A DNA stretch of 64,000 nucleotides, taken from the NCBI RefSeq assembly GCF_000827125.1, contig NZ_CP010311.1, positions 1,922,001 through 1,986,000 of the forward strand, given 5' to 3'. The notes beneath the pieces are model-generated. The model was not told the DNA's origin. It searched no databases and worked only from the letters and a program-made list of their open reading frames with translations. This DNA comes from Geoalkalibacter subterraneus. Lineage in GTDB: Bacteria; Desulfobacterota; Desulfuromonadia; Desulfuromonadales; Geoalkalibacteraceae. This document shows, piece after piece, positions 1 to 64,000 of this stretch; the first letter of the stretch is position 1, and every line of letters starts with the position of its first letter. The position numbers were made by a program, and so were the translations under genes.

Positions 1-257
1 TCGAAGCCTGCCGCTCGGGCGATCAACCAGGAGAAACCGTAGAGGGCAGCTGTGTAGAGCACCATGAACAGAAACAGGTCGCCCGCCAGGGTCAGCTCGA
101 ATTCCCGTTTCATCAGGGCGGAGAAAACGAGAGCCGGGCAGAACACATAAAGCGAACTGATGGTCAGAGTGCGAAAATCCAGACGCGCAGTTTTTTCCAG
201 CATGATGCCGGTACATACGATCAGAAATACCGGGAGGACCACCTGAACAAAGAGCAT
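1..257 (-). CDS. AEC-family (auxin efflux carrier-like) permease, N-terminal part
   Basis: Reading the minus strand from an ATG at 257 gives about 85 codons that stay open to the window edge. The peptide begins MLFVQVVLPVFLIVCTGIML and carries three hydrophobic stretches (about residues 1-20, 32-52 and 61-80) separated by short charged loops. The N-terminal VLPVFLIVCTGIM pattern and the FCPALVFSALM segment resemble the first helices of AEC-type inner-membrane transporters, which export or import organic acids and related solutes. The substrate cannot be told. The gene is divergent from dgt, so the roughly 190 bp between them should hold both promoters. Only the N-terminal quarter is visible. 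Confidence 0.6.
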   Translation of the reverse strand, partial: MLFVQVVLPVFLIVCTGIMLEKTARLDFRTLTISSLYVFCPALVFSALMKREFELTLAGDLFLFMVLYTAALYGFSWLIARAAGF

Positions 258-448
258 TTCAGCCTCATCACCCGCTTTAATTTGTGATAACTCCGATGAG
301 CGGCAGGTTAGCACGCGCCGCGCCCGGCGAACAACGTCTTTCAGATCACGGGTTACGGGTTATCTTACGTCTGGCCTGCTTCGATTCCGTGTGCGATAAT
401 CATTTTTTTCTCTGTCTCTCAGGCCCAACCAGCGAGGAAACTGCAATA

Positions 449-1582
449 ATGGAACGCCCCGATCTGGCCCCTTATGCGACACGCGGCAGCGACAGCCGCG
501 GGAGACGTCACTCCGAGACGTTCAAGGATGGACGCCCTCCCTTTGAACGTGATCGCGACCGCATCATCCATTGTGCCGCTTTTCGGCGGCTGGAGTACAA
601 AACCCAGGTATTCGTCAACCATGAGGGCGATTATTATCGCACTCGTTTGACTCACTCGCTGGAAGTTGCGCAGATCAGCCGCGGCATTGCCCGGCAGCTT
701 CACCTCAATGAAGACCTGGTGGAAGCCCTGGCGTTGGCGCATGATCTTGGTCACACACCCTTCGGGCACGCGGGGGAAGAGATTCTGAACCGCAAGATGG
801 AGAGTGCCGGTGGTTTTGAGCACAACCGACAATCACTGCGCATAGTCGAGCTTCTTGAAGAACGCTATCCTGGTTTCAGCGGCCTGAACCTGAGTTGGGA
901 AACACGCGAAGGGATCATCAAGCATTCAAACCGAAAGGATTTTTCGGCGCAGGGTGTCGAGGACGAGTACGCTCCCCGGGAAAGGCCGACTCTTGAGGCT
1001 CAAATCATCGATCCGGCTGATGAAATTGCCTACAACAATCATGATATTGACGATGGCCTCAAGTCCGGATATATCCAGTTGTCCGATCTCTCCCGGGTTG
1101 ATCTCTGGCGGGAAACCTGGGAGATTGTCGCCGGCAAGTTCCCTCGTATCGATCAGGAGCGACACATCTATCAGACCATCAGCCATCTGATCGGAACACT
1201 GATTCAGGATCTGGTGGAATATACCCTCGCAAAACTTTCCGAACTGAAAATTAACTCGGCGGCAGATGTGCGCTGCCAACCCGAAAATATCGTCTCTTTC
1301 AGCCCGGAGATCGCAAAAAAGAACCTCGAACTCAAGCGCTTTTTATATAAATATCTTTATCGTCACCACAAGGTCGAGCGCATGCGGGTCAAGGTTGAAC
1401 GTATTTTGACCTTCCTCTTTGATATCTATGCTGAAAACAACAACCTGCTGCCGTTGGAGCAGCAGCGAAAATTTGAAAATTACGGCACACAACGTGTCAT
1501 CTGCGATTATATCGCCGGAATGACTGATCGCTACGCTTTTGATGAATACCGTCGTCTCATGGAGCCCTATGAGCCTGTATGA
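449..1582 (+). CDS. dgt: deoxyguanosinetriphosphate triphosphohydrolase-like protein
   Basis: Predicted HD-superfamily dNTPase of 377 residues, hydrolysing dGTP (or other dNTPs) to the nucleoside and triphosphate. Visible motifs are RLTHSLEVAQIS (first metal His), ALAHDLGHTPFGHAGE (the HD pair) and IIDPADEIAYNNHDIDDG (distal Asp), in the order and spacing of the family; the length matches type-2 dGTPase-like proteins. The open frame extends upstream to 284, but the extra 55 residues look non-protein-like. I chose ATG 449, which follows a GAGGA at about 434 and starts MERPDLAPYA, the family's usual N-terminus. It stands alone on its strand, with a gene remnant downstream. Confidence 0.93.
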   Translation: MERPDLAPYATRGSDSRGRRHSETFKDGRPPFERDRDRIIHCAAFRRLEYKTQVFVNHEGDYYRTRLTHSLEVAQISRGIARQLHLNEDLVEALALAHDLGHTPFGHAGEEILNRKMESAGGFEHNRQSLRIVELLEERYPGFSGLNLSWETREGIIKHSNRKDFSAQGVEDEYAPRERPTLEAQIIDPADEIAYNNHDIDDGLKSGYIQLSDLSRVDLWRETWEIVAGKFPRIDQERHIYQTISHLIGTLIQDLVEYTLAKLSELKINSAADVRCQPENIVSFSPEIAKKNLELKRFLYKYLYRHHKVERMRVKVERILTFLFDIYAENNNLLPLEQQRKFENYGTQRVICDYIAGMTDRYAFDEYRRLMEPYEPV

Positions 1583-1639
1583 TTCGTATAATTTGATTGG
1601 ACTGGCACAACTTGCAATGATATTATCCCGCACTCCGGC

Positions 1640-1978
1640 ATGCTTCTGATCATAGATTTCTATCGCAAAGCCCTCTGGCGCAATGAAGAGCGCCTGAATG
1701 AAATGGTACGCGGTGTTTCGGCCACGACCGGAGAGGCGTTCTTCTGCCTGTTGACGCAGAATATGTGTCGGACCGTCGGCGCTGATTATGCATTTATCGG
1801 TGAGTTGATCGGTCCTGAACGAGACAGGGTGCGAACGGTCGCGATCTATTCCGACGGGCAGGAGGTGGAGAATTTTGAATTCGACCTCAAGCAAACGCCT
1901 TGCGAAATTGTCGTGAACAGCGGACCTCAGAGCTTTCGCAGCCGAGTCCGTGAGCTTTCCCCTCTGGGGCATCCTCTT
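1640..1978 (+). pseudogene. Truncated GAF-domain signalling protein
   Basis: About 113 codons match the GAF domain of the downstream GGDEF-EAL protein: TTGEAFFCLLTQNMCRTVGA against TQTGAKFFSMLTDHLSRVLK, and FDLKQTPCE against FTMKNTPCE, up to a shared HPL at about 1970-1978. There homology stops and the frame runs on for about 35 unrelated codons that are antisense to the yhbY remnant. No GGDEF or other output domain follows, so the product would be a GAF fragment. The ATG at 1640 has no good ribosome binding site and the true N-terminus may also be lost. I infer the remains of a sensor or diguanylate cyclase gene related to its neighbour. Confidence 0.6.
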
Positions 1979-2142
1979 TGCAACTTGATTTTGACCAGTT
2001 CGTGGGCCACGAGTGATTCATCGGTTGATTCCACCAGGTTGTCGGTAACCCCGTCTTTCCCGACCATGATCACAGCTTCAAGATGATGACCCAGCGATCT
2101 CAAATAGCGCGCCTGCTTGCCCGTCAGTTTTATCTCAGCCAC
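1927..2142 (-). pseudogene. yhbY: 3'-truncated YhbY/CRM-domain RNA-binding protein
   Basis: From a GTG at 2142 (preceded by AAGGAG with 7 nt spacing) the minus strand reads VAEIKLTGKQARYLRSLGHH, then a VGKDGVTDNLVESTDESLVA segment and HELVKIKLQ. This is the first 55 or so residues of the CRM/YhbY fold that binds the 50S ribosomal precursor, including the invariant LTGKQ and VGKxG motifs. Intact YhbY is about 95 residues. Here the family sequence ends at KIKLQ (about 1978), exactly where the convergent GAF fragment also loses homology, and the frame continues 17 codons in foreign sequence. The second half of the CRM fold is missing, so a functional product is unlikely. Confidence 0.7.
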
Positions 2143-2363
2143 TTTCAGATTTCTCCTTGGTGAAAATTTAAATTTCAGGGAACCTAACACGCCTTCTGCG
2201 GGATTGCCAAGCACATTATCTGTCATTTGACGCATTCACCTTTTAGGATAATCTTATATCAATTCATTCGCCGTGCAGCCTTGTCAAATCTCCTTGAATA
2301 CAGCGGAAATCCGGTTTGTTTTTCAGGCCGGGCCCTCAACGGTGCGGCTTAAGGGGTGTGTTC

Positions 2364-4421
2364 ATGGGTTTATTCAACTTCCGGAAGGAGGCACAATCTC
2401 ACGGATTGCCGCCTTCCAATCGCAAAGTGGCTTTCAGGATAGTTCTGCTGTATGTTGGCGCCGCTCTGCTCTGGATTATTTTCTCTGATCAATTCCTTGC
2501 CTTTCGATTTAAAGACCCTTCTTCCCTGAGTCGATTTCAGACCTACAAGGGGCTGTTTTTCATTGTCGTTTCCGGTCTTTTCCTCTATTTCCTCATCTGG
2601 CGCTACCTCTGTGCGTTGGGGGCTGCCGAGGGTCGCCTTCTTGTGGCTTCTGAAGCGGTCACCACCCAGACCGGCGCAAAATTTTTCTCCATGTTGACCG
2701 ACCACCTGAGTCGCGTCCTGAAAGCCGATTGCGCTATGGTCGCCGCAGTCTCTCAACAGGATCCTGAGGTTATGGAAATTGTCGCCATATCCTGCGAAGG
2801 CGATGATGTCTTAAATCAGAAATTCACCATGAAGAACACGCCGTGCGAACACCTGACGCGGGACCAGGTCTGCTATTGCCCCTTTGGTGTGCAAGGAAAG
2901 TTGCCGCAGGATCACCCTCTTTCGCAGCTTGGGATCCAGAGTTGCCTGGCGATGCCCCTGGTTGATGCCCAGAAAGGAACCCTTGGGGTGATGATGGTGC
3001 TGAGCCGCAGGCCCTTCCCGGATCGCTCCGCAGGCGAATCAATCATGAAAATATTTGCATCGCGTGCCGCATCTGAATTGGAGCGATGCCGCAGCGAAGA
3101 AAAAATCAAACGCCTCGCCTACTATGATCCCCTGACCGGTCTGCCCAATCAGCAGCGTTTCAGCGAGTTGCTTGATGAAGCGCTGCGTGAGGTCGGATCT
3201 CCAGGCCAACGCCTGGCCCTGGTCTATCTTGATTTTGATCGATTCAAGACGATCGCGCGGGCTTTGGGGATAGATCTGAGCAATCAGGTCCTGCGTGATG
3301 TGGCTTCACGTCTGCAGGCCATGACTCCGCCAGGGGGAGTGACCGCCCACCTGAAAGGGGATGAGTTTGCGCTGTTTCTCAGGTGCAGCGGGTCGCTGAA
3401 CCCGCTGGATGAATGGCTTAAAGAGTTGTTGAGTACCTTTCAGGCACCTGTTCGCATCGCCGGGCACGAACTCTATGTCACGGTCAGTCTCGGCGTCGCT
3501 GTTTCGCCGGACGATGGCCAGGATGCCCAAACTCTGCTGCGTAATGCAGATGTGGCCATGAGTCGCGCCAAAGCGCTGGGTCGAAATAATTTTCAGTTTT
3601 ACAGTGCTGAAATGGGACAGGTTTCCTTTCAGGCCATGGTACTTGAAAATCGCCTTTTTCGTGCCATGGAGCGCGAGGAGTTTCTGTTGCTTTATCAACC
3701 TCAATGTCGGCTTGACAACGGGGTGATCGAGGGGATGGAGGCTCTCGTCTGCTGGAAGCAGGATGGGCACTCGCATTATTCGCCGTCCGATTTTATTCCG
3801 AAGGCCGAGGAGACAGGATTGATCGATCCCCTTGGGGAATGGATCCTGGAAACCGCCTGTGCCCAGAATCGCGCCTGGCAGCAGCAGGGACTCCCGCCGC
3901 AGCGAATCGCTGTCAATGTCAGCGCAAGGCAGTTTCACCGTCGGGATATCGTGGAACTTGTGGCGCGAGTCCTGAAAAAAACGGGTCTGGAACCGCGCTG
4001 GCTTGCACTTGAACTGACCGAAAGCGTTCTTTTTCAGGATATCGCCGATACTGCTGAAACGCTGGGTAAACTCAGAGAATTGGGAGTGCATCTGGTTATC
4101 GACGATTTCGGCACCGGCTACTCATCCTTGAGCTATTTACAGAATTTCCCCATCGGTACGCTGAAAATCGATAAATCCTTCATTGCCGGCATCCCCGGTG
4201 ATAGCGGCGCCAGCACCATTACTTCGGCGGTGATCGCCATGGCCCATCATATGGAAATGGATGTTATTGCCGAAGGGGTGGAGACCCCAGAGCAGAAAGC
4301 CTTCCTGCGGGACAAGGGGTGCGATAAGATCCAGGGATTTCTGTTCAGCGAGGCGTTGGCTCCGCAGGATTTTGCCGCTCTTCTGTCCCGTACATCCGAC
4401 AAGACGGCTCAGCGTATATAG
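2364..4421 (+). CDS. Membrane GAF-GGDEF-EAL c-di-GMP signalling protein
   Basis: Protein of 685 residues. Two N-terminal membrane helices (about residues 20-42 and 61-83) are followed by a GAF domain (about 95-250), a GGDEF domain (about 260-425) and an EAL domain (about 440-680). The GGDEF signature is degenerate: HLKGDEFALF, with Lys for the first Gly. The EAL domain keeps GMEAL, NVSARQF, ELTESVL, IDDFGTGYSSLS, KIDKSFI and IAEGVET, but the usual EALLRW reads EALVCW, so a conserved ligand-contacting Arg is Cys. It may therefore act mainly as a phosphodiesterase, or as a c-di-GMP or GTP sensor. ATG 2364 is preferred to the upstream start at 2316 because it opens directly into the FNFRKE/helix region. 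The 3' end overlaps the convergent glgP by 13 bp. Confidence 0.88.
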   Translation: MGLFNFRKEAQSHGLPPSNRKVAFRIVLLYVGAALLWIIFSDQFLAFRFKDPSSLSRFQTYKGLFFIVVSGLFLYFLIWRYLCALGAAEGRLLVASEAVTTQTGAKFFSMLTDHLSRVLKADCAMVAAVSQQDPEVMEIVAISCEGDDVLNQKFTMKNTPCEHLTRDQVCYCPFGVQGKLPQDHPLSQLGIQSCLAMPLVDAQKGTLGVMMVLSRRPFPDRSAGESIMKIFASRAASELERCRSEEKIKRLAYYDPLTGLPNQQRFSELLDEALREVGSPGQRLALVYLDFDRFKTIARALGIDLSNQVLRDVASRLQAMTPPGGVTAHLKGDEFALFLRCSGSLNPLDEWLKELLSTFQAPVRIAGHELYVTVSLGVAVSPDDGQDAQTLLRNADVAMSRAKALGRNNFQFYSAEMGQVSFQAMVLENRLFRAMEREEFLLLYQPQCRLDNGVIEGMEALVCWKQDGHSHYSPSDFIPKAEETGLIDPLGEWILETACAQNRAWQQQGLPPQRIAVNVSARQFHRRDIVELVARVLKKTGLEPRWLALELTESVLFQDIADTAETLGKLRELGVHLVIDDFGTGYSSLSYLQNFPIGTLKIDKSFIAGIPGDSGASTITSAVIAMAHHMEMDVIAEGVETPEQKAFLRDKGCDKIQGFLFSEALAPQDFAALLSRTSDKTAQRI

Positions 4422-6133
4422 GCTTCCGTCACATAGCGGCGCATCATGACATGGGTGTTGAAATAGTAGGCATTTTTGCTGACGGCGTTTTTCATGACGC
4501 GAATCCATCCGGCCCGATCCTCGTAGTATCGCGGGATGATCTTTTTCTCGAGTTTGTCGTAGAGGTCGCGGGCATCTTCCTGGTCGCTGCCGTTTTCCGC
4601 CAGACTCTTCTCCCGGGGCGGAGGACCGATTGCCCAGCCAGTCACGTCTTCGATATGCCCTTCGATCCACCAACCATCCAGAATGCTGAAGTTGGGCACA
4701 CCGTTGAGTGCTGCTTTCATGCCGCTTGTCCCCGATGCTTCCAGAGGCCGTTTGGGAGTATTGAGCCATAAATCGACGCCCGGAATCAGGCGGTACGCCA
4801 CATCCATGTTGTAATTCTGCAGAAAGACGACCTCAATTTTCCCTGACAGGGAATGAATCCCCTCGTGAATGCGATGAATCAGTTCTTTCCCCGGCGCATC
4901 ATGGGGATGGGATTTGCCGGCGAAAACCAGCTGCAGCTTTCCGTTTCCAATGTCCACCAGGCGTTGAAGGTCGGAGAAGATCAGGTCAGCCCGCTTGTAA
5001 GTGGCGTAGCGTCGGGCGAAGCCGATGGTGAGAATTTCCGGATCGAACTTTTTACCGGTGGTCTCTTCAATAAAAAGCGTCAAAAAGGCTTTGGCCCCCT
5101 GGTGCGCGTCCCAGAAATCCTCATCGGAGATGGTGTCGACCCGCACCAGCAGTTCGGGCTCGAATGCCCAGCCGGGGAGGTGGCGATCATAGAGTTGGAC
5201 GAAGAAGGGAGATGCCCAGGTGAAGGGATGGATGCCATTGGTGATGGCATGAATTTCGAAGCCGGGAAACATGCTTTGCGAGATTTCGCCGTGCTTTTTT
5301 GCGACACCATTGACATAGCGGCTCAGTTTCAGCGCCAGTATGGTCATGTTCAGAGAATCCTTGCCGATAAGGTCGCGCAAAAGGGCAAAGGGCACGATCT
5401 CCGGAAGGATCTTCTCCACCACCGGCCAGGGAAACTTGTCGTGACCGGCTGCCACCGGCGTGTGCGTGGTGAATACACAACGGTCCATGACCTGCTGCAC
5501 ATCCCATGAAGCGCGCTCGTTGAGCGTATTTTCAATGGGGGCGCGTATGTTGTTGAGCAGCTCCAGAGTGAGCAGGGCCGCATGGCCTTCGTTCATGTGA
5601 TATTTACGCACCGTAAAATTGAGAGCCGCCAGCATGCGGGCGCCGCCAATCCCCAGAACAATCTCCTGCTTGAGGCGGTATTCGGAATCGCCCCCATACA
5701 GGGTATCCGTCAAGCGCCGATCCGCCTCGGTATTTCCTGGGATATCGGTGTCGAGGAAGATCACGGGAACAACCCCGCCCGCCGGGCTTTTCACGCGATA
5801 AAGCCATGGCTGGATCTTGACGTCACGCCCCTCGATCGTCACCAGGGTTTTGACCGGCAGCAGTTCGAGAAGCCTTTCCGGATTCCATTGTACCGGGTAT
5901 TCGTGCTGCCAGCCGTCGGAATCGATCTGCTGGCGGAAATAGCCCTTGCGGTGCAGCAGGGTGACTGCCACCATCGGGACTTTGAGATCCGCAGCGCTTT
6001 TAATGGTGTCCCCGGCAAGCACTCCCAGACCGCCGCTGTAAGTCGGGATTTGGCCACTCAGGCCGATCTCCATCGAAAAATAAGCGATCCGCGATTCCCA
6101 GGCGAAACTCTTCCAGGCGTTGTGTTTGTCCAT
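4409..6133 (-). CDS. glgP: Alpha-glucan (glycogen/maltodextrin) phosphorylase
   Basis: A 574-residue enzyme predicted to release glucose-1-phosphate from alpha-1,4-glucans with phosphate and PLP. The N-terminus carries IAYFSMEIGL and IPTYSGGLGVLAGD, the middle MNEGHAALLTLEL and FTTHTPVAAGHDKF, and the C-terminal half NTPKRPLEASGTSGMKAALN, whose Lys is the PLP Schiff-base residue. The length fits the compact bacterial alpha-glucan phosphorylase branch, not the 800-residue muscle type. It is a single gene, divergent from the ExeA-like ATPase across 226 bp and convergent with the GGDEF-EAL gene. No glycogen synthesis gene is adjacent. Confidence 0.92.
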   Translation of the reverse strand: MDKHNAWKSFAWESRIAYFSMEIGLSGQIPTYSGGLGVLAGDTIKSAADLKVPMVAVTLLHRKGYFRQQIDSDGWQHEYPVQWNPERLLELLPVKTLVTIEGRDVKIQPWLYRVKSPAGGVVPVIFLDTDIPGNTEADRRLTDTLYGGDSEYRLKQEIVLGIGGARMLAALNFTVRKYHMNEGHAALLTLELLNNIRAPIENTLNERASWDVQQVMDRCVFTTHTPVAAGHDKFPWPVVEKILPEIVPFALLRDLIGKDSLNMTILALKLSRYVNGVAKKHGEISQSMFPGFEIHAITNGIHPFTWASPFFVQLYDRHLPGWAFEPELLVRVDTISDEDFWDAHQGAKAFLTLFIEETTGKKFDPEILTIGFARRYATYKRADLIFSDLQRLVDIGNGKLQLVFAGKSHPHDAPGKELIHRIHEGIHSLSGKIEVVFLQNYNMDVAYRLIPGVDLWLNTPKRPLEASGTSGMKAALNGVPNFSILDGWWIEGHIEDVTGWAIGPPPREKSLAENGSDQEDARDLYDKLEKKIIPRYYEDRAGWIRVMKNAVSKNAYYFNTHVMMRRYVTEAYIR

Positions 6134-6359
6134 GATCAGCCTCTTTTTTCTGTCCCTGTTTCAACTCTTCTGAACGTTGGGATAAGATCTTGGCTCGAAA
6201 ATCCAAGAATAGCAGGAATTCCAGGCCTTGACAGGATCTTTCCCGGGAGAGCGGGCTTGCAGCGCAGTTTACTCTTGAAAAACAACCGGAACTGTGGGAA
6301 GTTAAAAAGGTTTATGACTCACAAAAACCTTTTCTCGGCCCGGCGGCCTGGATGACATT

Positions 6360-7259
6360 ATGTACCTTGATCATTACGGCCTTAAAGAAAAACCTTTTTC
6401 AATTACGCCCAACCCCCGATTCATCTACTTGAGCAAAAACCACAAGGAAGTGTTCGCGCACCTGCTCTATGGCGTGCGCGACCAGGCTGGGTTCATCGTG
6501 GTGACGGGGGAGGTGGGCACAGGCAAGACGACCGTTCTGCGCACCCTGCTGGGGGAATTGCAGGAGGCGCAATACTGCCTGGCCTTTATCTTCAACCCCA
6601 CTGTTTCGGCGCTGGACCTTCTGCGCAACATCAACCGCGAGTTCGGCATTGATGCCGATGGGGCGAATAACTCCAACCTGATTCGCGTACTCAATGATTT
6701 TCTCCTTCAAATGCGGGGCGAAGGGCGAACTGTCGTACTGGTGATCGACGAGGCTCAGAACCTGGAGCCTTCCGTTCTTGAGCAGATTCGCCTGCTTTCC
6801 AACCTGGAGACGGATACGGACAAACTGATTCAGATTATCCTGGTGGGGCAGCCCGAACTCAATCAGGTCCTGCAGCGCGACGACCTGCGCCAGCTCAACC
6901 AGCGCATTACCGTACGATATCACCTGCAACCGATGGATTTTGGGGATACCTGCGATTACATTGCCCATCGGCTGCGTATCGCGGGAGGAACAGCGCAGAA
7001 AGTTTTTACCGATGGGGCCCTTAAGAAGATTTTCTCTTTTTCCCGGGGCTATCCGAGGCTGATCAATATTCTGTCCGATCGAGCGTTGCTGGTCGGATTT
7101 GCCGAGGGGTGCCGCGAGGTGGACGCGCGCATGGTGCGCACTGCGATCAGGGAAACCGGTCACCAGGTTCGCCGTTTTTCTCAACGTTCTCTGGCCTGGT
7201 GGGGGGGAGGCGGTCTTGTGGCCGTTGCCGTGGCTCTGGGTGTTTACTTCCTGACGTAA
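6360..7259 (+). CDS. ExeA/GspA-type AAA ATPase
   Basis: A 299-residue protein opening MYLDHYGLKEKPFSITPNPR, the hallmark N-terminus of ExeA/GspA and related secretion-associated ATPases. Walker A is GEVGTGKTT (about residues 50-58), Walker B is VVLVIDEAQNL (about 129-139), followed by the sensor region LVGQPEL and the RITVRYHL segment. A single membrane helix closes the protein (about 280-298), leaving no periplasmic peptidoglycan-binding domain, unlike Aeromonas ExeA. The gspB-type gene follows about 110 bp downstream, and such a pair normally helps the type II secretin assemble through peptidoglycan. A 9-bp inverted repeat (6305-6313 with 6325-6333) lies just upstream of the ATG and may be regulatory. 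Confidence 0.85.
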   Translation: MYLDHYGLKEKPFSITPNPRFIYLSKNHKEVFAHLLYGVRDQAGFIVVTGEVGTGKTTVLRTLLGELQEAQYCLAFIFNPTVSALDLLRNINREFGIDADGANNSNLIRVLNDFLLQMRGEGRTVVLVIDEAQNLEPSVLEQIRLLSNLETDTDKLIQIILVGQPELNQVLQRDDLRQLNQRITVRYHLQPMDFGDTCDYIAHRLRIAGGTAQKVFTDGALKKIFSFSRGYPRLINILSDRALLVGFAEGCREVDARMVRTAIRETGHQVRRFSQRSLAWWGGGGLVAVAVALGVYFLT

Positions 7260-7372
7260 TCTATAGCAGATGCATTCTTTCTGATGACCGTGTCGAATCC
7301 CCGCATTTCCTGTATTTGTGCAGCGGCGGCCGTTCGACATTTTTTCTACGTGCATGCGGGAGACGGAACATT

Positions 7373-8494
7373 ATGAGCTCTATTCTTAAAGCTCTGAAAA
7401 AACTTGAAGAACAGAAGTCGGAAAAGAAAGAGGGTGCGGTTAATATCGCCCGCGATATTCTGCGCACCAGTCGCAATGCAAAAAAAGCCGAAAACTGGAT
7501 TCTGCCGACGGCGGTCGTCGCTCTTCTGTTGACGGGGGCGATGGTCGCTTACTTCCTGGTTGGCGGCTTTTCTCCTGATTCGGAATCGGAGTTCGTACTG
7601 CCTGTTGCTGAGGTCGAGAAAGAAGCAACACCTGCTGAAGTAACAGGCCCTTCACAGGTGGAAACTGAGGAAGGTCAGAATGCGGCGGCAGCAGGCGAAG
7701 AAATGGTCGCTGAGACCGAAGCGTCTGCACCTCCTTCCGAAGCAAGGGCTCCCGTCGTCGATCGACCTGAAGCTGTCTTTGCCGGAAAATCCCAGCCCGA
7801 GTCTTCGGCCGCCGGTAAGCAGGAGTCCGAAACCCCACTTTCGGATGGGGCTGTTGCGGCAACACAGAATGCCGGGGCCAGCGCGGCACGTGTCGCCGCC
7901 GATGAGGAAACGATACGTCATCAGAAAGAAACCGCTGCGACCCTGAAAGAAACCGCTCAGGTTCTCAAGGCGACAGCGGAATCACTGCGCGAAAAGGCAG
8001 AGCAGGCTCGCCAGGCTGCCGTCGCTGCGCGGGCCGCCGAACAGTCAGTGGCTTCCGGCGGGGGATCGAGAGCCGCAGCATCCGTCACAACGGTGCGCCT
8101 GTCTTCCGCATCGGATACTTCTGAGGGCACCGAGCCCCCGACCCGACACGTCTACCGCCCCTCGGACAGCGGGGCAGCAGGCGGTTCCGCCAAGGCCGCT
8201 CTGTCGAAAGGAGAGGCTGCGGATCAGGAGGAATCTCTGCCCCGGGTTCTGACCTCAAATATGGAGTCGGGAAAATCACGCTGGACGACAGCCTCAGCGG
8301 CTGGTGCATTTCCCGAACTCAAAGTAAGCGAGATCCATTACCAGTACGACGTCGAAAACCGCCTTGCGGTGGTCAATGACCTGCCGGTGATGGAGGGGAC
8401 GGTCATCGACGGCGCCCGTGTCGACCGCATCCTCAAAGATCGTGTTCGTTTTATCTTCAACGGCCAGTATAAAGAAATCCGCGTCTCCAGGTAG
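7373..8494 (+). CDS. gspB: GspB-like general secretion pathway protein
   Basis: A 373-residue inner-membrane protein with a short cytoplasmic N-terminus (MSSILKALKKLEEQKSEKK), one membrane helix (about residues 43-63), a long low-complexity Ala/Glu/Ser periplasmic region with a coiled-coil-like stretch (about 180-235), and a C-terminal GspB domain (FPELKVSEIHYQY, then VMEGTVIDGARVDRI, then FIFNGQYKEIRVS). The frame is open from 7109, but ATG 7373 follows GGGAGACGG and starts the standard GspB N-terminus. It follows the ExeA-like ATPase in the same direction. The pair is predicted to form the secretin-assembly factor of a type II secretion system; no other gsp genes lie in this window. Confidence 0.85.
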   Translation: MSSILKALKKLEEQKSEKKEGAVNIARDILRTSRNAKKAENWILPTAVVALLLTGAMVAYFLVGGFSPDSESEFVLPVAEVEKEATPAEVTGPSQVETEEGQNAAAAGEEMVAETEASAPPSEARAPVVDRPEAVFAGKSQPESSAAGKQESETPLSDGAVAATQNAGASAARVAADEETIRHQKETAATLKETAQVLKATAESLREKAEQARQAAVAARAAEQSVASGGGSRAAASVTTVRLSSASDTSEGTEPPTRHVYRPSDSGAAGGSAKAALSKGEAADQEESLPRVLTSNMESGKSRWTTASAAGAFPELKVSEIHYQYDVENRLAVVNDLPVMEGTVIDGARVDRILKDRVRFIFNGQYKEIRVSR

Positions 8495-8498
8495 AACT

Positions 8499-9368
8499 TT
8501 ACTCCATTTGTCCCCATCCCTGCGGGCCGGAATCGAGCCAGAGGTAATCCGCGTCCCGCAACTGGGCGCTGGTTCGATCGATGCGGCCCCTGACTTCGGG
8601 GAGAATAACTTTTTTGTAGCTTCGGTCCGCAATCTGGTCGAGCTGGTGGGCAATGCCGTGCTTCCATGAGTGGCCGCTGCCCGCCAGGACCACCAGGGTG
8701 GTTTCGGGGTGGCGTTCAAGATAGTTGTCGATATTGCGCGCCATGACGGCATCCCACAGCAGCTGGGCTTCGCAGAAGTAGATGAAGTCGGGTTGTCCAT
8801 GGCCGTGCCCTCCAAGGGCGCGGCGGATAAAATCCTCATAGGCCGGATCGACGCGGCAGCTGACCCCTTCAAGCCCCTCACGCTGCCCTTCGGTGAGGCT
8901 CTCAAAGCCGCTGCGCGCCACCTGCCTTGTGACAGATCGATTGACATTGAGGGCCACCATCGGCAGGTTCCGGGAACGGGCCTCGATAAATATGGGACGA
9001 TAAATAGGCCACATGCTCCAGTTCTGATTGTAGGTCAGAACGAATCCTTCCTCCGTCATCTCACCGGCGACCCACTTATCCAGGGCGCCCTGATAATCCT
9101 GCTGGAACATCTCCAATCCGACAGCAACAGATTTTCCCAACCGGTTCAATCCCCGAATGACTTCGAGCTGCATCCGGTGGTGCCCTTCATGGTCATGAAG
9201 TTCGCCGATGAAAATCACCTGCGCATTTTTGAGCTCCTCCAGAAGCTGGTTAAAGTCGAGATCCTGGTTTTTCTCAATATCCAGAATGTGGGGGTGGGCC
9301 TGAGCGTCGATCGAGAAAAAGCACAAAGATGCTGCAACAAAAAGGCTGATAAAAACTCGGAACACCAT
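8499..9368 (-). CDS. ChaN-family (DUF399) secreted protein
   Basis: A 289-residue protein with a cleavable signal peptide (about residues 1-25, ending DAQAHP). The ChaN fold is shown by VIFIGELHDHEGHHRMQLEV near the N-terminus, GLEMFQQDYQGALDKW in the middle, and LVVLAGSGHSWKHGI near the C-terminus. ChaN proteins are haem- or iron-associated envelope proteins distantly related to EreA/TIKI-type folds; the catalytic status of the family is unsettled. There is no lipobox cysteine, so it is probably soluble in the periplasm. It lies 14 bp downstream of the M1 peptidase gene on the same strand, so the two are probably co-transcribed. Confidence 0.82.
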   Translation of the reverse strand: MVFRVFISLFVAASLCFFSIDAQAHPHILDIEKNQDLDFNQLLEELKNAQVIFIGELHDHEGHHRMQLEVIRGLNRLGKSVAVGLEMFQQDYQGALDKWVAGEMTEEGFVLTYNQNWSMWPIYRPIFIEARSRNLPMVALNVNRSVTRQVARSGFESLTEGQREGLEGVSCRVDPAYEDFIRRALGGHGHGQPDFIYFCEAQLLWDAVMARNIDNYLERHPETTLVVLAGSGHSWKHGIAHQLDQIADRSYKKVILPEVRGRIDRTSAQLRDADYLWLDSGPQGWGQME

Positions 9369-9382
9369 ATGCTTACCTCATG

Positions 9383-11467
9383 TTATCTGAAGTTGTGTAT
9401 CAAGGGTGATCTGCGGATCTCCCAGGTTCCTTTGTCCTGATTTTCTCCCTGCTCGAACGCCAAGAAGCTGTATTTCCCGTAATGGGGGATTTTACGCGCG
9501 GCAACGCGCGCTTCCGCCTCCGAGAAGGGCACGAAATAAGCCCAGGTCCGCTGCGGATCCTGATTCGGCGAAAGGGCAGCGAACAGAGCCACGTCGGGGC
9601 CGCTGTAATGCCTGCCATGCAGTGTGAACCCCTTTTCGTCGATCTCGATTCCCGGGTGATCCCGCAGCGGTTCGGTAAACTTCTTCGGCAGTCCGAAAAA
9701 GAGCACAACGCCGCCTAGCTTTTCCACCTCCCGGCGGGAAATGTCGCTCTCGGACACGACGGTCGCATCGGGCCGGTTCATGGCCTGAAGCAGCAGGCTC
9801 GCCGCCTGTGCGGTCTGCTCGGGCAAATCGTCTGCGACCACCACTGTCAACTCACCGGCGCCCCGAACGGAATTGACGATCGGCGGAACCTCTTCGGCGG
9901 CAAGTCTCCGAAAAATATGCGCTTCCGGGTCGACCACAAGACGTTTCGGGATCCGGTCGGTTTCAAAGACAAACGTCTGTTCACGCCCATTCAGCCTGAC
10001 CCTGTTATCGACGGCGGCGGCATCTGTCTCGAACCGAACGTCTACTTCAAGGTCATAAACCGGGTCATCCTGTACAAGGGCCCCTTTGATTCGGGTTACT
10101 GAACCGCTGGTCACCGCTTCAACCGCATCGAGACGCAGAAACGGTGCTCCCTCTCGCTTGACCCATTGATCGAAAAAACCGGTCATGTCCTGCTCCCCGA
10201 ATCGCCCCAGTGTCCGTGCAAAATCGGACCAGTCGATTTTTTTGAACATGGATTCTTCGGCAATGGTCCGCAGAGCCTTCCAGAAAGCCTCGTCTCCCAC
10301 CTTCTGGCGGGCCATGTGAAACACCATGGCCGACTTGCCGTAGCCGATGGCCTGGGCGGCGCGGCTGTCGCGGCGCGTGAAACGCTTCAGGGGAAAGTCG
10401 TTGTCCTTTGAAACCAGCGCGGCATAATCGCGCAAGACCTTGAGGCGGTAATTCTTTGCATCCTCCTGCGAGCTGCGTTCCTGGTAGAGGTAGTCGGCAA
10501 CGTAGGTGGTGAGCCCTTCGGACCAGTTGCCGTGCCTGAAATCCACACGAACGCCGGTTCCCCACCAGGAATGGGCGATTTCATGGCCGAGGCTGGTTTC
10601 GACGATGAAGGGAAGGTGCACGACGCTGCTGCCGAGCAGGGTCCAGGAGGGGAAGCCGTAGCCGGTCGGGAAAAAATTCTCCACCACCGCGAATTTGTCG
10701 AAGGGGTAGGGGCCGAAGAGATCCTGGTAGAGTTCCAGATACTCTGCCGCTGCATCCAGGTAGGTCTGCGCCAGGTGGCGGCTCTGCGGATAAAAGAAGG
10801 TATAGACCGGAACCTTACCGGCCATTTTCTCATCCAGGGTGTATTCACCGGCCGAGATGCTCAGCGAGGGGATGGCATAGGAGGTTTCCCAGGTCGTGGT
10901 GGAGCGTCCGTCCGTGGTCTGTTGTTCAACGAGACGTCCGGAGGTGACGGCGAAGGTCCCTTCAGGGGCCGTAACCCGCACATGAAAGCGGCTGCGGCTT
11001 TCTGGCTGATAGGGATACCATCCGGCGCCGCCCCCCAGGAAAGTGCCCTCCGGGGTGATGGTTGCGGCGACGCCGTAAGTCGGGTCTTCGGTATTCAGAG
11101 GTGCGCCGTGCGGCGCAGGATCGTCGAAAAGCCCTGTGTAGCCGATGGCGATCTCCACCGATTCAGCGTCCTGTTGATCACCAAGATCGATGGTGAGCCC
11201 TCCTCGCTGAAAGGAATAGGGCGCCTGCCGTCCGTCGATCTGGACACTTTCGATATCAACCTGGGTCGCGAGAAAGAATACCGCTCTCTTTCCCCCCTGC
11301 GGCCGGTATGTAATCTTGTCGACAGCAGTCAGGCGGCTTTGCTGCGGCTGCAGGGTGAGATCGAGAGCGTGCCGCTCAATGACTCCCGCGGTCACGGGTA
11401 TCGGCAGACCGGCACAGAAGACAAAAACGCACAGGGCGATAGCCATTTTAAGTGCTGTATTTTTCAT
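9383..11467 (-). CDS. Secreted M1-family zinc metallopeptidase
   Basis: A 694-residue protein with an N-terminal signal sequence (about residues 1-27). The M1 catalytic core shows HEIAHSWWG (HExxH, two Zn ligands) followed by NWSEGLTTYVADY, supplying the third ligand Glu, then QAIGYGKSAMVFHMAR. An N-terminal beta domain (ERHALDLTLQPQQSRL onward) precedes it. The roughly 150-residue C-terminus (AGELTVVVADDLPEQ to the end) is not a standard M1 segment and looks like an extra alpha/beta domain. It is the first gene of a two-gene unit with the ChaN-like gene. A role in periplasmic peptide turnover is inferred. Confidence 0.88.
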   Translation of the reverse strand: MKNTALKMAIALCVFVFCAGLPIPVTAGVIERHALDLTLQPQQSRLTAVDKITYRPQGGKRAVFFLATQVDIESVQIDGRQAPYSFQRGGLTIDLGDQQDAESVEIAIGYTGLFDDPAPHGAPLNTEDPTYGVAATITPEGTFLGGGAGWYPYQPESRSRFHVRVTAPEGTFAVTSGRLVEQQTTDGRSTTTWETSYAIPSLSISAGEYTLDEKMAGKVPVYTFFYPQSRHLAQTYLDAAAEYLELYQDLFGPYPFDKFAVVENFFPTGYGFPSWTLLGSSVVHLPFIVETSLGHEIAHSWWGTGVRVDFRHGNWSEGLTTYVADYLYQERSSQEDAKNYRLKVLRDYAALVSKDNDFPLKRFTRRDSRAAQAIGYGKSAMVFHMARQKVGDEAFWKALRTIAEESMFKKIDWSDFARTLGRFGEQDMTGFFDQWVKREGAPFLRLDAVEAVTSGSVTRIKGALVQDDPVYDLEVDVRFETDAAAVDNRVRLNGREQTFVFETDRIPKRLVVDPEAHIFRRLAAEEVPPIVNSVRGAGELTVVVADDLPEQTAQAASLLLQAMNRPDATVVSESDISRREVEKLGGVVLFFGLPKKFTEPLRDHPGIEIDEKGFTLHGRHYSGPDVALFAALSPNQDPQRTWAYFVPFSEAEARVAARKIPHYGKYSFLAFEQGENQDKGTWEIRRSPLIHNFR

Positions 11468-11769
11468 GGGCCAAATTATAACTCGACTGGTGAAAATTCC
11501 AAGACTCGCAAGTGATCTATGATTATTTTCCAGGAAAATTTTTCCAAGTATTCAAAGGCGTAGATGTTGTCAATGCTGATCGGAATTGTAGAATAATCTC
11601 TAACATGGTGTTGAATATTCTACATCCTTACGATCAGAAAAAAATGTGAAATGCTATGAAATGACTAAAGTTTCGACCAATTTTTGAAATATGGGTTTCG
11701 GCACGCTCCGTGTAGAAGAACAAAGCAGAACGGACAGGATCGATTCGTTGATCCGCCAACAGGAGTTTG

Positions 11770-13056
11770 ATGATGGGACGCATAGTGTTGTTGATGATGA
11801 CTTTAGGTTTTCTGCTGACCTCCTTCAGTGAATCCCCCGCGCAGGAGAGTGATGCTGCTTCACCGTCTTTGCAGGCATTGATCGACGAGGCGTTGACCCA
11901 CAATCCGGAACTTGAGGCTGCCCGGGAGCGCTGGGAGATGTTTCGCCGCAAAGAATTTCCGGCCCAGACCCTCAGTGATCCGCGCCTGACTTTTGCCCTG
12001 AGCAATTACCCGGTTGACACCTTCAGCAGTGATGACACGCCGATGACCGGCAATGATTTGCGCATCGACCAGGCCTTTCCCTTCCCTGGAAAACTCAAGG
12101 CGCGAGGGGAGGCCGCCCGCCAGCAGGCTCTCTGGTACAAAGGCGTTTATGAAGATGCGCGCCTGCAGCTGGTGATGAAGGTCAAGGATGCCTGGTATCG
12201 AATCTTTTATCAGGATCGCGCCATTGACGTGACGCAGAAGAACATGGCGCTGCTCGATGATTTTATCCGCCTGACCGAAACACGCTACGAGGTGGGCGAG
12301 GGGCTGCAGCAGGATGTGCTTAAGGCCCAGATAGAGCGATCCAAACTCTTGGACAGGCTGTATACCCTGCAGCAGGAGCGCGAGAGTCTTCTGGCCGAGT
12401 TCAACCGTCTGCTGGCGCGCCCTTCGGCAACGCCGCTGACTGTGCCGAAAGATATCCCGGAGCAGCGATTGGAGGTGAATCTTGAGGAGATTCAAGGTGC
12501 TGCCGAGGAGCATCGTCCGCTTTTTGCCTCCTACCGTGCGTTGATCGGGCAGTACCAGTCGCAGAAGAAGCTGGCGGAACTTGATTACAAACCTGATTTC
12601 AACCTGTTTGCCGGGTATCGCTTTCGCGACGACGACCTGCCGGACGGCGGGACCGATTTTCTCAGCGCCGGAATCAGCATCAATCTGCCGGTCTGGCGGG
12701 AAAAGAGATCCGAACAGGTGGCAGAGGCCGATTCGGGGATCCGAATGGCGCGCAGTCAGTTCGAAGATTTCCGCCACCAGGTTCAATCACGGGTACACGA
12801 TGCCTATGCCCGTGTTGAGAAAAACCGCACCCTGGTCGAATTGTTCGATTCAGGCATCCTGCCCCAGGCCCGCCAGACGTTCGAGGCCAGCCTTGCGGCA
12901 TACCAGGTGGGCGATGTCGATTTTCTGAGCCTGCTGGACAGTCTGATGACCCTCTATCGCTACGAAATGGATTTTTTCCGTGCCGTTTCCGACCACCGGC
13001 GGGCGTTAGCGGTTCTCGAAGCCGCTTCAGGACGGACAGTCCCTGCTGAACAGTAA
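11770..13056 (+). CDS. cusC: Outer membrane efflux protein, CusC/TolC type
   Basis: TolC-family channel of 428 residues with a signal peptide (about residues 1-25, ending in SPAQES). It shows the two-fold repeated OEP architecture: ALIDEALTHNPELEAARERW starts the first half, and RPLFASYRALIGQYQSQKKL with PDFNLFAGYRF starts the second. Long helical segments lie between. It heads the unit cusC-cusB-cusA-His-rich protein, 28 bp before cusB, so it should be the outer-membrane exit of the Cu/Ag pump. AGGAG at 11761-11765 precedes two adjacent ATGs (11770 and 11773); the second has the better spacing and either may be used. The 300 bp upstream are AT-rich and have no gene. Confidence 0.87.
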   Translation: MMGRIVLLMMTLGFLLTSFSESPAQESDAASPSLQALIDEALTHNPELEAARERWEMFRRKEFPAQTLSDPRLTFALSNYPVDTFSSDDTPMTGNDLRIDQAFPFPGKLKARGEAARQQALWYKGVYEDARLQLVMKVKDAWYRIFYQDRAIDVTQKNMALLDDFIRLTETRYEVGEGLQQDVLKAQIERSKLLDRLYTLQQERESLLAEFNRLLARPSATPLTVPKDIPEQRLEVNLEEIQGAAEEHRPLFASYRALIGQYQSQKKLAELDYKPDFNLFAGYRFRDDDLPDGGTDFLSAGISINLPVWREKRSEQVAEADSGIRMARSQFEDFRHQVQSRVHDAYARVEKNRTLVELFDSGILPQARQTFEASLAAYQVGDVDFLSLLDSLMTLYRYEMDFFRAVSDHRRALAVLEAASGRTVPAEQ

Positions 13057-13084
13057 CTAAATATCCATCTAAAGGCTTGAAACC

Positions 13085-14593
13085 ATGTTGCGACCTAAAA
13101 AAATCATTCTTGTCAGCGCCCTGAGCCTGCTCTTCGTTGCGAGTGGCGCCACCTGGTACGTTCTGCAGTGCGTCACCCAGATGGGGTGGGAGAGTTTTAC
13201 CGGGCCGGCTCATGTCCACGCCCAGCAGCAGTGGACCTGTGGCATGCATCCGATGATCGTGACCGATGAGCCGGGCCAGTGCCCGATCTGCGGCATGGAC
13301 CTGACACCCATCAAAGAAGATAAGGGCGGATCGAAGGCCAGGGCCGATGGCGAGCGCAAGATCAAATACTGGGTTGCGCCCATGGACCCGACCTACATCC
13401 GGGATGAACCGGGCAAATCCCCTATGGGGATGGACCTGGTGCCGGTCTACGAGGATGAGGCGGCCTCCGGCTCGATCATCAGCGTCGCCCCGGAAGTGCG
13501 GCAGAGCATGGGTGTGCGCACCTCGCTGGTGGAGCGCCGCGACCTGCACCGCACCATCCGCACGGTCGGGCTGGTCGATTACGACGAACCTCAGCGGTAT
13601 TCGGTCAACGCCAAGATCGACGGCTGGATCGAGCGCCTGTATGTAGATCAGACCGGGCAGGAGGTTAAAAAGGGGCAGCCTTTGCTCGAACTCTACAGCC
13701 CCAAGCTTGTTTCGGCCCAGGAAGAGTACCTGCTGGCGTTACGCAATCGCGACGCGCTTAAGGACAGCTCGTTTTCCCAGATCTCCGAAGGGGCCGAGCG
13801 CCTGCTGCAGTCGAGCCGCAAGCGTCTGCAGTATTTCGATATCAGCGACCGGCAGATTGCCGAGCTGGAGAAAAGCGGCCGGGTGCGCAAGACCATGACG
13901 CTCTATTCACCCTACCAGGGCGTGGTGACCATGAAAATTGCCACCGATGGGCAGTTCATCAAATCCGGCACGGAGCTGTTCAAGATCAGCGACCTCTCCA
14001 GTGTCTGGGTGATGGCGGATATCTATGCCTACGAGCTTCCCTGGGTGGAGGTGGGACAGCAGGCTGAGATTATTCTTCCCTATGTTGGAGATAAAACCCG
14101 GCAGGCCGAGATCAGCTTTATCTATCCATATGTGGAATCGAAGACCCGCACGATCAAGGCGCGCCTGGAGATCGCCAATCCAGATTTCGAGCTTAAGCCT
14201 GAGATGTATGTCAACGTGCGGATCAAGGGCAACGTGGTGGAGGATGCGCTGGCGATCCCTTCGGAGGCGGTTATCAACTCCGGCGAGAAGCAGACTGTTT
14301 TCGTCGATCTCGGCGACGGGGAGTTCGAGCCGCGGCAGGTGAAAATTGGCCTCCAGGACGATGAAGGTTATGTTCAGATCACTCAGGGTCTGCTCGATGG
14401 TGAGCGCGTGGTGACCAGCGCCCAGTTCCTGTTCGATTCCGAAAGCCGCCTGCGCGAGGCGACTAAAAAGCTGCGCCGACCCGCCGCCGAACCGGAGCCC
14501 GAGCCTGAACCGGAACATGATCACAATGGGGACGACATGGAAGACCTGTTCGAATCGGATGACGAGGAAGATCTGGAAAGTTTGTTTAATTGA
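13085..14593 (+). CDS. cusB: CusB-type periplasmic adaptor of Cu/Ag RND efflux pump
   Basis: Membrane-fusion protein of 502 residues. After an N-terminal membrane anchor (about 7-27) it carries two tandem heavy-metal-binding modules. The first is Cys-containing (TCGMHPMIVTDEPGQCPICG); the second is Met-type (WVAPMDPTYIRDEPGKSPMG) and lacks Cys, like the metal site of CusB. Then follow the barrel-sandwich and hairpin region (SVNAKIDGWIERLYVDQTGQ), a beta-barrel and a C-terminal domain ending in an acidic, His-containing tail (EPEPEPEHDHNGDDMEDL). It should collect periplasmic Cu(I) or Ag(I) and link CusA to CusC. An unusual 338-bp stretch holding two palindromic elements separates it from cusA. 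Confidence 0.9.
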   Translation: MLRPKKIILVSALSLLFVASGATWYVLQCVTQMGWESFTGPAHVHAQQQWTCGMHPMIVTDEPGQCPICGMDLTPIKEDKGGSKARADGERKIKYWVAPMDPTYIRDEPGKSPMGMDLVPVYEDEAASGSIISVAPEVRQSMGVRTSLVERRDLHRTIRTVGLVDYDEPQRYSVNAKIDGWIERLYVDQTGQEVKKGQPLLELYSPKLVSAQEEYLLALRNRDALKDSSFSQISEGAERLLQSSRKRLQYFDISDRQIAELEKSGRVRKTMTLYSPYQGVVTMKIATDGQFIKSGTELFKISDLSSVWVMADIYAYELPWVEVGQQAEIILPYVGDKTRQAEISFIYPYVESKTRTIKARLEIANPDFELKPEMYVNVRIKGNVVEDALAIPSEAVINSGEKQTVFVDLGDGEFEPRQVKIGLQDDEGYVQITQGLLDGERVVTSAQFLFDSESRLREATKKLRRPAAEPEPEPEPEHDHNGDDMEDLFESDDEEDLESLFN

Positions 14594-14608
14594 GTGGGGT
14601 CTGCTGCC

Positions 14609-14715
14609 GGGGGATTGCGCTCTCTCTGCCCAGGGACGCTTTTCCCCATCCCTGGGCGCTTGCCACCGCCATCCCTGGCGGCGGGACACCCTTGGCAGAG
14701 AGAGCGCAATCCCCC
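14609..14715. repeat. Long palindromic repeat element, copy A
   Basis: A perfect 22-bp inverted repeat (14609-14630 with 14694-14715) encloses about 63 nt. The interior holds two smaller hairpins built on the core CATCCCTGG (CCCAGGGA with TCCCTGGG, and CCGCC with GGCGG). The interior aligns with the reverse complement of copies B and C, while the outer arms differ in sequence. No coding frame is convincing. It sits between cusB and cusA. Confidence 0.85.
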
Positions 14716-14768
14716 TTGTCCTGAAAGGGCTTGGAGAACACACAAGGCCCGTGTAGCTGAACACTTCG

Positions 14769-14873
14769 TGGGGTCGCAGCTCCCATGGCAAGGGTGTCTG
14801 GCGCCAGGGAGGGCGCCAGTCAAACGGCCAGGGATGGCGAAAAGTGTCCCTTGTCATGGGAGTTGTGACCCCA
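14769..14873. repeat. Long palindromic repeat element, copy B
   Basis: 26-nt arms (14769-14794 with 14848-14873) pair with only three mismatches. All three would be G-U wobbles in RNA of the plus strand, so the RNA stem would be kept. The interior carries GGCGCCAGGGAGGGCGCC and GGCCAGGGATGGCGAAAAG, shared with copy C near 35974-36074 and, inverted, with copy A. It ends about 58 bp before the cusA ATG. Confidence 0.85.
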
Positions 14874-14931
14874 TGCTGTACATTTACAATCCAATAAGAA
14901 CAACGAACCACTAACAACGGACAGCTTCTAT

Positions 14932-17900
14932 ATGCTTGAAAAAATCATCGAATGGTCCAGCCGCAATCGCTTTATGGTGATCCTGGCGACGTTACTCGTC
15001 ATCGTCGGGGGGATTTATGCCGTGCGCAATATCCCCATCGACGCCATTCCCGATCTGTCCGACGTCCAGGTGATCATTTTTACCGAATATCCCGGGCAGG
15101 CGCCGCAGGTGGTGGAGGATCAGGTCACTTATCCGCTGACCACCCAGATGCTGGCGGTTCCTCATGCGAAGGATGTGCGCGGCTATTCGTTTTTCGGCCT
15201 CTCTTTCGTTTATATCATTTTCGAGGACGGCACCGACATCTACTGGGCGCGTTCGCGGGTGCTCGAATATCTCAACTACGCGGCCGGACGGCTGCCGCAG
15301 GGGGTGACGCCATCCCTGGGGCCGGATGCCACTGGTGTGGGTTGGGTTTACCAGTATTCCCTCGAGAGCGACCAGCACGACCTGCAGCAGCTGCGCTCCA
15401 TGCAGGACTGGTTTCTGCGTTACGAGCTGGCGGCGGTGGAGGGCGTCTCAGAGGTGGCCTCCATCGGCGGCTTCGTCAAGCAGTACCAGGTGCGGATCGA
15501 TCCGGACCGGCTGCTGGCCTATCACATCACCATCCCGGAGGTTCGCCGGGCGATTCAGCGCAGCAACAACGATGTCGGCGGCCGGGTGGTGGAGATGGCC
15601 GAGACCGAATACATGGTGCGCGGGCTGGGTTACATCCAGTCGATCGAGGATCTTGAGCAGGTCGTGGTCGGCACGGATGGTCGCGGCACGCCGATTCTGC
15701 TGAAGGATCTGGCCGAAGTGGGTATCGGACCGGAGCTGCGCCGCGGCCTGGCGGAGCTTGACGGGGAAGGGGAGGTTGTCGGCGGCATCATCGTCATGCG
15801 CTACGGCGAAAACGCACGCGCCGTCATCGAGCGGGTGGAGAGAAAGCTCGAGGAACTCAAGTCCGGCCTGCCCGAGGGGGTGGAGATCAAGACGGTCTAC
15901 GATCGCTCCGGGCTGATCGATCGTTCGGTGTCCAACCTCAAGGAGAAGCTCACCGAGGAGAGCATCGTCGTCGCCCTGGTTATCATCCTGTTCCTGTTCC
16001 ATCTGCCGAGCGCGATGGTGGTGATTCTGGCCTTGCCGGTGGGCATCCTCATGTCCTTCATCATCATGTATCTGCAGGGGATCAACGTCAACATTATGAG
16101 CCTGGGCGGTATCGCCATCGCCATCGGCACCATGGTGGATTCCGGCATCATCATGGTGGAGAACGCCCACAAGCGTCTGGAGCGCGAGCCGGATCGGCCG
16201 CGGACCGAGGTCATTATCGACGCGGCCAAGGAGGTGGGGCCAACCATCTTCTTCGCTCTATTGGTGATCACCGTCTCCTTCGCCCCGGTTTTTACCCTGC
16301 AGGAGCAGGCCGGGCGCATGTTCAAACCCCTGGCGTTCACCAAGACCTACGCCATGGCGACGGCGGCGTTTCTCGCCATTACCCTGGTGCCGGTTCTGAT
16401 GACCTGGTTCATCCGAGGGAAGGTGAGGAGCGAATCGGCTAACCCGATCAACCGTTTCCTGATCGCGTCCTACAAGCCGGTGGTGGATTTCGTTCTGCGC
16501 TGGCGCAAGTCGACGCTGCTGGTGGCGCTGATTTTGACACTCTCCATCGCCTGGCCCATGAGCAAGATGGGCACGGAGTTCATGCCGCCCCTCTACGAGG
16601 GTGACCTGCTCTATATGCCGACCACGCTGCCCGGAATCTCGATCACCAAGGCCAAGGAGCTTCTGCAGCAGACCGACCGCATCATCGGGCAGTTTCCCGA
16701 GGTGGAGCGGGTTTTCGGCAAGGTCGGGCGCGCTGAAACCGCCACCGACCCGGCGCCGCTGTCGATGATCGAAACCACGATTATGCTCAAAGATGAGGAT
16801 GACTGGCGTAAATTTCCTACGCCGCGTTTTTATTCCGACTGGCCGGACTGGACCAAGTGGTTGAAAAAACCGCTGCGGCTGGTATGGCCGGAAGAGAAGA
16901 CCATTACGGTGGATCAGCTGACCGAGGAGTTGAACAACGCCATCGACTTCCCCGGCCTCACCAATGCCTGGACCATGCCGATCAAAACCCGTATCGACAT
17001 GCTCTCCACCGGCATCCGCACGCCGGTGGGGATCAAGATCATGGGCGATGATCTGCAGACCCTCTCCGACCTCGGCGAGGAGATCGAGGCGCTGGTGCGC
17101 ACCCTGCCGGGAACGCTGTCGGCGTTTTCCGAGAGAGTCACCGGCGGCAATTATCTCGACTTCACCGTAGACCGGGCCGCAGCCGCCCGTTACGGCCTCA
17201 ACGTGGGGGATGTGCAGGATATTATCCAGAGCGCGATCGGCGGCATGAACGTCAGCCAGACCGTCGAGGGGCTGGAGCGCTACCCGATCAATATCCGCTA
17301 CATGCGCGATTATCGCAACGACCTGCAGGCGTTGGAGCGGGTGCTGATTCCGCTGAAAGACGGCACGCATGTGCCCATCGCCCAGGTGGCGGATATCGAG
17401 ATCAAGAAAGGGCCGCCTGCCATCAAAAGCGAAAACGCGCGCCCCACCGCCTGGGTGTTTGTCGACCTGCGAGGCATCGATGTCGGCACCTTTGTGGAAA
17501 ATGCCCGCGAGGCGGTGAACGAGCAGATCGAGCTGCCCACCGGCTACAGCATCGTGTGGAGCGGCCAGTACGAATACATCGAGTCGACCCGAGCGCGCCT
17601 TATGATGATCATCCCCATCACGGTTCTCATCATCTTCGTGCTGCTCTACATCAGCACCCGTTCGACGGTCAAAGCGGGAATCATCTTCCTCGCCATCCCC
17701 TTCGCGCTGGTGGGGGCCTACTGGCTCATGTACTGGCTCGGATACAACATGTCGATCGGAGTAGCGGTGGGATTGATTGCCCTGGCCGGCCTCTCCGCCG
17801 AAACCGGGGTGGTTATGCTGCTCTATCTCGACCTGGCCTACGAATCATGGAAGAAAGAGGGGCGCATGCTGACCCGGGGCGACCTGCACCAGGCGGTGCA

Positions 17901-18156
17901 GTACGGCGCGGTGCAGCGCATCCGCCCCAAGGCCATGACGGTGGTCACCATTATCGTCGGCCTGTTGCCCATCATGTGGAGCACCGGTGCCGGGGCCGAC
18001 GTCATGAAACGCATCGCCGCGCCCATGGTGGGCGGCGCGGTGACCTCGCTGCTGGTTATCATGCTGGTCATGCCCGTTATCTTTTTCATCTGGCGGGGTA
18101 GGGGCCTCGAAAAAACCATGGAGCCGACTTCGGAAGAGAAAATCACTGGAATATGA
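14932..18156 (+). CDS. cusA: CusA-type heavy-metal RND efflux transporter, Cu(I)/Ag(I) class
   Basis: Inner-membrane proton-driven RND pump of 1,074 residues, the expected length. The helix-4 signature AIGTMVDSGIIMVENAHKR is the form found in the Cu/Ag (HME4) group and not in the Zn/Co CzcA group. The methionines of the CusA metal-binding triad appear to be conserved: Met562 in LLYMPTTLPG, Met612 in PLSMIETT and Met690 in RIDMLSTG. Other landmarks are the N-terminal IPIDAIPDLSDVQVIIFTEY and ETGVVMLLYLDLAYE near the end. A His-rich periplasmic protein follows 42 bp downstream. Export of periplasmic or cytoplasmic Cu(I)/Ag(I) is predicted with cusB and cusC. Confidence 0.93.
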   Translation: MLEKIIEWSSRNRFMVILATLLVIVGGIYAVRNIPIDAIPDLSDVQVIIFTEYPGQAPQVVEDQVTYPLTTQMLAVPHAKDVRGYSFFGLSFVYIIFEDGTDIYWARSRVLEYLNYAAGRLPQGVTPSLGPDATGVGWVYQYSLESDQHDLQQLRSMQDWFLRYELAAVEGVSEVASIGGFVKQYQVRIDPDRLLAYHITIPEVRRAIQRSNNDVGGRVVEMAETEYMVRGLGYIQSIEDLEQVVVGTDGRGTPILLKDLAEVGIGPELRRGLAELDGEGEVVGGIIVMRYGENARAVIERVERKLEELKSGLPEGVEIKTVYDRSGLIDRSVSNLKEKLTEESIVVALVIILFLFHLPSAMVVILALPVGILMSFIIMYLQGINVNIMSLGGIAIAIGTMVDSGIIMVENAHKRLEREPDRPRTEVIIDAAKEVGPTIFFALLVITVSFAPVFTLQEQAGRMFKPLAFTKTYAMATAAFLAITLVPVLMTWFIRGKVRSESANPINRFLIASYKPVVDFVLRWRKSTLLVALILTLSIAWPMSKMGTEFMPPLYEGDLLYMPTTLPGISITKAKELLQQTDRIIGQFPEVERVFGKVGRAETATDPAPLSMIETTIMLKDEDDWRKFPTPRFYSDWPDWTKWLKKPLRLVWPEEKTITVDQLTEELNNAIDFPGLTNAWTMPIKTRIDMLSTGIRTPVGIKIMGDDLQTLSDLGEEIEALVRTLPGTLSAFSERVTGGNYLDFTVDRAAAARYGLNVGDVQDIIQSAIGGMNVSQTVEGLERYPINIRYMRDYRNDLQALERVLIPLKDGTHVPIAQVADIEIKKGPPAIKSENARPTAWVFVDLRGIDVGTFVENAREAVNEQIELPTGYSIVWSGQYEYIESTRARLMMIIPITVLIIFVLLYISTRSTVKAGIIFLAIPFALVGAYWLMYWLGYNMSIGVAVGLIALAGLSAETGVVMLLYLDLAYESWKKEGRMLTRGDLHQAVQYGAVQRIRPKAMTVVTIIVGLLPIMWSTGAGADVMKRIAAPMVGGAVTSLLVIMLVMPVIFFIWRGRGLEKTMEPTSEEKITGI

Positions 18157-18198
18157 GTTGGAAGCCTCAACAACCCTCAACAAAGGAGAACAGAAAAA

Positions 18199-18741
18199 AT
18201 GAAAACAAAACTGCTCATGATCTCAGCCGTACTTTTTGCCCTCAGCCTCCCCATGAGCGCTATGGCAGCCAATGGTCACAATGACCATGACTCCCATGAT
18301 TCCCATGATTCCCATGGCGAACATGCAGACCAAGGTCACGACGCCCATGATCAACATGACGACCACGCCGGCCATGAAGGCATGAGCGCCGAGGGAGATA
18401 TGGTCGTGGTGGGCAGCGTCACCGAAAAAGGCGTAAAAGCCATGGCCCACATGAAGGATGTGCGCGAGGCGATGGCCGATATGGGCATGAACATCACCCA
18501 TCACTTCATGGTGGCATTCGTCGATGAACAATCCGGAGATCAGATCGAAGAAGGCATGGCCGCCCTGAAATTTGAAGGGCCCCAGGGTACTACTGAAGGG
18601 CCGATCAAAATGATGGGGATGGAGGGTCATTTCGGCGCCGATATCGAACTGGAACACCCCGGGCACTACAAACTGAAGGTCGGCACCAAACTGGCGGATG
18701 GCGAGAAACGCCAGTTTGAGTTTTCCTATGAGCTGAAATAG
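18199..18741 (+). CDS. His-rich periplasmic protein of the Cus operon
   Basis: A 180-residue secreted protein: signal peptide (about 1-23, ending AMA), then a His/Asp-rich segment (about 24-62) with repeats of the type HDSHDSHD and HDQHDDHAGHE, then a globular domain of about 115 residues ending HPGHYKLKVGTKLADGEKRQ. This end resembles the small Ig-like YtkA/CopC-type fold and also contains several Met and His. RBS AAAGGAG lies about 10 nt before the ATG. Its place as last gene of the efflux unit suggests a periplasmic Cu/Ag (or Ni/Zn) buffer or chaperone, functionally like CusF but unrelated in sequence. The function is inferred. Confidence 0.78.
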   Translation: MKTKLLMISAVLFALSLPMSAMAANGHNDHDSHDSHDSHGEHADQGHDAHDQHDDHAGHEGMSAEGDMVVVGSVTEKGVKAMAHMKDVREAMADMGMNITHHFMVAFVDEQSGDQIEEGMAALKFEGPQGTTEGPIKMMGMEGHFGADIELEHPGHYKLKVGTKLADGEKRQFEFSYELK

Positions 18742-18760
18742 TAAGCTAAATGGCAGGTTT

Positions 18761-18800
18761 CAGAATCTCGTGGATTTTATAAATGGTTCGCGAGATTCTG
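18761..18800 (+). terminator. Probable terminator of the Cus operon
   Basis: A perfect 10-bp stem (CAGAATCTCG at 18761-18770 with CGAGATTCTG at 18791-18800) and 20-nt loop sits 20 bp after the last Cus gene. A CTTTTT run follows at about 18810. The loop is long, so termination efficiency is uncertain. Confidence 0.55.
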
Positions 18801-18940
18801 GCCTGCTGACCTTTTTCCTCTCCCTGTCTTTCCGATCTCTGTTGCACAATATGCCCCGAAACAGGTAAGATGTTGGATAATTTTCAGATTTCGATTATCT
18901 TTCATTCGCAGGGCGACCGCAGGACTTTTAGCAACCCACC

Positions 18941-20851
18941 ATGACGTTTCATTTCTCCAGTCACGTTCGCGACACACGGCTTCTGCGTTTTATCCCGGGG
19001 ATCATCGCCGCGGTGTTTCTGCTCGCCGGTTGTGCCGGTCCGCAGAAACATCTCTCCCGTGCCGACGATGTGGCCCGGGAGATCCTCGCGAGCAAGCAGC
19101 AGGAAGCATTGGGGCGCACTGAGCCGTTTACCATTGAAAGTGCTGGGGAAACTCTGCGCAAACGGCTGCTTGAAGCTCAGAATCTGCAGAGGTCTCACCC
19201 GGCGTCTCTTGGTCGCGGAGAGTTGGAGCATATCGAACATTGGCCGGGCCTTGACGAGGATTTCGCGCGGGACGAGGCTGCTGCCCCGCCTATCCCGGTG
19301 GCGGACGGCCCCATCCGGCTCACCCTGCAGGAGGCGCTGGAGATTGCCGCCGCCTCCAGCCGTGATTTCCAGGACCGCAAGGAGAATGTCTTTCAGACCG
19401 CGCTGGTGCTGGACCTGGAGAGAAACACCTTCCGCAATATTTTCTCCGGTGAAGCTCAGAGTGGCATCAGCACCGACCTGGGCGGTTCGCGCACGGTGAC
19501 CGGCAGCGAAAGCTCCGCTTCGACCTCACTCTCCCGCACCCTGAAAAGCGGCGCAGCACTCACCACCAGCCTGGCGTTTGATCTGGTCAAGCTGCTCACT
19601 GCCGAGCGCCCTTCAAGTCTTGGAATTATCGCCGACGCCTCCATCTCCATTCCGCTTTGGCGCGGGGCTGGTCGTCATATTGTGACCGAACCGCTGGTTC
19701 AGGCAGAGCGGGACGTGGTGTATGCCATCTGGGAATTTGAACGCTTTAAACGATCCTTCGCCGTGGATACGGCCACACGCTATCTGGGGGTGTTGAGTCA
19801 GCTCGACCAGGTTGAAAATGCGGAGGACAACTATCGGCGCCTCGTGTCGTCGACCCGCCGGGCCCGGCGTCTCGCTGATGCAGGACGCCTCCCGGAGATC
19901 CAGGTCGACCAGGCGCGCCAGGACGAGCTGCGGGCCCGCAACCGTTGGGTGAGCGCGCGCCAGTCCTATGCGAGCACCCTGGATCAGTTCAAAATTTTTC
20001 TCGGACTTCCCCCTGATGCGCAACTCGAACTGGACCGGGATGTATTGCAGTCACTCGCGGAAAAAGCGCAGGCACGCCTGAACATTGAACTCGAACAGGC
20101 GCCCCCTGACGCCGACACCGCTTTGTCCGCCGATGCGTCCATCGAACTTCGGATGCCTGACATGCGCTTTGCCGGGCCCTACGAGATAGAGCCGCAGCGT
20201 GCCGTTGCGCTTGCACTCGAGCACCGGCTCGATCTGCGCTCTGGCCAGGAACAGATCTACGACGCCCAGCGCAAGGTGGTGGTCGCTGCCGATGCCCTGG
20301 GTGGTGAATTTACCCTGCTCGGCTCCGCCCGTGCCGGTGAGAGGCGCTCGCTGGGGACGGCCGGCCTCGACAATGCTCAGCTGCGTCCGGAAAAAGGTTT
20401 TTATTCGGCCTTGCTGAGCCTGGATCTGCCCTTTGAGCGTACGGCGGAACGCAACACTTTTCGCAACAGCCTGATTGCCCTTGATCGACAGGTTCGCAGT
20501 TTCCAGGAGCTTGAAGACCGGATCAAACTCGAAGTGCGCAATGGGCTGCGCGACCTTCTGGAGTTTCGCGAAGGGTTGCGCATTCAAGCCCAGGCGGTAC
20601 GGGTCGCCCAGCGACGGGTCGAGAGCACCAGCCTTTTTCTGCAGGCCGGCCGGGCCGAAATCCGTGACCTGCTTGAAGCGCAGGAAGCCCTGGTCAGCGC
20701 CCGTAACGCATTGACATCCGCGCTGCTCAACTACCGCATCGCCGAACTCGCCCTCCAGCGCGACATGGGTGTTCTGCAGGTCAATGAAAAGGGACTGTGG
20801 ATCGAGTATCCTGTCGCGGACCTCAACACAGAAGACCGGAAGGACTCATGA
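18941..20851 (+). CDS. TolC-family outer membrane lipoprotein
   Basis: Efflux channel of 636 residues with a lipoprotein signal (FLLAGC, lipidated Cys at about residue 30). It is longer than a typical TolC because about 90 residues precede the first OEP repeat (LTLQEALEIAAASSRDFQDR). The second repeat begins at ALALEHRLDLRSGQEQIYDA, and LLEAQEALVSARNALTSALL is a classic OEP coiled-coil segment. It overlaps the next gene by 4 bp (ATGA), so translation is coupled. With the adaptor, ATPase and permease that follow, it forms a complete tripartite MacAB-TolC-like exporter. No clear Shine-Dalgarno precedes the ATG. The substrate is unknown. Confidence 0.85.
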   Translation: MTFHFSSHVRDTRLLRFIPGIIAAVFLLAGCAGPQKHLSRADDVAREILASKQQEALGRTEPFTIESAGETLRKRLLEAQNLQRSHPASLGRGELEHIEHWPGLDEDFARDEAAAPPIPVADGPIRLTLQEALEIAAASSRDFQDRKENVFQTALVLDLERNTFRNIFSGEAQSGISTDLGGSRTVTGSESSASTSLSRTLKSGAALTTSLAFDLVKLLTAERPSSLGIIADASISIPLWRGAGRHIVTEPLVQAERDVVYAIWEFERFKRSFAVDTATRYLGVLSQLDQVENAEDNYRRLVSSTRRARRLADAGRLPEIQVDQARQDELRARNRWVSARQSYASTLDQFKIFLGLPPDAQLELDRDVLQSLAEKAQARLNIELEQAPPDADTALSADASIELRMPDMRFAGPYEIEPQRAVALALEHRLDLRSGQEQIYDAQRKVVVAADALGGEFTLLGSARAGERRSLGTAGLDNAQLRPEKGFYSALLSLDLPFERTAERNTFRNSLIALDRQVRSFQELEDRIKLEVRNGLRDLLEFREGLRIQAQAVRVAQRRVESTSLFLQAGRAEIRDLLEAQEALVSARNALTSALLNYRIAELALQRDMGVLQVNEKGLWIEYPVADLNTEDRKDS

Positions 20852-22377
20852 CTAAGCGGAAAGCTCTCATATTCAGCTTCATTGCCGTGGTGATCATCGC
20901 GGTTGGAACCATCTGGATGGCACTGTCCGGTCTGTCTGCTCTGCCAGGCGCTGTCGAGGCAGAGCAGCGCGCGGTTTTCGAGGTCGTGCGGGGCGATCTG
21001 ACCATCAGCGTGCTGGAGGCGGGGACCATCCAGGCCCGCGACCAGGTGGTGATTAAAAACGAAGTCGAGGGGCGTACGACTATTCTTTCGCTGGTCGAAG
21101 AGGGCAGCCATGTGCGTAAGGGCGATCTGCTCATCGAACTCGACGCAAGCCAACTCCAGGATGCCCTGGTGGATCAGCAGATCCGCGTGCAGAACGCCGA
21201 AGCCGCCTACATCCGCAGCCGCGAAAACCTCGAAGTTATTCGCAACCAGGCCCGCAGTGACGTGGAAAAAGCCCGGCTTGACGCCCAGTTCGCTGTGGAG
21301 GATCTGCGCAAATACAAGGAAGGCGACTACCCCAAACAGCTCATGGAGGCGGAATCAACAATTACGATCCGTGAAGAGGAGTTGCGGCGCGCTCAGGAAA
21401 AACTGGAATGGTCGCGGGTGCTCTTCAAGGAAAAATACATCTCCCAGACCGAGCTGCAGGCGGATGAGCTGGCCGCGCAGAAAGCACAGCTCGACCTTGA
21501 ACTGGCGCGGGCCGCGCTGGATCTGCTTAAGAACTATTCCAACAAGCGGGAACTGGATGAACTCGAGAGCCAGGTCAGCCAGACCGCGATGGCCCTTGAA
21601 CGTGCCGAGAGAAAAGCCAGTGCCGACGTGGTTCAGGCCGAAGCGGAGCTGCGGGCCAAGGATTCCGAGTACCGCCGGGAGAAGTCCAAGCTGGAGAAGA
21701 TCGAGCAACAGATCGCAAAAACACGCCTGTATGCCCCGAAAGACGGGCTGGTGGTTTATGCGACATCGGCCCAGGCTAACTGGCGCGGCAATGTGGAACC
21801 CCTTGACGAGGGGCAGGAGGTCCGCGAGCGGCAGGAGTTGATCTATCTTCCGGCGCCCGATTCGGTCAAAGCCCAGATCAAGGTGCATGAATCTGTGTTG
21901 GACCAGGTGAAAGAAGGACTGCCGGTGCGGATTACCACCAATGCGCTGCCCGGACGGATCTTCCAGGGTCGGGTGGCCTCCATTGCGCCTCTGCCCGATG
22001 CCATGAGCGTCTGGCTCAATCCGGATCTCAAGGTTTACAACACGGATATTCATCTCGAAGGTGATGTGGCCGGACTGCGGACCGGCATGAGCTGTCAGGC
22101 CGAGATCCTGATTGATGAGATTGAGGACGCGCTCTTCGTGCCTCTACAATCAGTGACGGTACTCAATGGTCTGCAGGTGGTCTATATCGAAGGCGCACGC
22201 GGATATGTCCCCCGGCCGGTGGAGGTCGGCCGCAATAACCGCCGCATGGTGCACATCCTCGACGGATTGGAGGAGGGAGATATGGTGCTGCTCTCCCCTC
22301 CGCTGGCTTCAGGTTCCGAACGTGGCGAAAAAGAAGAGGATGAATTGCCGGTCACTCCGTCCGAGGTGAACGACTGA
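20848..22377 (+). CDS. MacA/HlyD-like adaptor of ABC exporter
   Basis: Periplasmic membrane-fusion protein of 509 residues. One N-terminal membrane helix (about residues 7-27) is followed by a lipoyl half-motif (VKNEVEGRTTILSLVEEGSH type), a long coiled coil (about 95-290, including KAQLDLELARAALDLLKNY), the second lipoyl half (RLYAPKDGLVVY) and beta-barrel and membrane-proximal domains. The hairpin is longer than in E. coli MacA. ATG 20848 overlaps the upstream stop (ATGA) and is preferred to the frame's earlier start at 20797. The stop overlaps the next gene by one base. It probably bridges the MacB-like transporter and the TolC-like lipoprotein. Confidence 0.87.
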   Translation: MTKRKALIFSFIAVVIIAVGTIWMALSGLSALPGAVEAEQRAVFEVVRGDLTISVLEAGTIQARDQVVIKNEVEGRTTILSLVEEGSHVRKGDLLIELDASQLQDALVDQQIRVQNAEAAYIRSRENLEVIRNQARSDVEKARLDAQFAVEDLRKYKEGDYPKQLMEAESTITIREEELRRAQEKLEWSRVLFKEKYISQTELQADELAAQKAQLDLELARAALDLLKNYSNKRELDELESQVSQTAMALERAERKASADVVQAEAELRAKDSEYRREKSKLEKIEQQIAKTRLYAPKDGLVVYATSAQANWRGNVEPLDEGQEVRERQELIYLPAPDSVKAQIKVHESVLDQVKEGLPVRITTNALPGRIFQGRVASIAPLPDAMSVWLNPDLKVYNTDIHLEGDVAGLRTGMSCQAEILIDEIEDALFVPLQSVTVLNGLQVVYIEGARGYVPRPVEVGRNNRRMVHILDGLEEGDMVLLSPPLASGSERGEKEEDELPVTPSEVND

Positions 22378-23078
22378 TGCTGTCACCGACCGATCGCAAA
22401 GGTCTTCCCATACGGCTTGAGGACGTCTGGAAAACCTACCGGGTGGGAGGCGAGGAGGTGCATGCTCTGGCGGGTGTTTCCATCGAATTTCTGCCCGGCA
22501 GTTTCTGGGCCATCATGGGGCCGAGCGGCTCCGGTAAGAGTACTCTGCTGAACCTGTTGGGCTGTCTCGACCGACCCAGCCGTGGACGGTATTTTATCCA
22601 GGGGCGCAATATTGCCGATTTGGTTGACGATGATCTGAGCGAGGTCCGCTTGCGGCACCTGGGCTTTATCTTCCAGAGCTTCAATCTCATCGCTCAGTTG
22701 AGCGTGCGGGAGAATATCGAACTGCCTTTATATTACCTTGGTTGGGAAGCAGACGAGAGCCGGCGGCGGGCGGAGGAGCTGGCAGAACTGGTGGGGCTTG
22801 AGCATCGTCTCGACCATCGGCCCAACGAGCTTTCAGGAGGGCAGCAGCAGCGGGTGGCCATTGCCCGGTCGCTGTCCAACGACCCCGACATGATTCTCGC
22901 CGACGAGCCGACCGGCAACCTCGATACACCCACCGGAAATCAGATCATGGAGCTGCTCGCCTCCCTCAACCAGAGCGGCAAAACCATCATCATGGTCACA
23001 CACGAAGCGGAAATTGCCGCGCATGCCCATAAGCGTCTTCACATACGCGATGGTCTCATCGACCGGATCGAAGGGTGA
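22377..23078 (+). CDS. ABC transporter ATP-binding protein, MacB/LolD type
   Basis: A 233-residue ATPase with Walker [16 protein letters not shown] (about residues 43-57), Q-loop [17 protein letters not shown], signature [16 protein letters not shown], Walker [13 protein letters not shown] and switch His in [11 protein letters not shown]. The LSGGQ and Q-loop contexts are those of the MacB/LolD mechanotransmission family. The start overlaps the adaptor's stop (TGATG), and the permease follows 3 bp downstream. ATPase and permease are therefore separate polypeptides here, unlike the fused MacB of enterobacteria. Confidence 0.93.
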
Positions 23079-23081
23079 ATC

Positions 23082-24353
23082 ATGCGTAAGCTCCGCATTG
23101 TCCGCAACATCCGCCTCGGCATCAAGAACCTGGTCCTCAATGGCCTGCGCAGCTTTCTGACCATGCTCGGTATGGTGTTCGGCGTTGGAAGCGTCATCGC
23201 CATGCTGTCCGTAGGGGAGGGCGCCAGCCAGGAGGCCCTGGAGCAGATCCGGCGGCTCGGCAGTGACAACATCCTGCTGAAATCCATTAAGCCGGTGGAA
23301 GATGAAAGCGCTTCCAAGCAGCGCACCTTCATCAGTATCTATGGTTTGACTTATGAGGATCAGCGACGCATCGTGGAAACCTTCTCCCAGGTTCGTCGCG
23401 TCGTCCCCGTTAAAGCCGTTCGCAAGGAAGCACGCTATGGCTCACGGGCGATGGAGGTCAGGGTGATGGGGGTAAACCCGGGATGGTTCGACCTGGTCGA
23501 GCGCCCCCTGCTTGTCGGACGTGTTCTTGGGCAGGACGATCTCGAAGGACACAGCTCCGCCGCGGTGGTTTCCGAGGCGGTCGCCCGAGAGCTGTTGGCT
23601 CTCGAAAAGCCCCTCGGTTCACAGATCGTCGTTCATGGAAATGTGTTCGAAGTGGTGGGTGTGGTCCGGTCGCAGGAAAACCAGGGCAACGGCGGAGTCC
23701 AGGCTCCGGATCGTGAAAACGATATTTACATCCCCCTGACGACGGCCCGGGATCGCTTCGGTGATATGATCATGAGAATGACATCGGGTAGTCGCTCCCT
23801 GGAGCAGGTCGAACTGCACCAGATTATTCTGCAGGTCGATTCGACCGAACAGGTGGAATCCGTCGCGACGGGAATCACAACCCTGCTGGAGCGGTTTCAC
23901 CGTAAAACGGATTATGAAATTCAGGTTCCGCTGGCGCTGCTGCGCCAGGCGGAAGCCACCAAGCGCACCTTCAATATTGTGCTGGGTTCGATTGCCGGCA
24001 TCAGCCTGCTGGTCGGCGGCATCGGCATTATGAATATCATGCTGGCGTCGGTGACGGAGAGAACACGCGAGATTGGAATCCGCCGTGCCATCGGTGCCAA
24101 GCAGGGCCAGATCGTGGGGCAGTTTCTCATAGAAACGGTGGTTCTCTCAACGGCAGGGGGGCTGTTTGGAATTGGAGTTGGGCTGCTGATTCCCTGGCTG
24201 ATCACATGGTTTGCCGGAATGACCACCGTGGTGACCATTTCGAGTCTTATCCTCTCCCTGGTGATCAGCCTGTCGGTTGGAATTGTCTTTGGTCTTTATC
24301 CCGCCATTCGTGCGGCCCGTCTTGATCCCATCGAGGCCTTGCGGCACGAATAG
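23082..24353 (+). CDS. ABC transporter permease, MacB/FtsX-like
   Basis: Membrane protein of 423 residues with the MacB plan. A first helix (about 20-45, LRSFLTMLGMVFGVGSVIAM) is followed by a large periplasmic domain (about 46-295) and three C-terminal helices (about 300-410). The coupling motif is TERTREIGIRRAIGAKQGQI. It ends RAARLDPIEALRHE, the usual C-terminus of this family. It is the last gene of the four-gene exporter operon. Such transporters use ATP in the cytoplasm to move substrates already in the periplasm, such as peptides, lipoproteins or siderophores; the substrate cannot be inferred. Confidence 0.9.
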   Translation: MRKLRIVRNIRLGIKNLVLNGLRSFLTMLGMVFGVGSVIAMLSVGEGASQEALEQIRRLGSDNILLKSIKPVEDESASKQRTFISIYGLTYEDQRRIVETFSQVRRVVPVKAVRKEARYGSRAMEVRVMGVNPGWFDLVERPLLVGRVLGQDDLEGHSSAAVVSEAVARELLALEKPLGSQIVVHGNVFEVVGVVRSQENQGNGGVQAPDRENDIYIPLTTARDRFGDMIMRMTSGSRSLEQVELHQIILQVDSTEQVESVATGITTLLERFHRKTDYEIQVPLALLRQAEATKRTFNIVLGSIAGISLLVGGIGIMNIMLASVTERTREIGIRRAIGAKQGQIVGQFLIETVVLSTAGGLFGIGVGLLIPWLITWFAGMTTVVTISSLILSLVISLSVGIVFGLYPAIRAARLDPIEALRHE

Positions 24354-24534
24354 AGGCTGACATCCGGGGCAGAACAAAGATGTCCTTCACGTTCTGGTCC
24401 AAGATCAACGGCAACGCGAGAGGTGGGCGATTTCTGGCGAACGCTCTTTTTGTTGTTAAAATGATTCGGGACCGATAAACTACCTCGAATTTCAATGACG
24501 CCGCAGTGCGTTTCGAACAAAAGGAGAAAAGATT

Positions 24535-24936
24535 TTGGCCGGATTGTTTCTGAGATGGTTCATTCTTACCCTGGCGATAATGGTTGCCGCCTACTTTCTT
24601 GACGGAATTCACGTGGCCGGGTTCGCTTCGGCCTTTTTTGCAGCAGCGCTGCTTGGCATCCTGAATGCCTTTTTTCGCCCCGTACTTTTTATCCTGACTC
24701 TGCCCATCAACGTGATGACCCTGGGACTTTTCACTTTCGTGATCAATGCTTTGCTGCTGCTCATGGTCTCCGGCGTCATTGGCGGCCTGATCGTCGACGG
24801 ATTCGGGACGGCTCTGCTGGGCTCTTTGATCATCAGTCTGGTGAGTTGGCTCCTCAGCTCTTTCATCAATGATCGCGGGCGTGTTGAATCCCTGAATATT
24901 GAACTGCATCGAAAGCGTGGCGACCACTGGGAGTAG
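24535..24936 (+). CDS. Phage-holin-4-superfamily small membrane protein
   Basis: A 133-residue protein with four hydrophobic helices covering most of its length and a charged C-terminal tail. ILNAFFRPVLFILTLPINVM is the family's signature region (bacterial proteins related to the mycobacteriophage holin-4 superfamily, formerly DUF360). The start is TTG at 24535, chosen because AAGGAG ends 8 nt before it and no in-frame ATG gives a complete first helix. Despite the family name, nothing phage-like surrounds it. The function of the chromosomal members is not established. Confidence 0.78.
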   Translation: MAGLFLRWFILTLAIMVAAYFLDGIHVAGFASAFFAAALLGILNAFFRPVLFILTLPINVMTLGLFTFVINALLLLMVSGVIGGLIVDGFGTALLGSLIISLVSWLLSSFINDRGRVESLNIELHRKRGDHWE

Positions 24937-25001
24937 TTTAATTCAGCAACAACCCAGGGTTACAGAATACTCTTATCTCACAGTTAGAAGGTTGATTAAA
25001 T

Positions 25002-26312
25002 ATGAAATCCCTGATGCGTAAAACCCGCTCGTTCCTGATGGTCCTTGTTTTTCTGGCATTGATTGCCGGAGCTTTTATCTATTTCCGTGACACGGATGGC
25101 CCGCAGATCACTGTGGATGGAGATCTTACATATGTGTCCGATAAGGCATTGAGGGCCGAGTTTAATGATGGCGCGGGACTTAGAAATGTTTTTGTCGAGG
25201 TCAGTCAGAATGGTGTCACAAAAGAACTGTTTGCTAAAAATTTTGATATCGGGGTGGCGCAGAGCACCGAGGAATTTTCCCTGCAGGGAGCACAGTTGCG
25301 CGATGGACCTGTGGAGCTGCGGATTCGTGCGACCGATCGTTCTATTTATCGCTTTGGTGCCGGTAATACCAATGAAGTTGTGTTGAATCTGACTTATGAC
25401 GGGACGCCTCCGCGCGTCAATGTGCTCAGTACCGCCCATAACATCAACCAGGGGGGAAGCGGGCTCATTGTCTATACAGCCAATGAAGAGATCGAAAAAT
25501 CCGGTATTCGTGCCGGTGAGTTTTTTTTCCCGGGTTATCGCCTGGCGGACGGCAATTATGCCTGTCTGTTCGCTTTTCCTCATGACATGTCTTCTTCCGA
25601 CTTCTCTCCCCGGCTCGTTGCGGTGGACCTCGCCGGCAATGAAGGTCGGGGTGGATTCTACTATCACGCCAATGCCCGGCAGTTTCGTCGCGATCGCATC
25701 AATATTTCAGATAATTTTCTTAGTACCAAGATGGTGCAGTATGAGCAGCTGTTTCCGCAAGCGCAGACGCCTCTCGACATCTTTCTGGCCGTCAATCGTG
25801 AACTCAGGGGTGAAAACAGACGACAACTGCAGGAAATCGGGCGTCAGACAGCCTCGGATTTTCTTTGGGAAGGAGCTTTTGTGCGGATGAGTGGTGCCAC
25901 GATGGCGGGTTTTGGGGATCATCGAAGCTATTATTATCAGGGGCAGAAAATCGACGAGCAGACTCACCTGGGGATCGATTTGGCCTCAACTCAACAAGCC
26001 TTCGTTCCCGCAGCCAATGACGGCGTTGTGGTTCTCGCTGATTTTTTCGGAATCTATGGGAATTGCGTGATCATCGATCATGGTCTTGGTTTGCAGACCA
26101 TTTATTCTCATCTGTCTCAGATCGAAGTCGCTGTGGGGGACAGGATCAAACAGGGAGATACGCTGGGGCGAACCGGAGCGACCGGCATGGCAGGGGGCGA
26201 TCATCTGCATTTCGGCGTTACTGTTTCGGGTATCCCTGTGAATCCCATTGAATGGTGGGATGGCAGCTGGATCCGCAACAACATTACCAGTAAGCTGGAA
26301 CGGGCACAGTAA
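25002..26312 (+). CDS. M23-family (LytM/NlpD-type) cell wall metallopeptidase
   Basis: Protein of 436 residues with an N-terminal membrane anchor or signal (about 8-28), an extended Ig-like N-terminal region (about 30-210) and a C-terminal LytM domain (about 305-415). The Zn-site motifs are complete: THLGIDLAS (His and Asp), TIYSHLSQIEV, and GGDHLHFGVTVSG (HxH). The VVLADFFGIYGNCVIIDHGL strand pattern is typical. It is predicted to be an envelope-tethered DD-endopeptidase that cuts peptidoglycan cross-links. It is a stand-alone gene on the plus strand, convergent with the ATP-grasp-like gene. The N-terminal domain is not recognised. Confidence 0.85.
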   Translation: MKSLMRKTRSFLMVLVFLALIAGAFIYFRDTDGPQITVDGDLTYVSDKALRAEFNDGAGLRNVFVEVSQNGVTKELFAKNFDIGVAQSTEEFSLQGAQLRDGPVELRIRATDRSIYRFGAGNTNEVVLNLTYDGTPPRVNVLSTAHNINQGGSGLIVYTANEEIEKSGIRAGEFFFPGYRLADGNYACLFAFPHDMSSSDFSPRLVAVDLAGNEGRGGFYYHANARQFRRDRINISDNFLSTKMVQYEQLFPQAQTPLDIFLAVNRELRGENRRQLQEIGRQTASDFLWEGAFVRMSGATMAGFGDHRSYYYQGQKIDEQTHLGIDLASTQQAFVPAANDGVVVLADFFGIYGNCVIIDHGLGLQTIYSHLSQIEVAVGDRIKQGDTLGRTGATGMAGGDHLHFGVTVSGIPVNPIEWWDGSWIRNNITSKLERAQ

Positions 26313-26360
26313 TCAACGCAGCTGGAGAGCAAAAGGCGGGCTATATATACTGCTGAATCG

Positions 26361-27491
26361 TTACGTCAGGGTGACAGGGGCAAAACCACTGTCCTCAGAA
26401 CTCATGTTTGTCACCTGCCCGCGATAAAGGCGGGCGGTGACGGCAAGGATCCGGTCTCGGTAAGCAAAGAGACGAAAGTCCACCTTGTGGGGTTTTTCCT
26501 TCCCCGGTAGAGTCAGTTGCGACGGAGGGACCAGAGCCTGTGCCAGAGTGTCTTGATCGGGCAGGGTTGCAAACCGCTTGCGGCTGATCTTGGCCCCGAT
26601 GTAAACCCCGCGGCTGCCGAAACGCGAAACCGGCTTGAAAACCAGCTCTTTTCGCTGCTGCCAGGCCTGGTCCCGCCCGAGTTGAGACAATAGGGTGCTG
26701 TATGGAACCTGGCGCTGCACTGTCTCCAGAACTCGCCTGTTTGCACACACCGCTTTCATCCGTTCATACTCCGACCACATCACCATGCGCCTTTTATCGC
26801 CCAGCAGGGCATAAGTGAAAGGGTTGGGGGTCAGGCATACGCGCCTGTTCCGGTAGGCCGCGAGTATGGCTGACATCTCGTCCGTTTCCAGATAAAAATC
26901 ACAATGGCGGTTATAGATCAGATCGACCGGCTCCCCCTGATAACAGACCCCGTTTTCATCGGCATCCAAAGCGGCAGAGTCTGCGATGGACGCTTTGACC
27001 CCCCAGGATTCAAAGAGGTCGGCAAAGGCCTGCATCTCCGGATAAAGAAACTGCTCAGGCGGGTTTTCATCCAGGATAAGGATGTGGCGCGGCTTTTTGA
27101 TTTCGCCTTTGCGAAAACGACGAAATTCCTCGGCGAAGGTTCCCAGCAACTGATTGCGTCTGCGCGGCGACGGGGCCCATTTGTTCAGGCCGTTTTCACT
27201 GGTATTTTCAGGAGAAGTCGAGAGCCAGGTCGGCAGTATGCCGCCGGCATTGGTGTTGACCTCAATCAGGCGGGGGCCCTGCTCTGTGACATGAAAATCA
27301 TATCCCATCATAACCGAATCGTGACCGGGGTCGAAACCTGCAACCGGAGGAGCTTCGGATTGAACGGCAGAGCGGTATTCCGGCATCCGGGACAGGCGAT
27401 AGAGTGATCGGACCAGGCGTATCATTTCGGCGAGATCACCGCATTTCAGCGGGACGGCCTGGCGTATGATGATTGATGACAGGTCGGACAT
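26361..27491 (-). CDS. ATP-grasp-like protein of unknown substrate
   Basis: A 376-residue cytoplasmic protein. Motifs suggest an ATP-grasp-type ligase: GYDFHVTEQGPRLIEVNTNA near residue 75 looks like an acceptor or metal-binding segment, PVDLIYNRHCDFY lies mid-protein, and KELVFKPVSRFGSRGVYIGA looks like the nucleotide-binding strand-loop (Lys plus Gly-rich loop). ATG 27491 has CGGAG upstream and is preferred to the frame's earlier start at 27524, which overlaps the kinase gene. It lies 14 bp after the histidine kinase stop, on the same strand. No partner enzyme is nearby and the substrate is unknown. Confidence 0.55.
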   Translation of the reverse strand: MSDLSSIIIRQAVPLKCGDLAEMIRLVRSLYRLSRMPEYRSAVQSEAPPVAGFDPGHDSVMMGYDFHVTEQGPRLIEVNTNAGGILPTWLSTSPENTSENGLNKWAPSPRRRNQLLGTFAEEFRRFRKGEIKKPRHILILDENPPEQFLYPEMQAFADLFESWGVKASIADSAALDADENGVCYQGEPVDLIYNRHCDFYLETDEMSAILAAYRNRRVCLTPNPFTYALLGDKRRMVMWSEYERMKAVCANRRVLETVQRQVPYSTLLSQLGRDQAWQQRKELVFKPVSRFGSRGVYIGAKISRKRFATLPDQDTLAQALVPPSQLTLPGKEKPHKVDFRLFAYRDRILAVTARLYRGQVTNMSSEDSGFAPVTLT

Positions 27492-27505
27492 AAAGGCTCC
27501 GAAAA

Positions 27506-29080
27506 TTAAGGCAGGGGGATGCAAACCCGGACACGGGTTCCCTGTCCGGGCTCGCTCTCGATCTGGAGAGATCCACCATGGCTTTCAACGATCCGGGCGC
27601 AGAGAGAGAGGCTCAGCCCCGCTGTTTTACCTGCCGGGGTTGAAAATGGTTTGCGGAAGTTTTCCAATTCTTCGGGGCCGATCCCGTACCCACTATCCTG
27701 AACAAAAATGCAGATCTGCTGATCCTGCTGATAGGTTGCCAGGGTCAGCAATCCGCCGTTGGGCATGGCATCTATAGCATTGTTAATCACTGCACGCACG
27801 CAGTAACTCAGCTGTTTAAAATCGATGCGGATCTGGGGCAGTGCCTGGCCAAGCTCCATTCGGGAGTTAATCCCCAAACGGTTGAGTTCGTCGCGCAGTT
27901 CACCGTGAACCGTTCGCACCAGGTGGTTGATATCCCATTCATCCAGGGTCGGGAAAAGGTCGTCGGAATAACTGAGCGCCTCGTTGAGGAATTCTTCCAG
28001 CTTGCGTGTTTCGCGGACGATGGATTCAATGAAATGCCTGCGATTATCCTGCTCCGGAATGTTTTTTCCAAGAGAGCGGGCGAACCCTCCGATGATCGTC
28101 AGGGGGTTGCGCACATTGTGGGAGAAGTGGGAGACCATTTTCCCCACAAGTGCCATTTTTTCCATCCTCAGGATCAGCTCCTGCTGTTCTGCGAGGAGAC
28201 GGTTTGCTTCTTTCGCCTTGTCAAGTTCTTCCTGAAGCTGCTCATGCAGGGCCGCGCGCTCAATGGCAAATGAAACCGGCAGGGCGAAGGTTTCCAGGGA
28301 AGCAAGGTCGTGCTGCGAGATGGGTCGCGTGTTGATGATGTTGTCTGCGAGCAGTAACCCAACACGGCGGCTGCGGCTTTTGAGGGGAACAAGAATGATT
28401 TCAGCCACCTCGAGGGCAGCGACCTGGTCGGCCGGCATGCCGGGTTCTTCCGGAAGGTTATGGATCAGGCGGGACTCTCCGCTGTTGAGCGTTTCGATAA
28501 ACGGATGATCGGAATCGTCCAAAGGCACGGACAGGCAGTCAAGCAGGTCGCGAAAAACCTCCTTTTCCGAGGCGATTTTCTGTTCAAAGAAACGTTGCGC
28601 CATTTCCTGAAGACTGAAGCGGTTTTCTTCAATCTCCTGCCAGATGCGCGATGCGTCCTCTCTTCGCCTTGGGCCGACGGCCACATAACCTTCGAGATTG
28701 CGACGCTCTTTGTCGACAAGCAGAAGAATCGCCCTGTTGAGGCCGAATCCCTGACCTGCAGTGATCGCTGTCAGAGCCAGCGAAATAATCTCATCAAGGT
28801 CGAGAGAAGATTGAATGGTGGAGCTGACTTCGTGAAGAAACTGGAATTCCCGATTGCGGGCTTCAAGGTCTGATTGCAGAAACTGATTCTGGATGCGCCG
28901 CCGCTTGAGTTCATCCACGGCGAGGTGAAATAGCTCAGGAATATCCCTGTGGCCCTGCGGTCCGAGTTCTTCCATGTCCCGCAGAAAATTCTGGCAATCG
29001 AAGCATTTCTCCCGGATGCGTCGCGTTCGATTGTTAAGTAGATCTTCGTCCCCAGGTTGCAGGCGATGGCACTGCGCCAT
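27506..29080 (-). CDS. GAF-domain sensor histidine kinase (orphan)
   Basis: Soluble kinase of about 524 residues. Order: N-terminal Cys-containing segment (MAQCHRLQ and EKCFDCQNF, possibly metal- or redox-sensing), a helical linker, a GAF domain (about 75-280), a coiled coil, a dimerisation/phosphoacceptor helix with SHFSHNVRNPLTIIGGFA, and an ATPase domain with N-box VINNAIDAM and G1 VQDSGYGIG. The G2 lid reads AGKTAGLSLSL, a variant of the usual GTGLGL. There are no membrane helices. An in-frame TTG at 29119 with GGAG upstream is an alternative start. No response regulator is adjacent; the downstream gene is the ATP-grasp-like protein. Confidence 0.85.
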   Translation of the reverse strand: MAQCHRLQPGDEDLLNNRTRRIREKCFDCQNFLRDMEELGPQGHRDIPELFHLAVDELKRRRIQNQFLQSDLEARNREFQFLHEVSSTIQSSLDLDEIISLALTAITAGQGFGLNRAILLLVDKERRNLEGYVAVGPRRREDASRIWQEIEENRFSLQEMAQRFFEQKIASEKEVFRDLLDCLSVPLDDSDHPFIETLNSGESRLIHNLPEEPGMPADQVAALEVAEIILVPLKSRSRRVGLLLADNIINTRPISQHDLASLETFALPVSFAIERAALHEQLQEELDKAKEANRLLAEQQELILRMEKMALVGKMVSHFSHNVRNPLTIIGGFARSLGKNIPEQDNRRHFIESIVRETRKLEEFLNEALSYSDDLFPTLDEWDINHLVRTVHGELRDELNRLGINSRMELGQALPQIRIDFKQLSYCVRAVINNAIDAMPNGGLLTLATYQQDQQICIFVQDSGYGIGPEELENFRKPFSTPAGKTAGLSLSLCARIVESHGGSLQIESEPGQGTRVRVCIPLP

Positions 29081-29228
29081 TGAGTCCAGATCAGAATTCC
29101 AGCAGCAATGTGGTGACAAAGACGTTTTTCTCCGTAAAAGGGGCGGCGATTCTTATCGCCGCGCAAAAGATCGTCGTGAACAGATCACTACTTCAAATGT
29201 TACTTTAAGGGTCTGAGTTGGGCAAGCA

Positions 29229-29255
29229 AAAAGCCGGCTGCAGAGGCCGGCTTTT
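29229..29255 (-). terminator. Rho-independent terminator after the 113-residue protein gene
   Basis: A 10-bp stem (29229-29238 with 29246-29255, core GCCGGC) with a 7-nt loop. On the minus strand it is followed by CTTTTTGC, a proper U-run, 36 bp after the stop of the gene at 29291. The A/T-flanked stem could also work on the plus strand. Confidence 0.8.
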
Positions 29256-29290
29256 GGGTGGTTGAATAGAGAAGTCAGGCAAACGCTGGG

Positions 29291-29632
29291 TCAGGCTTCC
29301 CCGAAGCCGAAAATTTTACGGGCGACCTGCATCAGTGAAGGCTTGTAGGTCTGCGGTTCCTTCTGAGCGAACAAGGCTTGGCGCTCTTCGGGAGTGATCT
29401 GGGCATCGATGTTGCCGCGATTGGACTCGCTGAGTTTCTGTGCCAATTCCGAAAACTGAACGGAATCACCTTCCCGTCGAACGGATGGAGAGGATTCAGC
29501 CGCTTTCGATGGGGACTCCGCCGCCGGGTCAGGAGTCTTGCCGACCTGGGCGCTGGTAGAACTCTGAGGAGCCTGATTCTGATGAGCCTGAAAGCCCTGG
29601 AGCCAGTTCATTAGATTGGAAGCGATATTCAT
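29291..29632 (-). CDS. Hypothetical small protein with Ser/Ala/Gln-rich middle
   Basis: A 113-residue protein not recognised as a known family. The N-terminus (MNIASNLMNWLQGFQ) is amphipathic; residues 15-50 are low-complexity (Gln, Ser, Pro, Ala); the C-terminal half has charged helical sequence (DSVQFSELAQKLSE, ITPEERQALFAQ) and ends in SLMQVARKIFGFGEA. The DSVQFSELAQKL segment recalls short motifs in flagellum-associated and secreted regulatory proteins, but this is only a resemblance. Its own terminator downstream (29229-29255) and isolated position support a genuine monocistronic gene. Confidence 0.6.
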   Translation of the reverse strand: MNIASNLMNWLQGFQAHQNQAPQSSTSAQVGKTPDPAAESPSKAAESSPSVRREGDSVQFSELAQKLSESNRGNIDAQITPEERQALFAQKEPQTYKPSLMQVARKIFGFGEA

Positions 29633-29907
29633 GCCGCGTACCCATGTGAAGTAGAATTTAATGATTAGATATTATTTACATCAAGAAGATACTTGATAGC
29701 AAGAGCTTTTTCAATAATAAAATGAACCTCATCATTAAATTTCTCGTATTTTTCTTGAGAATGGATTGCGTCATCCGAAAAAAGAGGGGATAAAGAGGTG
29801 TCCATTCTGAAAATATTGCGTAAAATGCCCATGAAGAAGATCCGGTGCGGGGCCGACCGGGTGCCCGTTCCGCCTCAAATCAGGCCTGCACATGCTCAGG
29901 AAAGGAT

Positions 29908-32571
29908 ATGATGAAAAAAAACAAAGCCCTCCGTCTTGAAGATTATCGCCCCGCTTCGTACCTGGTTGATTCCGTCGATCTTCGTTTCGAACTCGACCCT
30001 GCTGCAACGCTGGTGCGGGCAACCCTTGCAATGAGGCGCAATCCCGAAGCTGATGCGAAGGAAGATCAGCTCATCCTTAACGGAAAGCACCTGGATCTGC
30101 GCTCTATCCGCCTCGATGAACGGGAACTCGATACGGACCATTTCCAGGTTGATGATGAACACCTCGTTATTGAAGGCGTACCGCAGGCGTTCACGCTGGA
30201 AACAGAAGTGATCATTCATCCGGAAAAGAACACTGCGTTGGAGGGGCTGTATCTTTCCGGCGGCAATTTCTGTACTCAATGTGAGCCGGAAGGGTTTCGA
30301 CGCATTACTTATTTCCCTGATCGCCCGGATGTCATGGCGACTTACCGGGTGACCCTGGTGGCCCAGCGAGAGCAGTTTCCCGTCTTGCTTTCCAACGGCA
30401 ACCTGGTGGCTCATGGCGACCTTGACGCGGGGCGCCATTTTGCTGAATGGGAAGACCCCTTTCGCAAACCTTCCTATCTTTTCGCCCTGGTTGGCGGGAA
30501 GCTCTCCTGCCTGGAAGACAGCTATACCACAGCGTCGGGCCGTTCCATCACCCTTCAGGTCTATGCCGATGCACGCCATCTCGGTCAGTGCGCTCATGCC
30601 ATGAAGTCGCTTAAACAGGCGATGCGATGGGATGAGCAGCGTTTTGGCCTGGAGTGCGATCTGAATCAGTACATGATTGTGGCCGCCGATGATTTCAATA
30701 TGGGCGCCATGGAGAATAAAGGACTCAACATCTTCAATTCCAAATATGTTCTGGCAGCGTCGGAAACAGCCACTGATGCTGATTTCCAGAACATTACCAG
30801 TGTGATCGGCCATGAATACTTTCATAACTGGACCGGCAACCGCGTGACCTGCCGCGACTGGTTTCAACTCAGCCTGAAAGAGGGGCTGACCGTTTTTCGT
30901 GACCAGGAATTCAGCGCCGATATGACCGCGCGACCCATTCAGCGCATTTCGGATGCCCGCATTATCCGTGGTCCGCAGTTCGCGGAGGATGCAGGGCCCA
31001 TGGCGCATCCGGTGCGCCCCCGTTCTTACGTGGAGATCAATAACTTTTATACCCTGACGGTGTACAACAAGGGCGCCGAAGTGAGCCGCATGATCCATAC
31101 CCTGTTGGGGGAAAAAGCTTTTCGCGGCGGGATGGACCTTTATTTCCAGCGCCACGACGGACAGGCCGTGACCACGGAGGATTTCGTGCGCGCCATGGAG
31201 GATGCAAGCGGCATCGATCTGTCCCAGTTCCGCTTGTGGTATGAACAGGCAGGAACTCCCGAGGTCCAAGTGGAGCGTCACTACGATGCGGAGCAGAAAC
31301 GTTATTGTCTCACCTTCACTCAAAGTTGTCCGCCGACGCCCGGACAACCTCGCAAAGAGCCGTTTCATATCCCCATTGCCGTCGGCCTGCTCGACCGTAA
31401 GGGACGCTCCATGCATCTGCAGCTTGAGGGTGAATCCAGGGCGAAGGAGACACGGGACAGGGTCTTGAGTCTGACCCGGACGCGCCAGACCTTTGAATTC
31501 GTGGATGTGAAGCAGGAGCCGGTCCCGTCGCTTCTGCGTGGTTTCTCGGCTCCCGTCAAGATGAAGTGTGATTATGCAGATGAAGAACTCGCTTTTCTGG
31601 CCGGGCATGATGAAGATGAATTCAATCGCTGGGATGCAGGTCAGCAGCTCGCCGTCCGCATTCTGCTGCGCCTGGTTGACGATCTGCGCGAGGGACGGCC
31701 GCTGCACGCAGATAATCGCCTGAGCGATGCCTTGCGGGACACCCTGGAGAACCCTCACCTTGACCGGGCCTTCAAAGCCCAATGCCTGATCCTGCCGGAT
31801 GAAAACTACCTTGCGGACCAGATGGACGTTGCGGACCCCTCCGCCATTCATCACGCGCGTCAGTGGCTGAGAGAGCATCTGGCAGCCGATCTGCGCAAAA
31901 CGTTTCTTAATACCTGGCAGGACAACCTCGAAGCCGATCCGAAACAGGTCGACGCGGCTACAGTCGGTCGGCGTTCTTTGAAAAATGCCTGTTTGAGCTA
32001 TCTTTCACTGCTTGACGAAGAAATTTTTATCGAGCTGTGTGCCAACCAGGCGCAGCTGGCTCACAATATGACCGATGTTCTTGCTGCACTCGGCATCCTC
32101 ACGCATCGGGACAGCCCCCAGCGCGAAGAGCAGATTGCCGCCTTTTATCGTCAATGGAAGAGTGAGCCGCTGGTCATCGACAAGTGGTTGAGCCTGCAGG
32201 CGCAGTCTTCGCTGCCGCAGACCCCGGAGATCGTCGAAAGTCTACTGCAGCATGAAGCCTTCAACATCAAGAACCCGAATCGCGTGCGTGCCTTGATCGG
32301 TGCCTTCTGTCAGGGAAACCCCTATCACTTTCATGCCGAGGATGGACGCGGATATGCGTTTCTGGCCGATCGGATCCTGGAGATCGATTCATTCAACCCG
32401 CAGGTGGCCGCAAGGCTGACGACACCGCTGGGACGCTGGCGGCGCTATGATCCCAAAAGACAGCAGATGATGAAGGCGCAGCTCGAGCGGATTGCCGCCC
32501 GGGAAGATCTTTCCCGCGATGTCGGCGAGATTGTCGAAAAAAGCCTGGCGTCCTCGGAGAGCGATTCATGA
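29908..32571 (+). CDS. pepN: Aminopeptidase N
   Basis: Cytoplasmic M1 aminopeptidase of 887 residues, the expected length for bacterial PepN. The catalytic centre is intact: GAMENKGLNIFNSKYVLA (substrate N-terminus recognition), VIGHEYFHNWTGNRVTCRDW (HExxH) and LKEGLTVFRDQEFS (third Zn ligand). The C-terminal Puf60-like helical domain (SALPQTPEIVESLLQHEAFN type) is complete. ATG 29908 (with a second ATG at 29911) follows GGAAAGG and begins MMKKNKALRLEDYRPASY; the frame is open to 29845 but without family similarity. The stop overlaps the epimerase remnant by 4 bp. It removes N-terminal residues from peptides produced by ATP-dependent proteases. Confidence 0.95.
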   Translation: MMKKNKALRLEDYRPASYLVDSVDLRFELDPAATLVRATLAMRRNPEADAKEDQLILNGKHLDLRSIRLDERELDTDHFQVDDEHLVIEGVPQAFTLETEVIIHPEKNTALEGLYLSGGNFCTQCEPEGFRRITYFPDRPDVMATYRVTLVAQREQFPVLLSNGNLVAHGDLDAGRHFAEWEDPFRKPSYLFALVGGKLSCLEDSYTTASGRSITLQVYADARHLGQCAHAMKSLKQAMRWDEQRFGLECDLNQYMIVAADDFNMGAMENKGLNIFNSKYVLAASETATDADFQNITSVIGHEYFHNWTGNRVTCRDWFQLSLKEGLTVFRDQEFSADMTARPIQRISDARIIRGPQFAEDAGPMAHPVRPRSYVEINNFYTLTVYNKGAEVSRMIHTLLGEKAFRGGMDLYFQRHDGQAVTTEDFVRAMEDASGIDLSQFRLWYEQAGTPEVQVERHYDAEQKRYCLTFTQSCPPTPGQPRKEPFHIPIAVGLLDRKGRSMHLQLEGESRAKETRDRVLSLTRTRQTFEFVDVKQEPVPSLLRGFSAPVKMKCDYADEELAFLAGHDEDEFNRWDAGQQLAVRILLRLVDDLREGRPLHADNRLSDALRDTLENPHLDRAFKAQCLILPDENYLADQMDVADPSAIHHARQWLREHLAADLRKTFLNTWQDNLEADPKQVDAATVGRRSLKNACLSYLSLLDEEIFIELCANQAQLAHNMTDVLAALGILTHRDSPQREEQIAAFYRQWKSEPLVIDKWLSLQAQSSLPQTPEIVESLLQHEAFNIKNPNRVRALIGAFCQGNPYHFHAEDGRGYAFLADRILEIDSFNPQVAARLTTPLGRWRRYDPKRQQMMKAQLERIAAREDLSRDVGEIVEKSLASSESDS

Positions 32572-33033
32572 ACGGCGTTTTTATTGTCGGCTGTGGAGGG
32601 CTTGGGAGAAAAGTCGCCGCACTCTGGCGGGAAAAAGGGGAGAGAGTAGCCGCCCTGGTGCGCAGCCCCACCCATGCGGAGAAACTGAAAGCGCTGGGTA
32701 TGGAGGTGGTCGAAGGCGATCTTGATTGGCCGGAGTCCCTGAAAGACCTGTCCTTGAACGAGAAGCTGGTGTACTACTTTGCGCCGCCTCCCTCTACAGG
32801 GATAGAAGATTCGCGCATGAAGTCGTTCTGCAATACAGTGTTGGCTCATCAGAAACCGGAGCGGTTGGTTTACGTCAGCACCAGCGGGGTTTACGGCAAC
32901 CGGAACGGAGCTTGGGTCGATGAGAGTGCATCGCTGGCGCCTGCCACCGACCGGGCCCACAGACGTGTTTCCGTCGAGCAGACTCCCGGATCTTCTTTCC
33001 GGTCTCAATGCCTGCCGAGAGCAAGGTGAATAA
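32568..33033 (+). pseudogene. NAD(P)-dependent epimerase/YeeZ-like gene with internal deletion
   Basis: The first 130 or so codons encode the start of a Rossmann-fold NAD(P)-binding protein: MNGVFIVGCGGLGRKVAALW (GxGxxG), VEGDLDWPES, LVYVSTSGVYGNRNGAWVDE and ATDRAHRR. Intact members are about 280-290 residues. After VSVEQ the sequence enters a short tail that, shifted by one frame, reads LPDLLSGLNACREQGE and stops at 33031-33033; that peptide resembles the family's extreme C-terminus. The middle 140 or so codons are therefore missing, with a frame shift at the join near 32975-32985. The continuous frame ends at 33029 (153 residues). The start overlaps pepN (ATGA), so it was once translationally coupled. 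Confidence 0.6.
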
Positions 33034-33057
33034 TATTGATTCCTTCCTGAGAAGCCC

Positions 33058-33279
33058 ATGTTCGTGACCTATTTTCGCGTTGACCTGTCGGCGGAAGACT
33101 ATCTGCGTTACTACAAGGGAACTGCTCGATTCATTCAGGTGCGAGCCGAAGACGGCCGCAGGGTGCGTCTGCCGGCGGGCAATCTGCGTTCCTTCGTCAC
33201 CGCCACCGGCATTCATGGGCGCTTCCGATTGTGCTTCGATGCATCTCATAAAATCATCAGCATCGACAAGGTGGGATAA
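33058..33279 (+). CDS. DUF2835-family small protein
   Basis: A complete 73-residue protein (MFVTYFRVDLSAEDYLRYYK and ending ASHKIISIDKVG) matching the DUF2835 pattern of a small beta-rich protein with RVRLPAGNLRSFVT in the middle. Family function is unknown. It lies 25 bp downstream of the damaged epimerase gene and probably belonged to the pepN unit. The Shine-Dalgarno is weak (GAGAAG). Confidence 0.7.
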   Translation: MFVTYFRVDLSAEDYLRYYKGTARFIQVRAEDGRRVRLPAGNLRSFVTATGIHGRFRLCFDASHKIISIDKVG

Positions 33280-33657
33280 CCCGCAGTTTTTCCATATAGG
33301 ATAAATTAAACAAAAAGTGTTTTGCAGAAATGCGAAATCTTTTCGCCGAATTGCATAAAAATAGAATAATGCCTGCCTGGCAATAGCTTAGATCGAATAT
33401 TATAAAGTTGTTTCTAGATATAAAATTGAAAGCCTGAATATTTTTGCAATACAGCAAAGAACGAATCCCACCCTTCAAGATCAAAGTAGAACGCCCCAGG
33501 TGTCCGAAAACAAAGGCTATATACGATTTTAAAACTGTATTTTAAAATTTGGTACAGCTATTGCTCTTTCCTGAAGAAACGATTTTCAGAGCCACACGGC
33601 AATGGGCAACCCTTGCAGACGGCTGGCATCTATAGACGCAACGGGCGGGAGGAGCGC
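33280..33657. other. AT-rich intergenic stretch without a gene
   Basis: About 380 bp clearly richer in A+T than the flanks. It includes a directly repeated ATTTTAAAA near 33523-33550 and runs that could supply promoter elements for the downstream hydrolase. I find no convincing coding frame, RNA gene or operator. It may be promoter DNA or an old insertion. Confidence 0.5.
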
Positions 33658-34506
33658 ATGAAAGCAAATATCAACGGGACACAGATCGGGTACGACGACT
33701 TTGGAAAAGGACCGGCGGTGCTGTTTGTCCACGGTTACCCCTTGAACCGGAAGATGTGGCGCAAGCAGGTGGAGCCACTGGTGGCTGACGGTTTCCGCGT
33801 CATTCTGACCGACCTGCGTGGTTTCGGTGAAAGTGACATGGGGGCCGAAAGTTCGGAGGGACTGTCCACGTACAGCGACGACCTTGTGGGACTGCTTAAT
33901 TACCTGGGAATCGGTCGAGCAGTGGTGTGCGGCATCTCCATGGGAGGATATGTCCTTTTCGATCTTCTTGAACGCTATCCTCAGCGCGTGGTCGGGGCCT
34001 GCTTTGTCGTGACGCGGCCGGTGGGCGACGATGTTCAGGAAAAAGTCAAGCGCGCTGAACTGCGAGCCGCTCTTGAAGCGGGCGAGACCGACAAGGTGCG
34101 CGAGGCCTTCCTGCGGGTGATGATGACACCGGGGAAGAGAAAATCACGTTCAGCGGATATGCGCGAAGTCTGCGAGTGGGTTCGCGGAGCCGACCCTCGC
34201 AGCCTGGCGGCCGGGCTGGAGGCAATCGGCCGGCGTAAAGACTACACGCCGATTCTGAAGAACCTCTCTCTGCCGACCCTGGTAGTCGGGGCCGACCAGG
34301 ATCAGGCGATGCACCCGCGCCACTCGGACCTTTTGGCCAGCCGTCTTCCCAATTGCTTTCGGTCAGTCAGCCTCAAAGGCGGGCACTTGGTCAACCTGGA
34401 AAAATTCCAGGCCTTCAACAAACATCTGCTGGAATTTTTACGCGGCATCGGTCCGGAACCGGAGACCGATGACGAGGACGAGGAATTTATCGACCAACCT
34501 GTTTGA
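33658..34506 (+). CDS. Alpha/beta hydrolase (possible BioH analogue)
   Basis: A 282-residue soluble alpha/beta-hydrolase. Landmarks are the oxyanion/HG loop FVHGYPLNRKMW, nucleophile elbow GISMGGYV (catalytic Ser), acid region LPTLVVGADQDQAMHP (Asp) and catalytic His in KGGHLVNLE. ATG 33658 follows GGGAGGAGC; the frame is open to 33613 without similarity. It resembles the broad esterase/3-oxoadipate enol-lactonase group, from which pimeloyl-ACP methyl esterases (BioH and analogues) were also recruited. It lies tail-to-tail with bioA, 82 bp away. No BirA box is seen upstream, so the biotin link is only positional. The acidic C-terminal tail (ETDDEDEEFIDQ) is unusual. Confidence 0.8.
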   Translation: MKANINGTQIGYDDFGKGPAVLFVHGYPLNRKMWRKQVEPLVADGFRVILTDLRGFGESDMGAESSEGLSTYSDDLVGLLNYLGIGRAVVCGISMGGYVLFDLLERYPQRVVGACFVVTRPVGDDVQEKVKRAELRAALEAGETDKVREAFLRVMMTPGKRKSRSADMREVCEWVRGADPRSLAAGLEAIGRRKDYTPILKNLSLPTLVVGADQDQAMHPRHSDLLASRLPNCFRSVSLKGGHLVNLEKFQAFNKHLLEFLRGIGPEPETDDEDEEFIDQPV

Positions 34507-34512
34507 GAAACC

Positions 34513-34546
34513 GTGAGGAGTGAGGCGAAAAATACTCACTCCTCAC
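34513..34546 (+). terminator. Rho-independent terminator of the alpha/beta hydrolase gene
   Basis: Perfect 12-bp stem (GTGAGGAGTGAG at 34513-34524 with CTCACTCCTCAC at 34535-34546), 10-nt loop, followed directly by TTTT. It starts 7 bp after the stop codon. Confidence 0.85.
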
Positions 34547-34561
34547 TTTTCATCCCTCGCG

Positions 34562-34585
34562 GGCCGAAGGCTGACAGCCATCGGC
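34562..34585 (-). terminator. Hairpin after bioA, possible terminator
   Basis: Imperfect stem GGCCGA-AGGCT with AGCC-A-TCGGCC lies 4 bp beyond the bioA stop on the minus strand. No clear U-run follows, so it may protect the 3' end instead of terminating. It shares the convergent gap with the plus-strand terminator. Confidence 0.4.
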
Positions 34586-34588
34586 CAA

Positions 34589-35932
34589 TCACGTCACGTC
34601 ATTGAGACATTCCCAGGCCACTTCCACCACATTCTCCAGCACATCCAATTCAATATTAAGCGGCGGCATGAAGTAAATGACATTCCCCAGGGGGCGCAGA
34701 AGCGCACCTTTGGCCAGCGCCTTGCGGAAGAACTGGTATCCGCGGCGTTCCTGCCAGGGGTAGGGGGTATTGTCTTTCTTGTCGGCGACCATCTCAATGG
34801 CCGTCACAAAGCCGCAGCGACGCATCTCTCCCACATGGGGATGGGCCTCGAAGCGCTGTCGCGCGTGATCGAGCAGAGCCATGCGCGGCTTGAGGTTTTC
34901 CAGAATATTCTCCTGTTCAAAAATATTCATGACTTCCACGGCTACGGCGCACGCCAGCGGGTTGCCGGTATAACTGTGGGAATGCAGGAACGCCTTGAAG
35001 GATGAATAATCATCGTAGAAGGCTTCGTAGATTTCATCCTGCGTCATCGCCACCGACAGGGGGAGGTAACCGCCGGTAATCCCTTTGGACAGGCAGAGGA
35101 TGTCAGGGCTTGTGCCGGAATGTTCGTTGGCGAACAGCTTGCCGGTCCGGCCGAAACCGACGGCGATCTCGTCGGCAATGTAGTGAACTTGATAGCGGTC
35201 GCACAGGGTCCGCAGTTTTTCAAGATAAACCGGCGGATACATGCGCATGCCTGCCGCACATTGAATCAGGGGCTCGATGATGACCCCGGCAATCTCTTCG
35301 TGGTGTTCGGCCACCGTCTGTTCCATCGGTGCAAAGCACTCGGCCTGGCAGCGGTCGCGATGCAGGCCGTAGGGGCAGCGAAAGCAGTCGGGGCCGGCTA
35401 CCTGGAATCCCTGCATCAGGATCGGCTGGTAGATCTGTCGGTAGAGATCGCAGCCGCTGACCGCCAGCGCTCCCAGGGTTTCGCCGTGATAAGCGTCGGA
35501 GATTGAAACAAAGCGGGTTTTGCCCGGCTTGCCTGACTGCTGCCAATACTGGAAGCTCATCTTCAGGGCAACTTCCACCGCTGCGGAGCCGTTGTCGGCA
35601 AAAAAGACGCGCGTCAACCCCTCGGGGGCTTTTTCCACCAGCCGCCGTGAAATCTCGACTGCCGGTTCATGGGTGAAACCGGCAAAGATATGATGGGCGA
35701 TCTTCTCCGACTGCTCGCGCAGAGCGCGGTTGAGCCGCGGATTGTTGTGTCCGAATAGGTTGACCCACCAGGAAGAAACCGCATCGACGATGCGTTCGCC
35801 CTCCGGAGTGATCAAATACGACCCTTCGCCACGCGCGATGGGGATCGGCGGGAAGTCTTCATGGTCTTTTTCCTGGGTGCAGGGGTGCCAGACATGACGG
35901 CGATCGAGTTGAATGAGCTGTGATGTATCCAT
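34589..35932 (-). CDS. bioA: Adenosylmethionine-8-amino-7-oxononanoate aminotransferase
   Basis: A PLP enzyme of 447 residues converting KAPA to DAPA with S-adenosylmethionine as amino donor. Typical features are WHPCTQEKDHEDFPPIPIAR near the start, SSWWVNLFGHNNPRLN, FFADNGSAAVEVALKMSFQY, ADEIAVGFGRTG, and CLSKGITGGYLPLSV with the PLP-binding Lys. FRCPYGLHRDRCQAECFAPM is a Cys-containing insertion seen in several bacterial BioA. ATG 35932 gives the standard N-terminus (MDTSQLIQLDRRHVWHPCTQ); the longer frame to 36022 merely translates part of a repeat element. It is the last gene of the bioBDA operon. Confidence 0.95.
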   Translation of the reverse strand: MDTSQLIQLDRRHVWHPCTQEKDHEDFPPIPIARGEGSYLITPEGERIVDAVSSWWVNLFGHNNPRLNRALREQSEKIAHHIFAGFTHEPAVEISRRLVEKAPEGLTRVFFADNGSAAVEVALKMSFQYWQQSGKPGKTRFVSISDAYHGETLGALAVSGCDLYRQIYQPILMQGFQVAGPDCFRCPYGLHRDRCQAECFAPMEQTVAEHHEEIAGVIIEPLIQCAAGMRMYPPVYLEKLRTLCDRYQVHYIADEIAVGFGRTGKLFANEHSGTSPDILCLSKGITGGYLPLSVAMTQDEIYEAFYDDYSSFKAFLHSHSYTGNPLACAVAVEVMNIFEQENILENLKPRMALLDHARQRFEAHPHVGEMRRCGFVTAIEMVADKKDNTPYPWQERRGYQFFRKALAKGALLRPLGNVIYFMPPLNIELDVLENVVEVAWECLNDVT

Positions 35933-35973
35933 GGAACAGAACCTCTTTGAAAAACTTTTATCGGCACCTCGTG

Positions 35974-36074
35974 GGTTTGCAGTTCCCATGACAAGGGTGT
36001 TTGGCGCCAGGGATGGCGCCAATCAAACGGCCAGGGATGGCGAAAAGTGGCCCTTGTCATGGGAACTGCAAACC
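35974..36074. repeat. Long palindromic repeat element, copy C
   Basis: A perfect 24-bp inverted repeat (35974-35997 with 36051-36074) encloses 53 nt containing GGCGCCAGGGATGGCGCC and GGCCAGGGATGGCGAAAAG. It is closely similar to copy B (14769-14873) in the inner part of the arms and the interior, and to copy A inverted. It lies between bioD and bioA, inside the operon. Confidence 0.88.
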
Positions 36075-36109
36075 AACGACAAACAGTTATTATCAGTTGA
36101 GTTTGGCGA

Positions 36110-36859
36110 TCAGGCCGAACCGATCTCGGGCCAGGCCAGGTTGCGGCGCAGCACCTTGTAGGTGGGCAGGGACGCAAGCTGGTCACTGAGATTTTTCACT
36201 TTCTGCCGATCATCATCCTGCGGTGCGTTGTCGAAAACACCCAGCAGGTCCGCAGAAGCCAGCGCCGCAAGGGTGTGCGGGGTGTCTGCCAAGGCTTTGT
36301 CGGGATGCAGCGGCATGTTGTTGACCAGGAAACCGGCTGTGGGCAGAGCCATCTGCCGAGCGGTAAAGAGAGTCAGCAGGGTATGATTGATGGTGCCAAG
36401 CGTAGGGCGGCACACCACCATCAGCGGCAATTCCATGGCGCGGACCAGGTCGGCGATGAGCAACCCTCCGGCAATGGGCACCATCAGCCCGCCGGCCCCC
36501 TCGACAATCACGAAATCGTGGCTGCGTCGCAGTTGACGGCTCGTTTCCACCAGGTGGCCGAAATCGATGAAGGTTTTTTCCATTTCAGCCGCCATGGAAG
36601 GGGCAAGGGGGGCGCACAGGCGAACGGGGGCGACCTGGTCACGCGGGGCGGAGGTCTCGCTCGCCCATCGAAGCAGCGCTGCATCGAGGCCTTCTTCTGC
36701 GGGATTTTCCACCCCGGTTTCAAGGGGTTTCATCACGCCGACGCGCAGTCCCAGCTTACGCAGGTGCTGCGCCAAGGCGGCGGCGACCAGGGTTTTCCCG
36801 ACTCCGGTATCGGTGCCGGTGACGAAAACACCGGGACAAAGATCAATGTTTGCAGACAT
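36110..36859 (-). CDS. bioD: ATP-dependent dethiobiotin synthetase
   Basis: A 249-residue enzyme forming the ureido ring of dethiobiotin from DAPA, CO2 and ATP. P-loop GVFVTGTDTGVGKTLVAAAL lies at the N-terminus, then MKPLETGV (substrate Lys), FVIVEGAGGLMVPI and TLGTINHTLLTLFTAR. ATG 36859 follows GGAGG and overlaps the 3' end of bioB by 17 bp, so the two are translationally coupled. A start 18 bp upstream (36877) is possible but gives no better fit. About 180 bp holding palindromic element C separate it from bioA. Confidence 0.93.
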   Translation of the reverse strand: MSANIDLCPGVFVTGTDTGVGKTLVAAALAQHLRKLGLRVGVMKPLETGVENPAEEGLDAALLRWASETSAPRDQVAPVRLCAPLAPSMAAEMEKTFIDFGHLVETSRQLRRSHDFVIVEGAGGLMVPIAGGLLIADLVRAMELPLMVVCRPTLGTINHTLLTLFTARQMALPTAGFLVNNMPLHPDKALADTPHTLAALASADLLGVFDNAPQDDDRQKVKNLSDQLASLPTYKVLRRNLAWPEIGSA

Positions 36860-37829
36860 CGGTTTGAACCTCCGCATCCTGAAGCAGAAGCATGTCGGTT
36901 TGCAGATCGCGTCCGGAGGTGGTCAGGTAGTTGCCCACCATGGTGCCGCTGGCGCCGGCCATGAAAATCCAGGACTGCAGTTCGCGCAGGTTGTGCTCGC
37001 GCCCCCCGCACACGGCGATTTCTTTGGTCGGCAGCATGTAGCGGAACAGGGCAATGATACGAATACAGTCCATCGGGGTCAGCTCGGAGGCGTTTTCCAG
37101 CGGGGTGCCCGCAACCGGGTTGAGAAAATTGAGCGGTACTGAATCCACATCGAGTTCGCGCAGCGTCATGGCCAGTTCGACCCGTTGTTCAAGACTTTCC
37201 CCCAAACCGAACAATCCGCCGCAGCACACTTTCATGCCCGCTTTTTTGGCCAGACGGACCGTTTCGACATCCTGCTCATAATCATGAGTCGTACAGATCT
37301 GCGGAAAAAAAGAGCGCGCCGTTTCAAGATTGTGGTGATAGGTGACGCAGCCTGCTTCAGCCAGAGCCCGGGCCCATCCTTCGTCCAACAGGCCAAGAGA
37401 GGCCGAAGGCGCGATGTTGGTTTCCCGGCGAATGCGTCGCAATGATTCCAGAATCCTGTCCATTTCAGCACCTTTTTCAATCTGGGTGCCGCTGGTGACG
37501 ATTCCATAGCAATGGGCTCCACGTTTGGCGGCTTCATGGGCCCCGGCCACAAGCTCTTCTTCGCTTTTCAGCGGGTAGATGGCGGCTTGTGTCGCATGAT
37601 GAGAGGATTGAGCGCAGAAGCGGCAATTCTCGCGGCATTGCCCTGACTTGGCGTTGATTATGGAACACAGGTGCACCCGGTCGCCAAAGGTTTTTTCCTT
37701 CAGAAAATGGGCTCCTGCCAGAAATTTGCTCAGCTCGGCACCGCGAGCCTGCAGAATGGCCAAGCCATCTTCGGGCTGCAGGGGGTGGCCGGAAAGTAGT
37801 TTATCAAGAACAGGATTGTCCAAAATCAA
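36843..37829 (-). CDS. bioB: Biotin synthase (radical SAM)
   Basis: A 328-residue radical-SAM enzyme inserting sulfur into dethiobiotin. The [4Fe-4S] motif CRENCRFC uses Cys65, Cys69 and Cys72. Further hallmarks are HHATQAAIYPLKSEEELV, YGIVTSGTQ, CVTYHHNLETARSFFPQICT, CCGGLFGLGES (Cys of the second cluster) and VPLNFLNPVAGTPLE. The start is TTG at 37829, chosen because GGAGG lies 8 nt upstream and the peptide begins at the family's normal position. It is the first gene of bioBDA, with a BirA-type operator and strong promoter 37-89 bp upstream. Confidence 0.95.
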   Translation of the reverse strand: MILDNPVLDKLLSGHPLQPEDGLAILQARGAELSKFLAGAHFLKEKTFGDRVHLCSIINAKSGQCRENCRFCAQSSHHATQAAIYPLKSEEELVAGAHEAAKRGAHCYGIVTSGTQIEKGAEMDRILESLRRIRRETNIAPSASLGLLDEGWARALAEAGCVTYHHNLETARSFFPQICTTHDYEQDVETVRLAKKAGMKVCCGGLFGLGESLEQRVELAMTLRELDVDSVPLNFLNPVAGTPLENASELTPMDCIRIIALFRYMLPTKEIAVCGGREHNLRELQSWIFMAGASGTMVGNYLTTSGRDLQTDMLLLQDAEVQTDVCKH

Positions 37830-37865
37830 AATGGAAACCTCCTTTGTGAAATGGCTGCCCGTCGG

Positions 37866-37893
37866 ATTATAAAGAAGTTGTCCCGGTTGTCAA
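37866..37893 (-). promoter_or_regulatory. Sigma70-type promoter of bioBDA
   Basis: On the minus strand TTGACA (37893-37888) is separated by 16 bp from TATAAT (37871-37866), a consensus -35/-10 pair. The -35 box lies within the left half-site of the BirA operator. The expected transcript start is near 37859, about 30 nt upstream of the bioB start. Confidence 0.8.
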
Positions 37894-37918
37894 CCGGCGA
37901 GCTTCCTTTGGTTGACAA
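37887..37918. promoter_or_regulatory. BirA-type biotin operator
   Basis: TTGTCAACC (37887-37895), 14 bp, GGTTGACAA (37910-37918): a perfect inverted repeat matching the published BirA box form TTGTAAACC-N14/15-GGTTTACAA with one symmetric change per arm. It overlaps the bioB -35 box, so bound biotinyl-AMP-BirA should block RNA polymerase. Confidence 0.82.
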
Positions 37919-37957
37919 CCGGCTTACCATTTGTGGACTTCTTTTTCTCATATCGTA

Positions 37958-37986
37958 TTGACAGTTTTCCGCATAAATGATAGAAC
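37958..37986 (+). promoter_or_regulatory. Probable promoter of the first XRE-cupin regulator
   Basis: TTGACA (37958-37963), 17-bp spacer, TAGAAC (37981-37986), 34 bp upstream of the ATG at 38020. It is divergent from the bio promoter and 40 bp from the BirA box. Confidence 0.55.
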
Positions 37987-38019
37987 GACATTTTATTACT
38001 ACTCGGGGGATAATGTACC

Positions 38020-38586
38020 ATGGTAAAGCACCTGATCGGCAAAAAGCTTAAAACCACCCGCCTGCGCAACGATATGACGATTCAGGAACTTGCGGCGAAA
38101 TCGCGTGTATCGTCAAACATGATTTCACGCATAGAGCGTGGATTGACCATCCCTTCGGTTGAAATCCTGATGAAGCTCGCCGATGCCTTCGGCATGAGTA
38201 TCAGTTATTTCGTCGAGGAAGCCGAAAAGGGCACCGTCGTGGTGCGCACCGAACAACGGCGCGGCGAACCGATTTTCTTTTTCGAGGACAAGCACCAGAT
38301 TACCAGCCTGACGCATGGCATCAGGGACCCGGGCTTCACAGTTTTCTGCGACACTCTCGACGAAGGGTGCAGCAGCGGGGAAGGGGGGATGGTGCATAAT
38401 GGTGAAGAATTCGCCTATGTGCTCAAGGGGCGTGTCAAATTTGTCATCGAAGATGAGCCTCAGGTTCTCGAAGAGGGTGACTCTATCGTATTCAAAGCAT
38501 CGCTGCCCCATCGCTGGGAGAATGTTTACCCCGGACAGACCGAGATCTTATGGGTTGTTTCACCGGCTCCCAATGTCTCGCAGTGA
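38020..38586 (+). CDS. XRE-family regulator with C-terminal cupin domain (copy 1)
   Basis: A 188-residue DNA-binding protein. The HTH_3 domain (about residues 5-60) contains MTIQELAAKSRVSSNMISRI and GLTIPSVEILMKLADAFG. The C-terminal cupin (about 110-183) contains HNGEEFAYVLKGRVKFVIED and LEEGDSIVFKASLPHRWENV. Such XRE-cupin proteins sense small metabolites (amino acids, polyamines, aldehydes) through the cupin; the ligand is unknown here. A close paralogue follows 53 bp downstream. It is divergent from bioB, but whether it regulates biotin genes is unknown. Confidence 0.88.
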   Translation: MVKHLIGKKLKTTRLRNDMTIQELAAKSRVSSNMISRIERGLTIPSVEILMKLADAFGMSISYFVEEAEKGTVVVRTEQRRGEPIFFFEDKHQITSLTHGIRDPGFTVFCDTLDEGCSSGEGGMVHNGEEFAYVLKGRVKFVIEDEPQVLEEGDSIVFKASLPHRWENVYPGQTEILWVVSPAPNVSQ

Positions 38587-38639
38587 TGAACTTCGGATTG
38601 TTCACAATTTAATAAAGCTATCAGCAAGAGGCCGAACGC

Positions 38640-39206
38640 ATGCGCATCAAGAAAATCGTCGGGAAGAAGCTCAAGGCTATCCGCCTGAAAAATGATATGA
38701 CGATTCAGGAGCTTGCAGAGAAATCGGGGGTTTCCTCGAACATGATCTCGCGTGTGGAGCGTGGGCTGACAATCCCGTCCGTCGAGATCCTGATGAAGCT
38801 GGCCGGTGTTTTCGATAAAAGCATCAATTATTTTGTCGAAGAAGTCAGCACCACCCATGAGGTCGTCTTTACCTCGCCCGGACACCGCGACAAGACGGTG
38901 TATGATGATGAAAACAATATGCACACTGAATCGCTGACTTCGGGATTGCGCGATCCACAGTTCATGTCTTTTCTCTGCACCGTTCCCGAAGGGGGCACCA
39001 GCGGTCATAAAAACATGTTTCACCCGGGAGATGAGTTGATCTATATTATGGAGGGTACCCTGCGCATCTCTATCGCTGGAGAGAAGCACGTTCTCAAGCC
39101 TGGAGACAGCCTTTCGTTCAAATCTCATCTGCCCCATCGATGGGATAACATCGGCGAAGGTGAAGCGAAGGTTCTCTGGACACTGTCGCCCTTTACCATC
39201 ATCTGA
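38640..39206 (+). CDS. XRE-family regulator with C-terminal cupin domain (copy 2)
   Basis: Same length (188 residues) and layout as the gene upstream. The DNA-binding halves are nearly the same (MTIQELAEKSGVSSNMISRV, GLTIPSVEILMKLAGVFDKS), so the two should recognise similar operators. The cupin halves have diverged: HPGDELIYIMEGTLRISIAG against HNGEEFAYVLKGRVKFVIED, though LPHRWDN is kept. This points to tandem duplication followed by divergence of the ligand pocket. The N-terminal MRIKKIVGKKLKAIRLKNDM is basic. It probably shares the upstream promoter. Confidence 0.88.
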   Translation: MRIKKIVGKKLKAIRLKNDMTIQELAEKSGVSSNMISRVERGLTIPSVEILMKLAGVFDKSINYFVEEVSTTHEVVFTSPGHRDKTVYDDENNMHTESLTSGLRDPQFMSFLCTVPEGGTSGHKNMFHPGDELIYIMEGTLRISIAGEKHVLKPGDSLSFKSHLPHRWDNIGEGEAKVLWTLSPFTII

Positions 39207-39247
39207 TATCGACTCCATTCTCTCTTCTACAACGGAATTCATTTCTC

Positions 39248-40504
39248 ATGGTTTTATCGCGTCTTTTCGGCAAAAAAGATCCCTTTTCCAAACTGCAGAA
39301 AGCCTACAACGAGAAGCGCTGGGCCGATTGCCTCAGGCTGGGCGAACAGGTCGATCTCTCAAATCTCGATAAAACACAGGCCGCTGAAGCGTCAGGCATG
39401 CTCGACAGAGCCGGCGATGCACTTTGCCGGCTCAATACTGATGAAGGTGCGGCCTGCCTGAGGACCGGTGATCTCCAAAAAGCGCGGGAACATTTCGAGC
39501 TGGCGCAGAAACAGGCACGCAGCGAAGAGATGCGGCACAAGGTTGAAGGTCTTCTGGCTGGAGCTGACTGGGATGAAGAGCCCCAGCCTGCTGCCGCAGC
39601 AGGTGGGTGCGCGGGCGGCAGCTGTGGTACGCATGCCGGAGAGGCAGTGGAACAGGGTGAACCCCAGGAGCTCGACGAAGATTCTCACCTTGAACTCATC
39701 CTGTCTTCCTATCCCGCCGAACTGATTGAGCGCTACCTCGAAAAATCAGCCGTTTTCCGTCAGGCGTTTCTTGCCGCCCATGACGGGCGGGACCAGGAGT
39801 CTCTCGATGGCTTTGACCAGGTGGATGAGGCCGAGCGGGACGAACTCTATTTTTATGAGCGTGGTCTGGTCAGGGACCGCCTGGGGGATTTCCCCGGCGC
39901 GAATCGCGATTTAAAAAAGGCGCGTTCTCTCAGCGAAAATCATGGTCAGGCTCTGGTCAGCCTTATTGCCCTTCATTGGCGAAACGGCGAGCATGATGAG
40001 GTTGAAACGCTCGCCCATCAAGGCATTGAATCAGGAATCGCAGCGGGCTTTTGTTTGGGGCGCATGGCTGCGCTGCGACTGAGCCAGGAGCGACTTGAAG
40101 AAGCGCTCGAATTTGGTCGTCGGGCCATGTCGCAGGGAGCGGTCGATCTTGAAACGACTCTGGTCACTGCTGCGGCGCTTGAGAAATCGGGGAGACTCGA
40201 TGAGGCGGAGAATGTTCTCGCGTCTATCAGCACGGGGGGCTGCGGAGGGGGCCGTCAGGTTTCGCCCTACCTGGCTGAGTTCTGGCTGCGGCATGGACGC
40301 AACATGGATAAGGCGATCGACGCCTTCAATCAGGCCGCACGAACTGAGCCGGGAAATCCGCGCTGGATTTTTCGGGTAGGCGAAGCCTATCTGGCCAAGG
40401 GGTGGAAGAAGGAAGGGCGGACTCTGCTGGAAAGGGCGCTTCTCCAGCCTTCCCTCGATCCGCAATTGGCGGCGCAGGGTAAAAAGTATCTCAGTGATGA
40501 TTGA
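39248..40504 (+). CDS. TPR-repeat protein with glycine/cysteine loops
   Basis: A 418-residue soluble protein built of helical repeats. An N-terminal segment (LSRLFGKKDPFSKLQKAYNE) leads to TPR-like units (AREHFELAQKQARSEE; FYERGLVRDRLGDFPGANRD; ALEFGRRAMSQGAVDLETTL; AIDAFNQAARTEPGNPRWIF). Two Gly/Cys loops stand out: AAAAGGCAGGSCGTHAG (about 115-132) and STGGCGGGRQ (about 335-345). The Cys-containing loops could bind metal or form disulfides, but no family match is known to me. There is no signal peptide or membrane helix. A protein-interaction role is likely; partners are not evident from the context. Confidence 0.7.
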   Translation: MVLSRLFGKKDPFSKLQKAYNEKRWADCLRLGEQVDLSNLDKTQAAEASGMLDRAGDALCRLNTDEGAACLRTGDLQKAREHFELAQKQARSEEMRHKVEGLLAGADWDEEPQPAAAAGGCAGGSCGTHAGEAVEQGEPQELDEDSHLELILSSYPAELIERYLEKSAVFRQAFLAAHDGRDQESLDGFDQVDEAERDELYFYERGLVRDRLGDFPGANRDLKKARSLSENHGQALVSLIALHWRNGEHDEVETLAHQGIESGIAAGFCLGRMAALRLSQERLEEALEFGRRAMSQGAVDLETTLVTAAALEKSGRLDEAENVLASISTGGCGGGRQVSPYLAEFWLRHGRNMDKAIDAFNQAARTEPGNPRWIFRVGEAYLAKGWKKEGRTLLERALLQPSLDPQLAAQGKKYLSDD

Positions 40505-40509
40505 GGCGG

Positions 40510-40537
40510 TTGACACCTTTGGGTGGGGATGTATAGT
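40510..40537 (+). promoter_or_regulatory. Sigma70-type promoter of the HU/IHF gene
   Basis: TTGACA (40510-40515), 16-bp spacer, TATAGT (40532-40537), about 100 bp upstream of the ATG at 40636. Confidence 0.6.
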
Positions 40538-40635
40538 TTTTTTGACAGCGGTTTTAGGTGGTTAGCAGCGAATTCAGGCTTGGGGGCCGGTTTCGTGCAA
40601 AACCTCGATAACAACCCCCTTCCCCAGGAGATTTC

Positions 40636-40917
40636 ATGAACAAGTCAGAACTGGTGGAAAAGTTGGCTGGCAAAAAAAACCTGACGTACAAAAAGTCTGA
40701 GGAGATCGTTAACCTCATCTTTGATTCCATGACCGAAGCCCTGATCAATTGCGACCGTATTGAAATTCGTGGGTTCGGTAGTTTTGTCGTCAAGGATTAT
40801 CGTGATTATATGGGCCGCAACCCGAAAACAGGTGAGGTCATTCACGTCAAACCCAAAAAATTGCCGTTTTTCAAGGTCGGCAAAGAACTGCGCGAGCGCG
40901 TCAACAAGCAGCATTAA
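40636..40917 (+). CDS. HU/IHF-family DNA-bending protein (IHF-beta-like)
   Basis: A 93-residue nucleoid protein with the full HU/IHF fold: MNKSELVEKLAGKKNLTYKK, EALINCDRIEIRGFGSFVV, and the DNA-intercalating arm YMGRNPKTGEVIHVKPKKLP. The NPKTGE arm with Pro is present. The YDRYRG-type region reads KDYRDYMGRNP, and the C-terminus FFKVGKELRERVNKQH is closer to IhfB than to HU. RBS AGGAG lies about 8 nt upstream. It is monocistronic between its own promoter and terminator, in line with high expression. Confidence 0.9.
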   Translation: MNKSELVEKLAGKKNLTYKKSEEIVNLIFDSMTEALINCDRIEIRGFGSFVVKDYRDYMGRNPKTGEVIHVKPKKLPFFKVGKELRERVNKQH

Positions 40918-40986
40918 GTCACCGTTCGACACCACGCTCCAAGTCCTCATGCCGGAGCGGATGGTGAAATTTTCTTTAAAGCGACC

Positions 40987-41020
40987 CGGAGAGGCCAGCA
41001 ATGTGCTTCTCCGTTTTTTT
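40987..41020 (+). terminator. Rho-independent terminator of the HU/IHF gene
   Basis: Stem CGGAGAGG (40987-40994) with CTTCTCCG (41006-41013), 11-nt loop, followed by TTTTTTT (41014-41020). Confidence 0.85.
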
Positions 41021-41054
41021 GTGTCAACATTCTGCGCTGCAGGGAGAAAATGTC

Positions 41055-41591
41055 ATGATTTTACCGTTTTTTGAAAAACTTCCCCAATTGAAGGGCGAAG
41101 TTTTTATTGAAAAAAGCGCCCGGGTTATCGGTGATGTCAATCTGGGCGATGGTGCCAGCATCTGGTTCAACGTCGTGGTGCGCGGTGATGTCAATTATAT
41201 CCGCATCGGAGATCGAACCAATATTCAGGATGGCTCTGTCGTTCATGTGACCCGTGACACCCACCCGACGATCCTGGGGGATGACGTTACCGTTGGACAC
41301 AATGTGACGCTTCATGGCTGCATCATCGGCAATCGGGTTCTGGTGGGAATGGGGGCGGTGGTTCTCGATGGCGTCGAAATCGGTGATGATTGTATTATCG
41401 GTGCCGGTTCCGTGGTAGCCCCCGGGACAAAAGTTCCCGCAGGGCATCTGATACTTGGGAATCCTGGCCGCGTCAAAAGGCCATTAAAATCTTCGGAAAT
41501 TTCTCACCTTAAGGTTTCTGCGGACAATTACATTCACTATATGCGGCAATATCTTTCCATGACGGAAGAAGGGTGCGGAAAGATTGGTTGA
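41055..41591 (+). CDS. Gamma-class carbonic anhydrase-like protein
   Basis: A 178-residue left-handed beta-helix protein of hexapeptide repeats (VFIEKSARVIGDVNLGDGAS, GNRVLVGMGAVVLDGVEIGD). The putative Zn ligands are His in VTRDTHPTILGD and the pair in VTVGHNVTLHGC, as in archaeal Cam and related YrdA/PaaY-like proteins. The frame opens at 41001, but that start lies inside the upstream terminator, so ATG 41055 (MILPFFEKLP) is used. Activity is often undetectable for homologues and is not shown here. Confidence 0.85.
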   Translation: MILPFFEKLPQLKGEVFIEKSARVIGDVNLGDGASIWFNVVVRGDVNYIRIGDRTNIQDGSVVHVTRDTHPTILGDDVTVGHNVTLHGCIIGNRVLVGMGAVVLDGVEIGDDCIIGAGSVVAPGTKVPAGHLILGNPGRVKRPLKSSEISHLKVSADNYIHYMRQYLSMTEEGCGKIG

Positions 41592-41702
41592 TTTTATTTT
41601 CTCAAAAGACTAAGATGGCGTTAATTATTTGGGATATATAATTGCCGCCACATCTCGTGTTTAGCGGGCGCCTCTACGGGCGAAAACTTGGTCTGAGGAA
41701 CC

Positions 41703-43238
41703 GTGAAAACAACCTCCCGGGAAAAAATCTCGCATATGCCGGCACTTATTCTGTGCCTGCTGCTGTTGTTTTCTGCCATCTACTCAAAGACGGCTGAAGC
41801 TGTGCCCACCGTTTCCGGAGGCACGGGTCTGCTGACACAGCCAAGTGCCCAGACGCTTGACGCCGGCAATATCAGTTTTGGGCTTTGGTATCATCAAGCC
41901 AACGGACCATCGGGCTCTGCACGCACTGTCCCCGTCGCCATGACCCTGGGCCTTGGATCCTTTCTTGAAGTCTACGGCGCATACCCCAACCTCCTCTTCA
42001 ACGACGACGACCTCAAGAGCGGCCGCGGCAATATTCAACTCGGATTCAAGGCACGTGTCTTCGGTAAACGCGCAGACCTTTTTCGCATCGCCATTGATCT
42101 GCAGGGACGACGTTCCGTGTCCGACAACCCAGACCTGGATGGAATCAACAGCTATCAGGCGCGCATCATTGCCAGTTTTAAAAAGGAACGTTTCGGGTTG
42201 CATGCCAATATGGGCTATCGTTTCAACGATGATCCCGGCACGACCGCTGAGTTCGATGATCAATTGGTCGCAGGCTTCGGTTTAGAGTTCGCGCCTTTGA
42301 CACGTCTTCGGGTCATGGCCGAGATGGAATTTGCGACGGAAAAAATCGAAGGAGAGGGTGAAGAGGGGGAGGTGACACTGGGGTTTCGATATTTTCTTTC
42401 ACCTCACTTGACTCTGCATGCCGCAATGGGGTTCGGCATCCTTGACGCAAGCCCTGATTGGCGGACCCTGCTCGGTTTCTCCACCTCCCAGGGGGTCGGA
42501 ACCTACCTCAAACCCGTACCGCGCATCATTCAACCCGCCGACGAAAAAGATGACGCTGAAGCCTCTGCCTCCGATGCGGCCTCGACCAAAAAGATCCGGC
42601 CCTTGTCGCCTCTGCTTGCCGGGCAGGTCAAACCCCGCAAAGTAGGTCAGGTGGAAAAGCTGGAAGTCCCCGTTGAAGCCAAGATGGAAGAGATCATGCT
42701 GACAAAGCAGGAGAGTTTCCACGAGCAGGCTCCCTCGGCGGTCAAGACGCATTCCCTCAACCCTCTGACCCCAATGAGCGTACCCGGGCCAAGTGCGGTT
42801 GAGGACAAGCCGCGCAAAATCTTGAAGGAAGAGGGTGAAGATTCCGCCGACCCATCCATCCCGGCCTTTGTTTACCGCAAGTTCAGGCTGCCTGAACTCA
42901 GCTTTGATTTCGACCAGTGGACCCTCTCAGATGAAGGGAAAAAAGCGCTGTCGGAGATCGTCGCCAGCCTGCGTGAAGATACACGCTGGTTCTTTCTGCG
43001 GATTGACGGGCATACCGACGACATCGGCTCTGACCGATATAATATGAATCTTTCGCTGCAACGTGCGATTTCCATGGGCAGCTATCTTGTTGATCGTGAA
43101 GGGATTGACGCTGATCGTATCTTTGTCAAGGGATTCGGTGAAAGCAGACCGGTCGCAAGCAATGAAACAGAGGAGGGGAGAAGCCAGAACCGCCGGGTGG
43201 AAATCCTGGTATTGGTCCCCAGGGAATCATGGCATTGA
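41703..43238 (+). CDS. Outer membrane beta-barrel protein with OmpA domain
   Basis: A 511-residue envelope protein. Signal peptide (about 1-32, ending AEA), N-terminal beta-barrel (about 33-270, with PTVSGGTGLLTQPSAQTLDA and alternating aromatic strands), a Lys/Pro/Glu-rich linker (about 280-385), and a C-terminal OmpA peptidoglycan-binding domain (LSFDFDQWTLSDEGKKALSE, IDGHTDDIGSDRYNMNLSLQ, RSQNRRVEILVL). The start is GTG at 41703 behind GAGGAA. The next gene starts within its last codons (10-bp overlap). It probably anchors the outer membrane to peptidoglycan; barrel function is unknown. Confidence 0.83.
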   Translation: MKTTSREKISHMPALILCLLLLFSAIYSKTAEAVPTVSGGTGLLTQPSAQTLDAGNISFGLWYHQANGPSGSARTVPVAMTLGLGSFLEVYGAYPNLLFNDDDLKSGRGNIQLGFKARVFGKRADLFRIAIDLQGRRSVSDNPDLDGINSYQARIIASFKKERFGLHANMGYRFNDDPGTTAEFDDQLVAGFGLEFAPLTRLRVMAEMEFATEKIEGEGEEGEVTLGFRYFLSPHLTLHAAMGFGILDASPDWRTLLGFSTSQGVGTYLKPVPRIIQPADEKDDAEASASDAASTKKIRPLSPLLAGQVKPRKVGQVEKLEVPVEAKMEEIMLTKQESFHEQAPSAVKTHSLNPLTPMSVPGPSAVEDKPRKILKEEGEDSADPSIPAFVYRKFRLPELSFDFDQWTLSDEGKKALSEIVASLREDTRWFFLRIDGHTDDIGSDRYNMNLSLQRAISMGSYLVDREGIDADRIFVKGFGESRPVASNETEEGRSQNRRVEILVLVPRESWH

Positions 43239-43714
43239 AATCCAGACTGAATGTAGTATTCACCTGTTTTTTACTGCTGCCTTCAATGGTCTTTGCCGAG
43301 GCGCAAAGTCGACCACGGGCAGTGGATGATTTTTTCGCCAATCGCGAAATCCTTGCTACGGTCTATTTTACAGTTGGATCAGCCCAGTTGAACCGGGCTG
43401 GGGAGCAGGTTCTTGACAAACTGGTGCCGGAAATTGAACAGCTTGATCCAGATGTTCATCTTGTGCGCATAGAAGGAGTACATCCCCGCAAGGATCATGA
43501 TAGAATGACTGAACTGGCTATGTTGCGGGCAAAAACCATTCTCGAATATCTGCATCATCGGCTGACGGTGCCGGTTGATCTGACCCTGACCGGAAGTTCT
43601 CCTTCACCGGAGGTTCGCCGGGCAGGACGCAGCCAGCACCGCGCGGATATTGTTGTTTATGACAACCTGTTCGATCCGCATACGGCGGACACAAACGAGG
43701 CTCTTTCACGGTGA
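43229..43714 (+). CDS. Small secreted OmpA-like protein
   Basis: A 161-residue protein: signal peptide (about 1-23, ending VFA) and a compact OmpA-like domain (VYFTVGSAQLNRAGEQVLDK, RIEGVHPRKDHDRMTELAML, RRAGRSQHRADIVVY). The Asp and Arg that bind diaminopimelate in standard OmpA domains are replaced or shifted (GVHPRKDHDR instead of GHTDxxG), so peptidoglycan binding may be weakened. It overlaps the larger OmpA gene by 10 bp and is 6 bp ahead of the cyclic-nucleotide-binding gene, forming one operon. Confidence 0.75.
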   Translation: MALKSRLNVVFTCFLLLPSMVFAEAQSRPRAVDDFFANREILATVYFTVGSAQLNRAGEQVLDKLVPEIEQLDPDVHLVRIEGVHPRKDHDRMTELAMLRAKTILEYLHHRLTVPVDLTLTGSSPSPEVRRAGRSQHRADIVVYDNLFDPHTADTNEALSR

Positions 43715-43720
43715 TCGCTT

Positions 43721-44215
43721 ATGAAACTTGAAGCGTTGGATGATGTGCGGGACAGCGCTTTTTTCAAAGGGCTGGAAGATGGTGATCTGGCCTTGCTGGC
43801 CGAATCTTTCCAGGAAAAGGAGTTGCAGGAAGGGACGACCGTGTTTATTGAAAATATGCCCGGCGAGACCCTGTATCTGATTAAATCCGGAGCGGTGCGG
43901 ATCACCAAAATGATGGCCGAAAGGGAGGACAAGATCGTTCTTGTGCTTGGCCCCGAAGAAGTCTTTGGTGAGTTGGCGATCATAGCCGGCGGGCAGCGCA
44001 CCGCCACGGCCCGGGTTGCAGAAGGCGGCACCCTGCTCAGCCTTTCCCGTGGTGATTTCGATACACTGTGTGAACGCCACCCGCGTCTGGGAATCAAACT
44101 TGTCCGCAATATTGTTGAAGTTTTCAGTCGGCGTGTTCGTGAGAGCGAACAGGATTATTACGACATGCTGCGCTGGGCCATGCGCCGGAATTCTTCCTCG
44201 AAGGAGAATCGTTGA
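43721..44215 (+). CDS. Cyclic-nucleotide-binding domain protein without HTH
   Basis: A 164-residue protein consisting of one cNMP-binding fold: FKGLEDGDLALLAESFQEKE, LYLIKSGAVRITK, PEEVFGELAIIAGGQRTATA (phosphate-binding cassette with FGELA and the RTA motif). A C-terminal helix (LVRNIVEVFSRRVRESEQDY) follows, but there is no Crp-type winged helix. It is likely to act by protein contact instead of DNA binding. The phosphate cassette is intact, so cAMP or another nucleotide could bind. It is third in the envelope operon; its stop overlaps the next ATG (TGATG). Confidence 0.82.
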   Translation: MKLEALDDVRDSAFFKGLEDGDLALLAESFQEKELQEGTTVFIENMPGETLYLIKSGAVRITKMMAEREDKIVLVLGPEEVFGELAIIAGGQRTATARVAEGGTLLSLSRGDFDTLCERHPRLGIKLVRNIVEVFSRRVRESEQDYYDMLRWAMRRNSSSKENR

Positions 44216-44859
44216 TGAGAAACTGGCTGATTATCCCCTTTGTCTTTCTTTTCCTGTGCTCCTGTGCCGGAGTAAATGTCGTGCCCAAACCCGGCCCCGG
44301 GATGCAACTTGACGAGACATCCGGGAATCTGGCCATGTCACGCAACAACCTGACCGTGACTGCGCGGATACAGGATTTACAGGTTCGCCCGTATCAGGCT
44401 GCGGACAACCTGTGTTCCTTTTTTGTGACGATCCGCAACGATGGGGAGACCTCCAGAGAGATCCTCGCCGAAAACTTTCTTCTGATTGACGAGAACGGCA
44501 CCCAGTATCGCAGCATTCCACCCTCTGAAGTGCTTGAGATCCTCTCCCGGGATTCCTTTTACCTCATTCCTTACCCTTACGTTGGCTTCTACTATCTTGA
44601 AGATTCCGTCAAAGTGGGCCAGTTTTCGCAGTTTGACAGCTCCCTTCCGTATTTTCCGCAACGCTACCCGCAGGAGCTTCATACAGCGGCTCTTCCTTCG
44701 GAGAAACGACTTCTGCCCGGAAACAGGCTGGAAGGGCAGATCTATTTCATTGCGGACCTCACCCGGATGAAATCGTTTGAACTGCAATTCGATCCACAGG
44801 GGACATCGGATTCCCCCGGGCCCGAATTTTCCTTCTCCTTTTCCGTTGAAAAAAAATAA
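44215..44859 (+). CDS. Hypothetical lipoprotein
   Basis: A 214-residue predicted outer-membrane lipoprotein: signal MRNWLIIPFVFLFLCSCAGV with lipobox Cys at about residue 17, and a beta-rich body (NNLTVTARIQDLQVRPYQAA, FFVTIRNDGETSREILAENF) resembling Ig-like domains in bacterial lipoproteins of unknown function. ATG 44215 has AAGGAG with 8 nt spacing and overlaps the upstream stop. Last gene of the unit OmpA-OmpA-like-cNMP protein-lipoprotein. No specific function can be assigned. Confidence 0.72.
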   Translation: MRNWLIIPFVFLFLCSCAGVNVVPKPGPGMQLDETSGNLAMSRNNLTVTARIQDLQVRPYQAADNLCSFFVTIRNDGETSREILAENFLLIDENGTQYRSIPPSEVLEILSRDSFYLIPYPYVGFYYLEDSVKVGQFSQFDSSLPYFPQRYPQELHTAALPSEKRLLPGNRLEGQIYFIADLTRMKSFELQFDPQGTSDSPGPEFSFSFSVEKK

Positions 44860-44959
44860 TCGATTCGCTATAGTCGGGCCGTTTTTCGGGTACTGACTTC
44901 ACATAATTCAGACACCTGCCAAGTATTTGATAAATATACAAGGTGGGTAGGAGACCCCC

Positions 44960-46651
44960 ATGTCGGATCTTTTCAACCAGGCTCTTATTTTTGGAGTGCT
45001 GGGCGGCCTTGGTCTTTTTATCTTCGGCATGCGCACGATGTCGGAGGGCCTGCAGAAAATCGCCGGCGAACGTCTTCGTCGGATTCTTGCCGCCCTGACC
45101 AATAACCGCATTATTGGAACCCTGGTCGGCATCGGGGTAACCGCTCTCATTCAGTCCTCAAGCGCGACCACCGTTATGGTGGTCGGTTTTGTGAATGCCG
45201 GGATGATGAGTCTGGTGCAATCCATCGGGGTTGTTCTAGGCGCCAACATCGGCACAACTATCACAGCGCAGTTGATTGCGTTCAAAATCACGCACTTCGC
45301 CCTGCCCGCCATCGGAATCGGGGCCGGCCTCAAAATATTTTCCAAGAGAAATCGAAAGCTTACATATACCGGGGAAATTCTCCTGGGCTTCGGCTTGATC
45401 TTTTTCGGTTTAAGCGTCATGAAGGACGCCTTCGACCCGATTAAAGACAGCGAATATTTCCGCCAACTGTTTCTGTTGATCGGCGACAACCATCTACTCG
45501 GGGTGTTGGTGGGCGCCATTTTGACGATGCTCGTTCAAAGCAGTTCTGCAACGATGGGCATTACGCTGGCGCTTGCCAGCAGCGGTCTTTTGACCTTCGA
45601 AGCCAGTGTCGCCCTGATTCTTGGCGAGAATATCGGCACCACGATCACGGCCAACCTTGCCGCTCTCGGCACCAACCTTGCCGCACGCCGTACCGCCCTG
45701 GCTCACTTTCTGTTCAATTCTATCGGCGTCCTATACATGCTGATTCTCTTTCCATTTTTTCTCAGCATTATATCATTCATCACCCCAGGGGATGCCGATC
45801 TGGTCATTCAGACCCAGCAGCAGGCCCAGCAGTTCGGGATGGAGCTTGGGGATAAGCCCTATATCGCCCGCCATATCGCAAACACGCATACTCTGTTCAA
45901 TATCATCAATACCCTCATTTTCCTGCCTCTGGTTGGAGTTCTCGCGACGATAACGACCTGGCTGATCCGTGGGACCGAATCTCAGGTTGATCTGCGCCCG
46001 AAATTCATCGACATGAGGGTTCTCAATACGCCGCCCATTGCGTTGGGACAGGCGCGTGCCGAAACTCGCCGCATGGCTCAACATGCCCTGGAGATGCTGA
46101 AGGAAACCAATCTTTACGTCCAGGATGCCGATGACAAGCGCCTGGAAGGTCTGGAGCAAAAAGAAGAGGCTGTCGATATCCTGCAGAAGGAAATCACCGA
46201 TTTTCTGGTGGCGCTTTCACAGCAGTCAATTGCCTCGCAGACCTCTCGTGACATTGCCTCGCTGATGCATATGGTCAATGACCTTGAACGTATCGGAGAT
46301 TACTGCGAGAAAATCTGGCTTCTGGCACAACGCAAGAAATCTCAGAAGATCTCATTTTCTGAAACGGCGAAGGAAGATATCAAGCGCATTGCTGATCAGA
46401 CCCACGATTTCCTTGCCTTCATTATCGGGGCGCTGGAGCGTGAAGATAAATCCGTTATGGAAAAGGCCGAATTCTTCGAAAAATCCATTAACCAACTGGA
46501 AGAAACCTATCGCAACAATCACATCGCCCGTTTAAACACAGGTGAATGTGCAGTTCTTCCCGGCCTGGTCTTCATTGACATGCTGCACAGTTTCGAGAAA
46601 ATCGGCGACCACACCTTCAACGTCACCAAAGCTCTGGTTGGTTACCGGTAG
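44960..46651 (+). CDS. Na+/phosphate cotransporter family protein with PhoU-like tail
   Basis: A 563-residue membrane protein with two inverted repeats carrying the family's QSSS motif: GVTALIQSSSATTVMVVGFV (about 55-75) and ILTMLVQSSSATMGITLALA (about 190-210). Eight or so helices span residues 5-335. The cytoplasmic C-terminal third (about 345-560) is a PhoU-like helical bundle (ARAETRRMAQHALEMLKETN; LMHMVNDLERIGDYCEKIWL). Sodium-driven uptake or export of phosphate is predicted, the PhoU-like part being regulatory. It is monocistronic, with a hairpin downstream. Confidence 0.88.
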   Translation: MSDLFNQALIFGVLGGLGLFIFGMRTMSEGLQKIAGERLRRILAALTNNRIIGTLVGIGVTALIQSSSATTVMVVGFVNAGMMSLVQSIGVVLGANIGTTITAQLIAFKITHFALPAIGIGAGLKIFSKRNRKLTYTGEILLGFGLIFFGLSVMKDAFDPIKDSEYFRQLFLLIGDNHLLGVLVGAILTMLVQSSSATMGITLALASSGLLTFEASVALILGENIGTTITANLAALGTNLAARRTALAHFLFNSIGVLYMLILFPFFLSIISFITPGDADLVIQTQQQAQQFGMELGDKPYIARHIANTHTLFNIINTLIFLPLVGVLATITTWLIRGTESQVDLRPKFIDMRVLNTPPIALGQARAETRRMAQHALEMLKETNLYVQDADDKRLEGLEQKEEAVDILQKEITDFLVALSQQSIASQTSRDIASLMHMVNDLERIGDYCEKIWLLAQRKKSQKISFSETAKEDIKRIADQTHDFLAFIIGALEREDKSVMEKAEFFEKSINQLEETYRNNHIARLNTGECAVLPGLVFIDMLHSFEKIGDHTFNVTKALVGYR

Positions 46652-46668
46652 CTCACATGTTTATCGGA

Positions 46669-46696
46669 CCGGCGTTCTCTGTCTGAGCGACGCCGG
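46669..46696 (+). terminator. Possible terminator after the Na/Pi cotransporter gene
   Basis: CCGGCGT (46669-46675) pairs with ACGCCGG (46690-46696) around a 14-nt loop; the following GTCAGTTTCT is only weakly U-rich. Confidence 0.4.
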
Positions 46697-46720
46697 GTCA
46701 GTTTCTCCCACCTGAATCAA

Positions 46721-46749
46721 TTGACATGCCGCACCGGTTGATTTATATT
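46721..46749 (+). promoter_or_regulatory. Sigma70-type promoter of the iorAB-paaK operon
   Basis: TTGACA (46721-46726), 17-bp spacer, TATATT (46744-46749), about 62 bp upstream of the iorA ATG at 46811. Confidence 0.7.
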
Positions 46750-46810
46750 CCCATTTCCATTTATCTCTGAAAAATTCAGCGCTTGAGTCCGCGCGCCGGA
46801 AAGGAATCGC

Positions 46811-48574
46811 ATGGAAAAGACCATTCTGTCGGGCAATGAGGCCATCGCTCGCGGGGCCTACGAAGCCGGCGTCGGGGTGGCATCAGCCTATCCCGGCACC
46901 CCCAGTACGGAAATTCTGGAAAATATCATTCGTTATCCCTCGATCGACGCGTCCTGGGCACCCAATGAAAAAGTGGCCCTTGAAGTAGGCATCGGCGCCA
47001 GCTTTGGTGGGGTTCGAGCCCTGGTGACGATGAAACATGTCGGCGTCAATGTGGCTGCCGACCCGCTTTTTACCCTGTCCTATTCAGGTGTGCGCGGCGG
47101 GCTTGTCCTGGTCGTCGCTGACGACCCGGAACTGCATTCCTCCCAGAACGAACAGGACAGCCGCCATTACGCGCGATTCGCCAAAGTGCCCATGTTCGAG
47201 CCGTCGGACAGCGAGGAAGCGCGCCTTTTTACCCGCCTTGCCTTTGAGGCGAGTGAGCGCTTCGACACTCCCGTGATGCTGCGCACCACCACGCGCATCT
47301 CACATTCCAAGTCGATTGTTCACCCCGATGACAACGTCCTGAAACCGGCCAAGGCGGATCTGCACCGCGACCCGGCAAAATTTGTCATGCTGCCCGGAAA
47401 TGCCCGCAAACGTCACTATTTCGTTGAACAACGGCTCAAGGATATGGCGCAGTGGTCCTGCGAGCAGGACTTCAACCGCATTGAGGAGGGGAGCGACAAG
47501 GTCGGTGTCATCACCTCTGGGATTGCCTATCAGCATGCCAAGGAAGTCCTCCCCGAGGCATCGGTACTCAAACTCGGCCTGATTCACCCGCTGCCGAAGG
47601 ATCTGATCCGTCAATTCGCTAAGCGCTTTGAAACTCTTTACGTCATTGAAGAGCTTGATCCTTTCATTGAAGAGCAGGTGCGGGCCATGGGCTTCGCGGT
47701 CCACGGCAAGGACAAGCTTTCGGTGTGCGGTGAGTTGACTCCCGGGCGCGTCGCCGAGGGGATTCTGGGACAGCCGATTCCTCATGCCTTCGAGCACAAG
47801 GAGGAACTCCCGCAGCGGCCGCCTAACATGTGCCCGGGCTGCCCCCATCGCGGTGTCTTTCATGCGCTCAACCGTCTCAAGGCGTATGTCACTGGCGATA
47901 TCGGCTGCTACACGCTAGGCTTTATGCCCCCGCTTTCTGCGATGGACACCTGCATTTGCATGGGCGCCAGCATCGGCAACGCTTCCGGCCTGGCCCGCGT
48001 GCTTTCTGAGGAGCAGCGTCAGCAGGTGGTCGGCGTGATCGGCGATTCCACGTTCCTGCACACCGGCGTCAACGGCCTGATGGAGATGGTTTACAATGAT
48101 GCCGCTGCGACCGTGATCATTCTGGACAACAGTACCACCGGCATGACAGGGCGGCAGGACCATCCCGGAACCGGATACAAGCTCAAGGGCGATACCGCTC
48201 ACAAGGTTGATCTGGTTGGGCTGTGCCGCTCCATCGGCGTCGAGCATGTGCATGTGATCGATCCCTATGAGATGGATGCGACACGCGATCTGATCAAACG
48301 CGAGATGGCGCGTCCTGCAGTGTCAGTCATCATTACGCAGCGTCCCTGCATGCTGCATAAGCGCGACATTCTCGAAAAACGGCCGCCGCTTTTTGTCGAT
48401 GCCGACAAGTGCACAGCCTGCAAGGCCTGCCTGAGCCTGGGCTGTCCTGCCATCAAGTGGAATCCTAAAGGCGGAGCCAAGGGGCTCGCCGAGGTGGACA
48501 AAATGCTGTGCGTGGGCTGCGGCGTCTGCCAGCAGGTCTGTAAATTCGGTGCATTTGGAGTCTGTGATGAGTAA
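46811..48574 (+). CDS. iorA: Indolepyruvate ferredoxin oxidoreductase, alpha subunit
   Basis: A 587-residue TPP-dependent enzyme that, with IorB, oxidatively decarboxylates aryl pyruvates (indole-, phenyl-, hydroxyphenylpyruvate) to aryl-acetyl-CoA and reduced ferredoxin. N-terminal domain: GNEAIARGAYEAGVGVASAY. TPP-binding: MCPGCPHRGVFHAL and GDIGCYTLG ... GVIGDSTFLHTGVNGL. The C-terminus holds a ferredoxin-like pair of [4Fe-4S] motifs, CTACKACLSLGCP and CVGCGVCQQVCKFG. It overlaps iorB by 8 bp. With two phenylacetate-CoA ligases downstream, a role in aromatic amino acid fermentation, or in the reverse synthesis direction, is likely. Confidence 0.95.
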   Translation: MEKTILSGNEAIARGAYEAGVGVASAYPGTPSTEILENIIRYPSIDASWAPNEKVALEVGIGASFGGVRALVTMKHVGVNVAADPLFTLSYSGVRGGLVLVVADDPELHSSQNEQDSRHYARFAKVPMFEPSDSEEARLFTRLAFEASERFDTPVMLRTTTRISHSKSIVHPDDNVLKPAKADLHRDPAKFVMLPGNARKRHYFVEQRLKDMAQWSCEQDFNRIEEGSDKVGVITSGIAYQHAKEVLPEASVLKLGLIHPLPKDLIRQFAKRFETLYVIEELDPFIEEQVRAMGFAVHGKDKLSVCGELTPGRVAEGILGQPIPHAFEHKEELPQRPPNMCPGCPHRGVFHALNRLKAYVTGDIGCYTLGFMPPLSAMDTCICMGASIGNASGLARVLSEEQRQQVVGVIGDSTFLHTGVNGLMEMVYNDAAATVIILDNSTTGMTGRQDHPGTGYKLKGDTAHKVDLVGLCRSIGVEHVHVIDPYEMDATRDLIKREMARPAVSVIITQRPCMLHKRDILEKRPPLFVDADKCTACKACLSLGCPAIKWNPKGGAKGLAEVDKMLCVGCGVCQQVCKFGAFGVCDE

Positions 48575-49163
48575 CGGGGTGCAGAACATTCTGTTGGTTG
48601 GCGTCGGCGGGCAGGGAACCCTTCTTGCCAGTGAAATTCTCTCTGAAGTGCTGATGCTCAGCGGCTACGACGTTAAAAAGGCCGAGGTTCACGGCATGGC
48701 GCAACGAGGAGGGAGCGTGGTGTCCCACGTTCGGTTCGGTTCCAAGGTTTATTCACCGATCATTCCCGAAGGGCAGGCCGACATCCTGTTCGGTTTCGAA
48801 CTTCTTGAAACCTACCGCTACCTGCCGTTGCTGAAGAAAGACGGCCAGGTGGTGGTCAACGATTTTGAAATCGCCCCGCCCGGGGTTGCCCTCGGCAAGC
48901 AGGAATACCCTGCCGATATTGCAGCTCATATCAAAGAGACGTTTCCTCGCAGCTGCGTTGTTGAGGGAATTGTGCTTGCGAAAGAGGCCGGCAACATGCG
49001 TACCGTGAACACGGTTCTGCTCGGCAGCCTTTCGACCATGATGGATATTGACCAAGGTCTGTGGTATCAAGCCCTGACCAACATGGTGCCGCAGCGCTTC
49101 CTCGAAGAGAACATTCGCGCATTCGAGCTTGGACGTCAGGCCCAGCGCAGCCGTTCGGACTGA
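48567..49163 (+). CDS. iorB: Indolepyruvate ferredoxin oxidoreductase, beta subunit
   Basis: A 198-residue gamma-type (catalytic partner) subunit: NILLVGVGGQGTLLASEILS at the N-terminus, DVKKAEVHGMAQRGGSVVSH (conserved MAQRGG motif) and FGFELLETYRYLPLLKKDGQ. ATG 48567 (MSNGVQNILLVG) lies within the 3' end of iorA, so translation is coupled; the frame's start at 48549 is less likely. Followed after 18 bp by paaK. Confidence 0.94.
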   Translation: MSNGVQNILLVGVGGQGTLLASEILSEVLMLSGYDVKKAEVHGMAQRGGSVVSHVRFGSKVYSPIIPEGQADILFGFELLETYRYLPLLKKDGQVVVNDFEIAPPGVALGKQEYPADIAAHIKETFPRSCVVEGIVLAKEAGNMRTVNTVLLGSLSTMMDIDQGLWYQALTNMVPQRFLEENIRAFELGRQAQRSRSD

Positions 49164-49181
49164 AGAAGGAGATTTGCCGAT

Positions 49182-50486
49182 ATGATCTGGAACGACGAGT
49201 TTGAAACCCTGCCGCGAGAAGCAATTGAATCCCTTCAGTTCAAGCGGCTGCGTCAGACCCTCGACCGGGTGAACGCCACAGTTCCCTTTTATCGGGAACA
49301 TTTTCGCAAAAACGGCGTCAACCCCGATATGCTCAAGAGCCTCGATGACCTTCGGCGCTTTCCGTTCACCTACAAGCAGGATATGCGCGACAACTACCCC
49401 TACGGGCTGTTCGCCGTGCCTCTTGACCAGATCGTCAGGATCCACGCCAGCTCAGGCACTACCGGCAAGCCGACGGTCGTCGGATATACCCGGCGCGACA
49501 TCGAAACCTGGTCTGAGTTGATGGCCCGCTCTTTCGTGGCGGCAGGCGCGCACCAGGGCGATGTCATTCATAACGCCTATGGCTATGGGTTGTTTACCGG
49601 CGGTCTTGGGGCTCATTACGGTGCGGAAAAACTTGGAGCATCGGTCATCCCCATGTCGGGCGGTAACACCAAAAAACAGATCATGATCATGCAGGATTTC
49701 GGCTCCACGGTACTGACCTGCACTCCGTCCTACAGCCTGTTCCTGGCGGAAACCGCGGCTGAGATGGGTCTCGATATGCGTGATTTCAAGGTGCGCATCG
49801 GCATTTTCGGAGCCGAGCCCTGGAGCGACAAAATGCGCGATGAAATCCAGGGAAAATGCAATCTGACCGCCATCGACATTTATGGACTTTCCGAAATTCT
49901 CGGCCCCGGCGTCGCCATCGAATGCCACCAGGCGCAGCACGGCCTGCATATCTGGGAGGATCACTTCCTTCCCGAAATCATCGATCCCGAAACGGGAGAA
50001 GTCCTGCCGGACGGTGAAAAAGGCGAGCTGGTCATTACTACCATCACCAAAGAAGGTATTCCGCTGATCCGCTACCGCACCCGCGATATTACCCGTCTGA
50101 TTTCCGAACCCTGCATCTGCGGGCGGACACATAAGCGGATCGAACGCCTCAGCGGGCGCAGCGACGATATGCTCATCATTCGCGGCGTCAACGTCTTCCC
50201 CTCACAGATCGAAAGTGTTCTGATCACCATTGAGGGGGTCGAGCCTCACTACCAACTGATTGTCGATCTTGACGAAAATCTCGACACCCTGGAGGTCCAG
50301 GTGGAGGTCAATGAAAAGACTTTCTCCGACGAGATCAAGGTGTTGCAGGATCTGTCCAATCGCATCCGTAAGGAAATCAAGGATCTTCTCGGCGTGACCT
50401 GCAAAGTGCGGCTCGTCGAGCCCAAAAGCCTTGCCCGCAGCGAGGGCAAAGCCAAGCGCGTTATCGACAACCGGCCGCAGCGCTGA
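49182..50486 (+). CDS. paaK: Phenylacetate-CoA ligase (copy 1)
   Basis: A 434-residue AMP-forming acyl-CoA synthetase that activates phenylacetate or related aryl acetates. Motifs are [19 protein letters not shown] (P-loop-like AMP motif), [32 protein letters not shown], and the hinge [11 protein letters not shown] with [20 protein letters not shown]; the C-terminal AMP-binding domain ends with the catalytic Lys region ([11 protein letters not shown]). It lies 18 bp after iorB and 30 bp before the ACT gene, in one operon. Specificity within aryl acids cannot be read from sequence. Confidence 0.94.
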
Positions 50487-50516
50487 TTCCAGGTTCAAAA
50501 AAGGGAAGGGGGAGAC

Positions 50517-50948
50517 ATGAAAGTCGAACAGATTTCCATTTTCATCGAGAATAAATCGGGGCGGCTTGCCGAAGTCACTGATGTCCTGGGCAAAGCTGGA
50601 GTGAACATCCGTGCTTTGTCTTTGGCGGACACCTCAGATTTCGGCATTCTTCGTCTGATTGTCGACAAAACCGATCAAGCGCAGAAAGCTTTGAAGGAAA
50701 AAGGCTTTACCGTCAATAAAACGGAAGTGGTCGCGGTGGAAGTTCCCGATCGTCCCTCCGGTCTGTGTGGCATCCTTCAGATCCTCGACTCGGCCGGAGT
50801 CAATGTCGAGTATATGTATGCATTTGTCGAACGCTGCGGTCAGAATGCTGTTATCATCTTCCGGTTCGATGACACTGAAGGCGCCATTCGGGTGCTGACT
50901 GAAAAAGGGGTCACCGTGCTGGCCGGAGAACGCGTCTACTCCATGTAA
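50517..50948 (+). CDS. Tandem ACT-domain protein
   Basis: A 143-residue protein with two ACT domains (about residues 3-68 and 70-140): [20 protein letters not shown] and [20 protein letters not shown], each beginning with the beta-alpha-beta start typical of amino-acid-binding modules. No catalytic domain is attached. Placed between two phenylacetate-CoA ligase genes with iorAB upstream, it could sense an aromatic amino acid and adjust the pathway. ATG follows GGGAAGGGGGAGAC. Homologues commonly accompany ior/paaK genes in this group of bacteria. Confidence 0.9.
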
Positions 50949-50978
50949 GACCGCAATGTGTAAGAAAAGGCCTGTTGT

Positions 50979-52280
50979 ATGATGATATGGGATCCCGACC
51001 GGGAATGTATGGCGCGCGAGCCCCTGGAAGCTCTTCAGCTGGAGGAGTTACAGACGACTCTTGAGCGGGTTTACCGTCATGTGCCGTGCTACCAGAAGAA
51101 GTTTCTTGAATACGGCGTCAGCCCGTCGGATCTGACCAGCCTGTCCGATCTGGCAAAATTCCCCTTCACGACCAAAGAAGATCTGCGGCTTAACTATCCC
51201 TATGGGATGTTTGCGGTTCCCCTGCGGGAAGTTGTACGCATTCACTCATCGTCCGGAACGACCGGAAAGCCGACTGTGGTCGGCTACACCCGCGCCGATC
51301 TCGACAACTGGACCGAACTGGTCGCTCGCATGATGACCGCTGCCGGCGTGACCGCCGATGACATCGTGCATATCGCCTTCGGTTACGGGCTGTTTACCGG
51401 CGCATTCGGCCTGCATTACGGCGCAGAGCGAATCGGCGCCTCGGTCATTCCCATCTCCAGCGGCAACACCGAAAAGCAGATCATGATCATGCAGGATTAT
51501 CAGTCCTCAGCATTGGTCTGCACCCCCTCCTATGCCTTGACGATCGCCGATCATCTCCAGAAAATGGGGATCTCTCCCGACAGTCTCAAACTGCGTATCG
51601 GTCTTTTCGGGGCCGAACCCTGGAGCGAGGAGATGCGCCGCGAGATCGAGCAGCGCCTGGGCGTTCTGGCTACCGACAACTTCGGTCTCTCCGAGGTTAT
51701 GGGACCCGGTGTCGGCGGAGAGTGTGAATACAAACGCGGCATGCACATCGCCGAAGATCACTTCCTGGCCGAAATCATCGACCCCCAGACGGGCGAAGTT
51801 CTACCGCCCGGCTCGGTCGGCGAGCTGGTGCTGACCACCCTGACCAAGCAGGCGTTCCCGATGATCCGCTATCGGACGCGCGACATCACCCGCCTGCATT
51901 ACGAAAAATGCAAATGCGGCCGCACCATGGTCCGCATGGAAAAGACCCGCGGACGCTCCGACGACATGCTGATCGTCAAGGGCGTCAATGTCTTTCCCAC
52001 TCAGATCGAAGAAGTACTCTTCCAGGTGGAAGGATGCGCACCCCACTACCAGTTGGTTCTCGACAGGGAAGGGCACACGGATTCCCTTGAGGTGCAGGTC
52101 GAGGTCAACGAGAAGATCTTTTTCGACGAGATGAAAAAGCAACGTGAATTCGTCGGCATGGTGGAAAAGCGACTGGCTGCAATGCTCGGTCTACGGGCCC
52201 GTGTCAAGTTGGTGGAACCCTCTTCAATTCCCCGTCATGAGGGCAAGGCCAATCGCGTCATCGACCGGCGCAAGACGTGA
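50979..52280 (+). CDS. paaK: Phenylacetate-CoA ligase (copy 2)
   Basis: A 433-residue paralogue of the ligase two genes upstream. Shared motifs include [52 protein letters not shown] and [20 protein letters not shown]. Substitutions around the acyl pocket ([13 protein letters not shown] instead of [13 protein letters not shown]) suggest a different aryl substrate. The start may be ATG 50979 or ATG 50982. It is the last gene of the ior operon; no clear terminator follows before the tRNA promoter at 52302. Confidence 0.93.
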
Positions 52281-52301
52281 ATAATACACAGATGTTTTTG
52301 C

Positions 52302-52330
52302 TTGACATTTCTGACCGAATCCAACATAAT
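52302..52330 (+). promoter_or_regulatory. Promoter of tRNA-Pro
   Basis: TTGACA (52302-52307), 17-bp spacer, CATAAT (52325-52330), 17 bp ahead of the mature tRNA 5' end. No stringent GC-rich discriminator is obvious. Confidence 0.7.
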
Positions 52331-52347
52331 CCCGACGCATTGGTTGA

Positions 52348-52425
<78 letters not shown>

Positions 52426-52440
52426 CTAAATCAAGCACTT

Positions 52441-52466
52441 AGGCCGATCCTTGGATCGGCCTTTTT
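52441..52466 (+). terminator. Terminator of the tRNA-Pro transcript
   Basis: AGGCCGATCC (52441-52450) pairs with GGATCGGCCT (52453-52462), followed by TTTT, 17 bp after the tRNA. Confidence 0.88.
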
Positions 52467-52518
52467 GCGTTTTTGGCTCGAAAATTTTGCTCTGCAACAA
52501 GTATCGAAAGGAAAAATC

Positions 52519-52959
52519 ATGAACACAGCAACGGTGATGCAAATCGAGAATTCGTTTCTGTCGATTTTTGAAAAAACTCAGCGAGCCCTTGAAATAAAGA
52601 CGGATGATGATTATCAGTTCGCCCTGGATCTTCTTGAGCAGCTCATGACGAAAGCCGAGGATAGGGAAGGAGAACCGTTACTTCACCTAATAAATATCGT
52701 TGCTGATGCTATCGAGGGCTACGAAAGCAGCCTTGAGAACATTCAGCGGTTTGATCAAGAAGTTGATGCCATTGACCCTGGCGTATCGACCTTGAGGGTT
52801 TTGATTGACCAGTACGGTTTGACCTATTCAGATCTGAAAGATGAGATAGGGGGGAAGTCTCTTGTCTCTCAGATCTTGAGCGGATCAAAGAGTTTGACCA
52901 AGGCCCATATTGCTAAATTATCAAAACGGTTCAACGTCAGCCCGCAACTGTTCTTTTAA
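52519..52959 (+). CDS. HigA-like XRE antitoxin (orphan)
   Basis: A 146-residue protein with an N-terminal helical region (EKTQRALEIKTDDDYQFALD, EQLMTKAEDREGEPLLHL) and a C-terminal HTH (LIDQYGLTYSDLKDEIGGKS, ILSGSKSLTKAHIAKLSKRF), the layout of HigA-type antitoxins. ATG 52519 follows GAAAGGAAAAATC; the frame is open to 52465 across the terminator. The base composition is lower in GC than the neighbouring operons, fitting acquired DNA. No RelE/HigB toxin gene is adjacent on either side, so it is an orphan or its toxin has been lost. Confidence 0.75.
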   Translation: MNTATVMQIENSFLSIFEKTQRALEIKTDDDYQFALDLLEQLMTKAEDREGEPLLHLINIVADAIEGYESSLENIQRFDQEVDAIDPGVSTLRVLIDQYGLTYSDLKDEIGGKSLVSQILSGSKSLTKAHIAKLSKRFNVSPQLFF

Positions 52960-53065
52960 CGAAATGCAATGAATGGAAATCCAACCAATCACTCGTTTTG
53001 AAATTAAGGCAGAAATTCAGAAAAACCAACCAGAGGATAGATTTATCTGAAGGAAGGATCAATGG

Positions 53066-53332
53066 TCAGAATACGTTATTTCCAACGAAAAGGAGGGTGG
53101 TGTGCTGTAACGCGTGGTGGTTACAGTTGCGGAGGATTCTCCGACCTCTTCTGCGTGCAGGCTGCTCGGCCCCGGGCCAGGTGCTGATTACGCCATAGAG
53201 ATCGAGAGCGTCGATCACCTGGTTGAGAAGTTCACTGACACTGAGATCGGCGGGCGCCTCCTTGAGGGGGCGCAGTTTCCGCCCTTCAGGGCTCGTGAGA
53301 TAATAGGCGCGCCCGCCAGTGAGTAAACCAGA
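53066..53332 (-). pseudogene. Unrecognised coding remnant
   Basis: The minus strand is open for 88 codons, and the first 60 show protein-like composition and GC-rich third positions (GGRAYYLTSPEGRKLRPLKE, SELLNQVIDALDLYGVISTW). There is no ATG and no ribosome binding site at the 5' end. The last 25 or so codons look random. I do not recognise the family. It is best read as a fragment of a gene lost when the island was assembled. Confidence 0.3.
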
Positions 53333-53482
53333 TCAGATTTTCGTTCACGTAGCTGGAAAAAATCTCTTATTGACTAAGTATTGAAATAAATTTAAGTTTA
53401 TTGTGTGAATTTTTTTTGCCTGGCTCAGGCACGGTGGGGAAAATGCCCAGATACATCAAGTTAGGTTTTTGCTTATTTGAAT

Positions 53483-53520
53483 AAGCCGCCCGGCACTGGA
53501 AATCCAGGCTAGCGGCTTTT
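53483..53520 (+). terminator. Terminator hairpin just upstream of hsdR
   Basis: AAGCCGC (53483-53489) pairs with GCGGCTT (53512-53518); an inner CTGG/CCAG stem closes an AAAT loop; TTTTTT follows. It ends about 25 bp before the hsdR ATG, so the hsdR promoter must lie very close or the hairpin acts as an attenuator. Confidence 0.65.
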
Positions 53521-53546
53521 TTGCGTTTTTTAGAGGGCAGGGCAGG

Positions 53547-55907
53547 ATGTCAAAGAAAGACTTTTCCGAGCGCGACATCTGCACCAAATATATCACTCCG
53601 GCCATTCAGGCCGCCGGCTGGGATGTCCACGTCCAGGTGCGCGAAGAGGTGACCTTCACGAAAGGTCGCATCATCGTCAAGGGCAAGCTGCACACCCGCG
53701 GCAAGGCCAAGCGGGCCGATTACATCCTTTACCACAAACCCAATATTCCTGTTGCCGTTATCGAAGCCAAGGACAACAGTCATGCTGTCGGCGATGGCAT
53801 GCAGCAGGCTCTCGATTACGCCGAAATTCTCGATGTTCCCTTTGCCTTCTCCTCAAACGGCGACGGCTTCCTGTTTCATGACCGCACCGGAATGACCAAC
53901 CCCATAGAAAAAGAGGTCGATCTCGGGGCCTTCCCATCACCGGGAGATCTCTGGCTGCGTTACAAGGCCTGGAAGGGAATAGGTGGCGAAACCGAAAAGA
54001 TCGTCGATCAGCCCTATTTCAGCGATGGCAGCGGCAAGGAGCCGCGCTATTACCAGCGGGTGGCGATCAACCGGGCGGTCGAGGCCATCGCCCGGGGGCA
54101 GGATCGCGTCCTGCTGGTCATGGCCACCGGCACCGGCAAGACCTACACTGCCTTCCAGATCATCTGGCGGTTGTGGAAATCTCGCTTGAAAAAACGCATT
54201 CTCTTTCTTGCCGACCGCAATATCCTGGTCGACCAGACCAAGACCAACGACTTCAAGCCCTTCGGCCAGGCCATGACCAAGATCGAAAAGCGCCAGGTCA
54301 ACAAGGCCTACGAAATTTATCTTTCGCTCTATCAAGCGGTCACCGGCAACGAGGAAGAGAAGAATATCTACAAGCAGTTCTCCCGCGATTTTTTCGACTT
54401 GGTGGTCATCGACGAATGTCATCGCGGCAGTGCTGCGGAAAACTCGGCCTGGCGCGAGATTCTCGACTATTTCTCCAGCGCTACCCACATCGGACTGACC
54501 GCCACGCCAAAAGAAACCAGAGACGTTTCCAACATCCACTATTTCGGCGAGCCGATCTATACCTATTCCCTCAAGCAGGGTATCGAAGACGGATTTCTCG
54601 CCCCTTACAAAGTCGTGCGTATCGACCTCGACAAAGATCTCACCGGTTGGCGCCCCGAGCAGGGTAAGGTCGACAAGAGCGGCGCGCTCATCGAAGACCG
54701 CATCTACAACCAGAAGGACTTCGACCGCAATCTCGTCCTGGAGAAACGCACCGATCTTATCGCCCGCAAGGTATCCGAATTTCTCAAGGGGACCGATCGC
54801 TACGCCAAGACCATCGTTTTCTGCGAAGACATCGACCATGCCGAACGCATGCGCCAGGCCCTGGTCAACCACAACGCCGATTTGACCGCCGAAAACAGCC
54901 GCTACGTCATGAAGATCACCGGGGATGACAATACCGGCAAGATGGAACTGGACAACTTCATCGACCCTGAAAGCCGTTACCCGGTCATTGCCACGACCTC
55001 ACGGTTGATGAACACCGGCGTCGATGCCCAGACCTGCAAGCTCATCGTGCTCGACCAGACGATTCAGTCGATGACCATCTTCAAGCAGATTATCGGCCGC
55101 GGCACCCGCATCAATGAGGATTACGGCAAATTCTATTTCACTATCATGGATTTCAAAAAGGCCACCGAGCTTTTTGCAGATCCGGCTTTTGATGGTGAGC
55201 CGGTACAGATCTACGAACCCGGTCCTGATGAATCACCTGTGCCGCCGGAAGAGCCCGATAATGCGGATGAGGATGAAAAATCCGAGCCTGAACCTCCCTC
55301 GCCCGATCCACCTGGGGAAGGGGAGCCCCCTGGTGAGCCACGGCGCAAGTATGTCGTCGACGATGTCGAGGTCTTCGTGGCCGCTGAGCGCGTGCAGTAT
55401 TACGGCAAGGACGGCAGGCTGATCACCGAGTCCCTGAAGGACTTCACCAAGAAAACCGTCCGCAAAGAATTCGCCTCGCTGGACGATTTTCTGCGCAAGT
55501 GGAACAGCGCCGAGAAAAAACAGGCGGTCATAGCCGAACTCGAAGAGCAGGGCGTACTGCTCGAAGCTTTGGCAGATGAAGTCGGCAAGGACTTCGGTCC
55601 CTTCGACCTGATCTGCCATGTGGCTTTCGACCAGCCCCCGTTAACCCGCCGCGAGCGAGCGGAGAAGGTCCGCAAGCAAAACTACTTCACCAGATACGGC
55701 GACCAGGCGCGAGAGGTTTTGAACGCTCTCTTAGATAAATATGCCGACGAGGGCATCGAGAACATCGAGGACGTTAAGATCCTCCGAATTCAGCCCTTCG
55801 ACAAATTCGGGACTCCCATCGAAATCGTCAAGTCTTTCGGTGGGCGCCGGGAGTTCGATCAGGCCATCCGCGACCTTGAGCGGCACCTTTATGATTCGGT
55901 CTCTTGA
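53547..55907 (+). CDS. hsdR: Type I restriction endonuclease subunit R
   Basis: A 786-residue motor and nuclease subunit, in the size range of the EcoEI-like (family B) group. The N-terminal PD-(D/E)xK nuclease shows [20 protein letters not shown]. The superfamily 2 helicase has Walker [20 protein letters not shown]-box variant VIDECHRGS, motif [12 protein letters not shown] and motif [17 protein letters not shown] Pro/Glu/Asp-rich linker (about 555-590, [20 protein letters not shown]) precedes the C-terminal helical domain that docks on the methylase. It cuts unmethylated DNA after translocation. It heads the hsd operon; a 78-residue frame starts 3 bp after its stop. Confidence 0.95.
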
Positions 55908-55910
55908 GCC

Positions 55911-56147
55911 ATGAGTTTTATATCCGAAGACGAGGGCGATGTATCCCTGCTGCTGCAAGAGAAGGGTGTGCCTTCCGTCCTCGATGAAATCCACCAGGGC
56001 GATGTTGTGGTCTTTAAGCGAGTTGGTCCGCTGGCAGTCAACCTGAGGTTTTATTCCGCAGAGGGCCACCGCGGATATACCAGTTCCAAATTTCGCATCG
56101 GCAGAGGCGCGGAGCTTGAAACCATCAATCTTTCCCTGTTGACCTGA
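55911..56147 (+). CDS. Small hypothetical protein between hsdR and hsdM
   Basis: A 78-residue acidic protein (MSFISEDEGDVSLLLQEKGV, then VLDEIHQGDVVVFKRVGPLA, ending ETINLSLLT). It begins 3 bp after the hsdR stop with only a weak GAG upstream, which suggests translational coupling. The sequence looks like a small beta-barrel with an acidic N-terminus. No family is recognised. It might be an accessory factor of the system, or a DNA-mimic or control protein, but this is speculation. Confidence 0.5.
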   Translation: MSFISEDEGDVSLLLQEKGVPSVLDEIHQGDVVVFKRVGPLAVNLRFYSAEGHRGYTSSKFRIGRGAELETINLSLLT

Positions 56148-56195
56148 ATACCCGGTTTCGCAAATCCATCCATTCCCAAGGAGTGCAGTTCATCC

Positions 56196-57680
56196 ATGTC
56201 CGTATCCACAACAATCAAAACCATCCAGGACATTATGCGCAAGGATGCCGGGGTTGACGGCGACGCGCAACGTATCGGGCAGCTTGTCTGGATGTTCTTT
56301 CTGAAGATTTTCGATGATCAGGAGCAGGAGATCGAACTGCTCACGGATGATTACACCTCGCCGATCCCTGAGCGGCTGCGCTGGCGCAACTGGGCCGCCG
56401 ATGCCGAAGGGATCACTGGCGACGAGCTGCTCGACTTCATCAACAACGACCTGTTTAAGACTCTCAAGGAGTTGGAGCTCAGCGCCGGCACCAACGGGCG
56501 CGGCCTGGTGGTGCGCTCAGTGTTCGAGGACGCCTACAACTACATGAAGAGCGGCACCCTCATCCGGCAGGTGGTCAACAAGATCAACGAGATCGACTTC
56601 AACCGCTCCTCTGACCGCCACACCTTCGGCGACATCTACGAGCAGATTCTCAAAAACCTGCAGAGCGCGGGCAACGCCGGGGAGTTCTATACCCCGCGTG
56701 CCGTGACCCAGTTCATGGTCGACATGGTCGATCCGAAGCTCGGCGAGAAGATCCTTGATCCGGCCTGCGGCACAGGGGGGTTCCTTTCCTGTGCCATCGA
56801 GCATGTGCGCGGCAACTACGTGAAGGCTACCGAGGACGAGCAGCTTCTACAGAAGTCGATTTCCGGCGTCGAGAAAAAGGCGCTGCCGCACCTGCTCTGC
56901 ACCACTAACATGCTGCTGCACGGCATCGAGGTGCCATCCAACATCCGTCACGATAACACCCTGGCGCGACCACTGCGCGATTACGGTCCCAAGGATCGGG
57001 TCGACGTGGTGGTCACCAACCCGCCCTTCGGGGGCACCGAAGAGGACGGCATCGAAGCCAACTTCCCCGCCGCTTTTCGCACCCGCGAGACAGCCGACCT
57101 GTTCCTGGTGCTGATCATGCACCTGCTCAAGCCGAGCGGCCGTGCTGCCATTGTTCTGCCCGACGGCACCCTATTCGGCGAAGGGGTCAAGACCCGCATC
57201 AAGGAGAAACTACTCGAGGAGTGCAACCTGCACACGGTAGTGCGCCTGCCCAACGGCGTCTTTAACCCCTATACCGGCATCAAGACCAACCTGCTGTTCT
57301 TCACCAAGGGGGAGCCGACCAGGGAAGTCTGGTACTACGAGCACCCCTATCCCGAAGGTTACAAGAGCTACTCCAAGACCAAGCCGATGCGCATCGAAGA
57401 GTTCGCGCCCGAGAAGTCCTGGTGGGGAGGCGAAAAACGAGAGGGGCGCGAGGAAAACGAACGAGCATGGAAGGTTTCGGTTGAGCAGATCAAAGCGGGC
57501 GGCTATAACCTCGACATCAAAAACCCCAATACTGTTGAAGATGACCATGGCGATCCCGAGGAGCTGCTGGCCGAGTATAAGACGCTGCTTGCCAGTGTGG
57601 CTGATACGCGTGAGAAGTTAAAGCGGGAACTGATGGAGGCCCTTGAGCGAGACCCCGTTCAGGAGCGCGATTCGGCATGA
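56196..57680 (+). CDS. hsdM: Type I restriction-modification DNA methyltransferase subunit M
   Basis: A 494-residue N6-adenine methylase. The N-terminal helical domain (KTIQDIMRKDAGVDGDAQRI) is followed by the AdoMet motif LDPACGTGGFLSCAIEHV and the catalytic VVVTNPPFGGTEEDG (NPPF). QNLQSAGNAGEFYTPRAVTQ-type sequence marks the start of the catalytic core (here KNLQSAGNAGEFYTPRAVTQ). The C-terminus is helical (LLAEYKTLLASVADTREKL). RBS AAGGAG stands 11 nt before ATG. Its stop overlaps the next gene's start (ATGA). Methylates the host's recognition sites and forms the M2S core with HsdS. Confidence 0.96.
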   Translation: MSVSTTIKTIQDIMRKDAGVDGDAQRIGQLVWMFFLKIFDDQEQEIELLTDDYTSPIPERLRWRNWAADAEGITGDELLDFINNDLFKTLKELELSAGTNGRGLVVRSVFEDAYNYMKSGTLIRQVVNKINEIDFNRSSDRHTFGDIYEQILKNLQSAGNAGEFYTPRAVTQFMVDMVDPKLGEKILDPACGTGGFLSCAIEHVRGNYVKATEDEQLLQKSISGVEKKALPHLLCTTNMLLHGIEVPSNIRHDNTLARPLRDYGPKDRVDVVVTNPPFGGTEEDGIEANFPAAFRTRETADLFLVLIMHLLKPSGRAAIVLPDGTLFGEGVKTRIKEKLLEECNLHTVVRLPNGVFNPYTGIKTNLLFFTKGEPTREVWYYEHPYPEGYKSYSKTKPMRIEEFAPEKSWWGGEKREGREENERAWKVSVEQIKAGGYNLDIKNPNTVEDDHGDPEELLAEYKTLLASVADTREKLKRELMEALERDPVQERDSA

Positions 57681-58645
57681 GCGAGGTTGCCATTTATCAG
57701 GCAGAGGATGGGAAAACCCGTCTTGAAGTGCAGCTTGAACATGACACCGTCTGGCTGAACCAGGCCCAGCTGGTAGATCTGTTTCAACGGGACCAGTCCG
57801 TTTTGTCCCGCCACATTCGCAACGTGTTCAAGGAAGGAGAGCTGGACGAAAAAAGCAATATGCAGAAAATGCATATTGCAAATTCAGACAAACCGGTCGC
57901 GTTCTACAGTCTCGACGTCATCATCTCCGTCGGCTACCGGGTCAAATCTCAGCGCGGTACCCAGTTTCGCCAATGGGCGACACGTGTGCTGCGCGAGCAC
58001 CTGGTCAAAGGTTACACCCTTAACGAGCAGCGCCTGCAGGAGGAACGCGCCAAACTGCAGGAGATGCAGCAAGCCGTCGCGTTGCTCTCGCGCACCCTCG
58101 AACAGCAGCAACTGGTCAGCGACACCGGGCAGGAGGTGCTGCAGGTCATCACCGATTACGCCTACGCTCTGGCCACTCTCGACCGCTACGACCACGGCAC
58201 CCTCGCCGTTGAAGCCACCAGCGGTCCGGCCGGGTTCGTGCTCGAGTACGACAAAGCCATTGCCATCGTTAATTCGATGAAGACCGATTTCGACGGACTC
58301 TTCGGCCAGGAGAAGGATCAGGGTTTCAAAAGCGCACTTGGCGCCATCTACCAGACCTTCGACGGTAAGGATGTTTACCCCAGCGTCGAAGAGAAAGCTG
58401 CAAACCTGCTGTATTTCATCGTCAAGAACCACGCCTTCACCGACGGCAACAAGCGCATCGCCGCCGCCGCCGTGTTCATCTTCTTTCTGGCCCGCAACGG
58501 CATCCTTTATCGCGAGGACGGCTCCAAGCGGCTGGCCGACAACGCCCTGGTAGCACTCACGCTGCTGATCGCCGAGAGCCGGCCGGAAGAGAAGGACACC
58601 ATCGTCAAGGTGATCGTCAACCTCATCAACCGGAGCAACGCCTGA
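57677..58645 (+). CDS. RhuM-Fic/Doc fusion protein inside the hsd operon
   Basis: A 322-residue protein. The N-terminal half (about 1-140) is RhuM-like (VAIYQAEDGKTRLEVQLEHD, VWLNQAQLVDLFQRDQSVLS, YRVKSQRGTQFRQWATRVLR), possibly a DNA-binding module. The C-terminal half is a Fic-fold domain with HAFTDGNKRIAA at about residue 253. This is the Doc-like form of the Fic motif: Lys replaces the second motif Gly and the distal Arg is Ala, so AMP transfer is doubtful and kinase-type activity like Doc is possible. It overlaps hsdM (4 bp) and hsdS (1 bp), so it is translated as part of the restriction system. A protective or toxin-like role is inferred. Confidence 0.85.
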   Translation: MSEVAIYQAEDGKTRLEVQLEHDTVWLNQAQLVDLFQRDQSVLSRHIRNVFKEGELDEKSNMQKMHIANSDKPVAFYSLDVIISVGYRVKSQRGTQFRQWATRVLREHLVKGYTLNEQRLQEERAKLQEMQQAVALLSRTLEQQQLVSDTGQEVLQVITDYAYALATLDRYDHGTLAVEATSGPAGFVLEYDKAIAIVNSMKTDFDGLFGQEKDQGFKSALGAIYQTFDGKDVYPSVEEKAANLLYFIVKNHAFTDGNKRIAAAAVFIFFLARNGILYREDGSKRLADNALVALTLLIAESRPEEKDTIVKVIVNLINRSNA

Positions 58646-60327
58646 TGACTGCCGAGACGTTCTTTGCCAATTTCGGACATCTGGCCGATGCACCCAACGG
58701 GGTGCAGAAACTGCGGGAATTGATTCTTCAGCTTGCGGTGCAGGGGAAGCTTGTGGCGCAGGACCCGAAAGATGAGGCTGCTTCGGCCTTGCTGGAGAAG
58801 ATTGATGCGGAGCGCAAACTTCTTGTCAAGGCAGGGAAGGTTCGCAAGCCAAAGAAATATGAACCGGTGGAGGAAAAAGAGCAGTTCTGTCTTGTCCCTG
58901 AGAACTGGTGCTGGTCGAGGATGGGAGAACTGATCCTAGATATCACTGGTGGAGGAACGCCGAGCAAAAACAACCCGTCCTACTGGGGCGGCGACATTCC
59001 TTGGGCTAGCGTAAAGGATGTTGGGAAGTCCAAGTATCTTGATTCTACCATCGACTCAATTACTCCAAAAGGACTTAAGGGCAGTAGCTCTAATCTCATT
59101 CCCAAAGGTCGCGTCATTATTTGCACACGAATGGGGCTGGGGAAGATTTCGATTAACAGAGTAGATGTTGCTATCAATCAAGATCTAAAGGCTCTTTGGC
59201 TTCCTGCGTGTCTTGAGATGGATTACTTTTACAATTTCTTCCTGACACAAGATGTGAAGGGCACGGGCATGACTGTTTCTGGCATCCGCCAGGATGCCCT
59301 TCTTAATATGCCCGTTCCTCTCCCCCCCCTCGAAGAACAAAAACGCATCGTCGCCAAAGTCGACCAACTCATGGCCCTGTGCGACGAGCTCGAAGCCCGC
59401 CAGCAAAAGCAGCAGCAGGGGCGGGCACGCCTCAACAACGCCGCCCTCGACGCACTGCTCACCGCCCGCGAACCCGACGAATTCGCCGAACACTGGCAGC
59501 GCATCAGCACCAACTTCGACCTGCTCTACGATCACCCCGAAACCATCGCCAAACTCCGCGCCGCCATCCTTCAACTCGCCGTCCAGGGCAAACTCGTTCC
59601 TCAAGACCCCAATGATGAGCCTGCTTCGGTTTTGCTGGAGAGGATTAAGGCTGACAGGCAATCAATGATTGCAGAAGGGATGTTGAAGCGGTTCAAGTTG
59701 TCGCCTGTAGTAGAGAAGAGCGATCATCCCTTTATAGCTCCAAAAGGTTGGGTTTTTGAACGGATGGGAAACCTTTTTCAGTTTATTGATTACAGGGGAA
59801 AGACCCCCAAAAAAGTCAGTTCTGGGATTAAGCTGATCACCGCTAAGAACGTAAGGATGGGGCACCTTAGACAAGACCCTCAAGAGTTTGTCACGGAAAA
59901 GACCTATCGTGAATGGATGAGGCGTGGTTTCCCGCAGGTCGGTGACTTGCTGTTTACCACTGAAGCACCGATGGGGAATGTGTGTTTGGTTGAAATTGAT
60001 GAGCCTTTTGCACTTGCACAGCGAACGATTAACCTTCACCCCTTCGGAGACCAGAATCCCCGCTATTTGATGTTTGCAATTATGAGCGGAGTCGTTCAGG
60101 GGTTAATTTCGGAACTGGCAACTGGGATGACAGCAACTGGAATTAAGGCTGCAAAATTAAAGTTGGTGCCGTTGCCTCTCCCCCCCTTCGAAGAACAAAT
60201 GCGCATCGTCACTAAGGTCGATAATCTCATGGCCCTGTGCGACGAACTTGAAGCCCAACTCAACCAGGCCCAGCAGCATAGCGAAAAGCTGATGGAGGCC
60301 ACCGTTCGGCAGCTATTGGTGGCGTGA
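58645..60327 (+). CDS. hsdS: Type I restriction-modification specificity subunit S
   Basis: A 560-residue protein with two target-recognition domains (about 75-215 and 360-500) and two conserved helical regions. The conserved regions repeat within the protein: ILQLAVQGKLVAQDPKDEAA with ILQLAVQGKLVPQDPNDEPA, and LEEQKRIVAKVDQLMALCDE with FEEQMRIVTKVDNLMALCDE. The two TRDs differ, so the recognition sequence is bipartite and asymmetric. Length and repeat spacing are normal for an intact HsdS. Last gene of the operon; the base composition of the TRDs is lower in GC than the conserved regions, as usual for shuffled TRDs. Confidence 0.95.
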   Translation: MTAETFFANFGHLADAPNGVQKLRELILQLAVQGKLVAQDPKDEAASALLEKIDAERKLLVKAGKVRKPKKYEPVEEKEQFCLVPENWCWSRMGELILDITGGGTPSKNNPSYWGGDIPWASVKDVGKSKYLDSTIDSITPKGLKGSSSNLIPKGRVIICTRMGLGKISINRVDVAINQDLKALWLPACLEMDYFYNFFLTQDVKGTGMTVSGIRQDALLNMPVPLPPLEEQKRIVAKVDQLMALCDELEARQQKQQQGRARLNNAALDALLTAREPDEFAEHWQRISTNFDLLYDHPETIAKLRAAILQLAVQGKLVPQDPNDEPASVLLERIKADRQSMIAEGMLKRFKLSPVVEKSDHPFIAPKGWVFERMGNLFQFIDYRGKTPKKVSSGIKLITAKNVRMGHLRQDPQEFVTEKTYREWMRRGFPQVGDLLFTTEAPMGNVCLVEIDEPFALAQRTINLHPFGDQNPRYLMFAIMSGVVQGLISELATGMTATGIKAAKLKLVPLPLPPFEEQMRIVTKVDNLMALCDELEAQLNQAQQHSEKLMEATVRQLLVA

Positions 60328-60355
60328 TGGAGTGCTTCAAGCGAAATCCGTGCCG

Positions 60356-60445
60356 CATCGGGGGTCAGGCCTGACAAATGGGTAAAAGTCGGCATCGGGG
60401 GAACATCGGGGGTCAGGCCTGACAAATGGGTAAAAGTCGGCATCG
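60356..60445. repeat. Two identical 42-nt direct repeats
   Basis: Identical copies at 60356-60397 and 60404-60445, separated by 6 nt. Each contains the 12-bp palindrome GTCAGGCCTGAC followed by AAATGGGTAAAAGTCGG and is bounded by CATCG. They begin 29 bp after hsdS. The sequence resembles REP-like repeats seen near REP-associated transposases, which I infer from memory and cannot verify here. Confidence 0.85.
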
Positions 60446-60530
60446 AGAGGTTCGGACATCGCATTCATGTCTTTTGTCCGATGAGCGACCACCATTATCT
60501 TTGTGGTTCAGGCGCGTATTCTGGAGAAAA

Positions 60531-60585
60531 TGGGCCAGTGCTCCTGATTTAAACTGGGCCACTGATTCCTGAGCAAAGTGGGCCA
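60531..60585. mobile_element. Remnant terminus of an IS21-like insertion sequence
   Basis: Three TGGGCCA motifs at 60531, 60555 and 60579 are spaced exactly 24 nt apart. Multiple regularly spaced copies of such a motif at an element end are characteristic of IS21-family termini, where they are transposase binding sites. No istA or istB gene is present, so only an end remains. Confidence 0.5.
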
Positions 60586-60622
60586 CCTGTCAGCGCGAAG
60601 CGACGCTGGAGTCTTTTTGTAG

Positions 60623-60842
60623 ACCGACTGCTCCCTTGGTCAATTCGGCAACAGCTCCGATCGTTACCAAAGTGTTGTTGAGGATGGTCTGAAAGAGGTG
60701 TATCGCATAGGAGTTCTGAGAGGCGCCAGGTTTATCGAAGAGGCTTTGTCCCAGGCCGAAGAGCCGGCCCGAAGGCGGGAGTTGCGGGTTAGCGGAGATT
60801 CACGCCGGAAGGAGCGGGGAGAGATGCATCAGAGCAAGCCTT
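60623..60842 (+). pseudogene. C-terminal fragment of an unrecognised gene
   Basis: An open frame with no start codon, beginning after a stop at 60620-60622, reads DGLKEVYRIGVLRGARFIEE, then ALSQAEEPARRREL, and ends GEMHQSKP at a TGA. The composition is protein-like (Arg/Glu-rich helix). Position among repeats suggests a transposase or integrase remnant, but I do not recognise the family. Confidence 0.35.
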
Positions 60843-60861
60843 GATTCCAGTTGACAAGCCT

Positions 60862-60947
60862 GACCCCTCGTTCCCAGTTGTCAAGCCTGACCCCTCGTTC
60901 CATGTGACCCCTCGTTCCATGACCCCTCGTTCCATGACCCCTCGTTC
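60862..60947. repeat. Tandem GACCCCTCGTTC repeat array
   Basis: Five copies of GACCCCTCGTTC start at 60862, 60889, 60906, 60921 and 60936. The first two are separated by a 27-nt unit containing CAGTTGWCAAGCCT; the last three lie at a 15-nt period, GACCCCTCGTTCCAT (17, then 15 nt apart). The array abuts the 5' end of a permease fragment. It is too short and irregular for a CRISPR and has no spacers. Confidence 0.8.
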
Positions 60948-61097
60948 AGCTACGCCGTCAAAATCCAGATGCTGCCGCTCGAAGCCGGTTATCTTGGCTG
61001 GGAATTCTCGCTGGCGCGAACCCTGTTGACGCTGCTTTTCGCTGTCCCGGTCGGACTTCTGGTTGAGATGCTGATGGGAGAGAAAGGCAAAGAATAA
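60948..61097 (+). pseudogene. C-terminal fragment of a membrane permease
   Basis: Fifty codons directly after the tandem repeat read LPLEAGYLGWEFSLARTLLT, then LLFAVPVGLLVEMLMG and KGKE, ending at a TAA (61095-61097). One or two hydrophobic helices and a charged tail suggest the end of an integral membrane protein, plausibly a predicted permease. The rest of the gene is absent; the repeats mark the break. It is likely core DNA truncated by the island's right edge. Confidence 0.45.
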
Positions 61098-61212
61098 CCG
61101 GGCATGGTTTGTCTAGCTATCTGACATTATTATACTGAGTCGCATAAGATATATTATGTAAACTTTGAAATTGATTTGCTCTGCAATAGGCGGTTGAGGA
61201 AAATTCTGTTTT

Positions 61213-63366
61213 CTATCCGATACTGGCCAGTTCGAGGCGGCTGCCCCAGCGATCAAGGAGGGCCTGACGGGTGTCGGCGTATTTGGGATGGGAATCGAAA
61301 TCGGGATCTGCGGCTAAGGCAAAAGCTTCCTGGCGGGCCTGCTCCAGAATGCGGCCGTCTCTCAAAAGATTTGCGACGCGGAAATCCGGCAGGCCTGCCT
61401 GGCGTGTTCCGAGAAATTCTCCCGGTCCGCGAATTTCCAGATCCGCTTCGGCGATTCTGAACCCATCGGTGGTCTCCGACATGACCTTAAGACGCCTGGC
61501 ACCATCCTCGCTGCAATTCTTTGAGCGAACCAGCAGACAGTAACTCTGAGCGCTGCCGCGTCCGACCCGACCCCGAAGCTGATGCAGCTGAGCCAGCCCG
61601 AATCGTTCGGCATGTTCGACCATCATAACTGTTGCGTTCGACACGTCGACCCCAACCTCGATGACGGTCGTGGAAACCAGCGCGTGGATTTCGCCCGCCT
61701 TGAAGGCTGTCATCACGCCTTCTTTTTCCGCAGGCTTCATGCGTCCATGCAATAAACCGACACGGAGCCCGTGAAAAACCTCTTCTGCCAGTTGCTCTGC
61801 GGCCTGGGTTGCGGCCAACAGGTCACTTTTTTCGGATTCTTCCACCAATGGAAAGACAATATAGGCCTGCCTGCCCTCTTCTATCTGTTTTCTAATGAAG
61901 ATATAGGCATCTTTTCGCTGCGATTCAGAGACAACGCGTGTTTTGACGGGAGACCGGCCGGGTGGCATCTGGTCGATAACTGAAACGGAAAGGTCGCCGT
62001 AGAGGGTCAGAGACAGGGTTCGTGGGATTGGCGTAGCGGTCATGACGAGGATGTCGGGGTTATCCCCTTTATGGCGCAAAACGCCCCTCTGAACGACCCC
62101 GAAGCGGTGTTGTTCATCAATAATGCCGAGACCGAGGCGCTTGAAATCCACACCTTCCTGAAGCACGGCATGAGTACCGACCACCAGATGGGCCCGCCCT
62201 TCCCTGATTTCTTCGTAAACGGCCTGTTTTTCCTTTGCCGACAGCGAACCGGACAGCAGAACCGCTTTCAGACCGAGTTTGTCGAGCCATTGATGAAACT
62301 GAATGTAATGCTGCTCAGCCAGGATTTCGGTAGGCGCTATCAGCGCAACCTGGGTATCGTTTTCAATGGCGACCAGTGCGGCCATGAGCGCAACGATGGT
62401 CTTTCCGCAGCCGACATCCCCCTGTACGAGGCGGTGCATGGGGTGGATCGCCATCATGTCGTGTTTGATCTCGCCCAGCACCCTGCGCTGGGCTTCCGTC
62501 AGTCGAAACGGCAGCATGGCGGCCAGAGGCTTGGTGTAGACGTGATTGACTTCAAATGCCATGCCGCGCTCGAGGATAATGCCGCGGCGCTTAAGCGCGA
62601 GTCCGAGTTCGAGAAAGAAAAATTCATCGAACACCAGGGAGGATCGAGCCTGCTGCGGGCCCCGTTCTTCATCGAAAGGTTCGTCTTCACCGACCTCAGG
62701 CCAATGGCATTCCCGCAGCGCGGTATCAAGGGGGAGCAGATTGTTTTTTTTGAGGATTTCAGGGGGGACAGGTGAAACAGCCAGTGGAGCGTAGGCGTCG
62801 ACCACCTGCTTGAAAATTTTTCGGGCAACTTTCTGCGAGAGCCCCTCGGTCAGGGGATAAACAGGCAGGACGCGACCAAAACTCAGCGGATCGGCAGCCA
62901 TCACCTCTTCAAGGCTTCGGCTGCCGAGAAGTTCGACGTCGGGATGATGAACCTCGCGTGCCGCACCGAACCGCTTGACTTCACCGGTAAAAACCGCCCG
63001 TGTTCCAACCGCAAACCTTTTGCTCAGCCAGGCTTTGTGGTAGCGGAACCATTTAAGGCTGACCTGCCCCGTCCCATCCCCGACTATGACTTCGAAGAGG
63101 CGTTTGCGGGCCCGGGGCGTCGTTGTTTCTCCGGCAGCGAGAACCTCACCAACAAAGACTTCGCGGTGCCCGTCGCGAAGCTGGGAGATACGACGTATCT
63201 GGCGACGGTCTTCATAGCGAAGCGGCAGGGTGTAAAGGACATCCTCGACCGTTGCAAGCCCGGCCTTCGCCAGGTTTTTCTCAAGTTTTGGCCCAACGCC
63301 CTTGATGCCGGCAAGTGAGGTTGCCAGCAATTCCCGGCTGCGGGCGTAGTTCGGTTTCGGGGGCAT
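61213..63366 (-). CDS. recG: ATP-dependent DNA helicase RecG
   Basis: A 717-residue branched-DNA translocase that rescues stalled forks and processes Holliday junctions. The N-terminal wedge and OB fold (GVGPKLEKNLAKAGLATVED; PLRYEDRRQIRRISQLRDGH) precede the motor: Walker A VQGDVGCGKTIVALMAAL, motif II IIDEQHRFGVVQRG, motif III MTATPIPRTLSLTLYGDLSV, motif VI QLHQLRGRVGRGSAQS. It starts at ATG 63366. It is the second plus-numbered neighbour of the island's right end but lies on the opposite strand; its 3' end is 115 bp from the permease fragment. The DUF1858 gene lies 23 bp upstream on the same strand. Confidence 0.96.
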   Translation of the reverse strand: MPPKPNYARSRELLATSLAGIKGVGPKLEKNLAKAGLATVEDVLYTLPLRYEDRRQIRRISQLRDGHREVFVGEVLAAGETTTPRARKRLFEVIVGDGTGQVSLKWFRYHKAWLSKRFAVGTRAVFTGEVKRFGAAREVHHPDVELLGSRSLEEVMAADPLSFGRVLPVYPLTEGLSQKVARKIFKQVVDAYAPLAVSPVPPEILKKNNLLPLDTALRECHWPEVGEDEPFDEERGPQQARSSLVFDEFFFLELGLALKRRGIILERGMAFEVNHVYTKPLAAMLPFRLTEAQRRVLGEIKHDMMAIHPMHRLVQGDVGCGKTIVALMAALVAIENDTQVALIAPTEILAEQHYIQFHQWLDKLGLKAVLLSGSLSAKEKQAVYEEIREGRAHLVVGTHAVLQEGVDFKRLGLGIIDEQHRFGVVQRGVLRHKGDNPDILVMTATPIPRTLSLTLYGDLSVSVIDQMPPGRSPVKTRVVSESQRKDAYIFIRKQIEEGRQAYIVFPLVEESEKSDLLAATQAAEQLAEEVFHGLRVGLLHGRMKPAEKEGVMTAFKAGEIHALVSTTVIEVGVDVSNATVMMVEHAERFGLAQLHQLRGRVGRGSAQSYCLLVRSKNCSEDGARRLKVMSETTDGFRIAEADLEIRGPGEFLGTRQAGLPDFRVANLLRDGRILEQARQEAFALAADPDFDSHPKYADTRQALLDRWGSRLELASIG

Positions 63367-63389
63367 CTGCCCTGCCCTTGATCAGAGGG

Positions 63390-63599
63390 TTATTTCTGGG
63401 GCTCGAAAATCGCGTTGAGGTCCCGCTGCAATTCCTTGATGTCCACGCCATGTGCCAGGGCCCCTTGTCGGAGACGTTCATGACGGGCGCCGCCGCAGCC
63501 GGCACAGCCCATGTTGTATCTGGCGAGAACCTTGGCCACGGCCGGGTCCATTTTAAGGATTTCCTGGAAGGTCATCTCTTCGTTGATTCTGGGTGACAT
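63390..63599 (-). CDS. DUF1858-family small protein
   Basis: A 69-residue protein with the DUF1858 pattern: MSPRINEEMTFQEILKMDPA, then KVLARYNMGCAGCGGARHER. The CAGCGG motif (Cys at about residues 32 and 35) suggests metal or [Fe-S]/redox ligation, as discussed for this family and related ScdA N-termini. It probably shares a transcript with recG; no promoter is obvious between it and greA's terminator, which lies upstream. Confidence 0.85.
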   Translation of the reverse strand: MSPRINEEMTFQEILKMDPAVAKVLARYNMGCAGCGGARHERLRQGALAHGVDIKELQRDLNAIFEPQK

Positions 63600-63650
63600 A
63601 TCTATGTGTTCCTCTGTAGATGTGAAACTGCTGCTCCTGATACCCTACGC

Positions 63651-63674
63651 AAAAAGGCCCGCAGAACGGGCCTT
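63651..63674 (-). terminator. Rho-independent terminator of greA
   Basis: AAGGCCCG (63654-63661) pairs with CGGGCCTT (63667-63674) around a 5-nt loop. On the minus strand a run of five T follows (63655-63651). It is 34 bp beyond the greA stop. Confidence 0.85.
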
Positions 63675-63707
63675 CGTATCGTATTTTATTCAGCCGGGAG
63701 ACGCAAC

Positions 63708-64000
63708 CTATTCATATTTGATATCGATGATTTCGTAGGTCTTAAGCCCCGAAGGAATCTTGATGGTGACTTCTTCATCGAGTCGGTGGCCGATAAGCGC
63801 CTTGGCCACGGGAGAATTGATCGAGATCTTGCCGAACTTCAGATCCGCTTCATCCTCGCCTACGATCATATAGGTGACTTCATTGCCGGAATCGACATCG
63901 AACAAGGTGACTTTTGCACCAAAAACCACTTTGTCGGTATCAAGCTCTGCGGGATCAATCACCTGGGCACGGGCCAGTTTATCGTTGATCTCCTGAATAC
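63708..64000 (-). CDS. greA: Transcription elongation factor GreA, C-terminal part
   Basis: The visible part (about 97 codons, running off the window end) covers the end of the N-terminal coiled coil (IQEINDKLARAQVIDPAELD) and the whole C-terminal FKBP-like domain (VFGAKVTLFDVDSGNEVTYM, KISINSPVAKALIGHRLDEE, ending IIDIKYE). GreA stimulates RNA cleavage in backtracked RNA polymerase. The acidic tip of the coiled coil is outside the window. No carAB gene, a common neighbour in related genomes, can be seen. Confidence 0.95.
   Translation of the reverse strand, partial: IQEINDKLARAQVIDPAELDTDKVVFGAKVTLFDVDSGNEVTYMIVGEDEADLKFGKISINSPVAKALIGHRLDEEVTIKIPSGLKTYEIIDIKYE

Follow-up and report, generated by a model that had tools for sequence, protein, structure and literature searches.

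The window analysed here is the 64,000-nt stretch of Geoalkalibacter subterraneus contig NZ_CP010311.1 from position 1,922,001 to 1,986,000. Two long palindromes lie in opposite orientation between cusB and cusA (copies A and B), and a third (copy C) lies between a bioD-like gene and a bioA-like gene. This arrangement, which a preliminary description had read from the letters alone, is borne out by the inverted repeats and by the Pfam assignments of the neighbouring genes. The features are as follows, with the strand being that of the GGA-containing loops.

14609..14715, minus strand: copy A, outer arms and interior (inverted repeat; covariance model R1, 104.5 bits at 14606-14717)
14663..14684, minus strand: copy A hairpin 1, loop AGGGAT (sequence and fold)
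14645..14656, minus strand: copy A hairpin 2, CCC[AGGGAT]GGG (sequence)
14753..14887, plus strand: copy B, full element of 135 bp (ends; model R1, 129.9 bits at 14766-14877)
14798..14819, plus strand: copy B hairpin 1, CTGGCGCC[AGGGAG]GGCGCCAG (sequence and fold)
14827..14838, plus strand: copy B hairpin 2, GCC[AGGGAT]GGC (sequence and fold)
35957..36090, plus strand: copy C (model R1, 125.6 bits at 35969-36080; ends by eye)
36001..36022, plus strand: copy C hairpin 1, TTGGCGCC[AGGGAT]GGCGCCAA (sequence and fold)
36030..36041, plus strand: copy C hairpin 2, GCC[AGGGAT]GGC (sequence and fold)

The preliminary description had proposed an element of about 105 bp, which is too short: the full length is greater, with ends that lie outside the arms (135 bp in copy B, about 35957-36090 in copy C). 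Its observation that the arms of one copy bear no relation in sequence to those of the other, although each pair is matched, holds, with paired changes far above those in shuffles. The arms of copy A (14609-14635/14689-14715) are 27 nt long and 96% complementary, and a search for ends outside them found no recognisable terminal repeats. Its GGA loops lie on the minus strand and are thus antisense to cusB-cusA, and its hairpin 2 is one of two alternatives, the minimum-energy fold pairing the loop with a downstream TCCC. The ends of copy B are degenerate (GTAGCTGAACACT...GCTGTACATTTAC), and the flanking bases match at only 4 of 8 positions. Copy C is likewise antisense, being placed between the bioD-like gene (upstream) and a class-III aminotransferase gene (bioA-like), both on the minus strand; its ends are degenerate, the left one being approximate (set by eye, with a different automatic choice), and a target duplication is not recognisable. 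Because A and B are inverted copies, 14627-14662 of A and 14821-14856 of B are 83% complementary over 36 nt, and pairing with A within a cus transcript could make the GGA hairpins of B inaccessible.

The three copies belong to a larger family. The shared core CCAGGGATGG occurs six times in the 64-kb window versus 0.17 expected, five of the six within A, B and C; the sixth (15310-15319, minus strand) lies within cusA and outside any element. Genome-wide there are 78 exact copies of the core and none of the reversed control pattern; some of the 78 lie outside elements, several of them in other sequence (e.g., loci L004 and L028). A covariance model built from 22 copies, the first model having GGA-loop copies as seeds, returned 112 rows in this genome, which reduce to 64 distinct sites after opposite-strand duplicates are dropped. 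The expectation of further copies is thus confirmed with at least 64 sites, a lower bound because 150 of 1977 candidates were scored. All 64 lie on contig C1; contig C2 (242 kb) carries no element copy, though several Y1 transposase genes are present on it. Beyond this genome, a strict pattern scan of a one-genome-per-species collection, in which records close to the window's may be omitted, found 18 stretches in six genomes (Pelovirga terrestris, Geoalkalibacter sp., a Geobacteraceae MAG, two Desulfuromonadales MAGs and a Deltaproteobacteria MAG).

The complete element is about 135 bp long, ends in GTAWCTRTTCASC and is flanked by 8-bp target duplications. Its 13-nt ends outside the arms are near GTATCTATTCACC on one side and near GCTGAACAGTTAC on the other, and its usual length, 135 bp in this genome (G000) and 137 bp in the relative G001, is too short for a transposase gene. 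Among the 35 of 64 G000 copies with both ends recognisable, the 8-bp flanks match on average at 5.14 of 8 positions, compared with 2.38 after shuffling of the right flanks between copies (maximum over 2000 shuffles, 3.31); the match peaks only at zero shift, and the duplication is exact in 5 of the 35. The corresponding values in G001 are 5.53 and 2.30, with a highest shuffled value of 3.28 (32 of 44 copies, five exact). The terminal repeat of the copies starts with GTAA, as is typical of IS66. A single complete IS66-family element is present in the genome (C1:2578069-2579796, 1728 bp), with one transposase ORF (Pfam DDE_Tnp_IS66, 2.6e-44) and the ends GTAACTATTC[AT]GC / GTAACTATTCAGC, which the 13-nt ends of the copies resemble; no target duplication is recognisable at its flanks. 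Homologues with 77-78% identity and similar ends occur in three more element-rich genomes, one with an exact 8-bp duplication and two without. At E 1e-20, a homologue was found in 4 of the 16 element-rich genomes searched and none in the other 12.

Given terminal repeats, 8-bp duplications and an IS66 element with the same ends, the family is classified as an IS66-type MITE, which agrees with the small non-autonomous element first envisaged. Judged from sequence, its mobile nature is nearly certain, and the single-ORF IS66 transposase of this genome would presumably be the enzyme that moves it. The interior of the IS element was rejected as a source of the hairpins, as the two-hairpin module was not found in the IS copies (best match, 14.8 bits). 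The RAYT parentage also suggested at the outset did not hold up: the genome has 26 Y1-transposase matches, and the 20 loci around 19 of them carry no element, leading to rejection of a RAYT/REP origin. One element, at C1:342945, nevertheless has a Y1 gene on either side, at distances of 2.4 and 3.2 kb.

What the family carries between its ends is a defined module, in which two hairpins, of 8 bp and 3-4 bp and spaced by about 24 nt, are enclosed by an outer stem of about 26 pairs. Both loops read A-N-GGA-N, the first A often pairing with the last U in minimum-energy folds, and the folds of 18 element stretches (about 157 nt) range from -71.8 to -89.3 kcal/mol. Across the 64 G000 rows, the successive A, G, G and A positions are kept in 58/58, 53/54, 57/58 and 58/58 rows at hairpin 1 (six rows gapped) and in 61/63, 63/63, 63/63 and 62/63 rows at hairpin 2, while loop positions 2 and 6 are variable; these counts come from alignments fitted to the model, and the G000 conservation arises partly by construction, because GGA-loop copies served as seeds of the first model. 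In the relatives (56 rows, 53 distinct), the G, G and A of hairpin 2 are kept in 55/55, 55/55 and 53/53 rows, position 2 shifts from mostly G in G000 to mostly T, and the stem starts with GCC, GTC or CCC with matching partners. In 21 of the relatives' 56 rows, hairpin 1 has no free base and its loop shrinks to a pentaloop such as CGGAT or AGGAC. In G001, 42 to 44 of the 44 rows conserve any given GGA position. An unguided hairpin search recovered GGA in loop 1 of 107/116 and in loop 2 of 68/116 copies, often picking an overlapping hairpin with an AAAAG loop. In G041-type copies (e.g., L189 1501-1611), the GAC that forms the 3' side of hairpin 2 doubles as the 5' side of a second hairpin, GACG[AAAAG]CGTC; since this strand is common to both, the two hairpins are mutually exclusive and form a possible RNA switch.

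The compensatory changes expected if arm pairing is what is kept were found in 24 of 37 pairs among 22 copies and in 30 of 37 pairs when 57 distinct copies, representing at least 13 genomes, are compared. Doubly changed cells number 379 versus 111 in shuffles, and a slid alignment yields at most 17 pairs and 82 cells, although the 57-copy alignment was fitted to the structure and is hence favourable to it. The case for an RNA module with CsrA-type loops is strong, and these loops, which had no place in the preliminary account, are its most informative part.

Mismatches within the arms bear on whether the structure is kept as RNA or as DNA. Neither strand of a DNA duplex is privileged, and G-T and A-C mismatches should therefore be equally frequent in a palindrome maintained at the DNA level. 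Read on the GGA strand, the arm ratio of G-U to A-C is 53:37 in G000, 99:12 in the relatives and 89:7 in G001, the last being largely shared by descent and falling to 16:6 when counted by column and type. Counting once per column, type and genome gives 75:24 for G000 plus relatives, and each of the 13 genomes that contain such mismatches leans towards G-U (G029 has none). Such an excess is as expected if the RNA of the GGA strand is what is kept, though part of it reflects ascertainment because the model scores G-U above A-C. Within G000 the arm ratio is 25:12 for sense and 16:10 for antisense copies, and the excess is absent (12:15) from the 19 copies not located between co-directional genes. 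The short stems show no excess in G000 plus mixed relatives (8:14) and one of 21:5 in G001. Palindromes can also undergo arm-to-arm correction at the DNA level, which may add to the perfection of the arms. Taken together, covariation and the G-U excess over A-C in the arms support the RNA structure that had been proposed as one of two options.

With regard to placement, 62 of the 64 G000 copies are intergenic according to a simple codon-based gene caller, and their neighbours are co-directional in 45 cases, convergent in 11 and divergent in eight. This distribution would suit a cis-acting RNA that uncouples the genes of an operon by terminating transcription, by serving as a processing site for RNase III or E, or by altering mRNA stability, an option raised in the preliminary description, particularly as such stable folds would affect a transcript in either orientation. 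However, of the co-directional G000 copies 25 have the GGA strand in sense orientation and 20 in antisense (p 0.55), and 16 sense and 15 antisense copies make up the 31 co-directional sites of G001 (44 sites among the matches listed, of 57, with the weakest copies left out). In a mixed set of 51 copies from 13 relatives (three from G001, two antisense ones counted in both sets), 28 are co-directional, with an antisense excess of 21 to seven (p 0.013). T-runs within 20 nt of an arm occur in 2/64 copies on the GGA strand and 2/64 on the other strand, compared with 7/128 control stretches; being no commoner than in controls, they constitute no intrinsic-terminator signature, and an intrinsic terminator is rejected. 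A run of eight T does follow the copy at C1:45918. Uncoupling within operons as a general rule is not supported, given antisense copies as frequent as sense ones or more so and the lack of a T-run excess, and a symmetric long stem would leave the conserved asymmetric loops unexplained. Such uncoupling is therefore considered improbable.

A different kind of strand preference emerges when replication is considered. With dnaA at C1:434 and the GC-skew change near 1.95 Mb as guides, 46 of the 64 G000 copies have their GGA loops on the lagging strand (assigned by hand; binomial p 6e-4), hinting at replication-coupled insertion or selection; in G001 the GC skew is patchy. GGA is present in both loops of 55 of the 64 G000 copies. 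A GGA loop has been lost from 7 of 25 sense co-directional copies versus 1 of 20 antisense ones (p 0.059), or versus 2 of 39 when all others are taken together (p 0.022), as if working sites were harmful between co-directional genes. This excess of broken sense loops is not repeated in G001 (2/16 versus 3/28, with the weakest copies outside the set).

The loop motif itself points to a particular host protein, as the fuller form of a CsrA site is ANGGA. CsrA sites consist of GGA in hairpin loops and occur in pairs, as described in PMC4333381 and PMC11934962. There is one csrA gene in this genome, and its own leader contains two hairpins of this type, gtcc[AGGGAA]ggac and gcc[AGGGAG]ggc, of which the second covers the RBS. 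Among 30 leaders of this order (L031, L191-L219; loci for 33 csrA matches), an ANGGA-loop hairpin adjoins the csrA start codon in 25, mostly as GCC[ANGGAG]GGC (this genome included), and a second GGA hairpin is often present upstream. These hairpins likely form an autoregulatory leader; because the RBS supplies GGAG anyway, the flanking stem is their telling part.

The distribution of csrA agrees with such a connection, kinship being ignored in all of the following comparisons. The gene is present in 12 of 14 element-bearing versus 19 of 44 other genomes (p 0.006). In a second, partly shared set of 88 genomes with a completeness of 90% or more, in which the top match counts stand for at least 43 a genome, it occurs in 22 of 29 element-bearing versus 29 of 59 others (p 0.022) and in 16 of 18 genomes with five or more matches versus 35 of 70 others (p 0.003). 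It was not found in seven of the 29 element-bearing genomes, two of which have 17 and 10 matches. A comparison of copy number between element-bearing genomes with and without csrA (p 0.067) is not counted as support. Binding of CsrA to the RNA of the element, and an effect of such binding, are plausible in light of these sequence features.

If the sites are real, the host itself might have domesticated them as a sponge, selecting the total dose of CsrA sites in place of CsrB-type sRNAs. The high proportion of G000 copies with GGA in both loops would fit this, as would the situation in Geobacter sulfurreducens, for which one source describes CsrB-type sRNA as uncharacterised and FliW, a proposed antagonist of CsrA, as present (PMC13407953), with three CsrB-type sRNAs predicted in another (PMC11934962). 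Host selection, however, predicts the reverse of the more frequent breakage of sense copies in G000 (a bias not repeated in G001), and the occurrence of elements is very patchy (29 of 88 genomes), making a domesticated sponge very improbable.

A purely selfish IS66-type MITE represents another alternative, in which hairpins and loops matter as DNA, either as a cruciform or single-stranded and recognised by the transposase or a host DNA protein, and the likeness to CsrA sites is a coincidence. Terminal repeats, target duplication and the partner IS are all in place for it, sense orientation is not favoured, the lagging-strand bias of the core points to a replication-coupled DNA step, and the short stems have no G-U excess outside G001. 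Less easily accommodated is the arm G-U excess, whose strand specificity would not be expected of DNA (with the reservation that G-U outscores A-C in the model). The variation of the loops mainly at the two positions that the CsrA motif leaves free, the like hairpins at the csrA start codon and the absence of the module from the IS66 copies also argue against it. On balance, this DNA-only explanation appears rather unlikely.

The best explanation, to which we assign a probability of roughly 0.6 on the sequence evidence, is an IS66-type MITE that carries an RNA module with paired CsrA sites and whose copies act as scattered decoys. The single-ORF IS66 transposase would recognise the ends, move the MITE in trans and leave the 8-bp duplications. 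Where the GGA strand is transcribed, for example by read-through or antisense transcription, the resulting RNA would offer paired sites that are predicted to hold a CsrA dimer, a docking suggested by the motif, the covariation, the likeness to csrA leaders and the co-occurrence with csrA. The summed copies could thereby serve as scattered decoys of CsrA, while sense copies near start codons could, as a by-product, put single genes under CsrA control. Since sense placement is not favoured, the module is read as probably being kept by selection on the element lineage rather than at each insertion site.

The genome may thus be littered with mobile regulator-binding sites. More broadly, and only tentatively, with odds we would place slightly short of even, the family could represent transposable elements that spread with a conserved RNA cassette binding a global regulator of the host, so that mobile CsrA sites rewire or titrate the Csr network in a clade without a characterised CsrB-type sRNA, with the TwoAYGGAY RNA family as a second branch. 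MITEs have mostly been seen as passive palindromes; here one carries an RNA module whose GGA loops are near-fixed across genera while stems and arms change. If CsrA binds, this would provide a concrete way for a selfish element to build or drain a post-transcriptional regulon, and both the counteraction of CsrA in Geobacter relatives and the role of TwoAYGGAY would become directly testable.

Several known systems share parts of this organisation. With IS66 elements the family has the ends in common, although the IS copies lack the two-hairpin interior. The target duplication is likewise 8 bp, the length given for two IS66 elements in PMC3281130, whereas the partner IS has a single ORF in 1728 bp, unlike the multi-ORF organisation that the same source calls typical of IS66. 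REP/BIME, ERIC and Correia/NEMIS sequences are similarly short intergenic palindromes that can be co-transcribed with the host gene; we know of no conserved loop pair resembling a protein site in any of them. In contrast to REP-type repeats, the present element was not found at the RAYT flanks here. Transcripts containing Correia elements are cleaved by RNase III, and Coxiella MITEs make sRNAs, according to a review of prokaryotic MITEs whose main text mentions neither CsrA nor IS66 (PMC10969869). No MITE or repeat with CsrA sites appears among the literature matches listed, although an earlier nameless listing of this repeat is possible, as 'multicopy nucleotide sequences' of Geobacter and Pelobacter have been catalogued (PMC2700814, PMC2996986, PMC3543383). 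The sRNAs CsrB, RsmY and RsmZ resemble the element in presenting GGA loops on hairpins, in pairs (PMC4333381), but each is encoded by one dedicated gene, whereas the element consists of dispersed mobile copies with two sites per unit.

At the Rfam gathering thresholds, only tRNA was detected in the window and in 20 relatives' loci, and below-cut-off miRNA and snoRNA matches were taken as chance. The nearest known RNA family is TwoAYGGAY (RF01731), below the Rfam cut-off: two copies from relatives align to the whole model with 37.6 and 36.7 bits, copy B scores 19.6 bits, and none of these three scored copies attains the gathering cut-off of 43 bits. On our reading of the alignment, the likeness comprises the outer stem, the pair of hairpins with their GGA-type loops, and a linker similar to CAAG. 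TwoAYGGAY is a member of Rfam clan CL00106, which we take to be the CsrA-binding clan. Binding of CsrA to TwoAYGGAY has been predicted from motif matches (PMC4333381), and the family has been described from the human gut, Gammaproteobacteria and Clostridiales (PMC2864571); TwoAYGGAY, too, may be the RNA of a comparable mobile element.
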